Origin: Carnobacteriaceae bacterium zg-C25 | Lineage (GTDB): Bacteria; Bacillota; Bacilli; Lactobacillales; Aerococcaceae | Direction of reading: 5' to 3' | Assembly: GCA_017945845.1 (NCBI GenBank) | Contig: CP072828.1 | Span: 744,001-808,000 of the forward strand | Length of the DNA: 64,000 nucleotides | Shown here: positions 1-64,000 of the stretch, one piece after another | Layout of the letters: each line of letters opens with the position of its first letter | Numbering within the stretch: position 1 is the stretch's first letter | Notes under the pieces: model-generated | Seen by the model: the letters and a program-made list of their open reading frames with translations, nothing else | Databases searched by the model: none | Told to the model about the DNA's origin: nothing | Program-made: the position numbers and the translations under genes

Positions 1-34
1 AAAAACTTTGAATATCAAAATATACATTTATAAC

Positions 35-65
35 GTAACCCTACCCGATAATCAGGTAGGGTTAC
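35..65 (-). terminator. terminator-like hairpin after tig
   Basis: A perfect 11-bp inverted repeat (GTAACCCTACC / GGTAGGGTTAC) with a 9-nt loop lies just downstream of the tig stop codon. There is no clean U-tract after it, so it is a plausible but imperfect intrinsic terminator. Confidence 0.65.
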
Positions 66-73
66 TAAAATGA

Positions 74-1354
74 TTACGCTTCAACAGCAGATTCAACAAC
101 TAAAGCAACAGCTTTTTTCGTTTTAATATCATTTTCTAACATATCGTTATTTAAAATAGATTTTACTTGTTCAACTGGCATGTTGTATGTTTGTGCTAAT
201 TCGTTGATTTCTGCTTCAATTTCTTCTGGTGTAACAGATAAGTTTTCAGCTTTAACGATTGCTTCTAACACTAAGTTAGTTTTAACGCGTACATCTGCGT
301 CAACTTCCATTTGTTTATGTAAGTCTGCACGTGTTGTACCTGTTAATTGGTAGTATAACTCTTCTGAAATACCTTGACGTTGCATGTCGTTTAAGAAGAA
401 GTCCATTTGACGATGTACTTCAGAATGTACCATTTCATATGGTAATTCACCAATTTCAGCATTTTCAACAGCTAAACGCAATGCTGCATCTTCAATGGCA
501 GATTGTGCTGCTGCATCTTTTTGTTCTTGTAATTCTTGAGTATATTTGTCTTTTAATTCCGCTAAAGTTTCAACACTGTCATCTGCATCTTTTGCAAATT
601 CGTCATCTAAAGCTGGAACTTCTTTTGTTTTCACTTCTTTAACAGACACTTTAAATGTTGCTTGTGCACCTTTTAATTCTTCTGAATGGTATTCTTCTGG
701 GAAAGTTACATTCACTTCAACATCATCACCAGCTTGAGTACCTACTAATTGATCTTCAAATCCTGGAATAAATGAGCCTGAACCTAATTCTAATGAGTGG
801 TTTTCGCCTTTTCCACCAGCAAACGCTACGCCGTCTTTAAAGCCTTCAAAATCAATAACAACAGTATCGCCATTTTCAGCTTTACCCTCTTTAACGACCA
901 TTTCTGCTAATTGTTCTTGTTTTGCTTTTAAGCGTGCTTCAACATCTTCTGTAGAAACTGTACGGTCTTGTTTTGGCACTGTTAAACCTTTATACTCACC
1001 TAATGTAATTTCTGGTTTTAACGTTACAGTTGCTTCAATTACCCATGCTTGACCTTTTTCCATTGATTTGACATCAATTTTTGGTTGCGCTACTGGGAAT
1101 AAACCTAATTCTTCAATGGCATTGTCGTAAGCATCTGGTAAAACGATGTTTAATGCATCTTCATATAACGCTGCTTCACCAAATTGTTTGTTGAAAATCG
1201 CACGAGGCACTTTACCTTTACGGAAACCTGGTACATTTAAGTTTTTTTGAACACGTGCAAACGCTGCATCCAATCCTTTTTTAATTTCTTCTTGAGAGAT
1301 TTCAAATGTTAATAGGCCTTCATTGCCTGTTGTTTTTTCAAATTTTGCGCTCAT
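74..1354 (-). CDS. tig: trigger factor, ribosome-associated chaperone
   Basis: A 426-aa protein of the full family length. It has the N-terminal ribosome-binding domain with the signature GFRKGKVPR at residues 43-51, a central FKBP-type peptidyl-prolyl isomerase domain (about residues 160-245, with [13 protein letters not shown]), and an acidic helical C-terminal chaperone domain. It binds ribosomal protein L23 at the exit tunnel and shields nascent chains in the cytoplasm. A GGAGGAA ribosome binding site precedes the ATG. It appears to be a single-gene unit, with a hairpin downstream. Nothing unusual is seen. Confidence 0.98.
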
Positions 1355-1420
1355 TCGCTAAATTCCTCCAATAAATAATTCATACCTAAACAGTTTACAC
1401 CATTCTATACGATTAGTAAA

Positions 1421-2290
1421 CTAAAAACCTGTAATATCGTACGTAAAGCAACCGTGTTGACCAATCTCTAGTTGATTTATTCCTTTTTTATTCACCCATT
1501 GCCCGTCGTGCGTTGTTGTATCCGCGATACCTTGCCACGGCTCAACACAAACAAACGGCGCTTGCTTCGGATACGGCGACCAAATGCCAACGTAGGCTGT
1601 TTCATTAAACGTCACACGCACACCGTGATTTTGTTTGTTGTAGACATCAACACTCACTTGTTGTCTGTCCGTTTCAAAAATAACAGCGTCCATTGCAAAC
1701 CAGTCTCTTTCCAAATCAATGTGAGGGTTAATGACCGTTTCGACTGCTCGATCAATGACAAACGGCCCTTCCAATAAATACCGTTTAAATTCGCCTAACC
1801 CATATAGAGCAACGGTAAAATCTTCAAACTGTTCATCATTTAACGTTGTGTTAAATGCCGGATGCGCACCGATTGAATAATACATTTTTTTGTCACCGGT
1901 GTTCAACACATCGTACATCACACGTAGCGTAGAATCGGTTAAAACATACGTGCAAACCAATTCAAAATCAAATGGGTACATCTTTTTCGTTTCGTCATCA
2001 CTCACCAATTTAAAAGTCAGTGTCGTTTCGGTACGTTCCGTCAGTTCGAACGCTTTATCTCGTGCAAAACCATGTTGCGTAAGATGATACGCATTGCCAT
2101 CAAATGTGTAAGTGTCTTCTTTCAATCGACCAACATTTGGAAAAAGAACGGGCGAACGTCTTGCCCAATACTCTGGATTACCTTGCCACACGTATTCAAG
2201 CGCTAACGGTTTATTATAAAAACTTTGCAATTCTGCTCCATGCTCACTCACCACAACGCGCATGATGTTGTTTTCTAAAATATGGTTCAT
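1421..2290 (-). CDS. aldose 1-epimerase (mutarotase-like) family protein
   Basis: A 289-aa protein of the aldose 1-epimerase superfamily, LacX/YeaD-like. The region WARRSPVLFPNVGRL and the later GAHPAFN segment fit the sugar-binding galactose-mutarotase fold. Family members interconvert anomers of hexoses or hexose phosphates in the cytoplasm; the substrate cannot be told here. I start it at the ATG at 2290 because GGAGGAG lies 4 bases upstream. A longer frame from 2308 would place that ribosome binding site inside the coding region. It follows hslU by 25 bases on the same strand and may be its last co-transcribed gene. Confidence 0.85.
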   Translation of the reverse strand: MNHILENNIMRVVVSEHGAELQSFYNKPLALEYVWQGNPEYWARRSPVLFPNVGRLKEDTYTFDGNAYHLTQHGFARDKAFELTERTETTLTFKLVSDDETKKMYPFDFELVCTYVLTDSTLRVMYDVLNTGDKKMYYSIGAHPAFNTTLNDEQFEDFTVALYGLGEFKRYLLEGPFVIDRAVETVINPHIDLERDWFAMDAVIFETDRQQVSVDVYNKQNHGVRVTFNETAYVGIWSPYPKQAPFVCVEPWQGIADTTTHDGQWVNKKGINQLEIGQHGCFTYDITGF

Positions 2291-2315
2291 TTTGCTCCTC
2301 CGATTCACTCATTCA

Positions 2316-3713
2316 TTACAAAATATAGTGTTTTAACTTGTCATCTTTGACCACTTTACCAACTTTTTCTTCAACATAGGCTTGTGTAATTGTCACTTGT
2401 GCGCCAAACATATCGGCTGATTCAAATAATAAATCTTCCAATAATTTTTCAAGAATAGTATGTAAACGTCTAGCACCAATATTATCCGTTTCTTCGTTTA
2501 ATTCAAACGCATGACGCGCAATTGTTTCAATCGCTTCTTGTGTAAAAATGACTTCCACACCTTCTACCGCCAATAAAGCCGTATATTGCTTAATTAAAGA
2601 ATTGTTTGGCTCTTTTAAAATACGCTCAAAATCTTCTTTTGTTAAATCTTCTAATTCGACACGAATTGGAAAACGTCCTTGTAATTCCGGAATTAAATCG
2701 GATGGTTTAGATAAATGAAATGCCCCTGACCCAATGAATAAAATATGATCCGTTTTGATTGGTCCATATTTTGTGGATACTTGCGAACCTTCAACAATCG
2801 GTAAAATATCACGTTGTACACCTTCACGAGACACTTGCCCTGCTTGATTGTTTTTAGAGGTAATTTTATCAATTTCATCAATAAAAATAATCCCTGTATT
2901 TTGCGCTAACTCAATTGCTTGTGAATGTATATCGTCTTTATTAATTAATGTTTCTGAAATATCATCAATCAATAATTCTTTAGCTTCTTTCACGCTTAAT
3001 GTCCGTTTAATTTGTTTACGTGGACGCATTGAACCAAGCATATCTTGCATGGCGGACAATTGTTCCATTGCAGGTCCACCACCATATACTGCTTTTTCAC
3101 GTTCATTTACTTTTATCGTCACTTCTTTATCGTCAAGTAAACCTTGAGCAATTTGTTTTTCTAAAATACGTCTATCTGCGGCTAACTCTGCTGAAACTTC
3201 TTCCTCTTCTTCCTGTTGCGGCGCTTCAACACCCATACCTTTAAACATTTGTGATAAGGCATCTAATTGTGCATTCGCTTTTTTTCTAAAAATCCCCGGT
3301 TTTAACGCTGCAGCAAGACGGGAAATGGCTTGTTTTTCAGCTTGTGCATAGACAAAAGATTTTTGTTTTTTCGTCACTAACTGTACCGCATTATCGACTA
3401 AATCTCGCACCATTGACTCTACGTCACGTCCGACATAACCAACTTCTGTAAATTTTGTTGCTTCAACTTTGACAAAAGGAGCATCTACTAACGTCGCTAA
3501 ACGACGCGCAATTTCCGTTTTACCAACACCCGTTGAGCCAATCATGAGTAAATTTTTAGGCGTCACATCACGTTGCATGCTTTCATCTAATTTCATGCGA
3601 CGGTAACGATTACGTAACGCAACGGCAACCGATTTTTTAGCTTGTTGTTGCCCTACAATGTATTGATCTAATTCCAAGACAATTTGTTTTGGTGTTTTTT
3701 CAAGTAGTGTCAT
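2316..3713 (-). CDS. hslU: HslU, ATPase subunit of the HslUV protease
   Basis: A 465-aa AAA+ unfoldase. The Walker A motif GSTGVGKT is at residues 59-66, Walker B is IIFIDEID, and the arginine-containing C-terminal sensor 2 region (GARRLHTILEKLLEDL) is present. The middle holds the charged I-domain that selects substrates. HslU hexamers unfold proteins and feed them to HslV. The ATG at 3713 follows GGAGA and is separated from the hslV stop by one base, so the two genes are translationally linked. A TTG 12 bases upstream is less likely because it overlaps the ribosome binding site. Confidence 0.97.
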   Translation of the reverse strand: MTLLEKTPKQIVLELDQYIVGQQQAKKSVAVALRNRYRRMKLDESMQRDVTPKNLLMIGSTGVGKTEIARRLATLVDAPFVKVEATKFTEVGYVGRDVESMVRDLVDNAVQLVTKKQKSFVYAQAEKQAISRLAAALKPGIFRKKANAQLDALSQMFKGMGVEAPQQEEEEEVSAELAADRRILEKQIAQGLLDDKEVTIKVNEREKAVYGGGPAMEQLSAMQDMLGSMRPRKQIKRTLSVKEAKELLIDDISETLINKDDIHSQAIELAQNTGIIFIDEIDKITSKNNQAGQVSREGVQRDILPIVEGSQVSTKYGPIKTDHILFIGSGAFHLSKPSDLIPELQGRFPIRVELEDLTKEDFERILKEPNNSLIKQYTALLAVEGVEVIFTQEAIETIARHAFELNEETDNIGARRLHTILEKLLEDLLFESADMFGAQVTITQAYVEEKVGKVVKDDKLKHYIL

Positions 3714-3714
3714 A

Positions 3715-4245
3715 TTATTCTCCAATCGCTTCTACAATAATATTATCATTTGTAAAGACATCTATTTCAGATGCAATTTTTAAACTTTCGTAGGCAATTT
3801 GTTGCGCACTCAATGCATTATCCACGCGCATTAAACCACGTGCCGCTGCTAAGGCAAAATTACCACCCGAACCAATGGTTAAAACACCGTCATCTGGTTC
3901 AATAATTTCTCCCGTTCCAGATACGAGTAGCATTTGTTCTTTATTCATGACAATGAGTAACGCTTCTAACTTTTGTAACATGCGATCTGAACGCCAAGAT
4001 TTTGCCAATTCAATGGCGGCACGTTGCAAATTACCTTTATACTGATTGAGCTTATCTTCAAATAATTCTTCTAATGTAATAGCATCGGCTACTGAACCGG
4101 CAAAACCAACAATGACCTCATCATTGTAGAGACGTCTAATTTTTTTAGCGCTCCCTTTCATAATCACACTTTGTCCCATAGTGACTTGTCCATCACCTGC
4201 CATGGCAAATTGATTCCCTTTTTTTACTGCACATATTGTTGTCAT
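3715..4245 (-). CDS. hslV: HslV, peptidase subunit of the HslUV protease
   Basis: A 176-aa proteasome-beta-like peptidase. After removal of Met1 the N-terminal Thr2 of MTTICAVKK is the expected nucleophile. The conserved blocks AGDGQVTMG and [10 protein letters not shown] follow. The dodecamer docks with HslU to form the ATP-dependent protease. AAGGAG lies just upstream of the ATG and overlaps the end of xerC. The order xerC-hslV-hslU matches the codV/clpQ/clpY operon of Firmicutes, but no codY follows here. Confidence 0.97.
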
Positions 4246-4248
4246 AAT

Positions 4249-5148
4249 TTACTCCTTTTTCTTTCGTGATCGTGGATGATGCATCATATATTCACGATAT
4301 AAATTATCTTTTGTGACGTGTGTATACACTTCAGTTGCTTTTAAACTGTCATGCCCTAATAATTCTTGAATAACCCGAATATCTGCACCATTATTTAATA
4401 AATGCGTTGCAAAACTATGGCGCAATTTATGCGGATGAATATCAAACGTTAAACTACTTTTTTTAATGATTTGATTTAAGATGTACGCGACACCAACACT
4501 TGTTAGCGGATCGCCTAAATGATTCACAAACAGTATATCGTGTTCTTTTGATTGCATTAACGCTCCACGCGCTTCGTCCAAATACACCGATAAATAGTGT
4601 TGCGCGACATCACCAAAAGGCACATACCGCACTTTGCCACCTTTACCCACAACGCGTATGAGTTGCGCATGATGATCGATATCATTCACACTCACGCCGA
4701 TACACTCACTCACACGTAATCCGCAACTATACAAAAGTTCAATTAGTGCCACATTGCGTTTATCGAGTGGTGTTGTCCCAATCGCCGATTGTATAATCAT
4801 GTTCATTTCAGAGGGGTAATAAAATTTAGGCAATCTTTTTTCCCTTTTTTTATATGAAATGCTTCTAAATGGATTGTCTTGACAATAATCATTTGTCACT
4901 AAATATTGAAAAAAAACACGTGCACTGGACAATAGTCGTGAAATGGTGTTTTTACTATACCCACATTCATTCAAATACCCTAAATAAAACCGCGCCTGAT
5001 GAAAAGTCAATTGCGTAACATCGGTTACACCTTGTGACGATAAATAACTGAACAACTTATCGATATCACGAGCGTACGCGTCAATAGTCGCCTGTGAATA
5101 AAACTTTTCATGCGCTAGTTGATTTAAAAAAGCCGTCTTTACATCCAT
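4249..5148 (-). CDS. xerC: tyrosine recombinase XerC
   Basis: A 299-aa tyrosine recombinase with an N-terminal SAM-like DNA-binding domain and a C-terminal catalytic domain. The catalytic set is visible: Arg in LLYSCGLRVSE, Lys in GKGGKVRYV, HKLRHSFATHLL, LLGHDSLKATEVYTH with the nucleophile Tyr. With XerD it resolves chromosome dimers at dif. The ATG at 5148 follows GGAGG by 6 bases; an in-frame TTG at 5154 has no proper spacing. It leads the hslVU operon and is divergent from yidC. Its place upstream of hslV favours XerC over a phage integrase. Confidence 0.93.
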   Translation of the reverse strand: MDVKTAFLNQLAHEKFYSQATIDAYARDIDKLFSYLSSQGVTDVTQLTFHQARFYLGYLNECGYSKNTISRLLSSARVFFQYLVTNDYCQDNPFRSISYKKREKRLPKFYYPSEMNMIIQSAIGTTPLDKRNVALIELLYSCGLRVSECIGVSVNDIDHHAQLIRVVGKGGKVRYVPFGDVAQHYLSVYLDEARGALMQSKEHDILFVNHLGDPLTSVGVAYILNQIIKKSSLTFDIHPHKLRHSFATHLLNNGADIRVIQELLGHDSLKATEVYTHVTKDNLYREYMMHHPRSRKKKE

Positions 5149-5225
5149 AAGCAACCTCCATCACCTATTATACGTTTTTTCAAAAAACATTCAATTTAAT
5201 AACATTTCCTATCTGTATAGAATAT

Positions 5226-5233
5226 GATATAAT
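5226..5233 (+). promoter_or_regulatory. extended -10 promoter for yidC
   Basis: The sequence TGATATAAT is an extended -10 element (TGN followed by TATAAT at 5228-5233), 31 bases ahead of the yidC ATG. A good -35 is not obvious. Confidence 0.65.
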
Positions 5234-5263
5234 GATTTAAAATTTTGTTTAAAAGGAAGCTAT

Positions 5264-6175
5264 ATGAAAAATAAATCGATTCAAAAATTAACGCTATTTA
5301 CAACGCTGTTATTACTACTTTCGGGATGTGTGTCACGAACAGCAAACGGAGAACCAACCGGTTGGGTGTGGGATTTATTAGGAAAACCAATGGAATCTAT
5401 CATCATTTGGTTTGCACAACTTTTCGGTGGGCAAGCCGGTAGCTACGGATTGGGTATCATCATGGTAACCATTATCGTACGTATAATCATTACACCATTA
5501 AACTTACAAATGACACGTGCTACAACTGAAAACAGTGAAAAAACAACGTATATTAAACCCGCAATGGACGAAATAAATGACCGTTTAAAAAATGCACAAT
5601 CTCTTGAAGAACGTAATGCCGTTCAAATGGAAATGATGGCATTGCAACGTGCAGCCGGCATTAAATTAATTTCAGCAGGTGGTTGTTTACCAATCTTTGT
5701 ACAAATTCCAATTTTCTCTGCATTATATTTTGCGACGATTTCATCAAACGCCATTCGTTCAGATGTCTTCATGGGCATTTCATTAGACGTACCAAGTATG
5801 CTATTAACGATTCTATCGGCAGGTGCGTATTTGATTCAAGGTCTACTCACACAAATTGGTATGACACCTGAACAAAAACAAATGAACCGTACAATGATTT
5901 TGATTACACCAATCATGCAACTTGTGTTTGCATCAAGCGTTCCAGCCGGAGCGGCTTTATATTGGGTAATCGGTGGTATTGTGAGTTGCTTTACAACGTT
6001 ATACACGAATTTAGTACAAAAACCACGTATTAAAGAACAAGTTGCAGAATACATGGCACAAAATCCAATCACATTACCAAAACGTAAAGACATCACACCA
6101 AACAAAACATCTGAAACGGTACCTGCTCCAATCACAAACGGACAACGCCGTAACGAAGGCAAACAAAGACGATAA
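5264..6175 (+). CDS. yidC: YidC/SpoIIIJ-type membrane protein insertase (lipoprotein)
   Basis: A 303-aa Oxa1/YidC-family insertase. The N-terminus is a lipoprotein signal peptide ending in LLSGC, giving lipidated Cys22. Five membrane segments follow, and the hydrophilic-groove arginine of the family is seen in IIVRIIITPLNLQ. The basic C-terminal tail (NGQRRNEGKQRR) suits ribosome binding. It inserts membrane proteins with or without SecYEG. AAGGAAGC precedes the ATG. This is one of usually two YidC paralogues in Lactobacillales; rnpA and rpmH, common neighbours of one paralogue, are absent here. Confidence 0.95.
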   Translation: MKNKSIQKLTLFTTLLLLLSGCVSRTANGEPTGWVWDLLGKPMESIIIWFAQLFGGQAGSYGLGIIMVTIIVRIIITPLNLQMTRATTENSEKTTYIKPAMDEINDRLKNAQSLEERNAVQMEMMALQRAAGIKLISAGGCLPIFVQIPIFSALYFATISSNAIRSDVFMGISLDVPSMLLTILSAGAYLIQGLLTQIGMTPEQKQMNRTMILITPIMQLVFASSVPAGAALYWVIGGIVSCFTTLYTNLVQKPRIKEQVAEYMAQNPITLPKRKDITPNKTSETVPAPITNGQRRNEGKQRR

Positions 6176-6192
6176 TTTAAACGAACAAAAAG

Positions 6193-6219
6193 CGACCGCT
6201 AAATAAACGGTCGTTTTTT
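6193..6219 (+). terminator. intrinsic terminator after yidC
   Basis: Stem CGACCG (6193-6198) with CGGTCG (6208-6213), 9-nt loop, followed by six T. It is a classic rho-independent terminator. Confidence 0.85.
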
Positions 6220-6253
6220 GTCTCTATATCAAATAGAGTTGATAGCTCATAAA

Positions 6254-6289
6254 GGTAGTGATTTAACAGATGTTAAGTCACTATCTTTT
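6254..6289 (+). terminator. 14-bp terminator-like hairpin
   Basis: Arms GGTAGTGATTTAAC (6254-6267) and GTTAAGTCACTATC (6272-6285) pair over 14 bp with two G-U pairs and a 4-nt loop, followed by TTTT. It stands directly in front of the larger cloverleaf element at 6291-6400. It could be a second terminator for yidC or part of a composite repeat. Confidence 0.5.
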
Positions 6290-6290
6290 C

Positions 6291-6400
6291 ATTTTAAGTC
6301 ACAAAGTGATGTACAGCTCACCGAAATGTATGCGATACATTTCTCTTCCCCTACGTTGTGCGGGGAAGGAGCTATTCGTACGTCACTTTTGACTTAAAAT
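6291..6400. repeat. 110-nt cloverleaf-like inverted repeat element
   Basis: The outer arms run from 6291 (ATTTTAAGTCACAAAG, then TGATGTAC) and pair with 6370-6400. The match is nearly complete for about 29 bp apart from small bulges. Inside are two further hairpins: AAATGTAT / ATACATTT (6324-6342, 3-nt loop) and CTTCCCC / GGGGAAG (6345-6368). Together they would fold as a three-way junction on either strand. No coding sequence crosses it. It may be a small mobile repeat of the BOX/MITE kind, a structured RNA, or the left border of the restriction-modification insertion. I do not recognise a named family. Confidence 0.6.
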
Positions 6401-6554
6401 ATTAAGCACCTAGTGAAGAGATGGTACCATATAGAAAAATTGCTTTTTTGTATACATGAAATTATGGTTGGTGGCTTATGCCACCAACCATAAACATTGT
6501 TACACAATCATTTAATTTTAATATACATTTTTTATTTTCTGCTCACATTGTCTA
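6401..6554. other. intergenic stretch with a 13-bp hairpin
   Basis: No gene is seen. The stretch contains a 10-bp palindrome ATGGTACCAT (6421-6430) and a perfect 13-bp hairpin, TATGGTTGGTGGC / GCCACCAACCATA (6463-6492, 4-nt loop), between the res stop codon and the cloverleaf element. The hairpin lacks a U-tract on both strands but may still stop or stabilise the mod-res transcript. Confidence 0.5.
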
Positions 6555-9191
6555 TTAAAGTGCCCGTAATGCTACCTTAATCTCATCCTTACTTACCATC
6601 TCATTGAAAAACGGCAAGCCGACAATGCGATAACGGTCATCATCCACCAGCGTTCTTGCCTCGTCTCGCTCAGAAATTTGACGCAAAAATTCCTGTTTCC
6701 AACCCTCCTTGCCATTCTTGAAAGTGTTATTCGCATCCAAGAATTGACTACCTTTCGGCTCAATGAAAATTTGCCAAGAAACATTGCCAGTCTTCTTATC
6801 ATTGGCAAACAAGAGGAAGTCCGGCTCAAAAGCTTGCCCTTTATCAAAACTGTAAATCCGCACAGCTTTTTCATTTCGAAGCAAGTAAATATCCGTCCAT
6901 TTTTCTTCAAGTTCCGTCATTAAATCCTTCACCAAACGAACGAGAAGTTTTTCTTCACTTGTACCAAAGTTATCATCATAAGCGTACCAGTCCAGATTAT
7001 CCAAGTTTTCGAAATATTGGGTTTCAGCTGAATTTTTTTGCGACACACCAAACTCTGCCTGACTGTTGTGATGAACAGTGTATTTCCGCAAAATATTATC
7101 TTCAAACAAGTCTTTAATTTTATACTGTTCGAATGTTTCTGAACCAAAGAAATGCTCTTCCGTCGCAATCAAATCTTTTTCAATATGATGAAGTAGTTTT
7201 TCCGTGATGTAAAGTTTGTCATCTGGTGTCAAATCATTGACTAAGTGATATTGAGACTCCACTCGCATATCAATATCTGAAAGCATATCGATAAATCCAG
7301 AGACACTCGATAATCCTACAAAAGTCTTTTGAAGATGATCAAAAGAAAACTTTTTGTTGCGATTGATGGCAGTTCTAACAATATGATTGCCGATGATTTC
7401 GCCAAATTTGAAGGTAAGAACTTCTAAACTTTCCGAAACGTAAGTTGCCTCATCAAAAGCCTCAATATCTCGTACGCCATGAGTTAAGAGTTTCACTTCA
7501 AAAGATTTCGGAATGAAATTCGTATCAAACAAACTGCCTTGACGTTGTTCAAGAAATTGTTCATATGAGAGACGTTTGTTCATCCAGACGACGCCATCGG
7601 TGTAAGTTCGCGTCTTTTTGAAAGATTCTTTGAGTTTCAACGTGTGTTCTACTAAATTTTGGTCATCGAAAATACCAGACTCACGCAAAACTTGCTTGAG
7701 CTCTGAAATATAACGAGGATTATTCGCAGAATGATAATGTAATTGCTCGATAACACGGAGTTCGTTATTCTCATTATCGTCAAACTTACGAATATATTTT
7801 TCCTCCAAATTATCACCAATCACAAAAGGATAATAGCGAGCACCACGTCCAATCAACTGTTTCTCGGTGTTGGTGGTTTTTCCGGCAACAAAGCCGTTTT
7901 TTGTCGTTTTACCATCACGAATGTCATAAAGACGGACAATATCAAACAAATTGAGAACGTCCCAACCTTCATTGAGCATATCCACAGCGAAAATCGCACG
8001 GATTTCATTTGCAGGCTGTTCCAAGGTGTTGAGGAGATGAAGACTATCTTTATGCTTATTCTTTCCGTCAACTAAAAGTAGGCGTTCTTTCCGAAAATCC
8101 TCTTGAAGTTCTGCCACTAAATCACTATCTGAAATATCCGCTTTTTCAAAATAAGAGAATGCCTTTTTTAAAATACTGGATTTTTCGTCTATTTCTGAAA
8201 CAAGATTACGCTGTGCTTGAATATCTTCAGGCGTAAGGTTATCCAGCAAACCTAAAAATGCATCCAGATTTTCTTGACTCTCGGCAATTTGCTGTGACTT
8301 GAACATGACCAAAGGTTTTAGGTTGATACCGTTTTTCAGAGCAATTTTCTTACGGTACTGGCTGATAAGGATAGCTTGAAGCATGCGATTGTTCACTTCG
8401 CCATCCACCAAGTGAAAGAGAACGTCTTTCGAATACTTGTCCAGTCGAAATTCTTTCAAGTCGTACTTGAAGAGGAGAGATTTTTCGTACTTTTGTGCCA
8501 ACGTTGGATTGGTCAAGTCAATGGTTGCCGTAAATTCAAAGATACTCGATTTTTTGGAGGTCTTTTGAATCGCTTCAATCGTACTTGTCCAGCTCGTGTT
8601 ATCATCTTTTTCTGACTTGCTCAAACCTGCATTCAAGTGGTGGGCTTCATCCGCCAACATGACGACAGAAATATCCTTAAATTGTTCGTAAGACAAGCGA
8701 TTTTCTCGTGGCGTATTGAGGTCTTGATGCAGTTTCTGAATGGTAGTAAAAACAATATTGATACTGTCATCTCGACTATCTGAAAAATCCGTCACTTCAC
8801 GCACTGTCACGATTTGTCCGTCCATGACAATCTTTTCTGCAAAAAGATATTTTCCAGAAGTACTCTCCAAAAAATTATCCTTGGTTTTCGTCAGAATATT
8901 ATCGTTGTTGACAAAGAAAATAAAGTTTCGCTCGCCTTGATGATACTTTTCCAAAATGACTGACGCCATTAACAGTGTTTTCCCTGAACCAGTCGCCATG
9001 TTGTAGAGGACTTGCTCTGGAATAGCACGATTTTTATCGGTTTTATAGTATAAATACCGTCCAAGTGCTTCCTCTTGGTAAGGTCGTAAAGCATATTTTA
9101 AATTTTTTGTGATGTAGTCAGGTAAATCTGCTCGAAAATTCTTAAAGCCAGACCGACTGACCGTGTCATAGGTTTCGTAAATAAAAGGCAT
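6555..9191 (-). CDS. res: type III restriction enzyme, Res subunit
   Basis: An 878-aa superfamily 2 helicase-nuclease. Walker A is ATGSGKT at residues 66-72 and the DEAH box is ADEAHHL at 181-184. Helicase motif VI (QLIGRGARYYPF) lies mid-protein. A C-terminal PD-(D/E)XK nuclease is seen as EPDFLLF at about 789 and IFIEPKG at about 810. With Mod it cleaves DNA that carries unmodified, inversely oriented recognition sites, after ATP hydrolysis. The ATG lies 3 bases after the mod stop, and its ribosome binding site GGAAAGGA is inside the end of mod. The frame is intact, so the enzyme is probably active. Confidence 0.95.
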   Translation of the reverse strand: MPFIYETYDTVSRSGFKNFRADLPDYITKNLKYALRPYQEEALGRYLYYKTDKNRAIPEQVLYNMATGSGKTLLMASVILEKYHQGERNFIFFVNNDNILTKTKDNFLESTSGKYLFAEKIVMDGQIVTVREVTDFSDSRDDSINIVFTTIQKLHQDLNTPRENRLSYEQFKDISVVMLADEAHHLNAGLSKSEKDDNTSWTSTIEAIQKTSKKSSIFEFTATIDLTNPTLAQKYEKSLLFKYDLKEFRLDKYSKDVLFHLVDGEVNNRMLQAILISQYRKKIALKNGINLKPLVMFKSQQIAESQENLDAFLGLLDNLTPEDIQAQRNLVSEIDEKSSILKKAFSYFEKADISDSDLVAELQEDFRKERLLLVDGKNKHKDSLHLLNTLEQPANEIRAIFAVDMLNEGWDVLNLFDIVRLYDIRDGKTTKNGFVAGKTTNTEKQLIGRGARYYPFVIGDNLEEKYIRKFDDNENNELRVIEQLHYHSANNPRYISELKQVLRESGIFDDQNLVEHTLKLKESFKKTRTYTDGVVWMNKRLSYEQFLEQRQGSLFDTNFIPKSFEVKLLTHGVRDIEAFDEATYVSESLEVLTFKFGEIIGNHIVRTAINRNKKFSFDHLQKTFVGLSSVSGFIDMLSDIDMRVESQYHLVNDLTPDDKLYITEKLLHHIEKDLIATEEHFFGSETFEQYKIKDLFEDNILRKYTVHHNSQAEFGVSQKNSAETQYFENLDNLDWYAYDDNFGTSEEKLLVRLVKDLMTELEEKWTDIYLLRNEKAVRIYSFDKGQAFEPDFLLFANDKKTGNVSWQIFIEPKGSQFLDANNTFKNGKEGWKQEFLRQISERDEARTLVDDDRYRIVGLPFFNEMVSKDEIKVALRAL

Positions 9192-9194
9192 AAC

Positions 9195-11042
9195 TTATTT
9201 TTCCTTTCCGTAGAAAGCATGATTGAGCTTCTTGTCCTGAGCAGAAATCCCATAATCGCTGTCATCCATATCAGCGTAATTCACGTAGAGATTGTTTTTG
9301 TCGATGATTTCAGACAAAATTTGCTTTTGTTCCGCCAAGGAAAGCTTCTCAAATTCAGCTTTCTTTAGCTTTTTAGGGTCAATCCGATAAGATAAGAATG
9401 ACGATTTTTTCGCAAGTTCAAATAGCTCCAATAATTCTTCCGTTGTTGTCGCTTCTAAAATTTGATTTTTAAAATCTTGAGCATCGTTTTTCAGTTCAGC
9501 GTACACAAAGCTACCGCCACCAGACCAGTTGACGTCTTTAGAGATACCGCCTTGTTCACCTGCAATAACCTTTTTCAAGCGTTCCACTGAAACTGTTTCG
9601 ATGTAATCCATCTGCTCAATACCGATATATTGGCGGTTCATCTTGTGGGCGACGGCGGTGGTTGTTCCTGAACCAAGGTGATAGTCAAGGACGATGTCGT
9701 TGGAATTGGTGGATAATTCAATTATTCGTTGTAATAATTTTTCGGGTTTTGGCGTTGAAAATATATTTTTGGCTTCAAATAGTTTTTGTAATTCTTTGGT
9801 TGCTTCCGTTGCTGTTCCACAATCGTCCCACCAAGTTTTGATACTAACGCCTTTTGCTTGAACTTCACTTAAAAATAATTTTGCTTGTGGCTTTGAATTT
9901 CCTGTTTTGCCAAAAACAATTCTATTTTCTTGTAATAATCGGTTGTATTCATCTTGTGTTGTTCGCCAACATCTACCTTCTGGCGGTAAATAAGTTTCAC
10001 CTGTATTTGGGTTGGTAATTGGATAGGTTAAATTTGGGCGAATATTTGGTGCGTCAAATGGTGTAACTTTCCATGCACCTCGTGGGTCATTATCAGGATT
10101 TGAGAAAGCATTTTCATTAACATCTTTTGAGCGATTTAATTTTAAATTATTAGCACTTTTTGCATAAACTAAAAGATGATTGTGCGACAGGCTAACAACA
10201 ATATCGCTTTGTACACTTTTTCGGTGTTGCCAAACAATATTATGAATAAAATTTTCACGTCCAAAAACTTCATCGCATAGAATCTTACAATAGTGAGCTT
10301 CATTATCATCCAAATTTATCCAAATACTACCCTCATCACTCAACAATTCTTTTGCCACTTCCAACCGATTTTTCATAAAAGTTAGCCAAGTCGAATGATT
10401 AAAACTATCATTGTAATTAAAGCTATCATTCCCCGTATTATAAGGTGGGTCAATATAAATCAACTTCACTTTTCCGGCAAAGCGTTTTTTCAAACTATGC
10501 AAAGCAATTAGGTTATTTCCTTTGATGATGAGATTATCCGTATCCTTTAATTCTTCTACTTCATGCTCGCCAGTTTCATCATAGCGTTTGAAATTCGTTA
10601 AAACTTTGTCATCCAGCAGGCGATTGATTTCTGTTGGAGCAAGCGTTTCATTAAAGAAAATTTCCTGACGTTTGGCATCGTCCTTGGTTTGTCCACCCTC
10701 CAGCACACAGTCTTTATAGGGGAAGTTCAGAACAACTTCTTGATTTTCGGAAAGATACTTGTCTCCTGTCGCTAGACCAATTTTAGTCTTGTAAGCCGTA
10801 AAGCTGTCAGGGAGAAATTCTTTGTTGTTCAAAAACTGCAAAAAGATGTCTTTTTTAAAGACGAGAACACCTGTTTCAAGCGTTGCAAAGAAATGCTGGG
10901 AAATTTTTTTGTCACTCATTAAGAGATTGAGGAGTTCAGGGTTATACTGCCTTGCCAACTCCGATAGTTTATTTTTATTGAGGACACCTTCCACCATAAA
11001 GGTGTCATTTTGTGCTAGAAGTCGTTCCAGTTCTTTCTTCAT
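9195..11042 (-). CDS. mod: type III DNA methyltransferase, Mod subunit
   Basis: A 615-aa beta-class adenine methyltransferase: the catalytic motif DPPYNTGNDSF (DPPY at 198-201) precedes the SAM-binding motif VLDYHLGSGTT (451-461). The part between, about residues 215-445, is the target recognition domain; it looks more AT-rich and less conserved than the ends, as expected for domain exchange. Mod sets the recognition site for both methylation and Res cutting. GGGAGA lies upstream of the ATG. No long simple repeats that would give phase variation are visible. The leader carries two palindromes described separately. Confidence 0.95.
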   Translation of the reverse strand: MKKELERLLAQNDTFMVEGVLNKNKLSELARQYNPELLNLLMSDKKISQHFFATLETGVLVFKKDIFLQFLNNKEFLPDSFTAYKTKIGLATGDKYLSENQEVVLNFPYKDCVLEGGQTKDDAKRQEIFFNETLAPTEINRLLDDKVLTNFKRYDETGEHEVEELKDTDNLIIKGNNLIALHSLKKRFAGKVKLIYIDPPYNTGNDSFNYNDSFNHSTWLTFMKNRLEVAKELLSDEGSIWINLDDNEAHYCKILCDEVFGRENFIHNIVWQHRKSVQSDIVVSLSHNHLLVYAKSANNLKLNRSKDVNENAFSNPDNDPRGAWKVTPFDAPNIRPNLTYPITNPNTGETYLPPEGRCWRTTQDEYNRLLQENRIVFGKTGNSKPQAKLFLSEVQAKGVSIKTWWDDCGTATEATKELQKLFEAKNIFSTPKPEKLLQRIIELSTNSNDIVLDYHLGSGTTTAVAHKMNRQYIGIEQMDYIETVSVERLKKVIAGEQGGISKDVNWSGGGSFVYAELKNDAQDFKNQILEATTTEELLELFELAKKSSFLSYRIDPKKLKKAEFEKLSLAEQKQILSEIIDKNNLYVNYADMDDSDYGISAQDKKLNHAFYGKEK

Positions 11043-11088
11043 TTTTCGTTCTCCCTTTCAGCTGAAGATTATTGAAGGATTGATAGGA

Positions 11089-11128
11089 TTCCTTTATGAT
11101 GAATATCATAAAGGAAGGGTTAACCCTT
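11089..11128 (-). promoter_or_regulatory. two adjacent palindromes in the mod leader
   Basis: TTCCTTTATGAT / ATCATAAAGGAA (12-bp arms, 4-nt loop, 11089-11116) abuts the 14-bp palindrome AAGGGTTAACCCTT (11115-11128). Both lie between the mod promoter and its start codon. They could bind a regulator of the restriction system, act as an attenuating RNA hairpin, or mark an insertion border. Confidence 0.5.
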
Positions 11129-11153
11129 CGCGTCTATTTAAATTTCTGATTTT

Positions 11154-11162
11154 ATTATAGCA
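11154..11162 (-). promoter_or_regulatory. extended -10 promoter for mod-res
   Basis: On the minus strand TGCTATAAT is an extended -10 (TATAAT at 11154-11159). It lies about 110 bases upstream of mod. No strong -35 is seen. Confidence 0.55.
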
Positions 11163-11227
11163 TATTTAAAAACCGTTTTCATAATCTTCCATCACACATT
11201 GTGTTCCATTGTCTTTCTTATTTTGAA

Positions 11228-11259
11228 GGTTAACCCCGGTTGCTTTAATCTGGGTTAAC
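11228..11259 (-). terminator. weak hairpin overlapping the comFC stop
   Basis: GTTAACCC (11252-11259) pairs with GGGTTAAC (11228-11236 region) across the comFC stop codon, with a 15-nt loop. There is no U-tract. The same GTTAACCC core recurs in the mod leader palindrome 100 bases away. Confidence 0.35.
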
Positions 11260-11670
11260 TAACCGAAACAAATTGACATCACACGTATCATCAAAACCAA
11301 TGACAAGCGTCTTTTTGGCATGTTTAGCTGGACGCATTTCATAGTTGAGTATCGTTGGTGTCAGCGATGCACACGATATAAGCAAACAACAAATCGCATA
11401 TGCTTCATCATATAAGTTGATTTTTTCTCTTTTATAGCCTTTCGTCAGCACTTGAACATGTTTTAAAGGGACATGTTTTTTGAGAACACACGATAAATAG
11501 AAACGTAAATGATACTCATTTCGTTCTAAATAATCTTTTAATGCTTGTTGATACAATTCAGCGTCCTTTAAACACGCCTCACAGACCGTATTGTCTGTAT
11601 CGTTTAAAAATAATGACGCCCATTTTGTCGATTGTCGAATGACTTTTTGACACATCATACACTCACGCAT
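11245..11670 (-). CDS. comFC: ComFC-like competence protein, short and lacking the PRTase motif
   Basis: A 141-aa protein that begins 8 bases inside the end of comFA, the usual comFA-comFC coupling. The N-terminus has the expected zinc-ribbon cysteines (CMMC near residue 4 and CEAC near 31). The family is normally about 220 aa and ends in a phosphoribosyltransferase domain with a motif like IDDIYTTGAT. Here only a weak echo, VIGFDDTCD, is seen, and the protein stops soon after it. It is either degenerate or a reduced ComFC. ComFC is needed for transport of transforming DNA. The assignment rests mainly on position and the cysteines. Confidence 0.6.
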   Translation of the reverse strand: MRECMMCQKVIRQSTKWASLFLNDTDNTVCEACLKDAELYQQALKDYLERNEYHLRFYLSCVLKKHVPLKHVQVLTKGYKREKINLYDEAYAICCLLISCASLTPTILNYEMRPAKHAKKTLVIGFDDTCDVNLFRLVNPD

Positions 11671-12952
11671 GAATCAATCCTCTTCTTTTTGCCTGCTCGT
11701 TTTTTTCGTTAATCCATTTAACAGCCTGTTTCATTTCTTTTGTCATGCCGTTATGCCAAAATAACACTTGCCCTGTCGGGTGTTCTATCGACCGTCCTAC
11801 CCTACCTGCAATTTGTACTAATGCTGCTTTAGAAAAGACGCGATGATCTGCTCCGAGAACAATGACATCAATATTTTTAAAAGTGACGCCGCGTTCTAAA
11901 ATCGTCGTGGTCAACAAAAACTGCACTTTTCCTTCTCTCATTTGTACAATTTTTTCTTCACGCAACGCATCTTCGGCGTACACACTTTCAAAATGAGTGA
12001 CGCTCAACTCATTTAACCACGCTTCTAACTGATGCATCACGTCAATTTTTGGACAAAATACTAAAAAGCGCTTTCCTTCTTTAACCCAATTTAACATCAG
12101 TTTCATCCACCCAGTCATTCGTCTTTTTTCGATATGTTTCACATAATTGCCAATATATCGACACTTTGGCACACTAAGTGCGTGTTGATGATAACGCGCA
12201 GGCAATTCAAAATAATTCAACATGTTTTGACGCATTAATTTTTCGTGATGTGGTGTTGGTGTAGCCGTTAAATAAATCACAACCCCGTCATCAGTGAGTG
12301 CCATCGGCACACGCCGTTGGAGCATCGCGTTATGTTCAAATGGATAGGAGTCCACTTCATCAACTATGAGCACTTGAAAAGCATGCGTAAATTTTAGTAG
12401 TTGGTGTGTGGTTGCCATGACAAATTGCGTAAAATGATACGTTTCTTTTTGATTGCCATACAATACCATAATGTCTTCATTGGGAAACGCTTTTTGAAAT
12501 CGCGGAACAAGTTCCAATAACACATCAATACGTGGTGTTGCTAAACAAATGCGTAACCCGCTGGATAATGCTTTTTCAACACTTTCAAAAAGCATTTCCG
12601 TTTTTCCTGCACCTGTTACAGCGCTTACCAATAAATTTTGACGGCTGTCTATCGCATGGCTAATAGCATGTGAGCCTTCTTGTTGTTGCATTGACAATTG
12701 ACCATCCCATAGACATTTGACCGTTCGCAACGGCATCTTTTTATTTTCAACTGTTGCAACATGGCAACACGCTCTCATTTTGCCGAGTGCTATACACGAC
12801 ACACAATAAAGGCAAAATTTTTGACACACTTCACATGGCGCAAGCACGAGCTGACTAGAGCCACATCGTGTACATTTCCCGTCAGTAATACAAGGTTTAA
12901 ACTCTGAAAATAGAGAACAATCCGGAACGATATAGTCACGCCCACTTTCCAT
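11663..12952 (-). CDS. comFA: ComFA, competence DNA-uptake ATPase/helicase
   Basis: A 429-aa DEAD-box-like ATPase. A four-cysteine zinc finger lies near the N-terminus (CxxC pairs within residues 16-60). Then come Walker A VTGAGKTEM, Walker B IVDEVDSYPF, motif III LTATPT, and motif VI QIAGRVGRS. ComFA works at the inner face of the membrane to drive single-stranded DNA through the ComEC channel during transformation. GAGGTGA precedes the ATG. It is divergent from the M50 protease gene. The full set of helicase motifs suggests it works. Confidence 0.93.
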   Translation of the reverse strand: MESGRDYIVPDCSLFSEFKPCITDGKCTRCGSSQLVLAPCEVCQKFCLYCVSCIALGKMRACCHVATVENKKMPLRTVKCLWDGQLSMQQQEGSHAISHAIDSRQNLLVSAVTGAGKTEMLFESVEKALSSGLRICLATPRIDVLLELVPRFQKAFPNEDIMVLYGNQKETYHFTQFVMATTHQLLKFTHAFQVLIVDEVDSYPFEHNAMLQRRVPMALTDDGVVIYLTATPTPHHEKLMRQNMLNYFELPARYHQHALSVPKCRYIGNYVKHIEKRRMTGWMKLMLNWVKEGKRFLVFCPKIDVMHQLEAWLNELSVTHFESVYAEDALREEKIVQMREGKVQFLLTTTILERGVTFKNIDVIVLGADHRVFSKAALVQIAGRVGRSIEHPTGQVLFWHNGMTKEMKQAVKWINEKNEQAKRRGLIHA

Positions 12953-13050
12953 AAAATCACCTCATTATAATATAAACAATTTCAAACTGTCCGTAACAAA
13001 AAAAGAAATGCACAACATAAAAAGGGATTTATTTTGTATTAAGTTTTTGC

Positions 13051-13079
13051 TTGAATCGGTTATTAAAGTACGATATAGT
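13051..13079 (+). promoter_or_regulatory. sigma-A-type promoter for the M50 protease gene
   Basis: -35 TTGAAT (13051-13056), 17-bp spacer, -10 TATAGT (13074-13079), 32 bases ahead of the start codon. Confidence 0.75.
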
Positions 13080-13111
13080 AATAAATATTTATTTTTGAAA
13101 GGGTGTATCTT

Positions 13112-14215
13112 ATGATAAAAAATAAGCGTTATCTTAAATTTTTAAACATCATTTGTCTTACCGTTGGGAATTTACTGATTCTATCATCGTTTTTAACATT
13201 TGGGTTCTTAATAGCTCGACTCAATGATAAGAATGGCTTTAGCGCAATACTATATTTCGTAATCTTATATACTCTACTTTATATCACATTATTACTTCAT
13301 GAATTAGGGCACGCTTTTTTCGGTGAACTCACTGGTTTTAAAACTGTTGCCATCTCACTCGGTAAATACAGCTTTGTCAATCAACAAGGGCATTGGAAGT
13401 TCACTAAAAAGTTATTGGTACAAGGTGCTGGCGCACAGTATGTCGGTATAAAAAAAGACCACAATGACACAAGAAGCATTCTAATGCTTTTCGGTGGTAT
13501 TATTATACATATCTCTTTAATCTTTATTTTTTTAATGATTGGACTGATATTGAATCATTGGCTAATTGCTTTACCACAAATTTTGATAAATTTAGGTTTT
13601 GTTTTTCTAAATATAAACCCTAACGGAATAACCGATGGTGCTAAAGTGCTTGAACTGAAAGAATACCCGCATCATAGTAAACTATTTTATCAATCACTAG
13701 AGCATGCGGCACAACTTTTTTTAGATTCAAAAGAATCAAACTTATCTGATTTTTATTCGCTTGATGACAGTTTATTAGAACCAGGTATTATTTGCCAAAC
13801 CGTACTTGCAAACGTTATTGAAGTACAAATACTCAATGGCAACCTTGAATTAGCACAACAAAAAGCAGAGCAACTGATTCAATTTACAGAAAATAAATTT
13901 ATTAAAGCTGCTACAGAATCTTTGCTATTATTAATTTATCTACTACAAAATGAAAAAGAAAAAGCAATAAAACTTGGAAAATCTAAAACATTACAAACCT
14001 ATTTAAAGCAGCAACAATACTCATTACAAACCATTAAAGCTTATTACGAATTGGAATGTCTAGGTGACTATACTGCAACTAAAAAATCACTAGCAACTGC
14101 CGATAAATTTTTAAAACAAAGTCACCTTTTACAAGACGACAAAACTTTTTATACTGCTCTTAATGCAACACTACAAAAAAATCTTAATAATGCTATTTCA
14201 TCAAAACATTCATAA
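13112..14215 (+). CDS. M50-type (site-2-protease-like) membrane metalloprotease
   Basis: A 367-aa protein. The N-terminal half has several membrane segments and the zinc motif LLHELGHAFFGEL (HExxH). A second motif, NPNGITDGAKVLE, resembles the N/DG motif of M50 proteases. The C-terminal half, about residues 200-367, is soluble, helical and TPR-like. M50 enzymes cut proteins within the membrane; some process signals or bacteriocins. I do not know the substrate. The ATG at 13112 follows GAAAGGGTG; an in-frame GTG at 13103 is inside that site. A strong terminator follows, and two small membrane protein genes converge on it. Confidence 0.75.
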   Translation: MIKNKRYLKFLNIICLTVGNLLILSSFLTFGFLIARLNDKNGFSAILYFVILYTLLYITLLLHELGHAFFGELTGFKTVAISLGKYSFVNQQGHWKFTKKLLVQGAGAQYVGIKKDHNDTRSILMLFGGIIIHISLIFIFLMIGLILNHWLIALPQILINLGFVFLNINPNGITDGAKVLELKEYPHHSKLFYQSLEHAAQLFLDSKESNLSDFYSLDDSLLEPGIICQTVLANVIEVQILNGNLELAQQKAEQLIQFTENKFIKAATESLLLLIYLLQNEKEKAIKLGKSKTLQTYLKQQQYSLQTIKAYYELECLGDYTATKKSLATADKFLKQSHLLQDDKTFYTALNATLQKNLNNAISSKHS

Positions 14216-14221
14216 GTTAAC

Positions 14222-14268
14222 CCCCGTTTTAAAACGATTTGTTCATATCGTTTTAAAACGGGGTTTTT
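14222..14268 (+). terminator. strong intrinsic terminator after the M50 gene
   Basis: A perfect 17-bp stem (CCCCGTTTTAAAACGAT, 14222-14238, with 14247-14263), 8-nt loop, followed by five T. Confidence 0.9.
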
Positions 14269-14286
14269 AATTCATTACCATTAATT

Positions 14287-14496
14287 TCATTTTTTTAATG
14301 CGTCTATTGTTGCTAATACCATACAAGGTATCGTTAAAGCATGAATGTAATGATTCGATAAATCTATCATATTAAGAAAAATTCCTACAAAAATAACTAC
14401 AATATCAATCACTTTAGTATATTGTGTTCTTTGAAATACCCTATTATTTAAATATATAAATAAAAAAGTGGATAAAACAGCTAGTAAAAAAATCAT
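14287..14496 (-). CDS. small hydrophobic membrane protein
   Basis: A 69-aa protein with an N-terminal membrane segment (MIFLLAVLSTFLFIYL) and one or two more hydrophobic stretches, ending in KK. AAAGGTTG lies 7 bases ahead of the ATG. It follows the 101-aa gene by 19 bases on the same strand, so the two are probably co-transcribed. I do not recognise the family. Its closeness to an M50 protease and to operator-like dyads suggests a regulated membrane function, but that is inference only. Confidence 0.55.
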   Translation of the reverse strand: MIFLLAVLSTFLFIYLNNRVFQRTQYTKVIDIVVIFVGIFLNMIDLSNHYIHALTIPCMVLATIDALKK

Positions 14497-14515
14497 ACTC
14501 TATCAACCTTTATCA

Positions 14516-14821
14516 TTATCGACGTAAATCATACGCATCTCTCAAACCTAGTCCAAAAATCAAAATAAGACCTACATAATAATCTATTTTTAGACTCGCT
14601 ATAATGATAGAAATGAATATCCCTATAAGCGTATAAACAAATCTATTAAAATATTTATATTTAACGCTATACATCCCCTCTATAATTAATAAACACATCA
14701 GTGCTAAAACGATTACAAATATATAACTAAAATTCTCTTGTTTTAAAATATATTGATGTAGCAATAAACACAACGCAAAAGAAATAATACTAAAATTCCC
14801 TGTTTTATAAAATTTAATCAT
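14516..14821 (-). CDS. small membrane protein, four predicted segments
   Basis: A 101-aa very hydrophobic protein with about three or four membrane segments and the charged end RDAYDLRR. The ribosome binding site is weak (GTGGAATAAAT before the ATG). The first gene of a two-gene minus-strand unit with the 69-aa protein. It shares no motif with a family I know. An RNA or DNA dyad sits immediately upstream. Confidence 0.55.
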   Translation of the reverse strand: MIKFYKTGNFSIISFALCLLLHQYILKQENFSYIFVIVLALMCLLIIEGMYSVKYKYFNRFVYTLIGIFISIIIASLKIDYYVGLILIFGLGLRDAYDLRR

Positions 14822-14837
14822 ATTTATTCCACAATAA

Positions 14838-14863
14838 TTGTATCAAATAGTCGTTTGATACAA
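14838..14863. promoter_or_regulatory. operator-like dyad TTGTATCAAA-N6-TTTGATACAA
   Basis: Perfect 10-bp inverted repeat, 17 bases ahead of the 101-aa gene. A related but looser dyad, ATTGATAC ... GTATATCAAT, lies at 14931-14964. Repeated TTGATAC half-sites suggest a repressor site. On the RNA the first dyad overlaps a possible tiny leader frame that follows AAAGGAG. Confidence 0.45.
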
Positions 14864-14864
14864 A

Positions 14865-15124
14865 ATAACTCCTTTCTTCAAATGAATATCTTCTGTTACT
14901 ATACATAATCGTAAAACAATCACTTTTTTTATTGATACACTTTTACAAATCTTGGTATATCAATTATAAATTAAACGCTTTCATCAATTTAATTATATGT
15001 TTCCCATATATTCCCGTCAATCACTAAAAAAAATTAATTGATCAACTCATTTTCCAAACGATTAAACTAATGATTTCAAAACAATTTTTAATTAATGACT
15101 ACTCTTTTTATGATAATTATAGCT
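14865..15124. other. AT-rich intergenic region without genes
   Basis: About 260 bases with no open frame of note. It holds the looser TTGATAC dyad (14931-14964) and presumably the promoter of the small membrane protein unit. Nothing else is recognised. Confidence 0.5.
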
Positions 15125-15165
15125 AAAAAACCGTTTAAAACGTTATGAACTATCGTTTTAAACGG
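15125..15165 (-). terminator. intrinsic terminator after ecfT
   Basis: Stem CCGTTTAAAACG / CGTTTTAAACGG (15131-15142 with 15154-15165), 11-nt loop. On the minus strand it is followed by six T. Confidence 0.88.
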
Positions 15166-15176
15166 GTACTATTCCT

Positions 15177-15965
15177 TTATTGAACGAAAAAAATGCCAAT
15201 TATGACTAAACATGAAATAAGCGCACCAATTGTATCTTGTTTTTGCCATGTCAATTGTCGGAATTTTGTCCGACGGACATTTTCATTAAAGCCTCGTGCC
15301 GTCATTGCCGTACCTAAATCAATGGCACGTTTATACGTTGACACCATGAGCGGTAATAAAATCGGGACGAACGCTTTTCCACGCTGTATCATTCCACCAC
15401 TTTCAAAACGAACACCTCGTGAACGTTGTGCCATCATGATTTTTTCTAACTCTAGCATGAGTGTTGGAATAAAACGAATGGATACAGAAAACATTAACGA
15501 CCATAACGGCACATTGATGATTTTACGTAATGGCCACATAAAAAATTCAATGGCATCGGCTAATTCAATAGGTTTTGTGGTTAGCGTTAATAGCGTTGAA
15601 ACAACAACAATACTCGTTAAGCGAAATAATGTTGATACAGCATTATTTAAACCTGAACTAGTGATATGCACGACACCTAAAGAAAAATAAATTTTTCCAC
15701 CTTGGACAACGCAGATTTGTAAGAACGTTGTAAACAAGATGATATTTAAAATTGGTTTTAATCCATAATATAGCGCCTTTAATGGTACTTTGGATAAATA
15801 AATGAGTGCAACAAAAAGAAAGGCTAATAAACTCATGCCAAGTTGTGATGACACAATCATTGTCATGACTAGTAAAAATAATGTAACGACTAATTTTAAT
15901 CGTGCATCTAAGTGATGAATGAGCGAATTAAAATGAATGTAACGTCCAAGAAAAAATTTATTCAT
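15177..15965 (-). CDS. ecfT: ECF transporter transmembrane subunit EcfT
   Basis: A 262-aa membrane protein. The two coupling-helix signatures AQRSRGV and AMTARGF (Ala-Arg-Gly type) that contact the ATPases are present, along with hydrophobic segments before and after. EcfT joins a substrate-binding S protein to the EcfA pair. It starts 8 bases inside ecfA2. The module adjoins the electron transfer genes, where an ECF transporter is known in Listeria to move flavin; no S protein is encoded here. A general vitamin ECF module is the alternative reading. Confidence 0.93.
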   Translation of the reverse strand: MNKFFLGRYIHFNSLIHHLDARLKLVVTLFLLVMTMIVSSQLGMSLLAFLFVALIYLSKVPLKALYYGLKPILNIILFTTFLQICVVQGGKIYFSLGVVHITSSGLNNAVSTLFRLTSIVVVSTLLTLTTKPIELADAIEFFMWPLRKIINVPLWSLMFSVSIRFIPTLMLELEKIMMAQRSRGVRFESGGMIQRGKAFVPILLPLMVSTYKRAIDLGTAMTARGFNENVRRTKFRQLTWQKQDTIGALISCLVIIGIFFVQ

Positions 15966-16842
15966 TTGATTGCGTCTCCTCTTGTTTCATCATTTCAATA
16001 CTCGACATGAGTGCTTTTACAGTAACGGGTTTTAATGCCTCAAATTTTTTAGAATTAGGTACACGTTCTAACAATTTTTTGAAAAAATGAACCGTTTCTG
16101 GTAAAACAACGCCATCAATATCACTATAAGCATCATCATAAAAAACATTGGCGGTCGTATCTAATTTGACACATGCTCCGTCTTGAATGACAGCGACATA
16201 ATCGGCGTATTCACTCACTTCATTCATGTCGTGAGAAATAAAAACAATCGTTTTTTGTTCAGTTTCATTTAACGTTTTAAACAAGTTCATCAAGTCTTTT
16301 TTAGCCGTTGAATCTAAACCTGCCGTTGGTTCGTCTAACACTAAAACATCTACATCACACGCCAAGACACCGGCAATTGCCACTTTTCGCATTTGTCCAC
16401 CCGATAGCCGTAATGGATTTTGACCATAAAATTGATCGTCAATACCAACTTGTGATAAGGCATGTATCGCCATTTTTTTAGCCTCTTCTTGAGCATACCC
16501 AAAATTTAAAGGACCGAACATCACATCATCTAGCACCGTTTTTTCAAATAACTGCGTCTCGGGAAATTGAAAGACCATGCCGACATGTTTTTTTAGTAAA
16601 AATTGTTCATCTTGCGAACTTTCTGGCGTGAGTACACTATCTTTAAATACTACTTTTCCCGAATGCGGTTTTTCCAATCCATTTAACAATTTCGTTAACG
16701 TCGTTTTACCACTACCCGTTTTTCCAATAATTGCCGTCATTTGATGATAAGGAATCGCCATATTTAATTGTTTTAAGACACTTTTGGCTGTTTGATTGAT
16801 GCCATAATAAGAAAAATTTACGTCTTGATATACGATGTCCAT
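15958..16842 (-). CDS. ecfA2: ECF transporter ATPase EcfA2
   Basis: A 294-aa ABC ATPase: Walker A GKTGSGKTT, Q-loop VFQFPETQLFEKTV (typical of EcfA2), signature LSGGQMRK, Walker B VLVLDEPTAGLD. With EcfA1 it makes the heterodimer that powers EcfT. It overlaps the 3' end of ecfA1 by 25 bases, so the pair is translationally coupled. The ribosome binding site inside ecfA1 is weak. Order ecfA1-ecfA2-ecfT is the standard one. Confidence 0.94.
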   Translation of the reverse strand: MDIVYQDVNFSYYGINQTAKSVLKQLNMAIPYHQMTAIIGKTGSGKTTLTKLLNGLEKPHSGKVVFKDSVLTPESSQDEQFLLKKHVGMVFQFPETQLFEKTVLDDVMFGPLNFGYAQEEAKKMAIHALSQVGIDDQFYGQNPLRLSGGQMRKVAIAGVLACDVDVLVLDEPTAGLDSTAKKDLMNLFKTLNETEQKTIVFISHDMNEVSEYADYVAVIQDGACVKLDTTANVFYDDAYSDIDGVVLPETVHFFKKLLERVPNSKKFEALKPVTVKALMSSIEMMKQEETQSNE

Positions 16843-17636
16843 AATTCATTTACTACACTTTCTATTGATAAATTGATCGTTTCTTGTTGTTGAAATAATG
16901 AAAATCGTTCAACAACTGCATCAACGACTGATTTTGTTAATCCCGCATGTGCTGTATATTGGTATTGCTTGGCATCAATGATGTCAATGACTTGTCCATT
17001 GTTTAATGAAACGATACGATCAGAAAATGACAACTCTTGTCTATCGTGCGTCACCGATACAATCGCAACACCTTTTTCCACTTGAATTTTTTTCAAGACT
17101 TGAAACAATTCCTGTCTAGATTGTGGGTCAATCATTGTTGTTGCTTCATCTAAAATTAAAACTTTGGGATTTAGCACCATAGCACTTGCCAAAGCCACAC
17201 GTTGTTTTTGTCCACCGGACAATTCATCAATTGCCGTTTGAGCATATGCTGTCATATCAACCAAATTTAAAATGTCTTTAATTTTATCAGCCATCTGTTC
17301 GGAAGGCACTTGTCGATTTTCCAATCCAAAAGCAATATCTTCTTCTACCGTAATACCAACAAATTGATTATCTGGATTTTGAAAGACATACCCAATTTGA
17401 TCACGATAGTCATGAAAATTTTGTGACGTTACTACTTGATTTTGAAAAAATAATTGACCGCTTTGGTAGTCAATTAAGCCCATCATGATTTTGCTAAGTG
17501 TCGATTTTCCAGAACCATTGGGTCCGATAACACTTAACCACTCACCTTCATGCACATCAAACGTTATATTTTGTAACGAAAATGACTGATTACTAGTCGT
17601 GTATCCAATATTTTCTAATTGCAATATGACTGACAT
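16818..17636 (-). CDS. ecfA1: ECF transporter ATPase EcfA1
   Basis: A 272-aa ABC ATPase: Walker A GPNGSGKST, Q-loop VFQNPDNQFVGITV (typical of EcfA1), signature ELSGGQKQR, Walker B VLILDEATTMID. It starts the ecfA1-A2-T unit; GAGAGGAAC precedes the ATG. It is divergent from eetA, with 95 bases between them that should hold both promoters. In most Firmicutes this module sits by rplQ and truA; here it adjoins eetA. Confidence 0.94.
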   Translation of the reverse strand: MSVILQLENIGYTTSNQSFSLQNITFDVHEGEWLSVIGPNGSGKSTLSKIMMGLIDYQSGQLFFQNQVVTSQNFHDYRDQIGYVFQNPDNQFVGITVEEDIAFGLENRQVPSEQMADKIKDILNLVDMTAYAQTAIDELSGGQKQRVALASAMVLNPKVLILDEATTMIDPQSRQELFQVLKKIQVEKGVAIVSVTHDRQELSFSDRIVSLNNGQVIDIIDAKQYQYTAHAGLTKSVVDAVVERFSLFQQQETINLSIESVVNELWTSYIKT

Positions 17637-17731
17637 ATGTTCCTCTCTTATCTTCTATCCGTATTGAGTAACCCTAAATAGTTGACGTATTTAAAACAAT
17701 TCAATACAATATACTAAATTAGGAGATGCTC

Positions 17732-18148
17732 ATGAAACAGATTTTAAAATATTTAAAACGATTCGACTATATTTTAATCATAACAGCCGTTCTTTTGTCG
17801 TTTACACCGACAATCATCACAACGTTTTTTTTATCACAACAATCTAAAAATCAATTGATTGCACTTGTTAAAATTAATGGTGATGTTGTTGATCGATTTG
17901 TCTTATCCGATAGCACACCCAATCAAGAATTTTACTATACACCCAATGATAATCAATACAACATTGTAGAAATTGATCGTCATCGCATTCGCATTAAAGA
18001 AGATAATTCTCCCGATCAAATTGGTGTACGTACTGGTTGGATTAGCCAATACGGTCAAGTGGCGGTCTGTTTGCCACATCAGTTAATGATTGAAATTACG
18101 GGTGAAGCCACCCCTGATGCTAATGAGATGATCTTACCACTAAATTAA
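17732..18148 (+). CDS. eetA: EetA-like NusG-domain-II protein of extracellular electron transfer
   Basis: A 138-aa protein with one N-terminal membrane anchor (ILIITAVLLSFTPTIITTFFL) and an outside beta-rich domain of the NusG-II type, ending in IGVRTGWISQYGQVAVCLPHQLMIEI. EetA and EetB are membrane components required for flavin-based electron export in Listeria; their exact step is not settled. AGGAG is 6 bases ahead of the ATG at 17732. The stop overlaps the end of dmkA by 9 bases tail to tail, so the two transcripts must cross. Confidence 0.85.
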   Translation: MKQILKYLKRFDYILIITAVLLSFTPTIITTFFLSQQSKNQLIALVKINGDVVDRFVLSDSTPNQEFYYTPNDNQYNIVEIDRHRIRIKEDNSPDQIGVRTGWISQYGQVAVCLPHQLMIEITGEATPDANEMILPLN

Positions 18149-19087
18149 ACTATCTAAACCTAAAATAATGACATAAATAGCACTAAACAAGACGAAACTT
18201 TTGATACTTTCAACAAAAGTTTCTTTTTTTATTTGCTTTTTACAAAAACGTTTAATACTTGGAAAATGTAAAAAAAACATTGGAACAAACGCAATGGCTG
18301 AACGTATTGGTAAATAGCCAAACAGAATATAAATTGCCCACATGATCCATGGCACTATACTTAAAATAACATATAACATTAAACTGCGACGTGGTGTGAG
18401 GTAATGCACGAGTGTATAGCGATGATTGCGCAAATCTTGTTCATAATCACAGAGATTATTCGCTAACATAATATTGGCGATTAAACAAATTAACGGCACA
18501 CTCATGACAAACGTCAATACAATGCTTTTCCAGTGTAAATTCAAATGAACAACCGTTTCTGTCCATGCAGATGTCATGAGTAAACTTGGATTTTGGACAA
18601 AAATGCTAATAAAGAAAATACCAAATCCCATTGTCACACCCGAAAAAATTTCACCTAACGGTAATCGTGACAGTGGTATCGGACCAAATGTATAAAAAAT
18701 ACCAATTAAAAAACACACTGCTCCGATAGGTAATAATATAATGTCGGTTAAAAATACCAATACAATGGACAATACAACGGCAATGCTGAGCAACACAAAA
18801 ATGATGGTTACCATTTGCCGATAGTTTAAATTGAACTGACCAATAACATTATCCTTTTGTTTATATTCTTCATCAACAGCCTTTTTATAATCCATGGTGT
18901 TGTTAATGGCGGTCGTGCACATATCAAAACAAAGCGCCGCCAACACAAACACAATCGTATTGAGCCAATTAAATGTGTGATAATGATTGATGGTCCACAA
19001 AATACCGATTAACATCGGAAAAACGCTCGCTACTTTAGTGCGTAATTCCACAAATTCTAAAAAAATGGGTAACGTTATTTTTTTCAC
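18140..19087 (-). CDS. dmkA: DmkA/MenA-like prenyltransferase for demethylmenaquinone
   Basis: A 315-aa UbiA-family membrane protein. The two aspartate motifs are NNTMDYKKAVD and NNLCDYEQD. It should join a polyprenyl chain to 1,4-dihydroxy-2-naphthoate, giving demethylmenaquinone for the electron transfer pathway. Start: GTG at 19087, after AGAGGTG. Upstream TTG codons inside fmnB lack a ribosome binding site. The gap to fmnB is 10 bases. No menaquinone methyltransferase is in the window. Confidence 0.87.
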   Translation of the reverse strand: MKKITLPIFLEFVELRTKVASVFPMLIGILWTINHYHTFNWLNTIVFVLAALCFDMCTTAINNTMDYKKAVDEEYKQKDNVIGQFNLNYRQMVTIIFVLLSIAVVLSIVLVFLTDIILLPIGAVCFLIGIFYTFGPIPLSRLPLGEIFSGVTMGFGIFFISIFVQNPSLLMTSAWTETVVHLNLHWKSIVLTFVMSVPLICLIANIMLANNLCDYEQDLRNHRYTLVHYLTPRRSLMLYVILSIVPWIMWAIYILFGYLPIRSAIAFVPMFFLHFPSIKRFCKKQIKKETFVESIKSFVLFSAIYVIILGLDSLI

Positions 19088-19097
19088 AAAAACACCT

Positions 19098-20141
19098 CTA
19101 TTCAACAATATGATAGGCTTTATCCAACAGTTCGAACGTTGATTTTAATCCTTTACTCAAGTGAATACCGCCATCTTTATCGATAAATACTGCTTCAAGA
19201 TTATCGTGTGCATCAACATATTTTAAACCTTCTTCAATACCTAATAAAAATAGCACGGTACTGTAGCCATCTGCCGTCGCTGAATTATCTGTAATGACCG
19301 TTACACCCGAAATGTTATTTTCAACGGGGTACCCTGTTTTAGGATCAAGAATATGATGGTATTTCACACCGTCTACTTCAACATAGCGTTCGTAAATCCC
19401 ACTAGTCACTACCGCTTTTTGTTGTACAGGTACACTACCGACAACCGTCCCACGCACTTCGTCCGGATCTTGAACACCGACAACCCAACCTTTTTCATTG
19501 TTTGGCGAAGTTCCCATCGTGACAACATTTCCACCAAGGTTGATAATTGCTGTTGTAATGCCATGCTTTTCAAAAATCGCCTTCACGCCATCAGCAATAT
19601 ACCCTTTAGAAATACCACCTAGTTCAATAACCATGCCGGATTTTTCTAATTTCACCGTTTTATTCGCTTCATCAAGCGTAATATCTTTATAGTTAATTAA
19701 CGCTAAATTTTTTACAATATTTTCATGTTCCGGTTTATTAGCATACTCAGCGTCTCCAATACGCCACAAGTTTGTAACGGCACCAATGGAAACATCAAAT
19801 TTACCGTGGCTTTCATTTGCCATATTCAATGCTTTTTTGATCAATTCAAAAGTAGCGTCATTGACCTTGACGGCTTCTTTTCCCGCGGCTTGATTGATGC
19901 GATAAACGTCAGAACCTTCTAAGTTAGTGGAAAATAATTTTTCCATTTCACTCATGTAATCCAGCGCTTCTTGAATCGCTGCTTCTTGATTTTTATGATA
20001 AACACTTAATTGAACAACGGTATGCAACAACGACTCACTACGTGTAATTGGCGTTTTTTCAATGGGTAATGCTGTTGGTTGTGGTGTTGTACTGCACCCA
20101 ACTAGTAGAGTCGCCACTAAAAGAAAAAATAGCTTTTTCAT
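19098..20141 (-). CDS. fmnB: FmnB, ApbE-family FMN transferase lipoprotein
   Basis: A 347-aa lipoprotein (lipobox LVGC, Cys16) of the ApbE family. Visible family blocks are FDVSIGAVTNLW, ELGGISKGYIAD, AIINLGGNV, HHILDPKTGYP and the metal-binding region ITDNSATADGYSTVLFLLG. It hydrolyses FAD and attaches FMN to a Thr in the target motif of PplA, outside the membrane. It lies just downstream of pplA, its likely substrate, separated by a terminator-like hairpin. The RBS is AGGATAGA-like. Confidence 0.92.
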   Translation of the reverse strand: MKKLFFLLVATLLVGCSTTPQPTALPIEKTPITRSESLLHTVVQLSVYHKNQEAAIQEALDYMSEMEKLFSTNLEGSDVYRINQAAGKEAVKVNDATFELIKKALNMANESHGKFDVSIGAVTNLWRIGDAEYANKPEHENIVKNLALINYKDITLDEANKTVKLEKSGMVIELGGISKGYIADGVKAIFEKHGITTAIINLGGNVVTMGTSPNNEKGWVVGVQDPDEVRGTVVGSVPVQQKAVVTSGIYERYVEVDGVKYHHILDPKTGYPVENNISGVTVITDNSATADGYSTVLFLLGIEEGLKYVDAHDNLEAVFIDKDGGIHLSKGLKSTFELLDKAYHIVE

Positions 20142-20165
20142 ATATTCTATCCTTTCACTTTTAAA

Positions 20166-20204
20166 ATAAAAACACGGCTTAATTATACGCGAATAAGCCG
20201 TGTT
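20166..20204 (-). terminator. terminator between pplA and fmnB
   Basis: Stem AACACGGCTTA / TAAGCCGTGTT (20171-20181 with 20194-20204) followed by T5 on the minus strand. Partial read-through would give more PplA than FmnB. Confidence 0.75.
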
Positions 20205-20227
20205 TGTGTATTATTTAATATTCAAAA

Positions 20228-20770
20228 TTAGTGAGCTAATTCAAATTTAATTAAATCAGTTTTACCTTCTGCTGCTGCTTTTAATAATAAGTCAGTTGCT
20301 TCTTTGAATCCTTTAGAAGTGCTTGTTGCCCCTGTAACAGTTTCAACTTTAGATGCATCTTGAGTGCTTACCAATTGCATATTTAATTTGTCGATTGCTT
20401 CTTTAGCTGAAACACCTGATTTATCTTTCATGTTTTTGTTGTATGATTCGTCAGCAGATTTCATTTTGCCTTCTTTGTTTTCATAATCAAATTTAGATTC
20501 TGTAATTTTGCCATCTTTTACAGTAATTGAATGAACCACTTTCCAGCCACGTTCGTCAAATCCTGATTCTGCTTTGTAAGTACCGTCTTTTAATGTCATC
20601 ATTTTTGAATCCATTTTAGAATCCATCTTAGATTCCATTTTAGACTCCATTTTTGATTCCATCTTAGACTCCATTTTGTCTGCTGCTTTAGTAGTTGTTG
20701 CAGGTGCAGCTGTTGAACCACATGCTCCTAATACTGCTACTGAAGCTAATAAAAGTAAAGATTTTTTCAT
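20228..20770 (-). CDS. pplA: PplA-like FMN-binding lipoprotein with a single domain
   Basis: A 180-aa lipoprotein (lipobox LGAC, Cys17). Residues 32-57 are a tandem Lys-Met-Glu/Asp-Ser repeat that acts as a linker. One FMN-binding domain follows (about 58-175), with the flavinylation motif TVTGATSTS. The flavin on PplA is thought to carry electrons from the membrane to extracellular acceptors. Listeria PplA has two such domains; here there is one. AAAAGGAG precedes the ATG. A good promoter with a cre-like overlap lies upstream, and FmnB is encoded next. The FMN site makes the family assignment strong. Confidence 0.9.
   Translation of the reverse strand: MKKSLLLLASVAVLGACGSTAAPATTTKAADKMESKMESKMESKMESKMDSKMDSKMMTLKDGTYKAESGFDERGWKVVHSITVKDGKITESKFDYENKEGKMKSADESYNKNMKDKSGVSAKEAIDKLNMQLVSTQDASKVETVTGATSTSKGFKEATDLLLKAAAEGKTDLIKFELAH
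20600..20677 (-). repeat. 12-bp tandem repeat coding for KMES/KMDS
   Basis: About 6.5 copies of a 12-bp unit (ATGGAATCTAAA-like) in pplA code for a Lys-Met-Glu/Asp-Ser linker. The copies differ by silent changes. Unit number may vary between strains. Confidence 0.9.
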
Positions 20771-20813
20771 TTATTTTATCTCCTTTTCCCTTATGGGTTA
20801 TTTTGTATAATAA

Positions 20814-20842
20814 ATAATAGCATAAATGAAAGCGTTTGTCTA
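20814..20842 (-). promoter_or_regulatory. pplA promoter with cre-like site
   Basis: -35 TAGACA (20837-20842), 17-bp spacer, -10 TATTAT (20814-20819). The spacer and -35 hold TGAAAGCGTTTGTC (20827-20840), which matches the CcpA site consensus TGWAANCGNTNWCA at 11 of 14 positions. Binding there would block RNA polymerase. Confidence 0.65.
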
Positions 20843-21080
20843 CTTTTTTGTGAAGGTTTTAACTAAAAATAATATATTAAAATATTAATTAAATACACAT
20901 ACTTTTTATAAAAAATACGCCCTATAATCGTAATATTTTTCTGTGATTTCATTTTTAAAGTGAACCGTCAACTCTGTTTACATAGACATCATTTTTTCGA
21001 TTTTTCTTTTAAACCATCCATTAAAACCGCCAAAAAATAACTCTATGTTAAATAGGGGTGATGACTGATACCATCAACCC
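20843..21080. other. intergenic region upstream of pplA
   Basis: About 240 AT-rich bases with no gene or structure that I recognise, between the pplA promoter and the dmkB terminator. Confidence 0.5.
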
Positions 21081-21111
21081 TAAAAAATGCCGGTAGATAC
21101 TCTACCGACAT
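21081..21111 (-). terminator. intrinsic terminator after dmkB
   Basis: Stem TGTCGGTAGA / TCTACCGGCA (minus strand, one G-T pair), 3-nt loop, then six T. The plus strand also has seven T after it. Confidence 0.88.
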
Positions 21112-21122
21112 TTTTTTAGACT

Positions 21123-22079
21123 TTAAAATAATTGTTTTAATAACCGTTGCACACTATCAGTTGCCCTGTCATCAAATAATTGATGCACGCGTTTGTTGAA
21201 TCGTGCTAAATACTTTTCCATTAGCGCACGTGTTTTTAAAAGTGCCCCACTACTTTCAAGATGATGTAACAATATTGTCAAATTCTCTATCGACCATTCA
21301 TTATTTTCAGGAACGTATCGACTCCACTCTTCATACGAACCACTATATAATACAGGTGCTGTATAAATACCATTTTGAATATCTTGAAATCTTGGTTTAC
21401 CCGATACATTTTTATCCCATGAATAATCAATTAAATCGTCATGTAACTGAAATGCCATTCCCAATGCAATACCGGCTTGATAGGCATTTCTCAAAGTGGA
21501 TGGTGTTACACCTTCATATAACACACCAGCTTGTGTCGCTAGACCAAATAATTGCGCCGTTTTCCCACGAATTTGTTTTAAATATTGTGTAAGTGTAATG
21601 GTTTTATCGTATTGATGCATCAATTGTCTTAACTCACCCGATAAAACCAATTCTAAAATACGATCATTGCCAAACGATTCAATACCGTCTACATAGCCTT
21701 TTTTGGCTAAACGGGCGCTATAAGCCAATAAATAATCGCCTGCATAAATGGCAATACGATTATCAAATTGCTGATGAAAGGACGGTAAATTACGTCGTGT
21801 ATCCGATCGATCAATCACATCATCGTGAATGAGTGTCGCTAAATGTAAAATTTCAATGCTTGCCGCACGATACAGCGTTTTTTCATTTAAGTGACCGCTC
21901 TGCTCAGCAAACAAAATACATAGCGCAGCACGTATAAATTTGCCCGAAGATAAAATGTACGATTTCACCGTTGCGAGCACATCTGGATGTGTGGGTGTCA
22001 ACTCATTTAACATAATGGATTGTACTTTATTCAATTGTTCTTTTATCGTTGGATGACTATCCCAAATGTGATGAACCAT
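21123..22079 (-). CDS. dmkB: DmkB-like polyprenyl diphosphate synthase
   Basis: A 318-aa trans-polyprenyl synthase with both aspartate motifs: LIHDDVIDRSDTRR (DDxxD plus downstream Arg pair) and QLHDDLIDY. It extends farnesyl diphosphate with isopentenyl diphosphate to the side chain used by DmkA. It is the large-subunit (HepT/IspB) type. Start ATG at 22079 follows AAAGGGTG; a TTG at 22100 would overlap the terminator. A terminator hairpin in its own leader, just after ndh2, means expression depends on read-through or a hidden promoter. Confidence 0.88.
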   Translation of the reverse strand: MVHHIWDSHPTIKEQLNKVQSIMLNELTPTHPDVLATVKSYILSSGKFIRAALCILFAEQSGHLNEKTLYRAASIEILHLATLIHDDVIDRSDTRRNLPSFHQQFDNRIAIYAGDYLLAYSARLAKKGYVDGIESFGNDRILELVLSGELRQLMHQYDKTITLTQYLKQIRGKTAQLFGLATQAGVLYEGVTPSTLRNAYQAGIALGMAFQLHDDLIDYSWDKNVSGKPRFQDIQNGIYTAPVLYSGSYEEWSRYVPENNEWSIENLTILLHHLESSGALLKTRALMEKYLARFNKRVHQLFDDRATDSVQRLLKQLF

Positions 22080-22098
22080 GCATTTCACCCTTTCATTC

Positions 22099-22131
22099 AA
22101 AAAAGGCTAAGACTGATGCCTAGCCTTTTTT
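22099..22131 (-). terminator. terminator between ndh2 and dmkB
   Basis: Stem AAGGCTA / TAGCCTT (22103-22109 with 22121-22127, extended by A-T pairs) then T6 on the minus strand. It ends only about 20 bases before the dmkB start codon, so it could attenuate dmkB. Confidence 0.8.
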
Positions 22132-22135
22132 GCCT

Positions 22136-23998
22136 TTATTTATAAATATGTTTCGGCTTGCCATAAATCAGCTTATCTACCCAACGTCCAATCATTGGTT
22201 GTACGTAGTAATCTAATCCAAACGTTCTACCTGCACCAGACATTAACGCTAACGCTACAGGTACAAACCAGATGTTTACCCAATAGAACATTGCTGATAA
22301 GGAGAACATTGCCACAAAAGTAATGGTAACTGCACTCACTAACCAAACAAATAGACCGGCAATCAATGCTAAACCGATTGCAATTTCAACACATACCATG
22401 AATTTTTGCATAAACAATGCCATCTCACGATTTGGAATAAAGATTTTCATGATAGATGCAAACCAGTCTGGCATATCGCCAAACACTTGCATTGGTGCTT
22501 CGCCATACGCATAGCTTAAACTAAACACTTGATTAGCCACTTCAGTTGTTGCATCTGTTGCTTGTGACGCACCAGAAACAGCATCGGCTGCTTTTAACCA
22601 CTCAAATGGGAAAACAACGTCATCGCCAAACCATGATGTTGTACCAAACCATCCAAATGCCTTTTTCAAACCTTCAGAAAGCCACATGCTACCATAAAAA
22701 ATACGTAATGGCACTAACCATAAACGGTTCCCTTTGCTTGATAAATGACCACCAAAAATATTACGTTTATCTTTAATATCAAAGAACTCGTGTTTTACAT
22801 ACGCACCAATATTATAAAAACTACGAATACCAAAGAAATAAATTAAGTTGGTAATATGTTTTAATAACATGGCAAAGAATCCACTCATATGGTATTTATC
22901 CATAATGTAGGCAACACCGTAACGTGAACCGATAGATACCATGAATCCATCGTATTTACCTTTATAAGCGTGTTTTTGTGTACCTTCGATTGATGCAATG
23001 ATGTTTTCTGCGGCACAGTGCCCTGTTTGTTCAGCCGCTTGCACAATTTGTGGAACGGGCGCACCATTTGCGTTTGAATCTTCAAACCACACTAAGTCTC
23101 CAGCAACAAATACATTTGTTTTACCTTTAGCTTCCATAAATTCATTAACGACTAATCGATTGGCTCTTGCTTTTTCAATACCGAAATCATTAGCGTCTGA
23201 ATTAGCTTGTACACCAGCTGTCCAAATAGATGTTTGTGTTGGAATGACACGACCACTTTTCAAGTGTAAAGCGTCTTTTTCAATCGATGTGACACCATCG
23301 CCAAGAACAAGTTCTACACCTTTTTTCGTTAAGTATTTTGTTGCCTTAACTTGTTCTTTTTCTGTAACCATGTTTAAAATTTTTGGCATGGCTTCAACAA
23401 CTTTTAAAGAAAATTCTTTTTCATCTAGTTTAAATTGATGTGCCAATGATGGTACCCAATCAATTAACTCACCAATCATTTCAATACCGGTAAACCCAGC
23501 ACCAATAACGGTAAACGTCAACAATTCACGACGTTTTTCTTCATCGTGTTCACGCATTGCGCGGTAGCAACAATCAACAATATGCTCACGTAAACGTTCA
23601 GCAGCTTCAATTGACCATAATGTAAATCCATTTTCTTTTACACCCGGTGTACCAAAATCGTTTGCTTCACCACCCATTGCAATTAATAAATAATCAAATG
23701 ATAGCGTTTGGTGTTCAGCAACAACATTTTGATTTTCATAATCAATCGATACCACTTTATCTGTAACCAATTGTACTTTTGGATATTTTTTGAAAATCCG
23801 TTGTAAATCGTATTGAATGGCTTCCGCTTCTACACGACCACCAGCTACTTCATGTAGCTCTGTCATGTACGTATGGAATGAATTTTTATCAATTAGTGTA
23901 ATCGATATTTCTTCATTTTTTTTGTACTGTTTTGCTAAACGTCTTGCGGCTGCAATCCCTGCATAACCAGCACCAATAATGACAATATTTTTGCTCAC
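22136..23998 (-). CDS. ndh2: Ndh2, type II NADH dehydrogenase with a DoxX-like membrane domain
   Basis: A 620-aa fusion. Residues 1-400 are a type II NADH:quinone oxidoreductase with an FAD site (VIIGAGYAGIAAARRL), an NADH site (VIGAGFTGIEMIGEL) and a second FAD motif (TNVFVAGDLVW). Residues about 430-600 are a four-segment DoxX-like membrane domain. This fused form is typical of the EET Ndh2, which sends electrons from NADH to demethylmenaquinone. I start it at the GTG at 23998 because AAAGGAGGG lies 7 bases upstream; a longer frame from 24055 has no such site. Confidence 0.93.
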   Translation of the reverse strand: MSKNIVIIGAGYAGIAAARRLAKQYKKNEEISITLIDKNSFHTYMTELHEVAGGRVEAEAIQYDLQRIFKKYPKVQLVTDKVVSIDYENQNVVAEHQTLSFDYLLIAMGGEANDFGTPGVKENGFTLWSIEAAERLREHIVDCCYRAMREHDEEKRRELLTFTVIGAGFTGIEMIGELIDWVPSLAHQFKLDEKEFSLKVVEAMPKILNMVTEKEQVKATKYLTKKGVELVLGDGVTSIEKDALHLKSGRVIPTQTSIWTAGVQANSDANDFGIEKARANRLVVNEFMEAKGKTNVFVAGDLVWFEDSNANGAPVPQIVQAAEQTGHCAAENIIASIEGTQKHAYKGKYDGFMVSIGSRYGVAYIMDKYHMSGFFAMLLKHITNLIYFFGIRSFYNIGAYVKHEFFDIKDKRNIFGGHLSSKGNRLWLVPLRIFYGSMWLSEGLKKAFGWFGTTSWFGDDVVFPFEWLKAADAVSGASQATDATTEVANQVFSLSYAYGEAPMQVFGDMPDWFASIMKIFIPNREMALFMQKFMVCVEIAIGLALIAGLFVWLVSAVTITFVAMFSLSAMFYWVNIWFVPVALALMSGAGRTFGLDYYVQPMIGRWVDKLIYGKPKHIYK

Positions 23999-24028
23999 TA
24001 TTATTCCCTCCTTTAAAATACACAGAAT

Positions 24029-24057
24029 ATCATACCATATTGTTACCTTATTCACAA
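24029..24057 (-). promoter_or_regulatory. promoter for ndh2
   Basis: -35 TTGTGA (24052-24057), 17-bp spacer, -10 TATGAT (24029-24034), 31 bases before the GTG. Confidence 0.75.
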
Positions 24058-24084
24058 CAAAAAAGCGTCATTTATTATGTTTTT

Positions 24085-24098
24085 AGAAAACGTTTTAT
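24085..24098. promoter_or_regulatory. cre-like site between ndh2 and eetB
   Basis: AGAAAACGTTTTAT, with a 10-bp palindromic core AAAACGTTTT, matches the CcpA-site core but not its ends. It lies between the two divergent promoters. Confidence 0.35.
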
Positions 24099-24133
24099 TT
24101 TTTTGTGAAACAGATGAAAAACACGCGTTCTTT

Positions 24134-24142
24134 TGATATACT
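24134..24142 (+). promoter_or_regulatory. extended -10 promoter for eetB
   Basis: TGATATACT is an extended -10 (TATACT at 24137-24142), 27 bases before the ATG of eetB. Confidence 0.65.
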
Positions 24143-24168
24143 GTAATGACAATACAAGGAGATTTTAT

Positions 24169-24705
24169 ATGAAACTAACACGCATTCAACGCATGATGTT
24201 TATTGCCATGCTTTCAGCACAGGCAGTCGTCATTTCACTCATCGAACGTGGTATCCCTTCTCCTTTTGCTTTCGCACCTGGAGCAAAATTGGGATTAGGT
24301 AACTTAATTACATTGATTGCCCTATTCACACTGTCAAAAAAAGATACGATTAAAGTGCTCATTTTACGATTATCCATTACAACATTTTTTGCTGGAACCT
24401 TATCCACATTAATGTATAGTTTAGCTGGAGTCCTCTTGAGTTTTATCGGTATGTTAGCCGTCAAACAACTAGGCCCAAAACGCGTCAGTTTAATCGGCAT
24501 TTCCACTATCGGTGGCATTTTGCACAATTTAGGTCAATTGCTCGTTTTTGCTGTTTTTGCAAAGACATGGACCATTTTAAACTACTTGCCAATTTTAGCG
24601 ATGACGGGCATTTTAGCCGGATTTGCCGTTGGATTTATGGGTAATTTCATTTTAGAACGACTCGACATTTTAAACGTAGATGAAAATTGGATAGCCAATC
24701 GTTAG
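24169..24705 (+). CDS. eetB: EetB-like Gx transporter family membrane protein
   Basis: A 178-aa membrane protein with five or six hydrophobic segments of the family named Gx transporter or heptaprenyl diphosphate synthase component I. It opens with RIQRMMFIAMLSAQAVVISLIE, followed by the family block FAPGAKLGLGNLI. In Listeria EetB works with EetA in electron export. Start ATG at 24169 follows AAGGAG by 7 bases. It is divergent from ndh2 and ends in a strong terminator. Here eetA and eetB are 6 kb apart instead of adjacent. Confidence 0.87.
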   Translation: MKLTRIQRMMFIAMLSAQAVVISLIERGIPSPFAFAPGAKLGLGNLITLIALFTLSKKDTIKVLILRLSITTFFAGTLSTLMYSLAGVLLSFIGMLAVKQLGPKRVSLIGISTIGGILHNLGQLLVFAVFAKTWTILNYLPILAMTGILAGFAVGFMGNFILERLDILNVDENWIANR

Positions 24706-24720
24706 TTTTACCATACACAA

Positions 24721-24746
24721 AATCCCGCATGTGATGCGGGATTTTT
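24721..24746 (+). terminator. intrinsic terminator after eetB
   Basis: Stem AATCCCGCAT / ATGCGGGATT, 3-nt loop, followed by T. Confidence 0.92.
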
Positions 24747-24906
24747 ATCAAACTAAATTAAATAATACTATCACTTTATAAAAAACAGTGTCATTCTGCA
24801 TAAAAAGACTGTTGAATCGTCAAGACAATTTTTGTCTGCAATTGACTCATTAGATCAAATAGCATAAAACACGCTAGAACAACGCTACTCAAAATTATCC
24901 AAGTGC

Positions 24907-25125
24907 TTACGCTGTTAATGTTTTATCTTTGGTAATTCTAATTTTAAAAAGCAAATCCAACTCTTCTTCAGATAATTTTTGTGCTGCGGCAATAAGCTTT
25001 TCTTCTTCTGGAGTGCATTCTACCGGTGCATCTTCATAAACGTCCTCATCAACCCAGTGTTGTTTATCTACTCCAACCAAAATATCAACGCCCACTTTTT
25101 CACATAATGACTCATACGTAATCAT
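24907..25125 (-). CDS. small acidic protein of unknown function
   Basis: A 72-aa acidic protein. It has a central ED-rich part (WVDEDVYEDAPVECTPEEEK) and a helical Leu/Glu tail (LSEEELDLLFKIRI). GGAGGTG stands before the ATG, which supports expression. I do not recognise it. It lies beside integrase debris and a tRNA gene, so it may be the remainder of an integrated element. No toxin or antitoxin partner is visible. Confidence 0.6.
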   Translation of the reverse strand: MITYESLCEKVGVDILVGVDKQHWVDEDVYEDAPVECTPEEEKLIAAAQKLSEEELDLLFKIRITKDKTLTA

Positions 25126-25265
25126 CTAAACACCTCCACACAAATATTTGATTTTTCATCTCTTTGATAAATGTATTTATACCATTTAAATTATAAGCGG
25201 TTTCATGTAATTTATCAATTGATGATAAAAACTAAATGTACGATTTCACACCTTGTTTATCCTAT
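25126..25265. other. AT-rich gap, no feature recognised
   Basis: Contains the presumed promoter of the 72-aa gene. No coding frame or repeat stands out. Confidence 0.4.
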
Positions 25266-25296
25266 AATAAAAAGCACCTGAATATTCTAAGTGCTT
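25266..25296 (-). terminator. terminator at the end of the 37-aa frame
   Basis: Stem AAGCACTT / AGGTGCTT (25289-25296 with 25272-25279, one G-T pair) then T5 on the minus strand. It overlaps the stop codon of the small frame at 25287. Confidence 0.7.
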
Positions 25297-25400
25297 GAAT
25301 AGGTAAATGATATTTTTGATTTAATACTTTCGTATAAATCTAAAATTTCTTTAGGCGTATCATCGGAAAATAAATTTGTGCTTTCCGTCAATTTCTTCAT
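25287..25400 (-). CDS. possible 37-aa peptide or gene remnant
   Basis: An open frame of 37 codons with natural-looking composition (FSDDTPKEILDLYESIKS) ends exactly at a terminator. The ribosome binding site is poor (GGA only). It is antisense to the start of the integrase fragment. It could be the 3' end of a truncated gene. Low confidence. Confidence 0.3.
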   Translation of the reverse strand: MKKLTESTNLFSDDTPKEILDLYESIKSKISFTYSST

Positions 25401-25429
25401 CGTCGATAATCCAAAATAAATTTTTTAGT

Positions 25430-25567
25430 ATGGCGTATATATCAAAACGTTTAGGACACGCTAATATATCGATGACACAAAACGTTTATTTACATGTTTT
25501 AGAAGAACTAAAACAAAAAGAAGATAACAAAATATATCAAGGTATTTTGACGGAATTTGAGAAATAA
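25430..25567 (+). pseudogene. 3' fragment of a phage-type tyrosine integrase
   Basis: The 45 codons from the ATG at 25430 match the C-terminal end of phage-type tyrosine recombinases: AYISKRLGHANISMTQNVY, with the box II His (LGH) and catalytic Tyr, then HVLEELKQKEDNK. The similarity may begin a few codons earlier. The Arg boxes and the N-terminal part are absent, so the protein cannot recombine DNA. It lies 54 bases from a tRNA-Arg 3' end, the usual attachment site of such elements. Confidence 0.75.
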
Positions 25568-25583
25568 TCATACAAATATAACA

Positions 25584-25618
25584 CAAAACCCTTGAAAACG
25601 TTGGTAAATCAAGGGTTT
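25584..25618 (-). terminator. terminator after tRNA-Arg
   Basis: Stem AAACCCTTGA / TCAAGGGTTT (25586-25595 with 25609-25618), 13-nt loop, then T4 on the minus strand. Confidence 0.75.
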
Positions 25619-25621
25619 ATA

Positions 25622-25693
25622 CCCATCCTAAGGGAATCGAACCCCTATTTCAAGAACCGGAATCTTGCGTGATATCCATTACACTAAGGATGG
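25622..25693 (-). tRNA. tRNA-Arg (anticodon CCG)
   Basis: A 72-nt cloverleaf: acceptor stem CCATCCT / AGGATGG, anticodon stem CAAGA / TCTTG with loop TTCCGGT (anticodon CCG), T-arm AGGGG-TTCGATT-CCCTT, discriminator G. CCA is not encoded. It reads Arg CGG codons. Confidence 0.93.
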
Positions 25694-25696
25694 TAA

Positions 25697-25715
25697 GCCT
25701 ACGTTTAACGTAGGC
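25697..25715. repeat. palindrome between pepV and tRNA-Arg
   Basis: GCCTACGTT-T-AACGTAGGC, almost perfect. It lacks a U-tract, so it is a weak terminator at best for pepV. Confidence 0.5.
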
Positions 25716-25721
25716 AAAATA

Positions 25722-27122
25722 TTATTGAACTAATTGACTAATGGCATCTGCATAAATTGCCGTTGCATTGAATAAATCATCTAAATCGATAAATTCATTT
25801 GCTTGATGCATTGTATCAATGCTATGTGGGAACATTGCACCGTAGGCAACACCACGTTCCAATAAACGACCGTATGTTCCACCACCAATAGTCCGTTCAC
25901 TACCTTTATGTCCTGTATGTTTTTCGTACACATCTAATAAGGTTTTCACAAGTGGATCATCTGCTGGTACGTAATGTGGCGTTTGTGATTTTCCGGCTTC
26001 AATTGTTACATCGTATTCAGATAACGCTTTATTTAAACCGTCTTCTAATCCTTGTGCAGTCACACCTTTAGGGTAACGGTAATTTAACCATACTTCTCCA
26101 ACACCTTGTGCATATTTAAAGACACCCGGATTCATTGTTAAAACGCCCATCACGTCATCTTCATGCGCTAAACCAAGTTTTTCAGCATAAAATTCTAAAT
26201 GTAAGTAATTTTGAATCAATGATAAAAATTCACGGTCTTGTCCAACAAAATCATACCCACCTAAAAATTCTGCTAAAAATGTCGCAGCATTTACACCGTT
26301 CATTGGCGCCATACCGTGAGAAGCTTTACCAACCATCTCAATTACAATGTGGCCATCTGCTTGTTTTGCCGTACCACGTAAGTTATTTTGCTCTACAAAC
26401 ACTTTCAAATCAGAAGCTACTTTATCGAATGATTCTGTTGTTGTAATGGTTGCAACAGCATCTTGCGGTACCATGTTTTCACGCAAACCGGCTTCAAATG
26501 ATACTAATTGAGTTGGTGTTTGTGTAACGGGTGCATTGAAACGTACTTTCAATGTTAAAATTCCTTTTTCACCGTTAATGATTGGAAAATCAGCATCTGG
26601 CGAAAAACCAAAATCAGGTTTTTTCTCTACGGCTAAATAGCGATCTATACATTTCCAACCGCTCTCTTCATCTGTACCAATAATTAAACGTAATTTTTTA
26701 TGAATTGGTAATCCCAAATCACGAATTATTTTAATGGCATAATACGCCGCCATTGTTGGCCCTTTATCATCACTTGAACCACGAGCGTATAGGCGGTTAT
26801 CTTTAATTGTTGGCGTGAAAGGATCTGTATCCCAACCTGTACCAACAGGCACCACGTCAACGTGACCAAATACACCCATAATTTCGTCGCCTTCACCGAT
26901 TTCAATGTGTCCGGCTAAATTATCTACATTTTTTGTAACGAATCCGTCACGTTCACCAATTTCTAAAAATTTTAATAGTGCTTCTTTTGGCCCTGGACCT
27001 ACCGGTGCATCATCTGTTGCTAATTCATCACGACGCACACTATCAATACTTAACAACGTATTCAAGTCATTTAATAAATCTTCTTTACGTTTTTCAACTT
27101 CTAATTTCCAATCGATTGTCAT
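25722..27122 (-). CDS. pepV: dipeptidase PepV (M20 family)
   Basis: A 466-aa zinc dipeptidase of the PepV type. Metal and active-site blocks are GVFGHVDVVPVG, ARGSSDDKGPTMAAYYAI, GTDEESGWKCIDRY, and the late ERTIGGGTYGRLLERGVAYG with HSIDTMHQANEFI. It cleaves Xaa-Xaa dipeptides in the cytoplasm at the end of peptide breakdown. GTGGAGGGG precedes the ATG. It stands alone between ppaC and the tRNA gene. Confidence 0.95.
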   Translation of the reverse strand: MTIDWKLEVEKRKEDLLNDLNTLLSIDSVRRDELATDDAPVGPGPKEALLKFLEIGERDGFVTKNVDNLAGHIEIGEGDEIMGVFGHVDVVPVGTGWDTDPFTPTIKDNRLYARGSSDDKGPTMAAYYAIKIIRDLGLPIHKKLRLIIGTDEESGWKCIDRYLAVEKKPDFGFSPDADFPIINGEKGILTLKVRFNAPVTQTPTQLVSFEAGLRENMVPQDAVATITTTESFDKVASDLKVFVEQNNLRGTAKQADGHIVIEMVGKASHGMAPMNGVNAATFLAEFLGGYDFVGQDREFLSLIQNYLHLEFYAEKLGLAHEDDVMGVLTMNPGVFKYAQGVGEVWLNYRYPKGVTAQGLEDGLNKALSEYDVTIEAGKSQTPHYVPADDPLVKTLLDVYEKHTGHKGSERTIGGGTYGRLLERGVAYGAMFPHSIDTMHQANEFIDLDDLFNATAIYADAISQLVQ

Positions 27123-27160
27123 AATACCCCTCCACTTAGACTATATAAAGTTTAAACACA

Positions 27161-28087
27161 TTAACTCAACACTTCGGTTAATTGTGGAACCACTTGTTTT
27201 TTACGTGATACAACACCCGGTAAAGCAATAACGTTATTTGTCACAGCACCATTAAACGCTTTTTCTAACGCTTCTTTTGGCTCACCGGCAACAATAGCAA
27301 CTGAATCACTTGATAAAATATTCGTAATGACAAAAACAAATAAATCATATTGATTTGTCGTATTTTCATTGATCATTGCTGCTTCAAGTTCTGCTTGTTT
27401 AGCTAACAATTCATTTTCATCAACCGTGTTGATTTGTGCAATACGAACTGTTTTGTCACCCATACCAAATGATTTGGCATCTAAGTTTAATAATTCATCA
27501 ATGGATTTAGATGATAAATTTGTACCAGCTTTTAACAACTCTAAACCGTATGACTGTGTATCTACTTGAGCAATTGCTGCTAACTCAAGTGCAACCAATT
27601 CATCTTCAACTGTACAAGTTGGTGATTTAAATAATAAGGTATCCGAAATAATCGCTGATAACATCAATCCCGCAATTTCACTTGGAATTTCAACGTCTTT
27701 TTCGCGGAACATTTTATATAAAATCGTTGCCGTACACCCTAACGGTTCAGCACGATAATACAACGGATTAGCCGTTTCAAAGTTAGCAATACGGTGGTGA
27801 TCGACTACCGCAACCACTTCTACATCCGCAACGTCACTCACACTTTGTTGTGATTCGTTGTGGTCTACTAAAGCAACTTGAGACACTTCGTTAGCCACTG
27901 TTTCAACGACACGTGGCGTCGGTACATTGAAATAATTTAAAGCAAACGCTGTTTCTTCGTTGACATTCCCCAATGCAACCGCCTCTGCTTCTTGGTTTGT
28001 TTCGTTTAATAAATGTGCATAAGCAATTGCCGATGCGATAGTATCCGTATCAGGATTTTGATGCCCAAAAACTAATAATTTTGACAT
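27161..28087 (-). CDS. ppaC: manganese-dependent inorganic pyrophosphatase
   Basis: A 308-aa DHH-family family II pyrophosphatase. It shows [15 protein letters not shown] (metal ligands), VDHNE, the DHH motif VDHHRI, and the C-terminal DHHA2 part with [10 protein letters not shown]. It hydrolyses pyrophosphate and pulls biosynthetic reactions forward. I start it at the ATG at 28087, 6 bases after GGAGG; a TTG at 28099 overlaps that site. Confidence 0.96.
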
Positions 28088-28129
28088 AATTGCCTCCAAA
28101 AATATGATACGTCTATCTTATATAAAATT

Positions 28130-29065
28130 TCACATTTTTTCAAGTAATCCATCCTTTTTTATCCGTATACAACCTAAAGTTTCGAGTTGTCGAATACCGT
28201 ACCAACACACCTCATCTAAAAAACAATCGACATCGACACAGGGTAAATCGTCTACCACTAATTTTTGCTCTTTTACCAACCATTTTACATACGCCTGACA
28301 GGCTTTGATTGACGTGGCTTTGTGCCATAAATACGACAATAAGACGTATTGTTTACACATCATTCCTGCAACAGCACCTTGTTGCTCCAAAATGCGCGTT
28401 GGCACTTTAGAAATTTCTCCCTTTTGGCTATAAAAGTTTCTTAAAAATTTTTGATCTAAACGTGGTGGAATGGCATGAGATGATACACTGACTTTCGTTT
28501 CATAATGCAATCGCTTCAATAAATCTAACGGACTGATGCGTATAGTGTGCTTTTCATTACATAAATACAGTTGATGATTTTCAAGTTTATAAAATAATAA
28601 CGTTGGAAAGGCATAACGATATGGATTATGCGTCAAGTGACTATTTTTTCGACCGCAAATCCAAATCACATCAATCCCAAACCGTTTATACCCTTCGGTA
28701 CGCAACGTAATGTCTTGCACAGAAATTTTACTACACTGAAATTCAATGGCGATTTTTCGCTGAAGATACGTCACTAATAAATCCGGTCTTTGTTTTAAAT
28801 GCGGAATATAACTTTCTAACGCCACATCACAACCAACTGCTTTTAACGCATCGTATAAAAACTGTTTGCCATTAACATGTTCTACTGTTTCCCCTTCAGA
28901 AAAACTTTGCTGCGCACACTGTTTACAATGGGCAAAGTGAGCGCGATATTTCTTTCCCCGTTTAATCATTAACGCACTTAAACAATCTGGACAAAAATAT
29001 TGCTCATTTTTATTGGCATGATCAATATGCACAATTTCACCACTTTTATTTTTTGCCATTAACAC
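28130..29065 (-). CDS. coiA: CoiA-like competence protein
   Basis: A 311-aa protein of the CoiA family. An N-terminal zinc-binding part (YFCPDCLSALMIKRG, HFAHCKQC) is followed by a restriction-endonuclease-like core with RPDLLVTYLQRKIAIEFQCS (PD-(D/E)xK type). CoiA is a late competence protein that helps transformation after DNA uptake. The start is uncertain: GTG at 29065 lies 5 bases after GGGGTG, and an ATG lies 6 bases further in. With comFA and comFC in the window, it points to a transformable ancestor. A pepF oligopeptidase, often next to coiA, is 8 kb away. Confidence 0.88.
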   Translation of the reverse strand: MLMAKNKSGEIVHIDHANKNEQYFCPDCLSALMIKRGKKYRAHFAHCKQCAQQSFSEGETVEHVNGKQFLYDALKAVGCDVALESYIPHLKQRPDLLVTYLQRKIAIEFQCSKISVQDITLRTEGYKRFGIDVIWICGRKNSHLTHNPYRYAFPTLLFYKLENHQLYLCNEKHTIRISPLDLLKRLHYETKVSVSSHAIPPRLDQKFLRNFYSQKGEISKVPTRILEQQGAVAGMMCKQYVLLSYLWHKATSIKACQAYVKWLVKEQKLVVDDLPCVDVDCFLDEVCWYGIRQLETLGCIRIKKDGLLEKM

Positions 29066-29111
29066 AACAACACCCCATAATTAACATACACCAGTAGCCG
29101 CAAAAAACAAC

Positions 29112-29143
29112 AAAAAAACTTCAATCAATTGACTGAAGTTTTT
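29112..29143 (-). terminator. terminator overlapping the thrB stop
   Basis: AAAAAACTTCA / TGAAGTTTTTT hairpin on the minus strand ending in T7; the stop codon of thrB is in the loop. Confidence 0.85.
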
Positions 29144-30003
29144 TCAACGACAACACCCTGTGTATCGACGTCTAAAATACACACACGATAATCAAAAAAG
29201 GCGTCTTTGATTAAATTATATATAGCGTTGGCATCATGTTTATGCGTAATGGTCATCACCGTAGGCCCTGCACCACTTAAATACGTGCCATACGTTTTTT
29301 CATGTTTCAATAATTCTCGTACACGTAATAATTCTGGGACAAGTTCCGCACGATACGGTTCATGAAATTGGTCATTTTCAATCAGTTTTTTAATACGCTT
29401 GTAATAGCCTCTTGATAAATGAGCGACCAATACATTACTAGTTGCGCTAACTTCTGCTGCTTTTGACAACGGTATTTCATGTGGCAATACATTTCGACTT
29501 TTACGTGTGGATAGCGGTTTATTTGGAATTAAGGCAACAAATGCCATTTGTTTTAAATAAATTTTACTCCAATACACACGACGATTAATGACGGTGCTTG
29601 ATACCATATTACCTAAAATAGCGGGTACGACATTATCCGGGTGCCCTTCAAATTTTGTCGCCAATTGAATTTTCGTGTCGCGTGATAATTGTAAATTACC
29701 TAACTGATCGGCAATTTCAATAGCCGCTACAATCGCCGAAGATGAACTGCCTAATCCACGTGTCAGTGGTATATCACTAGTCATTCTCAAGTGATGCGGT
29801 GGAATTTTTTCCGAAACTTTTTTAATCATGTGCACTAAAAAATTGCGGTGATCATGTGGCATATGTTCATATTCATGCTCAATATACCACGTATCAGATG
29901 GTTCAATCACTTCAACGGTTAAATATAAATTTAGCGCTACCCCTAACGAATCAAATCCCGGACCCATATTCGCAGAGGTGGCTGGCACTTTAACTACTAA
30001 CAT
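29125..30003 (-). CDS. thrB: homoserine kinase
   Basis: A 292-aa GHMP kinase. Its motifs are VPATSANMGPGFDSLGVAL (N-terminal), PLTRGLGSSSSAIVAAI (ATP loop), and SGAGPTVMTI near the C-terminus. It phosphorylates homoserine on the threonine pathway. GAGGAA precedes the ATG, 3 bases after the hom stop, so hom and thrB are one operon. Threonine synthase (thrC) is not next to it. Confidence 0.96.
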   Translation of the reverse strand: MLVVKVPATSANMGPGFDSLGVALNLYLTVEVIEPSDTWYIEHEYEHMPHDHRNFLVHMIKKVSEKIPPHHLRMTSDIPLTRGLGSSSSAIVAAIEIADQLGNLQLSRDTKIQLATKFEGHPDNVVPAILGNMVSSTVINRRVYWSKIYLKQMAFVALIPNKPLSTRKSRNVLPHEIPLSKAAEVSATSNVLVAHLSRGYYKRIKKLIENDQFHEPYRAELVPELLRVRELLKHEKTYGTYLSGAGPTVMTITHKHDANAIYNLIKDAFFDYRVCILDVDTQGVVVEKTSVN

Positions 30004-30006
30004 ATA

Positions 30007-31287
30007 TTATTCCTCACTCAATAAATGCATGCTCACTTTCAGCGTCACATCATCCATTGCTTGTAAATTTTGACAAATCGTGTCATACGTTTGTTGACTA
30101 ATGGGATGCGTTACAATAATCACATGCGCCATTTCTGGTGAAATTGGGTTTTGCAATATCGATGAAAAACTAATGCCTAATCGGCTAAACTCTGTGGTGA
30201 GTTTCAAAAACATTCCCGGTTTATCACGCAATTCCAATCTAAAGTACGTTTGAAAATAAACGTCATCGTGATTTAATAAATGCTTATCTTGATAAAACGA
30301 TGAAAATAGTTCACCATTTGTTTCTAGAGCCATATTTTGCGCAATATTGATAACATCGCTCACAACCGAGTTGGCTGTTGGCATTTGTCCAGCTCCCAAT
30401 CCATAATACATGGATTGTCCCATTGCCGCTCCACGTATGACAATAGCATTATTTTCGTTATGCACATTCGCTAATGGATGTGTTAATGGCACAAGCATAC
30501 ACCCGACCAACCCAAAATATTGGCGATTTTTTTGTTGCGCATACCCAATTAATTTAATGCAATACCCTAATTGTTGTGCATATTGAATATCGGCTAAAGA
30601 CACTTTTGAAATGCCTTCAATTTTCAAATCATTGATATCTACGGACATGCCGAATGCCAATCGAGATAGAATCACCATTTTATAAGCGGCATCAATCCCC
30701 TCAACGTCATTTGTCGGGTCACTTTCTGCAAAGCCAAACTGTTGTGCAAGTTGCAATGATTCAGCATACGATAAATTTTTATCGGCCATTTGTGTCAACA
30801 TGAAATTAGTTGTTCCATTCACAATACCCGTTACTTGTTGAATATCGTCACTAGATAAACTATTGGCAATGGTTCGTAAAATAGGAATACCGCCACCAAC
30901 ACTCGCTTCAAAAAAGATGTCGCAGTGGTTTTCTTTTGCTAATTGTAATAATTCATTTCCGTATAAGGCAATCAAATCTTTATTTGCCGTAACCACGTGT
31001 TTCCCATTTTTTAAAGCACGTTCAATATAGCCTTTAGATAGTTCTACATTTCCAATGACTTCCACAATAATATCAATCGTGTCATCTTCTACAATGTCAT
31101 CAAATGACGTTGTAAAGGCATACTCCGTCATATGTTGATATTTATTTAAATCACGTACTAAAATTTTTGAAACATTTACCGTTTTTCCTAATACTTTTTG
31201 AATTTTTGTGCGGTGTTCATTTAAAATTTTAACAACTCCTGATCCTACCGTTCCAAAACCAAGTAATCCAATTTGAATAGTTTTCAT
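30007..31287 (-). CDS. hom: homoserine dehydrogenase
   Basis: A 426-aa enzyme of full length. The NAD(P) site GLLGFGTVGSGVVKIL is at the N-terminus. The catalytic region VVTANKDLIALYG ... GGGIPILRTIANSL ... VNGTTNFML is present, and a C-terminal ACT domain (about 345-420) can sense threonine. It reduces aspartate semialdehyde to homoserine. I start it at the ATG at 31287; AAAGGAGG lies 12 bases upstream, a little long. No T-box leader is seen upstream. Confidence 0.95.
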   Translation of the reverse strand: MKTIQIGLLGFGTVGSGVVKILNEHRTKIQKVLGKTVNVSKILVRDLNKYQHMTEYAFTTSFDDIVEDDTIDIIVEVIGNVELSKGYIERALKNGKHVVTANKDLIALYGNELLQLAKENHCDIFFEASVGGGIPILRTIANSLSSDDIQQVTGIVNGTTNFMLTQMADKNLSYAESLQLAQQFGFAESDPTNDVEGIDAAYKMVILSRLAFGMSVDINDLKIEGISKVSLADIQYAQQLGYCIKLIGYAQQKNRQYFGLVGCMLVPLTHPLANVHNENNAIVIRGAAMGQSMYYGLGAGQMPTANSVVSDVINIAQNMALETNGELFSSFYQDKHLLNHDDVYFQTYFRLELRDKPGMFLKLTTEFSRLGISFSSILQNPISPEMAHVIIVTHPISQQTYDTICQNLQAMDDVTLKVSMHLLSEE

Positions 31288-31312
31288 GAAAACACATAAC
31301 CTCCTTTTGTCT

Positions 31313-31318
31313 AGTATA
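31313..31318 (-). promoter_or_regulatory. -10 element for hom-thrB
   Basis: TATACT lies about 25 bases ahead of the hom ATG. The -35 is weak. A small palindrome CACTTTTTAAAGTG (31342-31355) lies over the -35 region. Confidence 0.45.
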
Positions 31319-31431
31319 CAAAAAAAAGAGTAGAAACACCACACTTTTTAAAGTGCCTTTCTTCGACTTTATTTTTTAGCGTAAAGTCCAATGTGTATTA
31401 TGTAGGTATTGCTATTTTTTGCATGATTTTG

Positions 31432-31440
31432 TGATATACT
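31432..31440 (+). promoter_or_regulatory. extended -10 promoter for pepQ
   Basis: TGATATACT, with TATACT at 31435-31440, 22 bases ahead of the pepQ ATG. Confidence 0.65.
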
Positions 31441-31462
31441 ATAGTCACTTTAGGAGGTGCCT

Positions 31463-32560
31463 ATGTCAAAATTATTCGATTTTCAAAACAGTTTAAAGGA
31501 TAACCATATTCCATTAACTTTTGTTCATAATCCACAAACAATTGGCTATTTAACGGGATTTTATTCTAATCCACACGAAAGATTGCTCATGCTTGTTTTA
31601 CAAGACAATGAACAGCCATTACTCATTTTACCCGCTCTTGATTTAGAACAGGCGAAACAATGCACAAAAAACATTACGTTATTACCGCATTTAGATAGTG
31701 ATAATGCATGGGAACTTTTAGCCAATGCTTTACACCACCCACAGACAACTGCAGCGCTAGACAAAGATTATATGTCGGTGAGCGTTTTTGAAAAACTGCA
31801 ACAAGCGCTACCAAACGTTACGTTTTCCATTGACTGTTCGCCCATCATTGAACAGATTAAATACATTAAAACGGAAGATGAACTCGCATTAATGCGTGAA
31901 GCCGGAAAAACTGCCGATTTAGCCATTCAATTTGCTGCGCGTGCGTTTGACACCAAAAAATCAGAAATGGAAATCGTTGCGGAAATTGAGTATTCGCTTA
32001 AAAAAGTTGGCGTTTCTCAAATGAGTTTTGACACAATGGTATTGCGACAACCAAATGCAGCCAATCCACACGGTACGCCCGGTACAGATACATTGCAATG
32101 GAATGAATTTGTGTTACTCGATTTAGGAACGATACATAACGGCTATGCCAGCGATATGACGCGCACATTATTTTTTGGTGATACCATGTCAAGCCGTCAA
32201 AAAGAATTGTACGATCTCGTGTTATTAGCTCACCACACCGCACGCGATCAATTCCGCATTGGGATGAAAGCCAGCGAATTAGATAAAATTGCTCGTGATA
32301 TTATTACCAACGCAGGATACGGCGAGTATTTCACACACCGTTTAGGGCATGGTATTGGTCCATCTGTTCATGAGTTCCCATCCATTTCAAGCGCGAGTGA
32401 TGTTGCGTTAATTGAAGGCATGTGCTTTTCGATTGAACCCGGTATTTATTTACCAAACGATATTGGGATTCGTATTGAAGACTGCTTTATCGTTACAAAA
32501 AATGGACTAGAATCCTTAACGCATAGCTCATACAATCCAGATTACACCACATTTCTTTAA
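31463..32560 (+). CDS. pepQ: Xaa-Pro dipeptidase PepQ-like (M24 family)
   Basis: A 365-aa metallopeptidase. The creatinase-like N-terminal domain is followed by the pita-bread domain with ligands in LLDLGTIHNGYASDMTRT, HRLGHGIGPSVHE, CFSIEPGIY and GIRIEDCF. It splits Xaa-Pro dipeptides in the cytoplasm. The ATG at 31463 follows GGAGG by 5 bases; the GTG at 31457 overlaps that site. It is divergent from hom. In many Lactobacillales pepQ is next to ccpA, which is not here. Confidence 0.93.
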   Translation: MSKLFDFQNSLKDNHIPLTFVHNPQTIGYLTGFYSNPHERLLMLVLQDNEQPLLILPALDLEQAKQCTKNITLLPHLDSDNAWELLANALHHPQTTAALDKDYMSVSVFEKLQQALPNVTFSIDCSPIIEQIKYIKTEDELALMREAGKTADLAIQFAARAFDTKKSEMEIVAEIEYSLKKVGVSQMSFDTMVLRQPNAANPHGTPGTDTLQWNEFVLLDLGTIHNGYASDMTRTLFFGDTMSSRQKELYDLVLLAHHTARDQFRIGMKASELDKIARDIITNAGYGEYFTHRLGHGIGPSVHEFPSISSASDVALIEGMCFSIEPGIYLPNDIGIRIEDCFIVTKNGLESLTHSSYNPDYTTFL

Positions 32561-32594
32561 AAAAAGAACGAACACGTTGCTGTTCGTTCTTTTT
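32561..32594. terminator. bidirectional terminator between pepQ and zur
   Basis: A 14-bp stem AAAAAGAACGAACA / TGTTCGTTCTTTTT with a 6-nt loop; A and T tracts on both sides serve the convergent genes. Confidence 0.92.
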
Positions 32595-32605
32595 GCTATA
32601 GTTTT

Positions 32606-33091
32606 TTATGAATGATGCGCACCACAATGGCAATGCTCATCATGTGATTCATATTGCTCCGCTAAAAATTCTTGATTTTCCAAGCACTCTTTACAAATAC
32701 CCGTAATTTCAAACCGATGCCCTAAAATCACATAATCTGGCAATTGCTGGGCAAACACATCCATTGGACAATGCTCTAATTCCGTAATACGATCACACAC
32801 ATTACAAATAAAATGATGATGGTGATGGTGATGCGAATGATGCATGATGAAAATTTTCTCACCATTACGCTCACTCATCTCTAAAATCCCCTGCTCAACA
32901 AATGTATATAAATTACGATAAACCGTATCATAGCTCAATCCTTTAAAACGTGATTTTAAAGCTTCCTGCACTTGCTTAGCGGATACAAATTTTTCGCTAT
33001 TGGCAATCACTTCTAACATCGCTTGACGTTTTGGCGTTTGTTTATAACCTTGCTCTTTCATCTTCGCAATGGCTTCTTGAACAATATCCAT
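32606..33091 (-). CDS. zur: Fur-family regulator, probably Zur
   Basis: A 161-aa Fur-family protein. The winged helix is KQTPKRQAMLEVI ... GLSYDTVYRNLYTFVEQGIL. The dimer domain has a very His-rich loop (HHSHHHHHHH) and structural zinc pairs CNVC and CKEC. The tail is also His/Cys-rich (HDEHCHCGAHHS). Nine of these His residues look fit for zinc. This and the neighbour nfo, next to zur operons in Bacillus, favour zinc sensing over iron or peroxide. The ATG at 33091 follows AAAGGAG. Confidence 0.82.
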   Translation of the reverse strand: MDIVQEAIAKMKEQGYKQTPKRQAMLEVIANSEKFVSAKQVQEALKSRFKGLSYDTVYRNLYTFVEQGILEMSERNGEKIFIMHHSHHHHHHHFICNVCDRITELEHCPMDVFAQQLPDYVILGHRFEITGICKECLENQEFLAEQYESHDEHCHCGAHHS

Positions 33092-33101
33092 AAACTCTCC
33101 T

Positions 33102-33998
33102 TTATTGCGTAATTTTATGCAATAATTCCGGGTCAAATTTACCCGATTTAATCATCGCAATTTCGTGCGCATACGGTGCACGCGTATTTTTTTTATCTTC
33201 ACCGACTTGTACATACGGTGTTTCTAAAATTTTTGGTAAACCTTTCAACTGTGGATGATACACGACGTGGTGTAAAGCGTCAAAACCAATATGCCCAAAT
33301 CCGATATTGGCATGGCGGTCTTTTTTAGCGCCTCGCTCATTTTTTGAATCGTTGATGTGCAACACTTTAAGTTTGTCTAAACCAATAATTTTATCAAACT
33401 CATTTAAAACGCCGTCAAAATCCTCTTTAATAGGATAACCCGCATCATGTGTATGGCATGTATCCAATGTAACGGATAATTTTTCATTTAACGTTACACC
33501 ATCAATAATTTTAGCCAACTCTTCAAATGACCGTCCAATTTCAGTACCTTTACCCGCCATTGTTTCTAACGCAATTTGTGGTACTTGATCTTTTGTTAAA
33601 ACTTCATTTAATCCTTCAATTAACTTTTGAATAGCTACATCACTTCCAGCACCCACATGTGCGCCCGGATGCATTGTAATTTGTGTAGCACCTAATGCAC
33701 TGGCACGTCTAATTTCTTCTTGTAAAAACGAAATGGCAAACTCAAAATGATCACTTTTAATGGTATTGGCTAAATTGATAATATAAGGGGCATGTACAAC
33801 GATATTCGAGATACCAAATTGCTCCATTGCCTGTAACCCTTTATCAATATTTAACTCTTCAATGGGTTTGCGTCGTGTATTTTGTGGTGCCCCCGTATAA
33901 ATCATCATCGTATTTGCACCATAGCCATGTGCTTCCTCTGCAGAACCTAATAACATTTTCGATCCATTCATCGAAACGTGTGAACCTAATAAAATCAT
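33102..33998 (-). CDS. nfo: endonuclease IV (AP endonuclease)
   Basis: A 298-aa TIM-barrel enzyme with the zinc-ligand blocks [56 protein letters not shown] and [11 protein letters not shown]. It nicks DNA at abasic sites for base excision repair. It lies 10 bases upstream of zur, so the two are one operon, a pairing seen in Firmicutes. Its three-zinc centre gives the pairing a simple logic. Confidence 0.97.
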
Positions 33999-34020
33999 AA
34001 TTCCCTCCTAATGCACCTTT

Positions 34021-34029
34021 AGTATACCA
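34021..34029 (-). promoter_or_regulatory. extended -10 promoter for nfo-zur
   Basis: TGGTATACT is an extended -10 (TATACT at 34021-34026), about 23 bases ahead of the nfo ATG. It overlaps the arm of an inverted repeat TATACCATAA / TTATGGTATA (34023-34032 with 34048-34057), which could be an operator or the terminator of the autolysin gene. Confidence 0.5.
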
Positions 34030-34094
34030 TAAAAAGCCATTTATACGTTATGGTATAAACAGCTTTCCATGATTTTATTGCATCTTATGACAGA

Positions 34095-37000
34095 TTATGG
34101 ATGAATCGTTTGATAATATGCCTTGATACCGTTAAATAACCCTTGCGCCAATTTTTGCAAGTAAGGTTTTTGTTTAATTTTCTCCAATTCTTTTGGATTA
34201 TCAATAAATCCTAACTCAATCAATACAGCAGGTTTTGCAGTTTCTCGTAAGACGGCTAAAGTTTCTCTTTTGACGCCACGATTAAACGCTCCCGTTTCAG
34301 CAATTACCGCACTTTGCAAAGCATCTGCTAAAATTTTACTATTTTTTAAGCGAATTGGATCGTTATGTAGTTTTTGATTGATTTTAGGTTGGTAGTCTTT
34401 GTCGTATTCATACCAATACGTTTCAATACCCGTAGTTTGACTACCTTCACCCGCTCCTGTTGCATTAAAGTGTACACTAATGAAAATATCGGAATTGGTT
34501 GCATTCACCAGTCTAGAGCGTTCCGTTACAAAATCAACATACGTATCATCTTCACGACTCATAATAACCGAATACCCTGAATTTTGTAATAATGCACGTA
34601 ATCGTTTTGAAACGTCTAATACTAAATCACTTTCTTTAACGCCATAGTAATGCGCACCACTATCACGACCACCATGTCCTGGATCAATAAAAATCACTTT
34701 GCTCACTTGTGTAGCATTCGCAGTCGTCGTTTCACTATTCACAAAAACGAATTCTTTATTATCTTGTTTCACTTTACCATTAAATTTCCATGTAATGATA
34801 CCTTTTTCCACATAATAATAACGATTTTGATACGTTGTCACACCCGTATAATTTGTGTCAAACATCCCATTTTTTAAATAGTGCCACACGCCGTTAATCA
34901 ACATCAGACCTGTATAATTTTCATCTACTTTTCCGTTTGTCACGTAATACTCTCTACCATCTTTACTGTAGCGCACTAATCCTGTTTTTGAGGATACAAA
35001 GTGCCCACCTTCAATGTAATATAAATTACCCGTAATACGAACCAAACCTGTAAATGACCAATCTAAAATCCCTTTTTTCGTGTAGTACACACGACCTTGG
35101 TACATTGCTAACGAATCTTCACTCATCAATTGACCTGATTTAAAGTGATACCATTGTTTATCAGGCCCTTGTAATAACCCAGACACCGTCATATCAACAA
35201 CTGAGTTTTTAAGGGCATATAATCGATTTAAATATTTACCTACTCCGTTATAGCGCCAAGTAATTTGTGCATTTTCAACATAAAATAATGTACCATTGTA
35301 GGAAACCATGCCGTTAAATGACCAATCGATTTGACCATTTTTTACATAAAACCAGTTATGATTATAAAAAATTAAGTCTGAAAAATCTTTGGCAACAACG
35401 CCGTTTTTGATATAGTACCACGTACCATTTTTAGCTTGTACCAATCCATTTTTTTGCCAATTCACTCGACTGTTTTGGACATAAAATTTTGAGCCTTTGT
35501 ATTCAACAACATCTTCTGTTGAACCGGTAACTTTTCCATTTTCAACATAGTTCCATGCCCCATTAAAGAAGAATAAATCCGTATATTTCCAATCAATTTG
35601 ACCATTGTTCACATAAAACCATGTACCGTAATGAAGCACTAAAGCCATCAATTGTTGCGCAACTTTACCGCCTTCAATATAGTACCACGTGCTATTTTTG
35701 GCTTGTACCAATCCATTTTTTTGCCAATTGATTCGACTGTTTTGGACATAAAATTTTGTGCCTTTGTATTCAACAACATCTTCTGTTGAACCGGTAACTC
35801 TTCCATTTTCAACGTAGTTCCATGCTCCATTAAAGAAGAACAAGTCCGTATATTTCCAATCAATTTGACCATTGTTTACATAAAACCATGTGCCGTAATG
35901 CAACACTAAAGCCGTCAATTGTTGCGCAACTTTACCGCCTTCAATATAGTACCACGTGCCATTTTTGGCTTGTACCAATCCGCTTTTTTGCCAATTGATT
36001 CGACTGTTTTGGACATAAAATTTTGTGCCTTTGTATTCAACAACATCTTCTGTTGATCCTGTAACTCTTCCATTTTCAACGTAGTTCCATGCTCCATTAA
36101 AGAAGAACAAGTCCGTATACGTCCAATCAATTTGACCATTTTTTACATAAAACCATGTACCATTATAAAGCACTAAAGCCGTCAGTTGTTGTGCAACTTT
36201 ACCGTCTTGAATATAGTACCAATTCCCATCTTTTGCTTGAACTAATCCCGTATAATCAAAAGCGACCGTTGCATTTTTCACATAAAATAGCGAACCCTTA
36301 TATTCAACAACATCACTAATTGCCCAATCAATTTGGCCATTGTTTACATAAAACCGTGTGCCATTATAAAGGACTAAAGTTGATAATTGCTGTGCGACTT
36401 GACCGTTTTGAATATAATACCAAACACCATTTTTTGCTTGAATTAATCCCGTAGCATCAAAATCTACTTGACTATTTTTAACATAATATAATGACCCATT
36501 ATGTTTAATAACATCGGTAAACGTACCGGTAACTCTTCCATTTTCAACATAATATAATTCTCCTGTTTTGGAGTCTGCTAGCCCTGTATAAGTATTCGGT
36601 GCATTGTCAATTGAATACGGTAAGGCATCGTTGTTTTTTCTAAAACCGACATTACCTGATACATTTGGATCTAATGTATCCAATCCATTTCTTTCAATAA
36701 AACGTATTAATGTTTCTGCATATCGCGGATCTGTTGCGTATCCTGCATTTTGCAATGCGTTTGCTGCATCAACATATGTTTTAGACTCTAAAAATGCTTT
36801 ATAAATTTGCTTGCGATAAGGTGTAGACGTAAAGAATGTGGCTCTTTCCTTTATACTATCTTGCCATGATTCATACGCTCTAAAGCGAGCCTTCACACGT
36901 ACTGTTTTTCCGTCAATGACTTCATTCGTGTTCATTTCTACCGTTTTTCCAGTCCACTCGTCAGTCGCTTTTACACCAAATAAATTGTAGTTTGGTGCTG

Positions 37001-37280
37001 CCCCTAATTGACTTTTTCCCCAATTACTTTCAATAACGGCTTGTGCAATGGTTATACTCGGTAAAACACCCGCTTTTTCATAATTTTCTAGCGCGCCGGC
37101 ATAAACATATTGAATAAATTTTTTCTGTTCCGGGGTAAAAGATGATTGACTAAGAACAGTATCAATTTTACCATTTGATTGTGCATGAACGGTTGTATGT
37201 GGTATTGCAAAAAAATTTGACATCATACCGAATAACAACAACACTCCTGTCATCAGTTGTCTCATTTTCTTTTTTAACAT
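34095..37280 (-). CDS. bifunctional autolysin: glucosaminidase, wall-binding repeats, amidase
   Basis: A 1061-aa secreted protein. A signal peptide ends near AQSNG (about residue 35). Residues 45-200 are a GH73 glucosaminidase (SITIAQAVIESNWGKS, with catalytic Glu; NYNLFGVKA; YATDPRYAETLIRFIE). Residues about 225-855 are some 25-30 repeats of about 22 aa like GTWYYIEGGKVAQ and KFYVQNSRINW, similar to cell-wall or glucan-binding repeats. Residues 860-1055 are an Amidase_3 domain (FIDPGHGGRDSGA, SVHFNA, IELGFIDN). It should cut glycan and peptide cross-links of peptidoglycan during separation. The order is the reverse of staphylococcal Atl. GGAGGAAGT precedes the ATG. Confidence 0.92.
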   Translation of the reverse strand: MLKKKMRQLMTGVLLLFGMMSNFFAIPHTTVHAQSNGKIDTVLSQSSFTPEQKKFIQYVYAGALENYEKAGVLPSITIAQAVIESNWGKSQLGAAPNYNLFGVKATDEWTGKTVEMNTNEVIDGKTVRVKARFRAYESWQDSIKERATFFTSTPYRKQIYKAFLESKTYVDAANALQNAGYATDPRYAETLIRFIERNGLDTLDPNVSGNVGFRKNNDALPYSIDNAPNTYTGLADSKTGELYYVENGRVTGTFTDVIKHNGSLYYVKNSQVDFDATGLIQAKNGVWYYIQNGQVAQQLSTLVLYNGTRFYVNNGQIDWAISDVVEYKGSLFYVKNATVAFDYTGLVQAKDGNWYYIQDGKVAQQLTALVLYNGTWFYVKNGQIDWTYTDLFFFNGAWNYVENGRVTGSTEDVVEYKGTKFYVQNSRINWQKSGLVQAKNGTWYYIEGGKVAQQLTALVLHYGTWFYVNNGQIDWKYTDLFFFNGAWNYVENGRVTGSTEDVVEYKGTKFYVQNSRINWQKNGLVQAKNSTWYYIEGGKVAQQLMALVLHYGTWFYVNNGQIDWKYTDLFFFNGAWNYVENGKVTGSTEDVVEYKGSKFYVQNSRVNWQKNGLVQAKNGTWYYIKNGVVAKDFSDLIFYNHNWFYVKNGQIDWSFNGMVSYNGTLFYVENAQITWRYNGVGKYLNRLYALKNSVVDMTVSGLLQGPDKQWYHFKSGQLMSEDSLAMYQGRVYYTKKGILDWSFTGLVRITGNLYYIEGGHFVSSKTGLVRYSKDGREYYVTNGKVDENYTGLMLINGVWHYLKNGMFDTNYTGVTTYQNRYYYVEKGIITWKFNGKVKQDNKEFVFVNSETTTANATQVSKVIFIDPGHGGRDSGAHYYGVKESDLVLDVSKRLRALLQNSGYSVIMSREDDTYVDFVTERSRLVNATNSDIFISVHFNATGAGEGSQTTGIETYWYEYDKDYQPKINQKLHNDPIRLKNSKILADALQSAVIAETGAFNRGVKRETLAVLRETAKPAVLIELGFIDNPKELEKIKQKPYLQKLAQGLFNGIKAYYQTIHP
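35340..36140 (-). repeat. three 267-bp tandem units in the autolysin
   Basis: Three consecutive 89-aa units beginning NGQIDW(T/K)YTDLFFFNG are almost the same in sequence, at 36140-35874, 35873-35607 and 35606-35340. The first two are nearly identical at DNA level; the third has drifted at its end. Each contains four of the 22-aa repeats. Confidence 0.93.
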
Positions 37281-37288
37281 ACTTCCTC

Positions 37289-39025
37289 CTATTGCGTTAA
37301 AGACACAAAATCTTCAATTTGTTGTTCTATTAAGTGTAGCGCTTTTGCCCAAAATTCTTTTTTCGTGATATCCACACCCATAAATTGTGCCGTTTCTTCA
37401 ACGGTACTTACAGTTGTCGCCGTTAGCATGGCTTTATACTTCTCTACAAAACCGTCACTTTGTTCTAAATACAATGCATATAGCCCTTTTGCAAATAATC
37501 CACCAAAGGCATACGGGAAATTGTAATAACTTAGTGATTCTGAATAATAGTGCGGTTTACATACCCACATGTATGGATGTAATGCATTAGCGTCTAACCC
37601 ATCGCCATACGCTTTTTGTTGTGCATCCATCATTAATTTTTCTAAATCCGCAGCAAACAAGAATTTTTCTGCGCGTTCTTCAAAGACAGATTTTTCAAAT
37701 AAATAGCGTGAATAAATATCCACAATAATTTGTGTTAAATCTTGTAATTGCGATTCAATTAAACCAATTTTTTCTGCATCACTTGCTTGTGAAATGACAT
37801 TTTGCATGACAATGTTTTCGTTAAACGTTGATGCCGTTTCGGCAACAGGCATTGTATAATCCCAGTTTAATGGACGGTGATTTTCAATTTGTACACCGTG
37901 ATAAGCATGCCCTAATTCGTGAGCCATTGTGACCACACTACTTAAACTGCCGTCAAAATTCGTCATCACACGTGACTGATTGATTACTGGTAAATTGTAA
38001 CAGAACGCACCCCCTCGTTTGCCTTTACGAGGGAAAATATCGATGTAGTTTTTGTCGTAAAACTCTTCTGTCATGTCAGCTAAATCTTTTGAAAATTTAC
38101 CAAACTGTTCCATTAAGTAAACTTTGCTTTCTTCAACTGAAAACGTACGTGAAGCACCTTGTCCAATTGGCGCAAATAAATCGTAAAACGGCAAACCGTT
38201 TTGATGACCTAATAATGTTCCTTTATGTTTTAAGTAACGTTGGAAACTTGGTAAAGCATCTACAATCGCACTTAATAAAGCATCTAATGTTTCTTGACTC
38301 ATGCGAGAACGGTGTAATGTTTGTGCCAAGGCACTGTCATACCCACGTAAACGCGTTACATCATTAACTTGTGATTTAATGTGATTCAATGAAAAAGCAA
38401 CGGGTTCTTTAATGTGCGTATACATTTCTAATTCTTTTTCATACGCACGTTTACGAACATCAGCATCTGGATGATACGCTAAATTACGAATATCACTCAA
38501 TGTAACTTCTTTACCGTCAAATTCACCAACAACTGTTGACGTTAAATACTCTTGTTGTTGTTCCCAAGCGCTTCCTGCACTCATGTTCATTGTGGCAATC
38601 ACTTCTTCTACTTCATCGGATAATAAATGTGCCACGACATCTTTTTGCTCTTTAAAGTAAAAGGCGTATTCTCTTAATACGTCATCGCCAGAAATATCTG
38701 TTTTTACATTTCCAATAAAACGATTAATTTTTGCATCTGTTTTAGCATTGGCACTCATCACTTTATTTAATTTGCCGTATTCTGCCAAACTACGTGTATC
38801 TGTTGTATCGACAGCCATTTGTAACGTACAAAATGAAAATAATTTTGACGCCAAAACTGTACGCTCTTCTAATAATGCAATCACAGCTTTTATCGTTTCC
38901 AAATCATCTTTCAATTCTACTTTTTCTAATTGTTCTAACGTACTTAACAACGCTTTAAAATCATTTTGATACGCCGTTGATTCGTACGACGTATACAAAT
39001 CTGTCAATGACCATTTTCCATCCAT
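37289..39025 (-). CDS. pepF: oligoendopeptidase F-type metallopeptidase (M3)
   Basis: A 578-aa M3-family peptidase. The zinc motif is MAHELGHAYHG; family blocks GKRGGAFCYNLP and HYYSESLSYYNFPYAFG support it. It splits medium-size peptides in the cytoplasm. The ATG overlaps the rluD stop by one base (TAATG), so it is coupled to it, with AAGGAGC inside rluD. It ends 8 bases before the autolysin start. Length is right for the shorter M3 clade. Confidence 0.93.
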   Translation of the reverse strand: MDGKWSLTDLYTSYESTAYQNDFKALLSTLEQLEKVELKDDLETIKAVIALLEERTVLASKLFSFCTLQMAVDTTDTRSLAEYGKLNKVMSANAKTDAKINRFIGNVKTDISGDDVLREYAFYFKEQKDVVAHLLSDEVEEVIATMNMSAGSAWEQQQEYLTSTVVGEFDGKEVTLSDIRNLAYHPDADVRKRAYEKELEMYTHIKEPVAFSLNHIKSQVNDVTRLRGYDSALAQTLHRSRMSQETLDALLSAIVDALPSFQRYLKHKGTLLGHQNGLPFYDLFAPIGQGASRTFSVEESKVYLMEQFGKFSKDLADMTEEFYDKNYIDIFPRKGKRGGAFCYNLPVINQSRVMTNFDGSLSSVVTMAHELGHAYHGVQIENHRPLNWDYTMPVAETASTFNENIVMQNVISQASDAEKIGLIESQLQDLTQIIVDIYSRYLFEKSVFEERAEKFLFAADLEKLMMDAQQKAYGDGLDANALHPYMWVCKPHYYSESLSYYNFPYAFGGLFAKGLYALYLEQSDGFVEKYKAMLTATTVSTVEETAQFMGVDITKKEFWAKALHLIEQQIEDFVSLTQ

Positions 39026-39936
39026 TATGCTTGCTCCTTTTTCACTAATGTTTCTAATTGATTTAAAAATGTTTTAGGCAACTCACTATTAAATAAGACA
39101 AACTCATTTGTTGTAGGGTGTTTAAACCCTAGCGTTTTAGCGTGTAAAAATTGCCCGTATGACTTATCGTCATGGTATTTACTATAAACAGGATCGCCCA
39201 CTAAATCAAACCCGATAAAATGCATATGCGCACGAATTTGATGCGTTCGCCCAGTTTCCAAACGCAATTGAATTAACGTATAACCTTCATATCTTTCTAA
39301 CACCGTAAAATGCGTTACTGCACGTTTTCCGCCTTCTTGTACACGCCATTTTAACCGGTCGTATTTATCCCGAGCCAACGGGGCATCAATCGTTCCTGTC
39401 TCGTGTTCGACTTCTCCATGTACCAACGCCACGTATTCACGAGTGATGTCGTGTGTTTGAAACTGCTGTGAGAGTTGTTCGTGTGCTTTAGAATGTTTCG
39501 CCACCACTAATAACCCCGATGTATCTTTATCAATACGATGTACGATACCCGGTCTAATTTCACCCGTTGAGGTGGCTAACTGTTTAACATGATAGAGTAA
39601 GCCATTGACTAGCGTTCCCCTGTCATGCCCAACAGATGGATGAACAACCATGCCACTTGCTTTATTGACAATAACAATGTCGTCATCTTCATAAACAATA
39701 TCAATTGGTATGTTTTCAGCGACAACATCTATTGTTTCAGCTTCTGGAATAGAGATGACAATGGTGTCGCCTTTTTGAATTTTATAGTTTGCTTTTACTA
39801 GACTACCATTCACCACAACAGCGTCTTTTTTTAGTAACTGTTGAATTTGTGAACGACTAAATGACGTCAAATCAACAAGTGCCTTATCAATACGACCCAG
39901 TGCGTCTTGAGCAATAAAGTCGAGTTGTTTCACCAT
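39025..39936 (-). CDS. rluD: RluA/RluD-family pseudouridine synthase
   Basis: A 303-aa enzyme. An N-terminal S4 RNA-binding domain (IDKALVDLTSFSRSQIQQLLKKDAV region) precedes the synthase domain with the catalytic Asp in VHRIDKDTSGLLVVAK. It converts specific uridines of 23S rRNA or tRNA to pseudouridine. It follows lspA directly, with adjacent stop and start, as in most Firmicutes. The exact target uridine cannot be told. Confidence 0.93.
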   Translation of the reverse strand: MVKQLDFIAQDALGRIDKALVDLTSFSRSQIQQLLKKDAVVVNGSLVKANYKIQKGDTIVISIPEAETIDVVAENIPIDIVYEDDDIVIVNKASGMVVHPSVGHDRGTLVNGLLYHVKQLATSTGEIRPGIVHRIDKDTSGLLVVAKHSKAHEQLSQQFQTHDITREYVALVHGEVEHETGTIDAPLARDKYDRLKWRVQEGGKRAVTHFTVLERYEGYTLIQLRLETGRTHQIRAHMHFIGFDLVGDPVYSKYHDDKSYGQFLHAKTLGFKHPTTNEFVLFNSELPKTFLNQLETLVKKEQA

Positions 39937-40392
39937 CTATTTTCCTCTTTCTTTCCATTCTGTTAGAAGTGCGTCGACAATCATGACGGTTACACCGAGT
40001 GTCAAGCAAATATCTGCCACATTAAAAATCGGGAAATCAATAAATTCAAATCGAAACATATCAATCACATACCCTAACCGTACACGGTCAATAAAATTAC
40101 CCACTGCACCTGCAAAAATGAGAACATAGGCAACGTATTCAATGTTGCGTCGTTTTTGTTTATGTGCCCAACAAATCATGCCTGCACAAATCAAAATCGT
40201 CACAATGAAAAAGAATACTAAATTGTCAGACAATATGCCCCATGCCGCTCCTGTATTTCTAAGGTGAAATAAAGACAACACATTTGGAATAAACGCTTGT
40301 CCCGTATTCAAAGGAATCGTCATTGCCGTCCACATTTTAACACCTTGATCTAAAATCAATAATAAAATAATACTACTGTATATTAGTACCAT
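39937..40392 (-). CDS. lspA: lipoprotein signal peptidase (signal peptidase II)
   Basis: A 151-aa four-segment membrane protease. Family blocks are LRNTGAAWGI, AGAVGNFIDRVRLGYVIDM and FNVADICLTLG, with the two catalytic Asp in the last two. It trims lipoprotein precursors after lipidation; substrates in this window include YidC, FmnB and PplA. AAAGGTA stands before the ATG. Confidence 0.96.
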   Translation of the reverse strand: MVLIYSSIILLLILDQGVKMWTAMTIPLNTGQAFIPNVLSLFHLRNTGAAWGILSDNLVFFFIVTILICAGMICWAHKQKRRNIEYVAYVLIFAGAVGNFIDRVRLGYVIDMFRFEFIDFPIFNVADICLTLGVTVMIVDALLTEWKERGK

Positions 40393-40404
40393 ATCAATAC
40401 CTTT

Positions 40405-41334
40405 CTAAAACACCATTTCACTAATTGCTTGTTCGATACGTTCAATCCATTCGTTTTTAAGTGGTTTATGGTGATGTTTATTTAACACACACTCAACCAA
40501 CTCCTCAACAGACGTAAAAACCTCATATTCAAACGGATACAATAACGACAAGTATAATCGTGCATTGCTTAAAACAACCAATCGATCGTCTACATTTTCG
40601 ACCATCTTCTCAACAACTTTTTCAAGTTTAAACATATAGTGCATATCATCAATTGGTACAATATGTTGTAAAAACACATACCGATTTTTACCGTAATAAG
40701 AATAAGTGACTCTTCCCTCGAATTCAATGTCTAATAATCTATCCAATACGTACGCTTTAAGTAATGGATGAAATGCCGGCTCTTTAAATAGCGTACGCGC
40801 AGCCTTACTAAATTCATAATCGTTGAATAAGTGCAATTTTGGAACAAGCTGTTGTTGTTGAACATACGTCATTTTTGCGACATTTTTAATATCTTCACGC
40901 AACTCTTTAAGTTCATTTTCGCATTCCTTATCAACAGCATCCAATTGTTCCAAAAGCGTATTTTCCAACAAATATAGCGGATAACTATCCATCGATTTTT
41001 CAGCGTACAGTAGAAATCTTTCCTCCAATATTAACCTTGCACGCAGTATTTGCCACGTATAAATAATGGCATTAATATAAACTACATCCAATTCTACATC
41101 GTAAAACGTTGTTTCAATATCGGGAAAAATCTGTTCTACTGTATCAATGACATCATCATATTCACCCAGTTCAGTGGCTAATTGAGCGTATGTAATGAGC
41201 GCGCTGATTTCTTTTGTTTGAAAAACAACTTGTTGCAATTGATGCAACATCTCATGATTAGGGTGTCCATTTTTAAATAGCTGCTTTAATCGATTTTGTG
41301 AAAATGCTTCACTTGGAAATTTTAAAATACTCAT
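40405..41334 (-). CDS. uncharacterised helical, TPR-like protein
   Basis: A 309-aa soluble protein, mostly helical, with repeated Leu/Tyr/Glu patterns that resemble tetratricopeptide repeats (QLATELGEYDDVIDTVEQIFPD). No catalytic motif. Its start overlaps the end of the GloB-like gene by 4 bases (ATGA), so they are co-translated, and lspA follows 12 bases on. A protein of this kind after a GloB-like hydrolase is common in Lactobacillales. I cannot assign a function. Confidence 0.8.
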   Translation of the reverse strand: MSILKFPSEAFSQNRLKQLFKNGHPNHEMLHQLQQVVFQTKEISALITYAQLATELGEYDDVIDTVEQIFPDIETTFYDVELDVVYINAIIYTWQILRARLILEERFLLYAEKSMDSYPLYLLENTLLEQLDAVDKECENELKELREDIKNVAKMTYVQQQQLVPKLHLFNDYEFSKAARTLFKEPAFHPLLKAYVLDRLLDIEFEGRVTYSYYGKNRYVFLQHIVPIDDMHYMFKLEKVVEKMVENVDDRLVVLSNARLYLSLLYPFEYEVFTSVEELVECVLNKHHHKPLKNEWIERIEQAISEMVF

Positions 41335-41966
41335 CTTGTCACTCCATTTAAGTAAGGATTATATTGACGCTCGTAACGAACAGTCGTTGTATCTCCATGT
41401 CCTGAATAAAGCACTGTATCATCAGGTAACGTCATTAAATGTGCATTAATACCATTCATCAATTCAGTATGATTGGAACTATACGGCAAATCTGTTCGAC
41501 CACAACCACCTTTAAACAAGGTATCACCGATAACGGCAAAACCCTCGTCTTCAAAAAGATAGACGATACTACCGGGTGAATGACCAGGTACATGTTCAAT
41601 ACGACAATTAAAGCCTTCAATCGTTATTTTGCCCATTTTTGACAATAAAACATCCGCCTTTTCAACTGTAAATGGCATATGATAAATCGATAAATTTTTA
41701 GACGCATCGGTTAAAAAATCCGCTTCTAGCTGATGCATAAAAACAGGGATATGATACGTATGACGCACTTTGTCCACTGCTCCAATATGATCATAATGCG
41801 CATGTGTTAAAACAACAGCAACCGGTTTTAATTCATTTTCAACAATGACTTTTTCGATTTTATTAAAGTCTGCACCTGGGTCAACAACTAGCGTTTCCTT
41901 ATTTTCTTTAATGACTAAATAAGCATTTTCAGGATGCATACCCGTTTCAATTTTAATAACTTCCAT
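41331..41966 (-). CDS. GloB-like MBL-fold metallo-hydrolase
   Basis: A 211-aa metallo-beta-lactamase-fold hydrolase. Zinc motif THAHYDHIGAVDKV, then HVPGHSPGSIVYLF, GDTLFKGGCGRTDLP and YSGHGDTTTV. It is YqgX-like, related to glyoxalase II; the substrate may be hydroxyacyl-glutathione-like thioesters, or another ester. It leads into the TPR-like gene. Confidence 0.88.
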   Translation of the reverse strand: MEVIKIETGMHPENAYLVIKENKETLVVDPGADFNKIEKVIVENELKPVAVVLTHAHYDHIGAVDKVRHTYHIPVFMHQLEADFLTDASKNLSIYHMPFTVEKADVLLSKMGKITIEGFNCRIEHVPGHSPGSIVYLFEDEGFAVIGDTLFKGGCGRTDLPYSSNHTELMNGINAHLMTLPDDTVLYSGHGDTTTVRYERQYNPYLNGVTR

Positions 41967-41975
41967 ACTTTCCTC

Positions 41976-42374
41976 TTACATTGATAAACTTGTAAATGAA
42001 TACGGCACTAAATCGGCTAACGTTAAACTCAAAATATCGCCTGCACCATTTAATAAATAAACCGGCATTTCTGGTGAACAAAATTCAACAAGCACTTGAC
42101 GGCAAACGTTACATGGCGGTAAAAAATCTTCTGTTTTACCCGCAACCGCAATTGCCTGAATATCACCTTTTTTATACCCATTTGTAATGGCTGTAAAAAT
42201 CGCTGTACGTTCCGCACAGTTTGTAACACCAAACGATACATTTTCCACATTAACACCAGTGATAACTTCTCCATTTGTCAATAAAATCGCTGCCCCTACG
42301 GGAAATTGTGAATACGGTGCATAAGAATGGTCTAACGCTTTTATCGCATATGACATTAATTCTTCTTTTGTCAT
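41976..42374 (-). CDS. cdd: cytidine deaminase
   Basis: A 132-aa homotetrameric-type cytidine deaminase. The catalytic motif NCAERTAIF (Cys-Ala-Glu) and PPCNVCRQV supply zinc ligands and the proton shuttle Glu. It salvages cytidine and deoxycytidine to uridine forms. I start it at the ATG at 42374, 7 bases after GGGGG; a longer frame is unsupported. It may be co-transcribed with the GloB-like gene 9 bases on. Confidence 0.95.
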   Translation of the reverse strand: MTKEELMSYAIKALDHSYAPYSQFPVGAAILLTNGEVITGVNVENVSFGVTNCAERTAIFTAITNGYKKGDIQAIAVAGKTEDFLPPCNVCRQVLVEFCSPEMPVYLLNGAGDILSLTLADLVPYSFTSLSM

Positions 42375-42466
42375 GATATAACCCCCATCTTCTTTTTTCC
42401 TTGCTATTATACCATATAACCTAATGCCTTTGTATATCACAACACAAATAGCAAAAGCAGACGCTA

Positions 42467-42775
42467 TTAAACATCTGCTTTTGCTTCTTCAAAGTATAAA
42501 ATTTCTCCAGTTGTTGCGCTGGCAATAAAATCGAATTGTTTTTTTGCTGTCATAATTGCGCCAACAAACACTTTTTCATTCGTCAATGAATCAATTTGAT
42601 GCGTTGTATCAATAAATGACCCTGTTATTGCCTCATCAGCATCTAATTGTAATTTTGCATTGCGTAATGCTTTTTCAATCATTTCGTGTTTATGATCATG
42701 CACACGTTTGGCATAACCCATTGTAGCAAGAGCTATTGCACTCAACGATAAGATTACTTTTGTCGTTTTTTTCAT
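42467..42775 (-). CDS. small exported protein, PepSY-like
   Basis: A 102-aa protein with an N-terminal signal or anchor (VILSLSAIALATMGYA), then a helix and a beta-rich part (GSFIDTTHQIDSLTNEKVFVGAIMTAKKQFDFIASATTGEILYFEEA) that recalls PepSY domains. Such domains sit outside the membrane and may inhibit proteases. AGAGGTGA precedes the ATG. It follows the BI-1 gene by 10 bases. Function unknown. Confidence 0.7.
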   Translation of the reverse strand: MKKTTKVILSLSAIALATMGYAKRVHDHKHEMIEKALRNAKLQLDADEAITGSFIDTTHQIDSLTNEKVFVGAIMTAKKQFDFIASATTGEILYFEEAKADV

Positions 42776-42785
42776 AGGTCACCTC

Positions 42786-43484
42786 TTAGTCGCGACGTGT
42801 ACCAAACAAACGTAAAACTGACAAGAATAAGTTAATGAAATCTAAATATAATTCTAATGCACATGAAATGGCTAAACTAGCGTGTAAATGTGTTGCATGT
42901 TCAAAGTATAAATAATAAACTTTAATTTTTTGCATATCGTACATCGTTAAGCCAACAAAAATTACTACGGTTACAACGGTTAAAACAAATGACATACCAG
43001 TTGAACCAATGAACATGTTAATAACGGATAAAACAATTAAACCAAGTAAGGCAGGCAGTAAAATATTGCCTAATTTTGTTAAATCACGTTTTGTTGTATA
43101 GCCATAAATTGCCAATATTGCAAACAATGCCGCCGTTGTTACAAACGCTTGAACGATTGATGTTGTTGTATAAACCAATGCAATTACAGCAAATGTAATT
43201 CCAGTTAAAAATGAATATGCTGTAAATTTAGCGATATAAGCACTACTATTTTCCATTTTTTCTGGATTTGGACGTAACGTATACGCTAAAATCATTTGAA
43301 CAATCATTAAAGCAAATACACCAAATCGACTACCATACACGAATCGTAAAATGACTGGATTATTGATGACGAAAAACGCTGATACTGCACTAATCAATAG
43401 CCCAGCAATCATCCACATAAATGTTTTAGAAATGAATCGATTTAAGTTTTGTTGTTCTGCTGAATAAATTGTATTTTGACTCAT
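42786..43484 (-). CDS. Bax inhibitor-1/YccA-family membrane protein
   Basis: A 232-aa protein with seven membrane segments. The BI-1 family pattern is seen: N-terminal FISKTFMWMIAGLLISAVSAFFV, later GLTMYDMQKIKV, and ELYLDFINLFLSVLRLFG near the end. Related proteins are pH-sensitive calcium leak channels or partners of FtsH. AGAGGTGATA precedes the ATG. A gene of this kind with no clear operon logic. Confidence 0.9.
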   Translation of the reverse strand: MSQNTIYSAEQQNLNRFISKTFMWMIAGLLISAVSAFFVINNPVILRFVYGSRFGVFALMIVQMILAYTLRPNPEKMENSSAYIAKFTAYSFLTGITFAVIALVYTTTSIVQAFVTTAALFAILAIYGYTTKRDLTKLGNILLPALLGLIVLSVINMFIGSTGMSFVLTVVTVVIFVGLTMYDMQKIKVYYLYFEHATHLHASLAISCALELYLDFINLFLSVLRLFGTRRD

Positions 43485-43527
43485 ACTATCACCTCTTATT
43501 TTTTATAAACCTATTATAGCAGATTAA

Positions 43528-44121
43528 TTATTGACTGACTAATTTTTTAACCCCCATCAATAAGTAACCAAACAAAATATACACAATCAAGATAATCAAT
43601 GCATACTGCACGACACCATGAACGCCTAATTTTGTCACATTTAAAAAGAAATAAGGAAACGGACTATCCGGGTTATTCGGGATTTCCCATTTTAAAATTA
43701 ACCCATTAACTATCGCAAAAACAAAATAAATTAGCGGAAAAACAGTCCATTCAAACGGTTTTTTCCAATGATTTATTTGTTGATGATTCATAAAAAAGTC
43801 TAACGCTACGCTAATCGGCACAATATAATGCACGATATAATTTTCAACACGATGGAAACGTTCAGCAGATATTAACGGCGAAAGCATAAAATGATACACA
43901 ACACCCGTTAATAAAATTGCCATGACGACATTGCCATAATACAATTGCACCTTTTTGACATTCATCACTTGAAATAGGTAGTACACACTAACCGCAATAT
44001 TGGATAACGTTGTAAAGTATAGCAACATGTTCACCCCATACTGATACAACTGCATACTCACACCAACAAACGATACCATTGCGATAAATAAATGAAATAC
44101 ATTAATTTTCTTTAGCAACAA
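43528..44121 (-). CDS. Pr6Pr-family membrane protein
   Basis: A 197-aa protein with six hydrophobic segments. The sequence [17 protein letters not shown] early on and [20 protein letters not shown] in the middle fit the Pr6Pr family, whose function is unknown. The best start is TTG at 44121, 6 bases after GTGGAGG inside trmB; that gives a 20-base overlap. A longer frame from 44175 would overlap trmB by 74 bases. Confidence 0.75.
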
Positions 44122-44752
44122 ATTGTACCTCCACGCGATAAATCCGTTGCCCCCTTGATGAAAATTTTGCTTCATATTCTGTCATAATATTCCCCTCGAA
44201 TGTACTATGATGCAAATCCAACCATACTTGTTTTAAAATCATGCCATATTGTGAAAAACTACATAACGAATATTCAAACAATCCTTGGTTATCTGTTTTA
44301 AAATGAATTTCACCATTCGGCACTAAAATGGTTTCATAACTTTTTAAAAATGATGCGTATGTTAAACGACGTTTTTCGTGTTTTTTCTTTGGCCACGGAT
44401 CTGAAAAATTCAAATACACACGATCAACTTCACCTTTTTCAAATAAATCGGCGATATCCCCACCATCAACATGTAATAATTGTAAATTTGGTAAATCGTT
44501 CTCAATCAATTTATCTAACGCTACCACGACAACGCTTGTTTGAATTTCAACACCAATATAATTGATGTTTGGGTTTGCTTTTGCCATTTCAGTAACGAAT
44601 TGACCTTTACCCGTACCGATTTCGACATGAATGGGATGATCATTACCAAATCGTTGGTGCCACTTTCCACGCCATTCTTGTGCGTTTTGTACGATATATT
44701 GCGGGTACGCCTTTATTTTATCATTTGCCCACGGTTTATTTCTTAATCTCAT
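44102..44752 (-). CDS. trmB: tRNA (guanine-N7-)-methyltransferase
   Basis: A 216-aa SAM-dependent enzyme. SAM site [15 protein letters not shown]; catalytic region [18 protein letters not shown]. It methylates G46 of tRNA. It comes after ccrZ as in streptococci, though a hairpin separates them here. GGAGAG precedes the ATG. Confidence 0.96.
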
Positions 44753-44770
44753 ATACTCTCCTAAAAATGA

Positions 44771-44802
44771 AACTCATTGATCACTTATCAATCAATGAGT
44801 TT
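44771..44802 (-). terminator. hairpin between ccrZ and trmB
   Basis: Stem AACTCATTGAT / ATCAATGAGTT (11 bp, 9-nt loop), with a CATTTTT after it on the minus strand. A partial terminator just before the trmB ribosome binding site. Confidence 0.6.
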
Positions 44803-44805
44803 TGA

Positions 44806-45582
44806 TTATTGCATTATTTTTTTGATCATCATAATGGCATAATTGACTTGATGATTTCTACCATAAAAATGGCTTTTTTTAATATCCATTAAATACGTCA
44901 ATATACAAAACCACTGCAAGCGTAATTGAACTGACGGTGTTAGCGTAACGCCATAAACTTCAAGCCATTTTTCCCAATCCGAATAATTGATATAACGGCA
45001 TAAAATACTCGCAACATCTAACAATGGATCACACAATTTTACATTTTCCCAGTCCACCAAATATAAACGACCTGTTTTTTCAAGTAAAAAGTTAGCATGA
45101 CTTAAATCGCCATGACAAACCACGCTGTCCACTTTTTCAAGCTGATTTGCTGTATGGTATAAATAATCTACAACACGATTCAAAAATGAATTTTGTCTTA
45201 GATCAACTTGTAATGACTCTTGATATTCAGCCAATAATTGTGTTGGTGTCGCCGAACTCCCTTGAATTTTCTCAAGCATACCTTTTAACGTTGCTGACTC
45301 GTGTATCGCTTTCACCATCGCAAGTACGTCATGTTCCACCATCTGAACGGGTTGCAACGTATCGCCTTCAATCCATTCTTGCGCTGTAATCCCTTCGCCG
45401 TTAGCGGTACGTCTTGTCCACAACAATTTTGGCGCAATACCTTCTACGGAAACCGCCGCCAAAAATGGTGTCGTATTCCGTTTTAAAAATATAGTTTGCT
45501 CACCTTTAACGCCTTTATATGACTGTCCTGTTCCACCACCAAGTGGTGCCATTTCCCATTCTAAATCAAACGAATAACTCAT
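44806..45582 (-). CDS. ccrZ: CcrZ/YtmP-like choline-kinase-type phosphotransferase
   Basis: A 258-aa protein with the kinase catalytic loop VVCHGDLSHANFLL (His157, Asp159, Asn164) and metal-binding VDWENV (Asp177). Family context ecsA-ecsB-ccrZ-trmB is the same as in streptococci, where CcrZ links FtsZ to the start of replication; ribosides are reported substrates of the family. An aminoglycoside kinase role is unlikely from the gene order. It is 24 bases from ecsB. Confidence 0.85.
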   Translation of the reverse strand: MSYSFDLEWEMAPLGGGTGQSYKGVKGEQTIFLKRNTTPFLAAVSVEGIAPKLLWTRRTANGEGITAQEWIEGDTLQPVQMVEHDVLAMVKAIHESATLKGMLEKIQGSSATPTQLLAEYQESLQVDLRQNSFLNRVVDYLYHTANQLEKVDSVVCHGDLSHANFLLEKTGRLYLVDWENVKLCDPLLDVASILCRYINYSDWEKWLEVYGVTLTPSVQLRLQWFCILTYLMDIKKSHFYGRNHQVNYAIMMIKKIMQ

Positions 45583-45606
45583 TGTTCTATTCCTAACATT
45601 TATAAT

Positions 45607-46734
45607 CTACATCATTTTATCAATTTTACTAAAAATATACAACGGTAACACCAGAAATCGTACGATAAAAATACTCAATACAACACGCATTACCGATATT
45701 ACGCCAATACTAATACTACTTAACACGACAATCATACCACTTTGCAGTAAAAAGATGAAAAAAACAACTTGTTTCATTTCCTTTTTCCAATCACTCACAT
45801 TGTGTGGCATCCATTTATAAAAACGTGAACACTGATAAATTAACGTGTGATACAACTGTACACCGCTTAAAAATAACAATAAACCGACAACAACACTAAT
45901 GACCCATACATTTTTAGAGGCAAAAATAACGAGTGATGCCACAATCATTTGCCCAACAACATTTTCTCGAATTTCCTTTTGTCTGAGCGCGTATTTTAGC
46001 AATACCGACACATTGACACGTGATACCACGTTATCAAAATACGACTGTTTTTTCGTGTTGTGGTGTATTGGTGCATCTCCAAAGAAATGCAACCACATGT
46101 TTTGACGCATGAGACGATAACTTTCAGCTTCGATTAACTGCGCAATAGATTGTAGTGGAGATTGTTTTGTATAGACAAAAACAAATAAACTACACAGTAT
46201 GACACAACTAAAAACACCGATATAAAAATAAGACACCATAACGATAAACAGTACAACGGACAGTTGTTTTTTTAGTGGTGTCAATTGAGACATGACATGA
46301 ATAAAACTATATAGCACTCCATTCAACCACCACTCAAGTGTTACGGCCATCTTCACTTTATGCAACAACGGTAGCAAAATGATGGTACCCGATACAAATG
46401 CAAATAACACAAATAGCACACTATATAATTGCGCTGAATAAAAATAACGTTTCGTCAACAATGCGGAATGATTCAAATAATGTAAATCTTGTTTTTTTAA
46501 TAGTGTTGCTACACGTATTGGATAAATGAGTAACGTGATGAACCCGCTCACGAACACAGTTAAAACCCACTGTGGCAACATAAACGATTGCTGTAAAAAA
46601 TCGTGATAGGCGTACGCCAATGTAACAAATAAAAAAAAGACGATAACAAGGACGTGATCATTAAGAATATAGCGTAAATAACGGTATTTTTGCAGTAAGG
46701 CAGCTTGTAGGCGTTGTTTATATAATTTATCCAT
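45607..46734 (-). CDS. ecsB: ABC transporter permease EcsB
   Basis: A 375-aa membrane protein with about eight or nine segments and basic loops, matching EcsB. The start is the ATG at 46734, 5 bases after GGAGC in the end of ecsA, with an 8-base overlap. EcsAB affects secretion, membrane protein quality control and peptide export in Firmicutes; the substrate is not fixed. Confidence 0.88.
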   Translation of the reverse strand: MDKLYKQRLQAALLQKYRYLRYILNDHVLVIVFFLFVTLAYAYHDFLQQSFMLPQWVLTVFVSGFITLLIYPIRVATLLKKQDLHYLNHSALLTKRYFYSAQLYSVLFVLFAFVSGTIILLPLLHKVKMAVTLEWWLNGVLYSFIHVMSQLTPLKKQLSVVLFIVMVSYFYIGVFSCVILCSLFVFVYTKQSPLQSIAQLIEAESYRLMRQNMWLHFFGDAPIHHNTKKQSYFDNVVSRVNVSVLLKYALRQKEIRENVVGQMIVASLVIFASKNVWVISVVVGLLLFLSGVQLYHTLIYQCSRFYKWMPHNVSDWKKEMKQVVFFIFLLQSGMIVVLSSISIGVISVMRVVLSIFIVRFLVLPLYIFSKIDKMM

Positions 46735-47461
46735 TTTCTGCTCCTTGCTGTTTAGAAACCATGGCAATGAATAGATCATCAACCGTCGTACATTGATAGT
46801 CCTCCAACAACGTTGATACCGTCTTTTCTTCGATAAGCTGACCTTTATGCATAAATAAAACTTTATCAATATCACGGTGAATTTGCGACAAAATGTGTGT
46901 GGACACGATAATCATTGCATTATCGTTTAATTTGTCTTGAAAAATGTTCAACAAATCTTTAATCGCTATTGGATCTAACCCCATAAACGGTTCATCAATA
47001 ATGTATAAAGGAACGTCAAGCATTAACGCTAAAATCAGCATGACTTTCTGTTTCATACCTTTAGAAAAGGCACTTGGAAACCATTCTAATCGATTATCCA
47101 ATCGAAATAATCGCGCGTAGTGCATTGCTTTTTCCAACGTTTCATCAAAAGGCACTTGATACACACGAGCTACCAATTCAACATGTTCTTTTAACGTTAA
47201 TTCATCATATAAAATTGGCGTTTCCGGCACATACGCTATTTTTTGTTTATATGCCTGTGGTGTTGTTGGCGTCACACCATCAAGTTCCACCTCACCGCTA
47301 AATGCTGACATGGTAGCTGTCAAATGATGCAGTAACGTACTTTTTCCCGCTCCATTTAAACCGACAACGGCATAAAATTGACCGGGTAACATTGAAAATG
47401 AAATATTCGAAATAGCAGGTATACGTGTATACCCACCCGTTAATTCTTTTACCTGTAACAT
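46727..47461 (-). CDS. ecsA: ABC transporter ATPase EcsA
   Basis: A 244-aa ABC ATPase: Walker A GLNGAGKST, signature SAFSKGMKQK, Walker B LYIIDEPFMGLD, switch His STHIL. It pairs with EcsB encoded downstream. Upstream, a terminator separates it from secE. In many Firmicutes a divergent HIT-family gene adjoins ecsA; here secE-rpmG takes that place. Confidence 0.94.
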   Translation of the reverse strand: MLQVKELTGGYTRIPAISNISFSMLPGQFYAVVGLNGAGKSTLLHHLTATMSAFSGEVELDGVTPTTPQAYKQKIAYVPETPILYDELTLKEHVELVARVYQVPFDETLEKAMHYARLFRLDNRLEWFPSAFSKGMKQKVMLILALMLDVPLYIIDEPFMGLDPIAIKDLLNIFQDKLNDNAMIIVSTHILSQIHRDIDKVLFMHKGQLIEEKTVSTLLEDYQCTTVDDLFIAMVSKQQGAENG

Positions 47462-47484
47462 AAACTCTCCTTCACATAAATGTT

Positions 47485-47515
47485 AAAAAATCCAGCAATG
47501 TATGACATTACTGGA
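47485..47515 (-). terminator. intrinsic terminator after secE
   Basis: Stem TCCAGTAATGT / ACATTGCTGGA on the minus strand with a 3-nt loop and T6. It closes the rpmG-secE transcript, so nusG is not cotranscribed. Confidence 0.92.
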
Positions 47516-47529
47516 CTAAATTGCCTATA

Positions 47530-47703
47530 TTATAGTGATAAAAGCGAACGAATCAGTGCACCTATACCCGTATCGATTGTTCCAAAGAAAATGGCAAGTA
47601 ATGCAATACTTAACACAACTAGTCCTGTCGTACGTACTAACCCAGAAAATTTAGGCCACGTCACTGCTTTCATTTCTGCAATCACATTTTTGATAAATTT
47701 CAT
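47530..47703 (-). CDS. secE: preprotein translocase subunit SecE
   Basis: A 57-aa single-segment protein with the SecE signature MKFIKNVIAEMKAVTWPKF followed by one membrane helix. It clamps SecY in the translocon. ATG at 47703 follows GAGGGG. In nearly all Firmicutes secE is followed by nusG; here a terminator and ecsA follow. Confidence 0.95.
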   Translation of the reverse strand: MKFIKNVIAEMKAVTWPKFSGLVRTTGLVVLSIALLAIFFGTIDTGIGALIRSLLSL

Positions 47704-47717
47704 CGAATTACCCCTCA

Positions 47718-47870
47718 CTATTTTGTTTCTTTATGTACTGTATGTTTTGCACAATAACGGCAAAACTTTTTAATTTCTAATCGCTCTGTTCTTCCTTTTT
47801 CAGTCGGAGTAACCGTATAGTTACGTTGCCCACATGTTGTGCAAGCAAGACCTGTTTTACGTTGTGCCAT
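47718..47870 (-). CDS. rpmG: 50S ribosomal protein L33 (zinc-binding form)
   Basis: A 50-aa protein, MAQRKTGLACTTCGQ at the start, with two CxxC pairs (CTTC and CRYC) for zinc. The stop TAG is 14 bases upstream of the secE ATG. The distance of the Shine-Dalgarno sequence GAAAGG is rather long. The zinc form is under Zur control in some species; here its own promoter has no clear Zur box. Confidence 0.94.
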   Translation of the reverse strand: MAQRKTGLACTTCGQRNYTVTPTEKGRTERLEIKKFCRYCAKHTVHKETK

Positions 47871-47903
47871 TTTGCAATCATACCTTTCCCTAACATCTCA
47901 TTT

Positions 47904-47931
47904 ATCATACCATGTTAGCGATAAAAGTCAA
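47904..47931 (-). promoter_or_regulatory. rpmG-secE promoter
   Basis: -35 TTGACT (47926-47931), 16-bp spacer, extended -10 TGGTATGAT (TATGAT at 47904-47909). The first IS30 copy starts 37 bases upstream of the -35. Confidence 0.85.
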
Positions 47932-47967
47932 TTAAAACTACACAAATCTACTCTACAAAATGTAGCA

Positions 47968-49259
47968 GCCGAGTTGTAAAATAAAGTGCAAAAGCAAAAT
48001 AGTGTTATAAAAACAAAAAAAGACAGATAATTAACTGACTAAAATCCACTACAAAATTAGAAAGGTAATTATCATGTCTAAAACAAATTATAACACAAAA
48101 AAACAATATAAACAGCTATCTTTGATTGAACGCACAAAAATTGAAACTTTATTAAACGAAAAGAAACCAATACGATATATTGCTGAACAACTCGGACGAA
48201 ATATATCTACAATTTATAGAGAAATTAAACGTGGAAGTGTTAATCAAATCGTTAATCGAAATGGTATCCAACGTGACGAATTAAAATATTACGCTGAAAC
48301 AAGCCATTACATCTATAAAGCTAAGCAACAAAATAAATATCATAATAATTTAACTGAAAAATTTAGTCAGCAATTTTTCAAAGACTTACAACAGGTAGTT
48401 ACTGAAAAATATAGAACCCATAGTATTGATACCTTTGTACATTGGTATCGGCAAAATCACCCTAATGAGAAGGTCCCTTGTACGAAAACGGTTTATACGT
48501 TTGTCCATCAAGGTATTATCCCTATCAAACCAATTGATTTACCCAAAATGGTAAGCATTAGAAAACGACCAAAAAAAGATAACACCAAAACATACAAGAA
48601 AAATATGGGAACATCTATCGAAAATCGACCAGACGTAGCGAATAATCGTACAGAATTTGGACATTGGGAAATTGATTTAGTCTTATTTAAGAAGACGAAA
48701 AATGAAGCACTATTATTAACGTTAGTAGAACGACAAACACGTTATACAATTATACGTAAAATAAATGATAAAACAGCACTATGTGTCTTACGGACATTAA
48801 AGAATATTTTTAAACAATATAGGAAATCAACCTTCAAGAGTATTACATCTGATAATGGTTCAGAATTCGCCTCGTTATCTGAATTAGAATCGAAATATTT
48901 AAACATTTACTATGCACACCCTTATTCATCTTATGAGCGTGGTACTAACGAAAACCATAACGGACAGATACGGGAGTTTTTACCTAAGGGTAAATCTATC
49001 AACACCGTTAAAAAGTCAACTATTCGTAAAATAGAATCCTGCTTAAATCAGAAAATACGACGTAAATTAGGTTATCGTACACCTGCGGAGTTATTTTTAT
49101 TGCGGGTAGATTAATAGTTTAATAAAAACTGGTTTCCCGTCAAGGCACACTTCGTTTTTCGCCTTGACTAGAAAACCTTTGTTTTTATTGTTTGGTTATC
49201 AACCCCGCAAAAGAGAAAGTCATTATCTGTTTTTTTTGCACTTTACTTTACAATTGCCA
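47968..49259 (+). mobile_element. IS30-family insertion sequence, copy 1
   Basis: A 1292-bp element with imperfect terminal inverted repeats (TTGTAAAATAAAGTGCAAAA at the left; TTGTAAAGTAAAGTGCAAAA, read inward, at the right). It is flanked by a 13-bp direct repeat ACAAAATGTAGCA (47955-47967 and 49260-49272). One intact transposase gene. An internal hairpin GTCAAGGC / GCCTTGAC (49139-49168) lies after it. The other copy is at 50825. Confidence 0.95.
48074..49114 (+). CDS. IS30-family transposase, copy 1
   Basis: A 346-aa IS30-family transposase, full length. N-terminal helix-turn-helix (LSLIERTKIETLL ... IRYIAEQLGRNISTIYREI). DDE catalytic core: Asp in FGHWEIDLVLF, Asp in ITSDNGSEFA, Glu in RGTNENHNGQIREFLPKG. 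AGAAAGG precedes the ATG. The protein is identical to that of copy 2, which shows recent movement. Confidence 0.97.
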   Translation: MSKTNYNTKKQYKQLSLIERTKIETLLNEKKPIRYIAEQLGRNISTIYREIKRGSVNQIVNRNGIQRDELKYYAETSHYIYKAKQQNKYHNNLTEKFSQQFFKDLQQVVTEKYRTHSIDTFVHWYRQNHPNEKVPCTKTVYTFVHQGIIPIKPIDLPKMVSIRKRPKKDNTKTYKKNMGTSIENRPDVANNRTEFGHWEIDLVLFKKTKNEALLLTLVERQTRYTIIRKINDKTALCVLRTLKNIFKQYRKSTFKSITSDNGSEFASLSELESKYLNIYYAHPYSSYERGTNENHNGQIREFLPKGKSINTVKKSTIRKIESCLNQKIRRKLGYRTPAELFLLRVD

Positions 49260-49272
49260 ACAAAATGTAGCA

Positions 49273-49420
49273 TCACAATAGATGTGATAAAAAATACAAA
49301 AAGAGAAACACCCTTTTAAAATCAGTCTGATTAAATACCAATGCATAAAGGAAACTTTTCATAACACATACGCCACATCAACAACATTTGAGATAGACTT
49401 GAACAGTTTCATAAAGATAA
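49273..49420. other. intergenic stretch between IS30 copy 1 and the rplA terminator
   Basis: About 150 AT-rich bases, no gene seen. Together with 47871-47954 this was one intergenic region before the insertion. Confidence 0.5.
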
Positions 49421-49449
49421 AAAACTCTAGACATTCATCTAGAGTTTTA
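49421..49449 (-). terminator. intrinsic terminator after rplA
   Basis: Stem AAACTCTAGA / TCTAGAGTTT, 6-nt loop, T6 on the minus strand. Confidence 0.92.
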
Positions 49450-49472
49450 AACATATTATAAGTTTAAGCATC

Positions 49473-50162
49473 TTATAAAGAGTTGCTATCAACACGAACA
49501 CCTGGTGCTAATGTTGATGTTAAAGATACGTTTTTAATGTAAGTACCTTTTGCAGTTGCTGGTTTGATACGAACAACTGTTTCGTGAATTGCTTTTAAGT
49601 TTTCTAATAATTTATCAGCATCGAATGATACTTTACCTACTGTAACGTGTAAGTTACCTGCTTTGTCAGCACGGTAAGTTACTTTACCAGCTTTGATTTC
49701 TTCAACAGCTTTAGTCACATCCATTGTAACTGTACCTGTTTTAGGGTTTGGCATTAAACCTTTAGGTCCTAATACACGACCTAAACGTCCAACTTGACCC
49801 ATCATATCTGGTGTTGCAACGATAACGTCAAAATCAAACCAACCGCCAGCAACTTTGTCGATTAAATCAACATCACCAACAAAATCAGCACCTGCTGCTT
49901 CTGCTTCTTTAGCTTTCTCGCCACGCGCGAAAACTAAAACACGTGATACTTTACCAGTTCCGTGTGGCAATACAATTGCTCCACGTAATTGTTGGTCTGC
50001 TTTTCTTGTGTCGATACCTAAGTTATATGCTACTTCAACTGTCGCGTCAAATTTCGCGAAGTCTGTTTCTTTTACTAATGCAACTGCTTCAGAAGCTGAA
50101 TAAGCTTTTGTTTTGTCAATTTTCGCTGCAGCTGCTAAGAATTTTTTACTTTTCTTTGCCAT
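49473..50162 (-). CDS. rplA: 50S ribosomal protein L1
   Basis: A 229-aa L1. Family block [17 protein letters not shown], and the RNA-binding [34 protein letters not shown] region. It forms the L1 stalk that moves tRNA out of the E site, and represses its own operon in many bacteria. AGGAGG precedes the ATG. The intergenic leader has a GTGGGAGG...ACCACA motif. Confidence 0.98.
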
Positions 50163-50177
50163 TTTAAATTCCTCCTA

Positions 50178-50205
50178 TGTGGTTTTAGCGGTTTTACCTC
50201 CCACA
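50178..50205 (-). promoter_or_regulatory. structured leader motif before rplA
   Basis: TGTGGGAGGTAAAACC...ACCACA on the minus strand: the ends pair as TGTGG / CCACA. A closely similar motif lies before rplK. It may be an L1 mRNA operator. Confidence 0.45.
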
Positions 50206-50247
50206 GATTAACGTTGTTAATCCAAAATGAGAAGCTGTGTCATTGTA

Positions 50248-50673
50248 TTAGTCTTGGATGTTAAAGCCCATTGAACGAGCAGTACCTTCAACCATACGCA
50301 TCGCAGCTTCTACGCTAGCTGCATTTAAATCTGGTGCTTTTAATTCAGCAATTTCTTGTACTTGTTGACGAGTTACTGTTGCAACTTTTTTCTTGTTAGG
50401 TTCTCCTGAACCTTTTTCAACTTTAGCTGCTTTTTTCAATAATACTGCAGCTGGTGGTGTTTTTGTAACGAAGTCGAATGAACGGTCTTCATAAACACTA
50501 ATTACAACAGGAATAATTAAACCTGCTTGGTCTGCTGTACGCGCGTTGAACTCTTTACAGAATCCCATGATGTTAACTTGCGCTTGACCTAAAGTTGAAC
50601 CTACTGGTGGAGCTGGTGTTGCTTTACCGGCAGGAATTTGTAATTTAATTACTTTTACGATTTTTTTAGCCAC
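50248..50673 (-). CDS. rplK: 50S ribosomal protein L11
   Basis: A 141-aa L11 with the standard N-terminal [23 protein letters not shown] and rRNA-binding C-terminal [18 protein letters not shown]. Part of the GTPase-associated centre. Start is GTG at 50673 after GGAGGAATATCTC. It is first in the rplK-rplA operon. Confidence 0.98.
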
Positions 50674-50700
50674 GAGATATTCCTCCTTATTTCTTCGTGA

Positions 50701-50734
50701 TGTGGTTTAATGGAGTTGAGATTTCCCCTCCCAC
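50701..50734 (-). promoter_or_regulatory. structured leader motif before rplK
   Basis: GTGGGAGGGGAAATC...AAACCACA on the minus strand, similar to the rplA leader motif (GTGGGAGG ... AACCACA). It lies between promoter and start. Confidence 0.45.
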
Positions 50735-50760
50735 GCTTTGTACATAAACGTACTTGATAA

Positions 50761-50789
50761 TAATACTAAAAAAACATTTATATATCAAG
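50761..50789 (-). promoter_or_regulatory. rplK promoter
   Basis: -35 TTGATA (50784-50789), 17-bp spacer, -10 TATTAT (50761-50766). The second IS30 copy starts 36 bases upstream of the -35 and leaves it intact. Confidence 0.82.
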
Positions 50790-50824
50790 TCTTTTATCTG
50801 TTTTTTACTTAACTTTTTCAAAAG

Positions 50825-52115
50825 CCGAGTTGTAAAATAAAGTGCAAAAGCAAAATAGTGTTATAAAAACAAAAAAAGACAGATAATTAACTGACTAAAA
50901 TCCACTACAAAATTAGAAAGGTAATTATCATGTCTAAAACAAATTATAACACAAAAAAACAATATAAACAGCTATCTTTGATTGAACGCACAAAAATTGA
51001 AACTTTATTAAACGAAAAGAAACCAATACGATATATTGCTGAACAACTCGGACGAAATATATCTACAATTTATAGAGAAATTAAACGTGGAAGTGTTAAT
51101 CAAATCGTTAATCGAAATGGTATCCAACGTGACGAATTAAAATATTACGCTGAAACAAGCCATTACATCTATAAAGCTAAGCAACAAAATAAATATCATA
51201 ATAATTTAACTGAAAAATTTAGTCAGCAATTTTTCAAAGACTTACAACAGGTAGTTACTGAAAAATATAGAACCCATAGTATTGATACCTTTGTACATTG
51301 GTATCGGCAAAATCACCCTAATGAGAAGGTCCCTTGTACGAAAACGGTTTATACGTTTGTCCATCAAGGTATTATCCCTATCAAACCAATTGATTTACCC
51401 AAAATGGTAAGCATTAGAAAACGACCAAAAAAAGATAACACCAAAACATACAAGAAAAATATGGGAACATCTATCGAAAATCGACCAGACGTAGCGAATA
51501 ATCGTACAGAATTTGGACATTGGGAAATTGATTTAGTCTTATTTAAGAAGACGAAAAATGAAGCACTATTATTAACGTTAGTAGAACGACAAACACGTTA
51601 TACAATTATACGTAAAATAAATGATAAAACAGCACTATGTGTCTTACGGACATTAAAGAATATTTTTAAACAATATAGGAAATCAACCTTCAAGAGTATT
51701 ACATCTGATAATGGTTCAGAATTCGCCTCGTTATCTGAATTAGAATCGAAATATTTAAACATTTACTATGCACACCCTTATTCATCTTATGAGCGTGGTA
51801 CTAACGAAAACCATAACGGACAGATACGGGAGTTTTTACCTAAGGGTAAATCTATCAACACCGTTAAAAAGTCAACTATTCGTAAAATAGAATCCTGCTT
51901 AAATCAGAAAATACGACGTAAATTAGGTTATCGTACACCTGCGGAGTTATTTTTATTGCGGGTAGATTAATAGTTTAATAAAAACTGGTTTCCCGTCAAG
52001 GCACACTTCGTTTTTCGCCTTGACTAGAAAACCTTTGTTTTTATTGTTTGGTTATCAACCCCGCAAAAGAGAAAGTCATTATCTGTTTTTTTTGCACTTT
52101 ACTTTACAATTGCCA
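50825..52115 (+). mobile_element. IS30-family insertion sequence, copy 2
   Basis: A 1291-bp element, the same as copy 1 except for one base fewer in an A-rich tract upstream of the transposase by coordinate count. It is flanked by its own 13-bp direct repeat AACTTTTTCAAAA (50812-50824 and 52116-52128). Confidence 0.95.
50930..51970 (+). CDS. IS30-family transposase, copy 2
   Basis: A 346-aa transposase with the same sequence as copy 1, including the helix-turn-helix and the DDE residues. It is oriented away from rplK. It should be active, able to move itself and perhaps, with copy 1, the 1.55 kb between the elements. The intact duplications at each copy show that this has not happened here. 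Confidence 0.97.
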   Translation: MSKTNYNTKKQYKQLSLIERTKIETLLNEKKPIRYIAEQLGRNISTIYREIKRGSVNQIVNRNGIQRDELKYYAETSHYIYKAKQQNKYHNNLTEKFSQQFFKDLQQVVTEKYRTHSIDTFVHWYRQNHPNEKVPCTKTVYTFVHQGIIPIKPIDLPKMVSIRKRPKKDNTKTYKKNMGTSIENRPDVANNRTEFGHWEIDLVLFKKTKNEALLLTLVERQTRYTIIRKINDKTALCVLRTLKNIFKQYRKSTFKSITSDNGSEFASLSELESKYLNIYYAHPYSSYERGTNENHNGQIREFLPKGKSINTVKKSTIRKIESCLNQKIRRKLGYRTPAELFLLRVD

Positions 52116-52182
52116 AACTTTTTCAAAAAAATTGACTCATTTATATGAAAACAGCAAATTTTAACGCTACTATAAAAATCAC

Positions 52183-52211
52183 TTGATTTATTACTATAAA
52201 TTTGTCATACT
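52183..52211 (+). promoter_or_regulatory. plsC promoter
   Basis: -35 TTGATT (52183-52188), 17-bp spacer, -10 CATACT (52206-52211), 38 bases ahead of the ATG. The IS30 copy 2 right end is 68 bases upstream. Confidence 0.65.
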
Positions 52212-52249
52212 TTGTAGTGCTTTACATATTAAACGTAAAAGGAGTTACT

Positions 52250-52867
52250 ATGTTTTACAATTTTATGTGTTATCTCGTAAAAGGTTTACTATTGCTTTTA
52301 AATGGTAAAACCGATATACAGCAAAAAGAAAAATTACCAACAAATCAAAACTATATACTAATCTCTCCACACCGTACATGGTTAGACCCTGTTTTTTTAG
52401 CACTTGGTGCATTTCCTAAAAAGTTTTGCTTTATGGCGAAAAAAGAACTATTTAAAAATCCACTTTTGCGCTGGCTCATTACAAAGATGAACGCCTTTCC
52501 AGTCGATAGAGAAAACCCGGGTCCAAGTGTGATCAAAATTCCTGTCAACCATTTAAAAAATGATGATTTAAGTTTAATCATGTTCCCAAGTGGTTCACGT
52601 CATAGTGACGAATCTAAAAACGGTGCGGCAATGATTGCTCGAATGGCAAAAGTACCTATCGTTCCAGCCGTTTATCACGGTCCTTTTTCATTTAAAAATT
52701 TATTGAAACGTCAAAAAACAATTGTTCGCTTTGGCGATCCAATCTATATTACATCTAAAGAGGATCAAGCGTTATTTGCTGAAACTATAAAAAAAGCATT
52801 TGATCAATTAGACAAAGAAATCGATCCAAATTTCACTTGGGTACCGCAACCTAAAAAACAAAAATAA
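52250..52867 (+). CDS. plsC: 1-acyl-glycerol-3-phosphate acyltransferase
   Basis: A 205-aa PlsC-family enzyme. Catalytic motif SPHRTWLDPV (HxxxxD), and the phosphate-binding motif as FPSGSRHS, in place of the commoner FPEGTRS; the Ser form occurs in this subfamily in Gram-positives. It adds the second acyl chain to make phosphatidic acid at the membrane. ATG at 52250 follows AAAAGGAG. A terminator follows. Confidence 0.9.
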   Translation: MFYNFMCYLVKGLLLLLNGKTDIQQKEKLPTNQNYILISPHRTWLDPVFLALGAFPKKFCFMAKKELFKNPLLRWLITKMNAFPVDRENPGPSVIKIPVNHLKNDDLSLIMFPSGSRHSDESKNGAAMIARMAKVPIVPAVYHGPFSFKNLLKRQKTIVRFGDPIYITSKEDQALFAETIKKAFDQLDKEIDPNFTWVPQPKKQK

Positions 52868-52882
52868 CAACGCTATATCGTC

Positions 52883-52919
52883 AAAAAGACACCACATTTA
52901 TGATGATGGTGTCTTTTTT
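52883..52919 (+). terminator. intrinsic terminator after plsC
   Basis: Stem AAAAAGACACCA / TGGTGTCTTTTT with a 12-nt loop, T-rich end. A weaker hairpin at 52953-52980 (one mismatch) may serve the convergent SDR gene. Confidence 0.88.
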
Positions 52920-52993
52920 CGCATACCTTTTAATGTGTAACAAACTAAAATTAGAGGTGATAACTTATGCCATCACCCCTACACTTGTACCAC

Positions 52994-53758
52994 TTATTTT
53001 TTATCGCCAAACTTAGCAATCATAACGTCAGCTAACGTCGGGCATAACGCTGCAAATCGTGCTCCAATTTCCATCCAAGTCGGTAAATTTATTTCACGTT
53101 TTTTTCTTTGCACACCTTTTAAAATAGCATGTGCAACATCGTCAGCAGTCAACATCATTTTCGCTACGCTTTCACCATACTCACCTGTTTGATCAGCAAT
53201 ATCAAAAAAGCCTGTATCGATTGGTCCGGGATTGACACACATCACGTGTACCCCCTGTTTTTTAGCTTCAATTCGTAATCCGTTTGCATAGCCTCTTAAA
53301 GCAAATTTTGTCGACGAATACAAACTCGATTTAGGCGTCACTAATTTACTTGCTTGAGAAGCAACAAAAATAATATGCCCACTTTTACGTTTATAAAACT
53401 GCGGTAATAACTTTGTCGTCAATTGTAACGGCGCATTCACATTCACTTTAAAAATGTGTTCAATATCTTCTGCACTAAATTCTTCAGCGTACTTAAAGTT
53501 ACCATATCCGGCATTGTGAATCATAATGTCAACATCATTTTCGACAAATGCGACTACTTTTTCATAGCTTGCTTCATCGGATAAATCAGCCACACAGTAC
53601 GCTATTTTTTGACATGTATGCTGATACATTTTCACTAATTTTTCTAACTTTTGTTCATTTCGAGCGACTAATAATAACTCATTTTCTTTTGTGGCAAACG
53701 TTTTAACTAGCGCTTCACCTAATCCACCACTAGCTCCTGTGATTAATACTCTACTCAT
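52994..53758 (-). CDS. short-chain dehydrogenase/reductase
   Basis: A 254-aa SDR. Cofactor site TGASGGLGEALV and catalytic YSSTK with upstream Ser (ASKLVTPKSSLYSSTK region). It is a classical NAD(P)-dependent oxidoreductase of the DltE/YqjQ-like kind; the substrate is unknown. The ATG at 53758 is 8 bases inside the rnz end, with GGAGG 9 bases upstream. Co-translated with rnz. Confidence 0.88.
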   Translation of the reverse strand: MSRVLITGASGGLGEALVKTFATKENELLLVARNEQKLEKLVKMYQHTCQKIAYCVADLSDEASYEKVVAFVENDVDIMIHNAGYGNFKYAEEFSAEDIEHIFKVNVNAPLQLTTKLLPQFYKRKSGHIIFVASQASKLVTPKSSLYSSTKFALRGYANGLRIEAKKQGVHVMCVNPGPIDTGFFDIADQTGEYGESVAKMMLTADDVAHAILKGVQRKKREINLPTWMEIGARFAALCPTLADVMIAKFGDKK

Positions 53759-54680
53759 CGTATGGTACCTCCACTTCAAATAAATCATAAACGACTTTCG
53801 TTTGTCGAAATACGCTTTTAGCATCTTTTTGAAGTTGCTTTATAGCATCTGTCATGTAACGCGAACTAATGTGCGTTAAATACAATTGTTTAGCATTGGC
53901 TAAGTGTGCTAATTGCGCGGCCTGTGTACACGTTGCATGAAAATAACTATTCGCCATTTTCTCTTCGCCTTTTCCATAAGTTGCCTCATGAACAATAACA
54001 TCACTATCTTTTGCAAATTCGACATGTTCCTCACGATAGCGCGTATCTCCAAAAATTGTAATTTGACGTCCTTTTTTATTTGGTCCAATAAATGCTTTGC
54101 CATCAAGAACACGACCGTCGGATAACGTGACCGTTTCTCCACGTTTGATTTGCCCATAAATTGGTCCACTAGGTATCCCGTATTCTTTTAACCGGTCAAC
54201 TTGCAATTCTCCCGGTAAATCTTTTTCAATGACACGATAGGCATACGATGGCACTCCATGCTTTAACGTGCGATAAATCACTTTAAACGTCTTATCTTCA
54301 AACGCCACACCACTATCATTCAACTCTATAAATGAGAGCGGATATTTCACATGACTATGCGACAGACGTAACGCACTCATGACATATTCTTTAATACCTT
54401 TAGGTCCGTATATCGTGAGTTCTTCTTCTCCATTTTGAAATGCACGCGAACTCAATAAACCGGGCAATCCAAAAATATGATCACCGTGCATATGCGTAAT
54501 AAAAATTTTCGTAATTTTGCGTGGTCGAATGGTCGTTTCTAAAATTTGGTGCTGTGTCGCTTCGCCACAATCAAACAACCAAACTTCGTTACGTTCATCC
54601 AATAACTTTAAGGCGATTGACGCTACGTTTCGGTTTTTCGATGGTATACCAGCCCCCGTACCTAAAAATTGTAAAAACAT
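53751..54680 (-). CDS. rnz: ribonuclease Z
   Basis: A 309-aa MBL-fold nuclease. Motifs FLGTGAGIPSKNRNVAS, THMHGDHIFGLPGLL (zinc), FGDTRY, and HATCTQAAQLAH. It trims tRNA 3' ends, needed for tRNAs without encoded CCA such as the tRNA-Arg in this window. GGAGGCGAG precedes the ATG. Confidence 0.96.
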   Translation of the reverse strand: MFLQFLGTGAGIPSKNRNVASIALKLLDERNEVWLFDCGEATQHQILETTIRPRKITKIFITHMHGDHIFGLPGLLSSRAFQNGEEELTIYGPKGIKEYVMSALRLSHSHVKYPLSFIELNDSGVAFEDKTFKVIYRTLKHGVPSYAYRVIEKDLPGELQVDRLKEYGIPSGPIYGQIKRGETVTLSDGRVLDGKAFIGPNKKGRQITIFGDTRYREEHVEFAKDSDVIVHEATYGKGEEKMANSYFHATCTQAAQLAHLANAKQLYLTHISSRYMTDAIKQLQKDAKSVFRQTKVVYDLFEVEVPYDE

Positions 54681-54694
54681 CTCTCGCCTCCATA

Positions 54695-56530
54695 TTATTT
54701 TAATTGTTGATAGAAAAATTCTACCAGCGCATCCATACCTTCTGTATTCGGATGCACATCATCTTCTAAAAACCATTCTGAATGGGCGTTGGAATGTTTT
54801 GCCCAATCAATAATTTTTAAATTACTATATGTTTTTGTAAGTTCACTCATCATTTCGTTCATTTCATTTTGCCACGATTTGTTACCGTGAATCGTTACGA
54901 AATAAACGGCTTTTTTATTTTTTAAATGATCTAGAAACGCTATCGCACTAGATTTGGTAAACGGCGAATTGGCACCTAAAAAGATAACCACTTCATCGTA
55001 TAACAAGCCACTGTTTTCTAACGATTTTGCAACATCTAGTCCGTGATAAAATTGACGAGATACTTTTCCGTCAATTTGAGAATTTGGAAAATGCTCTTTT
55101 AACACTGGATAAGTTGACAATGTCACCGAATCTCCGATAAACGTGATTTGACGTGTTACTTTTGCGTTTTCATCAAATTTTGTCGGTGTTGTCGTTGGCT
55201 TTTCAGAAGATCCTGCCCCATTTGATTGAGTGCTTTGAGTTGGTGCCTGATTGGTCTGATTACCTTGTTGTGCCTGTAATTTTTCGTTCGCTTCTAATTG
55301 TTCTTGTAGTTTTGTAACAGATGCATTTTGTCCTACAGGTGCAGTCGCTAAAACGAAGAGCGTAAACAATGGAAACAGACCATATTTGATTAACGCAACA
55401 ATTGAAAACAGCACTTTCTTTTGCTGAATAGACGCCATTACGGAACGATAAAACGGGATAATTTTGCCAGCTTTATAAATTTCGCGTTTTTGGAACAACT
55501 GATAAAACAGCTCTGACACCACAATTAAAGTCATAAAAATTAGCGCAACATTTAACCCATTCGATAAATCTAAAAAAGATTGCATGATGGTCAAAACAGG
55601 AAAATACCATAAATACCACTCAAATGACCGTTTGCCAACATATCGAAACGGCGCGCTTTCTAGTACAGGTAAAATAACTGATGGTGCATTCAATCCAACA
55701 ACCAATAAATATCCAGCAACAACATCAAATAAAACGAAAAAGAAATAGTACGTCATTGGGTGGTCATCTTTAGCAAAAAACGCTAGTAGTAACATTATAA
55801 TTAACGCAACTAACCCACCAAATACTCTTTGAAAATTAGCCTTTTTCGATTTTGCGATTAATTGTTTCAAATCGTCATAAAGAAGTGCGACCCATCCCCC
55901 GATTAAAAAGTCAAAAATACGTGTATCCATTCCATAATACACACGCGTAATGTTATCCATACTAAACAGCAAAACTGACAGTGCAAACGACGCCGCTATC
56001 CCGACTGTTAAGCCAATAAGTACGACAATATTTGAACGAAATACTTTACGCAAAATAAAGTAAACAATCGACCAAATAATGACCATCTGCACTAACGCCG
56101 ATACATACCAAAAATGCGTAAAAATCGACTGCCCAAAATGTCTTTCAAAATAAGATAGTCCTAATCCGATTTGAACAATATTGTTAACAAAAGCTAACGT
56201 TGCACTAAACATCACCGCGATATTTTGCAATAATTTAGGTTGCACAAAAAAGACAACGCACAGCGTAATGACCATTGTATATAACAACGGTTTGAATAGT
56301 GTCACAATTCTTTTAACAACTGTTTTTACAAAAAAACGCGGAAATTGAATAGGGGTATCCATTAATTCACTCATTTTTTGCGTGAGTAAAAATCCGGAAA
56401 TCAGAAAAAATAAATTAACACCTAAAAAACCACCCGGCACATTAGACGGTGTAAGATGATAAAACACAACACCTAATATCGCTAATGCCCGTAAGCCATC
56501 TAAACCTAAAATATATCTCCTTTTTTTCAT
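54695..56530 (-). CDS. oatA: OatA-like peptidoglycan O-acetyltransferase
   Basis: A 611-aa two-domain enzyme. The first 380 residues are an acyltransferase-3 membrane domain (about ten segments; early GLDGLRALAILGVVFYHL). A Thr/Gln/Ser-rich linker follows, then a SGNH hydrolase domain outside the membrane: TFIGDSVTLSTY (Ser), VVIFLGANSP (Asn), EDDVHPN (Asp, His). OatA acetylates MurNAc and gives lysozyme resistance. Acetylation of another wall glycan is possible. It lies between rnz and obgE. Confidence 0.87.
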   Translation of the reverse strand: MKKRRYILGLDGLRALAILGVVFYHLTPSNVPGGFLGVNLFFLISGFLLTQKMSELMDTPIQFPRFFVKTVVKRIVTLFKPLLYTMVITLCVVFFVQPKLLQNIAVMFSATLAFVNNIVQIGLGLSYFERHFGQSIFTHFWYVSALVQMVIIWSIVYFILRKVFRSNIVVLIGLTVGIAASFALSVLLFSMDNITRVYYGMDTRIFDFLIGGWVALLYDDLKQLIAKSKKANFQRVFGGLVALIIMLLLAFFAKDDHPMTYYFFFVLFDVVAGYLLVVGLNAPSVILPVLESAPFRYVGKRSFEWYLWYFPVLTIMQSFLDLSNGLNVALIFMTLIVVSELFYQLFQKREIYKAGKIIPFYRSVMASIQQKKVLFSIVALIKYGLFPLFTLFVLATAPVGQNASVTKLQEQLEANEKLQAQQGNQTNQAPTQSTQSNGAGSSEKPTTTPTKFDENAKVTRQITFIGDSVTLSTYPVLKEHFPNSQIDGKVSRQFYHGLDVAKSLENSGLLYDEVVIFLGANSPFTKSSAIAFLDHLKNKKAVYFVTIHGNKSWQNEMNEMMSELTKTYSNLKIIDWAKHSNAHSEWFLEDDVHPNTEGMDALVEFFYQQLK

Positions 56531-56542
56531 TGAAATCCCCCA

Positions 56543-57901
<1,359 letters not shown>

Positions 57902-57919
57902 TTATCTCCATTACTCATA

Positions 57920-58135
57920 TTAAACTTCTTCTGGGCTTGTTAATGGGTCTAAAACGACTTCACCAGCTGCAATTTCTTCCAAAGCTTTACCAACGTTTTT
58001 GAACGATTCAAACGTTTCAATGGCTGGCTCTGCTTGATGGTGCAAATCATGTGCACGCTTACTTGATAATATCACTAGTGAATATTTTGAATCGATTTTT
58101 TGTAACAACGTATCGATTGAGGGGTATAACATCAT
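57920..58135 (-). CDS. rpoZ: RNA polymerase omega subunit
   Basis: A 71-aa omega with [31 protein letters not shown], a Firmicutes form. It stabilises beta-prime. The ATG overlaps the gmk stop by 4 bases, the classic gmk-rpoZ pair. priA and coaBC, which often follow, are absent. Confidence 0.95.
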
Positions 58136-58734
58136 AATTTGTTCTCCTTAGTTCTTTGACGATTTATACGTAAATGTTCTGTTTGAATAATAGCTTTAAT
58201 TTTTTGAACGGCACTTTCAACGTTGTCATTAACAACGGCATAATCATAATAGTCCATTAATGTTAATTCTTCTTTAGCGGTTGCAATACGTTTTTGAATA
58301 ACATCTAACGCATCCGTTCCACGACCAACTAATCGACTTTCTAATTCTTGTAAATCAGGTGGAGTTAAAAAGATAAATACACCTTCAGGCATTTTTTCAC
58401 GTACTTGAATAGCACCTTTTACTTCAATTTCTAAAAAGACATCTTTCCCGCGTGATAACATATCTTCTACATAATCTAACGGTGTCCCATAATAATTATT
58501 TACATACTCAGCATACTCTAATAAACGACCACTTTCAATCATTTCTTCAAATTGCTCACGTGTTTTAAAAAAATAATCAATTCCTTCACGCTCACCTTGA
58601 CGTTTACCGCGTGTTGTTGCAGAAATCGAATAGACAAAATCAACATCTTCTTGTTGAAAAATCGCACTCCGTACAGTACCTTTTCCAACACCAGACGGGC
58701 CAGATAGGACGATTAACAATCCTCTTTTAGTCAT
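58132..58734 (-). CDS. gmk: guanylate kinase
   Basis: A 200-aa enzyme. P-loop [16 protein letters not shown]-binding STR-type segment [20 protein letters not shown]. It makes GDP from GMP. ATG at 58734 follows GTGGAG by 8 bases; a GTG 18 bases upstream overlaps that. Confidence 0.97.
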
Positions 58735-58771
58735 TTGATAAACTCCACTCACTTTATTTACTATTCACTAA

Positions 58772-58801
58772 AATATACCACAAAACAAAGCACTTCGTCA
58801 A
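58772..58801 (-). promoter_or_regulatory. gmk-rpoZ promoter
   Basis: -35 TTGACG (58796-58801), 18-bp spacer, extended -10 TGGTATATT (TATATT at 58772-58777). Confidence 0.82.
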
Positions 58802-58960
58802 ATTGATATTACCCCATTTTTAAACAAAATTCGCTATGAAAACATGCCTTAATAAAACCTATTTGCATGACCAAAACTCAATTAATGATTACTTTTTTTA
58901 CAACTACTCTGTCGCACCCTTTTTGTACAAAAAGTGATAGCATCTACGTTTAGAACAATC
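58802..58960. other. intergenic region with a 16-bp palindrome
   Basis: No gene. A perfect palindrome CTTTTTGTACAAAAAG lies at 58919-58934. It is about 120 bases upstream of the gmk -35 and close to the hut terminator. Role unknown. Confidence 0.5.
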
Positions 58961-58991
58961 AAAAAAAGATAGTGAAAAATCACTATCTTTT
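58961..58991 (-). terminator. intrinsic terminator of the hut operon
   Basis: Stem AAAAGATAGTGA / TCACTATCTTTT, 4-nt loop, T7 on the minus strand. Confidence 0.92.
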
Positions 58992-59050
58992 CTTGCAGAA
59001 TACAACAAGTTGGTAAGTATTGTATTCACTTGTCCTATGACAGTTTGGTA

Positions 59051-60589
59051 TTAAAATTGAATATCTAAATCTACCACTGCTTCAACAGCTTTTAATAAAG
59101 AACCATCTTCTAATAATTTAGTTGCGTCATTTAAAACGTCATACATTTCAACATCTGCATCTAATTCAATAAATTGAATTGATTTTCTTACTAAATCATA
59201 AGCAGCTTGTGTTCCTTTACCTAAACCTGTTGTTTCACCTTTCAAGTCTAATGCTTGGCATGCTGCTAAAATTTCAGTCGCTACAATACGACGTGAATTT
59301 TTCACAATTTCTCCAGCTTTACGTGCTGCAGTAGTACCCATGCTGACAAAGTCTTCTTGGTTTTCACATGAAGGAATTGAATCCACACTTGCAGGATGTG
59401 ATAAAATTTTGTTTTCAGATGCAAGTGATGCACATGCATATTGTGTAATCATAAATCCAGAGTTTAAACCAGGATGTTTTACTAAGAATGATGGTAAACC
59501 ACTTAATTGTTTGTTTACTAATCTTTCTACACGGCGTTCAGACACATTACCGATTTCAGAAGTAGCAATACCTAAGAAGTCGAATGGTTGTGCCATTGGT
59601 TCACCGTGGAAGTTACCACCAGAAATAACATGTCCTTGTGGTGTTACGATTGGGTTATCTGTTACAGAGTTGATTTCAATTTCAACTTTTTCTTTTACAT
59701 ATGCGATACTATCTTTACTTGCACCATGAATTTGTGGAATACAACGTAAAGTATATGGATCTTGAACACGTTGTGCAGTTGCAACAGTAGTTAATTGACT
59801 GTCTTCAATTAAACGACGAATGTTACGTGCTGTTGCTAATTGACCACTTTGTGGACGAATTGTGTGTAATTCTTCTTCAAATGGAGATGAAATTCCACGA
59901 TGTACTTCTAATGATAACGCACCTGCAATATCAGATAATTTTAATAACTCAATTGCATCATGTGTTGCTAAAGCACCCACACCTGTTAATACAGTTGTAC
60001 CGTTAATTAAAGCTAAACCTTCTTTTGCATCTAATTGGATAACTGGTACACCAGCTTTTTCCATTGCTTCTTTACCAGGTAATAATTCACCATTGTAGTA
60101 AGCTTTACCTAAACCTAACATTGGTAATACCATGTGTGCTAATGGTGCTAAGTCACCAGATGCTCCAAGAGATCCTTTTTCAGGAATGTGTGGTGTCACA
60201 CGGTTATTTAACATATCTAATAAAGTTTGAATAGTTAATAAACGAATTCCTGAATATCCTTTTAGTAAGGAGTTAATACGAATTAACATAATTGCACGAA
60301 CAACATCTTCAGGGAATGGATCACCATATCCTGTAGAGTGTGTACGAATTAAGTTTTCTTGTAATTGTACTGTATCTTCTTGAGAAATACTTACGTTACA
60401 TAGTGAACCAAATCCTGTGTTAACACCATATACAACGCGCTTGTCACGTACGATGTCATCTACAATTTTACGAGATGCTTCAACATCCGCAATTGCATCT
60501 GGACTAATTTCACAATGTGCATATTCACGTGATACACGCACAACATCCTCTAAAGTTAAGGATTTACCATCTAAAATAACTGTACTCAT
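59051..60589 (-). CDS. hutH: histidine ammonia-lyase
   Basis: A 512-aa enzyme. The cofactor-forming Ala-Ser-Gly is in GSLGASGDLAPLAHM (residues 143-145), and YGVNTGFGSL and GNFHGEP are conserved active-site blocks. It deaminates histidine to urocanate, the first step of breakdown. Here it is last in the operon; the terminator follows, and hutG is not present. AGAGGAGAG precedes the ATG. Confidence 0.97.
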   Translation of the reverse strand: MSTVILDGKSLTLEDVVRVSREYAHCEISPDAIADVEASRKIVDDIVRDKRVVYGVNTGFGSLCNVSISQEDTVQLQENLIRTHSTGYGDPFPEDVVRAIMLIRINSLLKGYSGIRLLTIQTLLDMLNNRVTPHIPEKGSLGASGDLAPLAHMVLPMLGLGKAYYNGELLPGKEAMEKAGVPVIQLDAKEGLALINGTTVLTGVGALATHDAIELLKLSDIAGALSLEVHRGISSPFEEELHTIRPQSGQLATARNIRRLIEDSQLTTVATAQRVQDPYTLRCIPQIHGASKDSIAYVKEKVEIEINSVTDNPIVTPQGHVISGGNFHGEPMAQPFDFLGIATSEIGNVSERRVERLVNKQLSGLPSFLVKHPGLNSGFMITQYACASLASENKILSHPASVDSIPSCENQEDFVSMGTTAARKAGEIVKNSRRIVATEILAACQALDLKGETTGLGKGTQAAYDLVRKSIQFIELDADVEMYDVLNDATKLLEDGSLLKAVEAVVDLDIQF

Positions 60590-60629
60590 AATAACTCTCC
60601 TCTATATTCTATTGATTATCTAAATCTTT

Positions 60630-61928
60630 TTATTTTTTTCGACCGTGTAATAAGAAGTAAACTGTTGTAGCCACTGCAGCCCCTACGATACCGTATACAA
60701 CGTTCATTGTGTTATCAGCAACTAACATGTATAAACTGATGATGATTGCTAATACTGGAATGATTGGACCAAATGGAACGCGGAACGCTACTTTTGTTTC
60801 TGGTTCAGATTTTCTTAATTTCAATACAGCCAATGCTGTTGGAATGTATTGGAAGAAACGGAACACAACACTTAATGTTGCTAATGATTCAAAAGATCCA
60901 GTTAATAATAATGCAACGGCAATAATACCTGAAATTGCAATGGCAACTACTGGCGCACCTTTATCGTTTTGTTTTGCCATTTGTTTTGGTAACAACTCAT
61001 CTTCAGCGATTGCAGCTGCAAAACGAGGTACCATGATTGATTCACCCATACTTAAACCAGTGATTGAAATTAAAGCCCCGATTGATACAATCCATGCACC
61101 AGCAGGTCCAATCATTTTTACAAACGCATCTTGAACAGGTCCGTTTGATGACATGATGTCAGAACCAAGCATAGCAATTGTTCCGGCAATAATTAACATG
61201 TATAAGATAGATACAACTGAAATTGATGCTAAGATCGCTCTAGGAACGTTTTTCTCAGCGTTTTTCATTTCCCCAGCAACGATTGGTAATGTTTCAAAAC
61301 CGATAAATCCGTAGAAAATGTAGATTGCTGTACTTGCCACAGCACCCATGAAATCTTTACCAGGTGTTAATTGAACAAATGGTGTGAAGTTTTGTAGACC
61401 TTGACCTACAAAGAATACTGTACATACTGAGAAACCAATAATTGGAATTAATTTCGCAATAGTCGCTGTAATTGTTAATGTTTTTGATGTTTTGATACCT
61501 GCAACGTTCATTAAAGATAATAATACAATTAAACCAATGCTAAGTGGTACATTCCATCCTTGGAATTGTGGGAACGTTACAATGAAGATTTTTGCAAAAC
61601 CTGCTGCCATTGCTGACCATGCAATTACAGTTACAAGCCATCCTAAAAATCCAACATTAAATCCATAAAAATCACCGAAAGCACGTTTAGTATATTGATA
61701 TGCCCCACCGTTTTTGTTGACATAACCAGCCATTTCGGCAAAACATAGAGCCAACATAATTGTTAAAACTGCCGTACCAAACATAACAGCAAGTGATGAT
61801 GGTCCTAATCCAGCGTAAATCTTTTGTGGTAATAAAAAGATACCTGAACCAATAACCGCATTAATACCGTACAAGACCGCGGCACCAAAGCCGAACTTGT
61901 TTTTATCATGATCCACTTCATGACTCAT
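60630..61928 (-). CDS. APC-family amino acid permease, probably for histidine
   Basis: A 432-aa permease with twelve membrane segments. The APC signature GINAVIGSGIFLLP opens segment 1, and EMAGYVNKNGGAYQY follows. Its place between hutD and hutH suggests histidine import (a HutT-like role); the sequence does not prove the substrate. Start ATG at 61928 lies 7 bases after AGAAGGG. A TTG at 61958 would overlap hutD. Confidence 0.88.
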   Translation of the reverse strand: MSHEVDHDKNKFGFGAAVLYGINAVIGSGIFLLPQKIYAGLGPSSLAVMFGTAVLTIMLALCFAEMAGYVNKNGGAYQYTKRAFGDFYGFNVGFLGWLVTVIAWSAMAAGFAKIFIVTFPQFQGWNVPLSIGLIVLLSLMNVAGIKTSKTLTITATIAKLIPIIGFSVCTVFFVGQGLQNFTPFVQLTPGKDFMGAVASTAIYIFYGFIGFETLPIVAGEMKNAEKNVPRAILASISVVSILYMLIIAGTIAMLGSDIMSSNGPVQDAFVKMIGPAGAWIVSIGALISITGLSMGESIMVPRFAAAIAEDELLPKQMAKQNDKGAPVVAIAISGIIAVALLLTGSFESLATLSVVFRFFQYIPTALAVLKLRKSEPETKVAFRVPFGPIIPVLAIIISLYMLVADNTMNVVYGIVGAAVATTVYFLLHGRKK

Positions 61929-61947
61929 AAAAATACCCTTCTTTCTT

Positions 61948-62496
61948 TTAAAATTCAACCACTATTATCGGATGTGGTTGCCATAAATTAATATAGCCGT
62001 TTGTTGTTTCATGTGTAATGTATACACATGTGCCTTTCGCAAAGTTGTAATCGCTATCATTTATAGTGACTTTACAGTCATCAGACACATATAAAAAATA
62101 GGTTTTATGTGCATCCAATGTTTGTTGGGTAGTGATAACGTTACAATTCACTGAAAAATTGCGTTTATAAATCACATTAAAATCAGTACATTGTCCAAAA
62201 CTTTTTGTGATGTCGTCCCCTGAAAAAGCATGTAGTTGTAACGGCTTTAACAAAGTTTTCTTTTCATCGTTATGTTGAATCAATATATCATTATTTAATG
62301 TACAAATAATTCGATCATATCCTGGTAGTTTAGAAAAATTGGATTCTTCTATTTCAATCGTTGCTGATGAAATACGAATGTCAAATTTTCCAATTTCATA
62401 CCCTACATTTGCAGGGGAAAGAAACATTTGCGTTGTCTTTCCACCTGACCATGTAGATGTAATGAACTCATCTTTATTTAAAACATGAATTGTCAT
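61948..62496 (-). CDS. hutD: HutD-family protein
   Basis: A 182-aa cupin-like beta protein. The HutD family signature is seen near residue 13 (TSTWSGGKTTQMFLSP) and GYDRIICTLNND. HutD occurs in hut operons and is thought to bind a pathway intermediate and tune breakdown. It overlaps the fhs stop by one base (TAATG). Confidence 0.88.
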   Translation of the reverse strand: MTIHVLNKDEFITSTWSGGKTTQMFLSPANVGYEIGKFDIRISSATIEIEESNFSKLPGYDRIICTLNNDILIQHNDEKKTLLKPLQLHAFSGDDITKSFGQCTDFNVIYKRNFSVNCNVITTQQTLDAHKTYFLYVSDDCKVTINDSDYNFAKGTCVYITHETTNGYINLWQPHPIIVVEF

Positions 62497-64000
62497 TAGA
62501 ACAATCCTGAAATGTTACCATGTTCATCAACGTCAATTCTTTCTGACGCAGGTGATTTTGGTAAACCTGGCATTGTCATAATATCACCTGTTAATACAAC
62601 AATAAATCCAGCACCAGCAGAAACTTTTACATCTTTAATTGTAATTTTAAAGCCAGTTGGCGCTCCAATTTTTGTAGCATCATCTGAGAATGAATATTGT
62701 GTTTTTGCCATACAAATTGGATATGTACCGAATCCTAGTTTTTCTAATTGTTCAATTTCACGTTTCGCTTTTGGTGATAAAACAACACCTTCACCGCGAT
62801 AAACTTTTTGAACAACTTTTGTAATTTTTTCTACAATGCTATCAGATTCATCGTAAACAAATTGGAAATTGTTGTCTTTTTCTGCTAACTCTACAACTTT
62901 TCTTGCTAAATCAGCACCACCTTTTCCACCTGCACCCCAAACATCTGATAGAACAACTTCAACGTTACGTTCTTTACAACTTGCATATACTGCATCTAAT
63001 TCTGCTTGTGTGTCTGTTGGGAATTTGTTGATAGCAACAACAACTGGTAAACCATAAACATCTTGAATATTTGATAAGTGACGTTCTAAGTTAGGTAAAC
63101 CTTTAATAACGGCTTCAACATTTTCAGCACCTAAATCTTTTTTCGCTACACCACCATGCATTTTTAATGCACGTACAGTCGCAACAAGAACTACTGCACT
63201 TGGTTTTAAATTACCTAAACGGCATTTAATGTCGATGAATTTTTCAGCACCTAAGTCAGCACCGAAACCACCTTCTGTAACAACATAGTCTGCATATTTC
63301 AACGCTAATTTTGTTGCTAGAACACTGTTACATCCATGTGCAATATTGGCAAATGGTCCACCATGAATTAATGCTGGTGTGTGTTCTAATGTTTGTACAA
63401 TATTTGGATGAATAGCATCTTTTAATAGGGCTGTTAAAGCACCTTCTGCTTTTAAATCTCCAGCTGTAACTGGTGTTCCGTCATATGAATAACCAACAAT
63501 AATTTTACGTAATTTATTTTTTAAATCTACAATACTATTAGATAAACATAATACCGCCATAATTTCTGATGCAACAGTAATGTCGTATCCATCTTCACGT
63601 GGAACACCATTCACTTTACCTTGCAATCCATTAACGATATGTCTTAATTGACGGTCATTCATGTCAACAACACGTTTCCAAGTAATACGACGTGTATCAA
63701 TACCTAATTCATTACCATGGTGAATATGGTTATCAATTAACGCTGCTAATAAATTGTTTGCTGCACCAATCGCATGGAAGTCTCCAGTAAAGTGTAAGTT
63801 AATGTCTTCCATTGGAACAACTTGGGCGTATCCACCACCAGCAGCACCACCTTTAACACCAAATACAGGTCCAAGAGATGGTTCGCGTAAAGCGATCATT
63901 GCTTTTTTACCAATGTGTGATAATCCGTCTGCCAAACCAACAGAAGTTGTTGTTTTTCCTTCCCCAGCAGGTGTTGGTGTTATCGCTGTAACAAGAATTA
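62496..64000 (-). CDS. fhs: formate-tetrahydrofolate ligase, 5' end outside the window
   Basis: About 500 codons to the window edge without a start. The P-loop region [19 protein letters not shown] (63940-64000) and [22 protein letters not shown] are clear. About 55 N-terminal residues should lie beyond. It joins formate to tetrahydrofolate with ATP, or in reverse makes ATP from 10-formyl-THF. As part of a hut operon it suits the FtcD route, which moves the formimino group to folate. Confidence 0.97.

What the first reader, a model, noticed from the sequence alone, without database searches (positions are those of the whole stretch)
6291..6400. 110-nt cloverleaf-like element at the left border of the restriction cassette
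About 29 bp of outer stem with two inner hairpins form a three-way junction that can fold on either strand. It does not belong to any gene and is preceded by another 14-bp hairpin. It may be a non-autonomous mobile repeat, a small RNA or a border used when the mod-res cassette arrived.
Basis: seen in the sequence. Interest (0 to 1): 0.5.

Follow-up and report, generated by a model that had tools for sequence, protein, structure and literature searches.

The report
Deleted insertion sequence with cloverleaf end
The cloverleaf is one end of a dead jumping gene that has lost its transposase; the same folded end is also carried by an unrelated jumping gene in the same bacterial genus, which hints that the fold itself does something, perhaps stopping stray transcription.

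Summary
The fold is real: 6291-6400 gives -51.6 kcal/mol, z -10.4, with a three-way junction. It is not free-standing. It is the noncoding right end of an ISL3-family insertion sequence whose full-length copies lie in a congeneric genome. The window holds an internally deleted copy, about 6220-6509, with both ends and no transposase. So the object itself is ordinary.

Less ordinary: the same cloverleaf (core 71% alike; compensatory stem changes) sits at the left end of an unrelated IS1182-family element of the same genus. All 47 model matches lie in one of these two ends. The distant ISL3 and IS1182 relatives that I read lack it. Models find it in 3 of 395 Lactobacillales genomes, all one genus, Granulicatella by the one named match. 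In both elements it lies inward of a terminator-like hairpin, and its end mostly faces the 3' end of a host gene. My best inference, untested, is an insulator against incoming transcription. A strand test for selection on RNA was inconclusive. A border role for mod-res is not supported.

The parts
5264..6175 (+). yidC-type gene that reads into the right end of the remnant
   Evidence: PF02096, E 6.3e-32
6193..6219 (+). hairpin and T-run after yidC, outside the insertion sequence
   Evidence: sequence; the scan lists the hairpin (6193-6213) only for the - strand
6220..6247 (-). right terminal inverted repeat of the ISL3 element, decayed by a few bases
   Evidence: 3 mismatches to the 22-base motif of intact right ends; alignment to the intact copy L101
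6251..6288 (+). 17-pair terminator-like hairpin of the right end
   Evidence: its counterpart in intact ISL3 copies
6291..6400 (+). the cloverleaf (three-way junction); 79-nt core at 6307-6385
   Evidence: covariance model R2, 96.5 bits; pair counts
6402..6433 (-). remnant of the last codons of the transposase gene, with a 1-nt deletion
   Evidence: alignment to L101 and its reading frame
6434..6435 (.). joint of the internal deletion (element positions 88-1403 are missing)
6436..6509 (-). left end of the ISL3 element; the stretch 6436-6498 is aligned, the terminus near 6509 is inferred by eye
   Evidence: 89% over 63 bases
6462..6493 (-). 14-pair hairpin of the left end, terminator-like for res
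6555..9191 (-). res gene (type III), which reads into the left end of the remnant
   Evidence: PF04851, E 6e-30

Best explanation
Identity (shown, about 0.97): window 6220 to about 6509 is an internally deleted, immobile ISL3-family insertion sequence between the convergent genes yidC and res, and 6291-6400 is the noncoding cloverleaf of its right end. Function (inferred, about 0.4): in the intact elements a terminator-like hairpin followed by the cloverleaf forms an insulator that faces host transcription. Transcripts that run past the upstream gene meet the hairpin; any that read on fold the cloverleaf, which would favour termination, 3'-end trimming or cleavage. This shields the element and gives the host gene a workable 3' end. 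An unrelated IS1182 element of the same genus carries the same module in the same relation to its end, probably through recombination between the two ends. In this genome the transposase of the ISL3 element is gone, and the ends that remain lie mostly just downstream of genes, where their hairpins may serve as terminators.
For: Identity: full-length copies in G002 with an ISL3 transposase, 8-bp target duplication read from L101, both ends aligned in the window at 88% and 89%, left end found independently. Shared module: 47 of 47 model matches in ISL3 right ends (20) or IS1182 left ends (27); same order inward from the end, hairpin then cloverleaf, in both. Structure: 92.6% of 773 cells paired, 11 of 31 pairs with two-sided change, slid controls at most 51.0% and 4; outer stems of three different sequences pair. 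Orientation: of 50 right-end matches, a host gene reads toward 40, away from 5, no gene called in 4, no flank held for 1; IS1182 cloverleaf ends 18 of 21 toward; G002 ISL3 left ends 3 of 15 toward.
Against: No transcript, termination or stability data. G-U against A-C counts do not single out one strand: 28 to 2 in ISL3 copies but 19 to 18 in IS1182 copies, and 8 to 12 by position and type. Random intergenic points already face a gene end in 601 of 1000 draws, so the bias is moderate (one-sided p 0.0024, 0.040, 0.011). In ISL3 the inward transcript is antisense to the transposase, in IS1182 sense, so a single regulatory purpose is not obvious. Several remnants have a broken cloverleaf (L002, L003, L005, L022), and two G002 ISL3 copies have lost the hairpin beside it.
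Confidence: 0.5

Rival explanations
1. The cloverleaf has no function of its own: it is a long quasi-palindrome that hitchhikes in two insertion sequences, is kept paired by hairpin-templated repair, and passed from one to the other by recombination.
For: A chimera of the two versions exists (L180). Loops are about as conserved as stems: 7 of 17 unpaired against 24 of 62 paired columns invariant. Most two-sided changes separate two clades. Several remnants are broken.
Against: Changes on both sides also occur within clades and in the outer stem of G001; hairpin-templated repair could also produce these.
Confidence: 0.3
2. The cloverleaf is a DNA site needed for transposition, such as a structure bound by a transposase or a host factor.
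For: It lies near one end of each element and folds well as DNA.
Against: The two transposases belong to different families, and the distant relatives that I read do without it.
Confidence: 0.1
3. The cloverleaf is itself a small mobile element that inserted beside a terminator T-run in an ancestor of each insertion sequence.
For: In both elements it lies just inward of a hairpin and T-run, and distant relatives have the hairpin without it.
Against: No free copy among 47 matches; no target duplication recognised; two acquisitions at most.
Confidence: 0.08
4. It encodes a small RNA.
For: Stable conserved fold on both strands.
Against: No Rfam family, no promoter recognised on its strand; transcription not tested.
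Confidence: 0.05
5. It marks the border used when the mod-res cassette arrived.
For: It lies between yidC and res; in G001 and G002 neither remnant nor cassette is seen within about 1.5 kb after yidC.
Against: No matching end at the far side of the cassette, and ends of the same element lie at many other places.
Confidence: 0.03

Closest known systems
ISL3-family insertion sequences
   Same: Terminal repeats and, in intact relatives, an ISL3 transposase (PF01610, NF033550) and an 8-bp target duplication.
   Different: The window copy has no transposase and no recognisable target duplication. The cloverleaf is absent from the more distant ISL3 elements that I read (G019, G010, other ISL3 of this genome).
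IS1182-family insertion sequences
   Same: The Granulicatella IS1182 element carries the same cloverleaf inward of a terminator-like hairpin. Its copies sit beside host terminator hairpins, which fits the stem-loop targeting reported for IS1272 (PMC5678879, passages).
   Different: Different transposase; the cloverleaf is at the 5' side of the transposase gene, in ISL3 at the 3' side. Four IS1182 relatives at 37-43% identity lack it.
Miniature inverted-repeat elements (MITEs)
   Same: Both ends kept, no transposase, about 290 bp.
   Different: No second copy with the same internal joint was seen, so it looks like decay, not multiplication.
REP, BOX and similar intergenic palindromic repeats (recalled)
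   Same: Structured repeats between genes.
   Different: Here the repeats are recognisable ends of two insertion sequences.

Membership tests
ISL3-family insertion sequence | ISL3 transposase in intact relatives | tested here: met
   PF01610 E 1.9e-54; NF033550 340.1 bits, cutoff 180
ISL3-family insertion sequence | both element ends present in the window copy | tested here: met
   88% and 89% alignments; left end
ISL3-family insertion sequence | 8-bp target duplication | tested here: not met
   present at intact L101; in the window the 8 bases on the two sides differ (read; the left terminus is inferred). Hence filed as a remnant
ISL3-family insertion sequence | transposase gene in the window copy | tested here: not met
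   only the last codons remain; no transposase of this element in the genome, 3 other ISL3 transposases at 39-40%
MITE | several copies with the same internal structure | tested here: not met
   none seen among matches
Rfam RNA family | match at gathering score | tested here: not met
Cloverleaf module shared with the IS1182 element | same fold with covariation | tested here: met
Transcription insulator | reduces read-through in cells | not testable with these tools
   only a terminator-like hairpin and an orientation bias were obtained

The most novel reading that the evidence does not exclude
A portable structured RNA module, so far seen only in Granulicatella, has been adopted by two unrelated insertion-sequence families. 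It sits at whichever end faces incoming host transcription and works with the terminator as an insulator that makes insertion after genes harmless. After the elements died in this reduced genome, their ends were kept as terminators of host genes.
Probability: 0.25. Interest if true: 0.65.

Novelty: new variant of a known kind. Interest (0 to 1): 0.42.

Why it matters
Insertion sequences are usually described by transposase and terminal repeats; their noncoding ends get little attention. A conserved fold shared by two unrelated families in one genus would show that such ends can carry exchangeable working parts. If it insulates, it would help explain how these elements settle behind genes without harm and how their remains become host terminators. 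If it does nothing, the locus is ordinary insertion-sequence debris.

Tried and rejected
Coding: the + strand of several right ends is open across the cloverleaf and some deletions are multiples of three (read), but other copies carry a 2-nt insertion (L054) or a 1-nt deletion (L106) in the core, so coding was dropped. Retention of right ends only was dropped: the own genome also gives 52 left-end matches, palindromic double matches included. Selection on one RNA strand, judged by G-U against A-C cells, was inconclusive. tRNA and other Rfam membership were rejected. The viral collection gave no match to the core pattern; plasmids and phages gave none to 6220-6509.

Failed or corrected steps: one search read three IS1182 loci in the wrong orientation; repeated correctly. 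One search used a faulty pattern and returned nothing; replaced. One search used 35 of the 50 matches; the other 15 were counted afterwards (9 toward, 1 away, 4 without a called gene, 1 without flank). Some of the 50 belong to other ISL3 types with similar ends. Gene calls are mechanical (longest frame of 70 or more codons within at most 1,200 nt, shorter flanks). One search used the 20 of 52 own left-end matches that had loci, 15 G002 left ends and 21 IS1182 left ends with distinct flanks.

Papers: passages of PMC5678879 and PMC9208149 were seen; all others only as search listings. No listing described this cloverleaf; the library is open access only and I did not read the listed papers.

Full report
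Observation. The 110 nt at 6291-6400 fold far better than shuffles: RNA + strand -51.6 kcal/mol, z -10.40; RNA - strand -46.8, z -8.35; DNA + strand -32.1, z -9.79; 0 of 200 shuffles as good each time. The outer stem has 28 pairs with two bulges and leads to two inner hairpins. A 17-pair hairpin precedes it at 6251-6288. At gathering scores Rfam finds only a tRNA elsewhere in the window.

What it is. The window is G000:C1:744001-808000 of a 1,422,407-base genome. With 6280-6410 as query that genome gives 17 alignments, self-match and palindromic double matches included; a longer query gives 61, which also take in a second family. In a congener, G002, the same sequence is the right end of full-length insertion sequences with a 436-aa transposase. 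The transposase is ISL3: PF01610, E 1.9e-54; NF033550, 340.1 bits against a cutoff of 180. The intact copy L101 is flanked by GTAAAAAC on both sides (read). Aligned to L101, window 6214-6433 is the right end (196 of 222 positions, 88%; the last six bases lie beyond the element) and 6436-6498 the left end (56 of 63, 89%); element positions 88-1403 are missing. A separate search with the left end finds the same place. So about 6220-6509 is an internally deleted copy. The hairpin at 6462-6493 is that of the left end. No transposase of this element was found in the genome; the 3 matches are other ISL3 transposases at 39-40% identity.

Naming. A pattern scan of named genomes gave one match, Granulicatella sp. 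WM01, on a 32,916-base contig; its length and match position equal those of G001:C55. G000, G001 and G002 share a genus in the tool's classification. I therefore take the organism to be Granulicatella; the species is unknown to me. The scan may leave out the window's own and very near genomes.

A second carrier. The same cloverleaf stands upstream of the transposase gene of a second insertion sequence, with 5 full-length transposase copies in the window's genome. That transposase is IS1182: NF033551, E 1e-102. The cores of the ISL3 and IS1182 versions are on average 71% identical. Read inward from the element end, both show terminal repeat, terminator-like hairpin, T-run, cloverleaf. In ISL3 this is the 3' side of the transposase gene, in IS1182 the 5' side. 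More distant elements lack the cloverleaf: ISL3 in G019 (54% identical transposase), G010 (49-50%) and the other ISL3 of this genome (about 40%); IS1182 in G026, G003, G027 and G038 (37-43%), which keep a left-end hairpin. One G002 locus, L180, joins an IS1182-type left half to an ISL3-type right half.

Distribution. Model R1, built from 13 sequences, hit 3 of 76 genomes of the family (44 matches) and 16 places in the own genome at E up to 1, the last three weak. R2, built from 25 sequences, hit 3 of 395 genomes of the order. Both times these were G000, G001 and G002. I classified all 47 distinct R1 matches by their flanks: 27 follow an IS1182 left end and 20 belong to ISL3 right ends, none to neither. 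Two of the 20 (in L149 and L167) have lost the right-end hairpin, with an end of another element next to the cloverleaf, and one (L160) lacks the transposase side. The large searches used stricter filters and can miss weak copies.

Is the structure conserved? On 25 distinct sequences 92.6% of 773 cells are paired and 11 of 31 pairs have two-sided changes; slid partners give at most 51.0% and 4. None of 500 shuffles reached the observed values for cells paired, pairs or cells with two-sided change and the covariation score, but 315 of 500 did for the number of pair types. On the first 13 sequences the number of pairs with two-sided change was not above shuffles (333 of 500). The outer stem has different sequences in ISL3, in the IS1182 of G000 and G002, and in G001, and pairs in each of the 14 copies checked, more weakly in some. 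Against selection: much of the signal separates two clades, relatedness is not modelled, and quasi-palindrome repair could mimic it. Loops are about as conserved as stems: 7 of 17 unpaired against 24 of 62 paired columns invariant.

Which strand? If an inward-reading RNA were selected, G-U should exceed A-C. ISL3 copies show 28 to 2 cells, IS1182 copies 19 to 18; by position and type it is 8 to 12. Inconclusive.

Position. With mechanical gene calls, a host gene reads toward the ISL3 right end in 31 of 35 junctions, 19 of 21 own and 12 of 14 G002. These 35 are part of the 50 motif matches; of the other 15, 9 are toward, 1 away, 4 have no called gene and 1 no flank. In total 40 of 50 are toward and 5 away. 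Four pairs of neighbouring own junctions share a gene; counted once, 16 of 17 own sites are toward. IS1182 cloverleaf ends: 18 of 21 toward; G002 ISL3 left ends: 3 of 15 toward, 11 away, 1 without a gene. Right against left in G002: Fisher p 0.0018 (12 of 14 against 3 of 14). Random intergenic points in the window are toward in 601 of 1000 draws; against that rate one-sided p is 0.0024 (own right), 0.040 (G002 right) and 0.011 (IS1182). Own left ends are toward in 16 of 20 (p 0.052 against that rate), unlike G002 (Fisher p 0.0013), as if remnants just behind genes were the ones kept; I used 20 of 52 own left-end matches. In the window yidC reads into the right end and res into the left end.

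Mechanism. Shown: an ISL3 remnant, a fold shared with IS1182, its order and its orientation. Inferred: hairpin plus cloverleaf meets transcripts from the upstream gene and limits read-through or settles the new 3' end. Sharing by two transposase families argues against a role tied to one transposase. Context in print: IS1272 is reported to target stem-loops by an inverted-repeat-replacing mechanism (PMC5678879, passages); that it belongs to the IS1182 family is recalled. A survey reports ISL3 over-represented between same-direction genes and names IS1182 among families whose placement suggests a role at gene 3' ends (PMC9208149, passages).

Mod-res. The neighbours are a type III modification subunit (PF01555, PF12564) and a res subunit (PF04851). 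After yidC, G002 and G001 show neither remnant nor cassette in the roughly 1.5 kb held. Nothing found ties the remnant to the arrival of the cassette.

Verdict. The object is ordinary insertion-sequence debris with a real fold. The unexpected part is one conserved cloverleaf at the ends of two unrelated insertion-sequence families in one genus, mostly facing incoming transcription. Interest 0.42.

Noticed in passing
window 21050-21086 and 52946-52981: Two more remnants of ISL3 left-end hairpins, at 84% and 83% identity. The second lies between two gene 3' ends; the first lies behind the 3' end of a - strand frame at 21123.
   Followed up: partly
L180 (G002:C1:210000-211600): A chimera of the IS1182 and ISL3 cloverleafs, followed by another ISL3-type left half: direct sign of recombination between the two ends.
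   Followed up: partly
L126 (G000:C1:590500-593500): An IS1182 left end without transposase between two near-copies of one terminator hairpin; its cloverleaf outer stem has a two-sided change from A-T to C-G against the common version.
   Followed up: partly
L169 and L185 (G002, near 1014573): The IS1182 copy is flanked on both sides by the same whole terminator hairpin of about 35 bases, as if the hairpin were the duplicated target.
   Followed up: no
L124 and L125 (G000, near 301 kb and 1031 kb): Two IS1182 left-end remnants lie in a shared stretch of about 760 bases, 93% identical, that continues into other sequence.
   Followed up: no
L022 (G000, 994373-994521): Nested ends of two ISL3 types stand side by side.
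   Followed up: no
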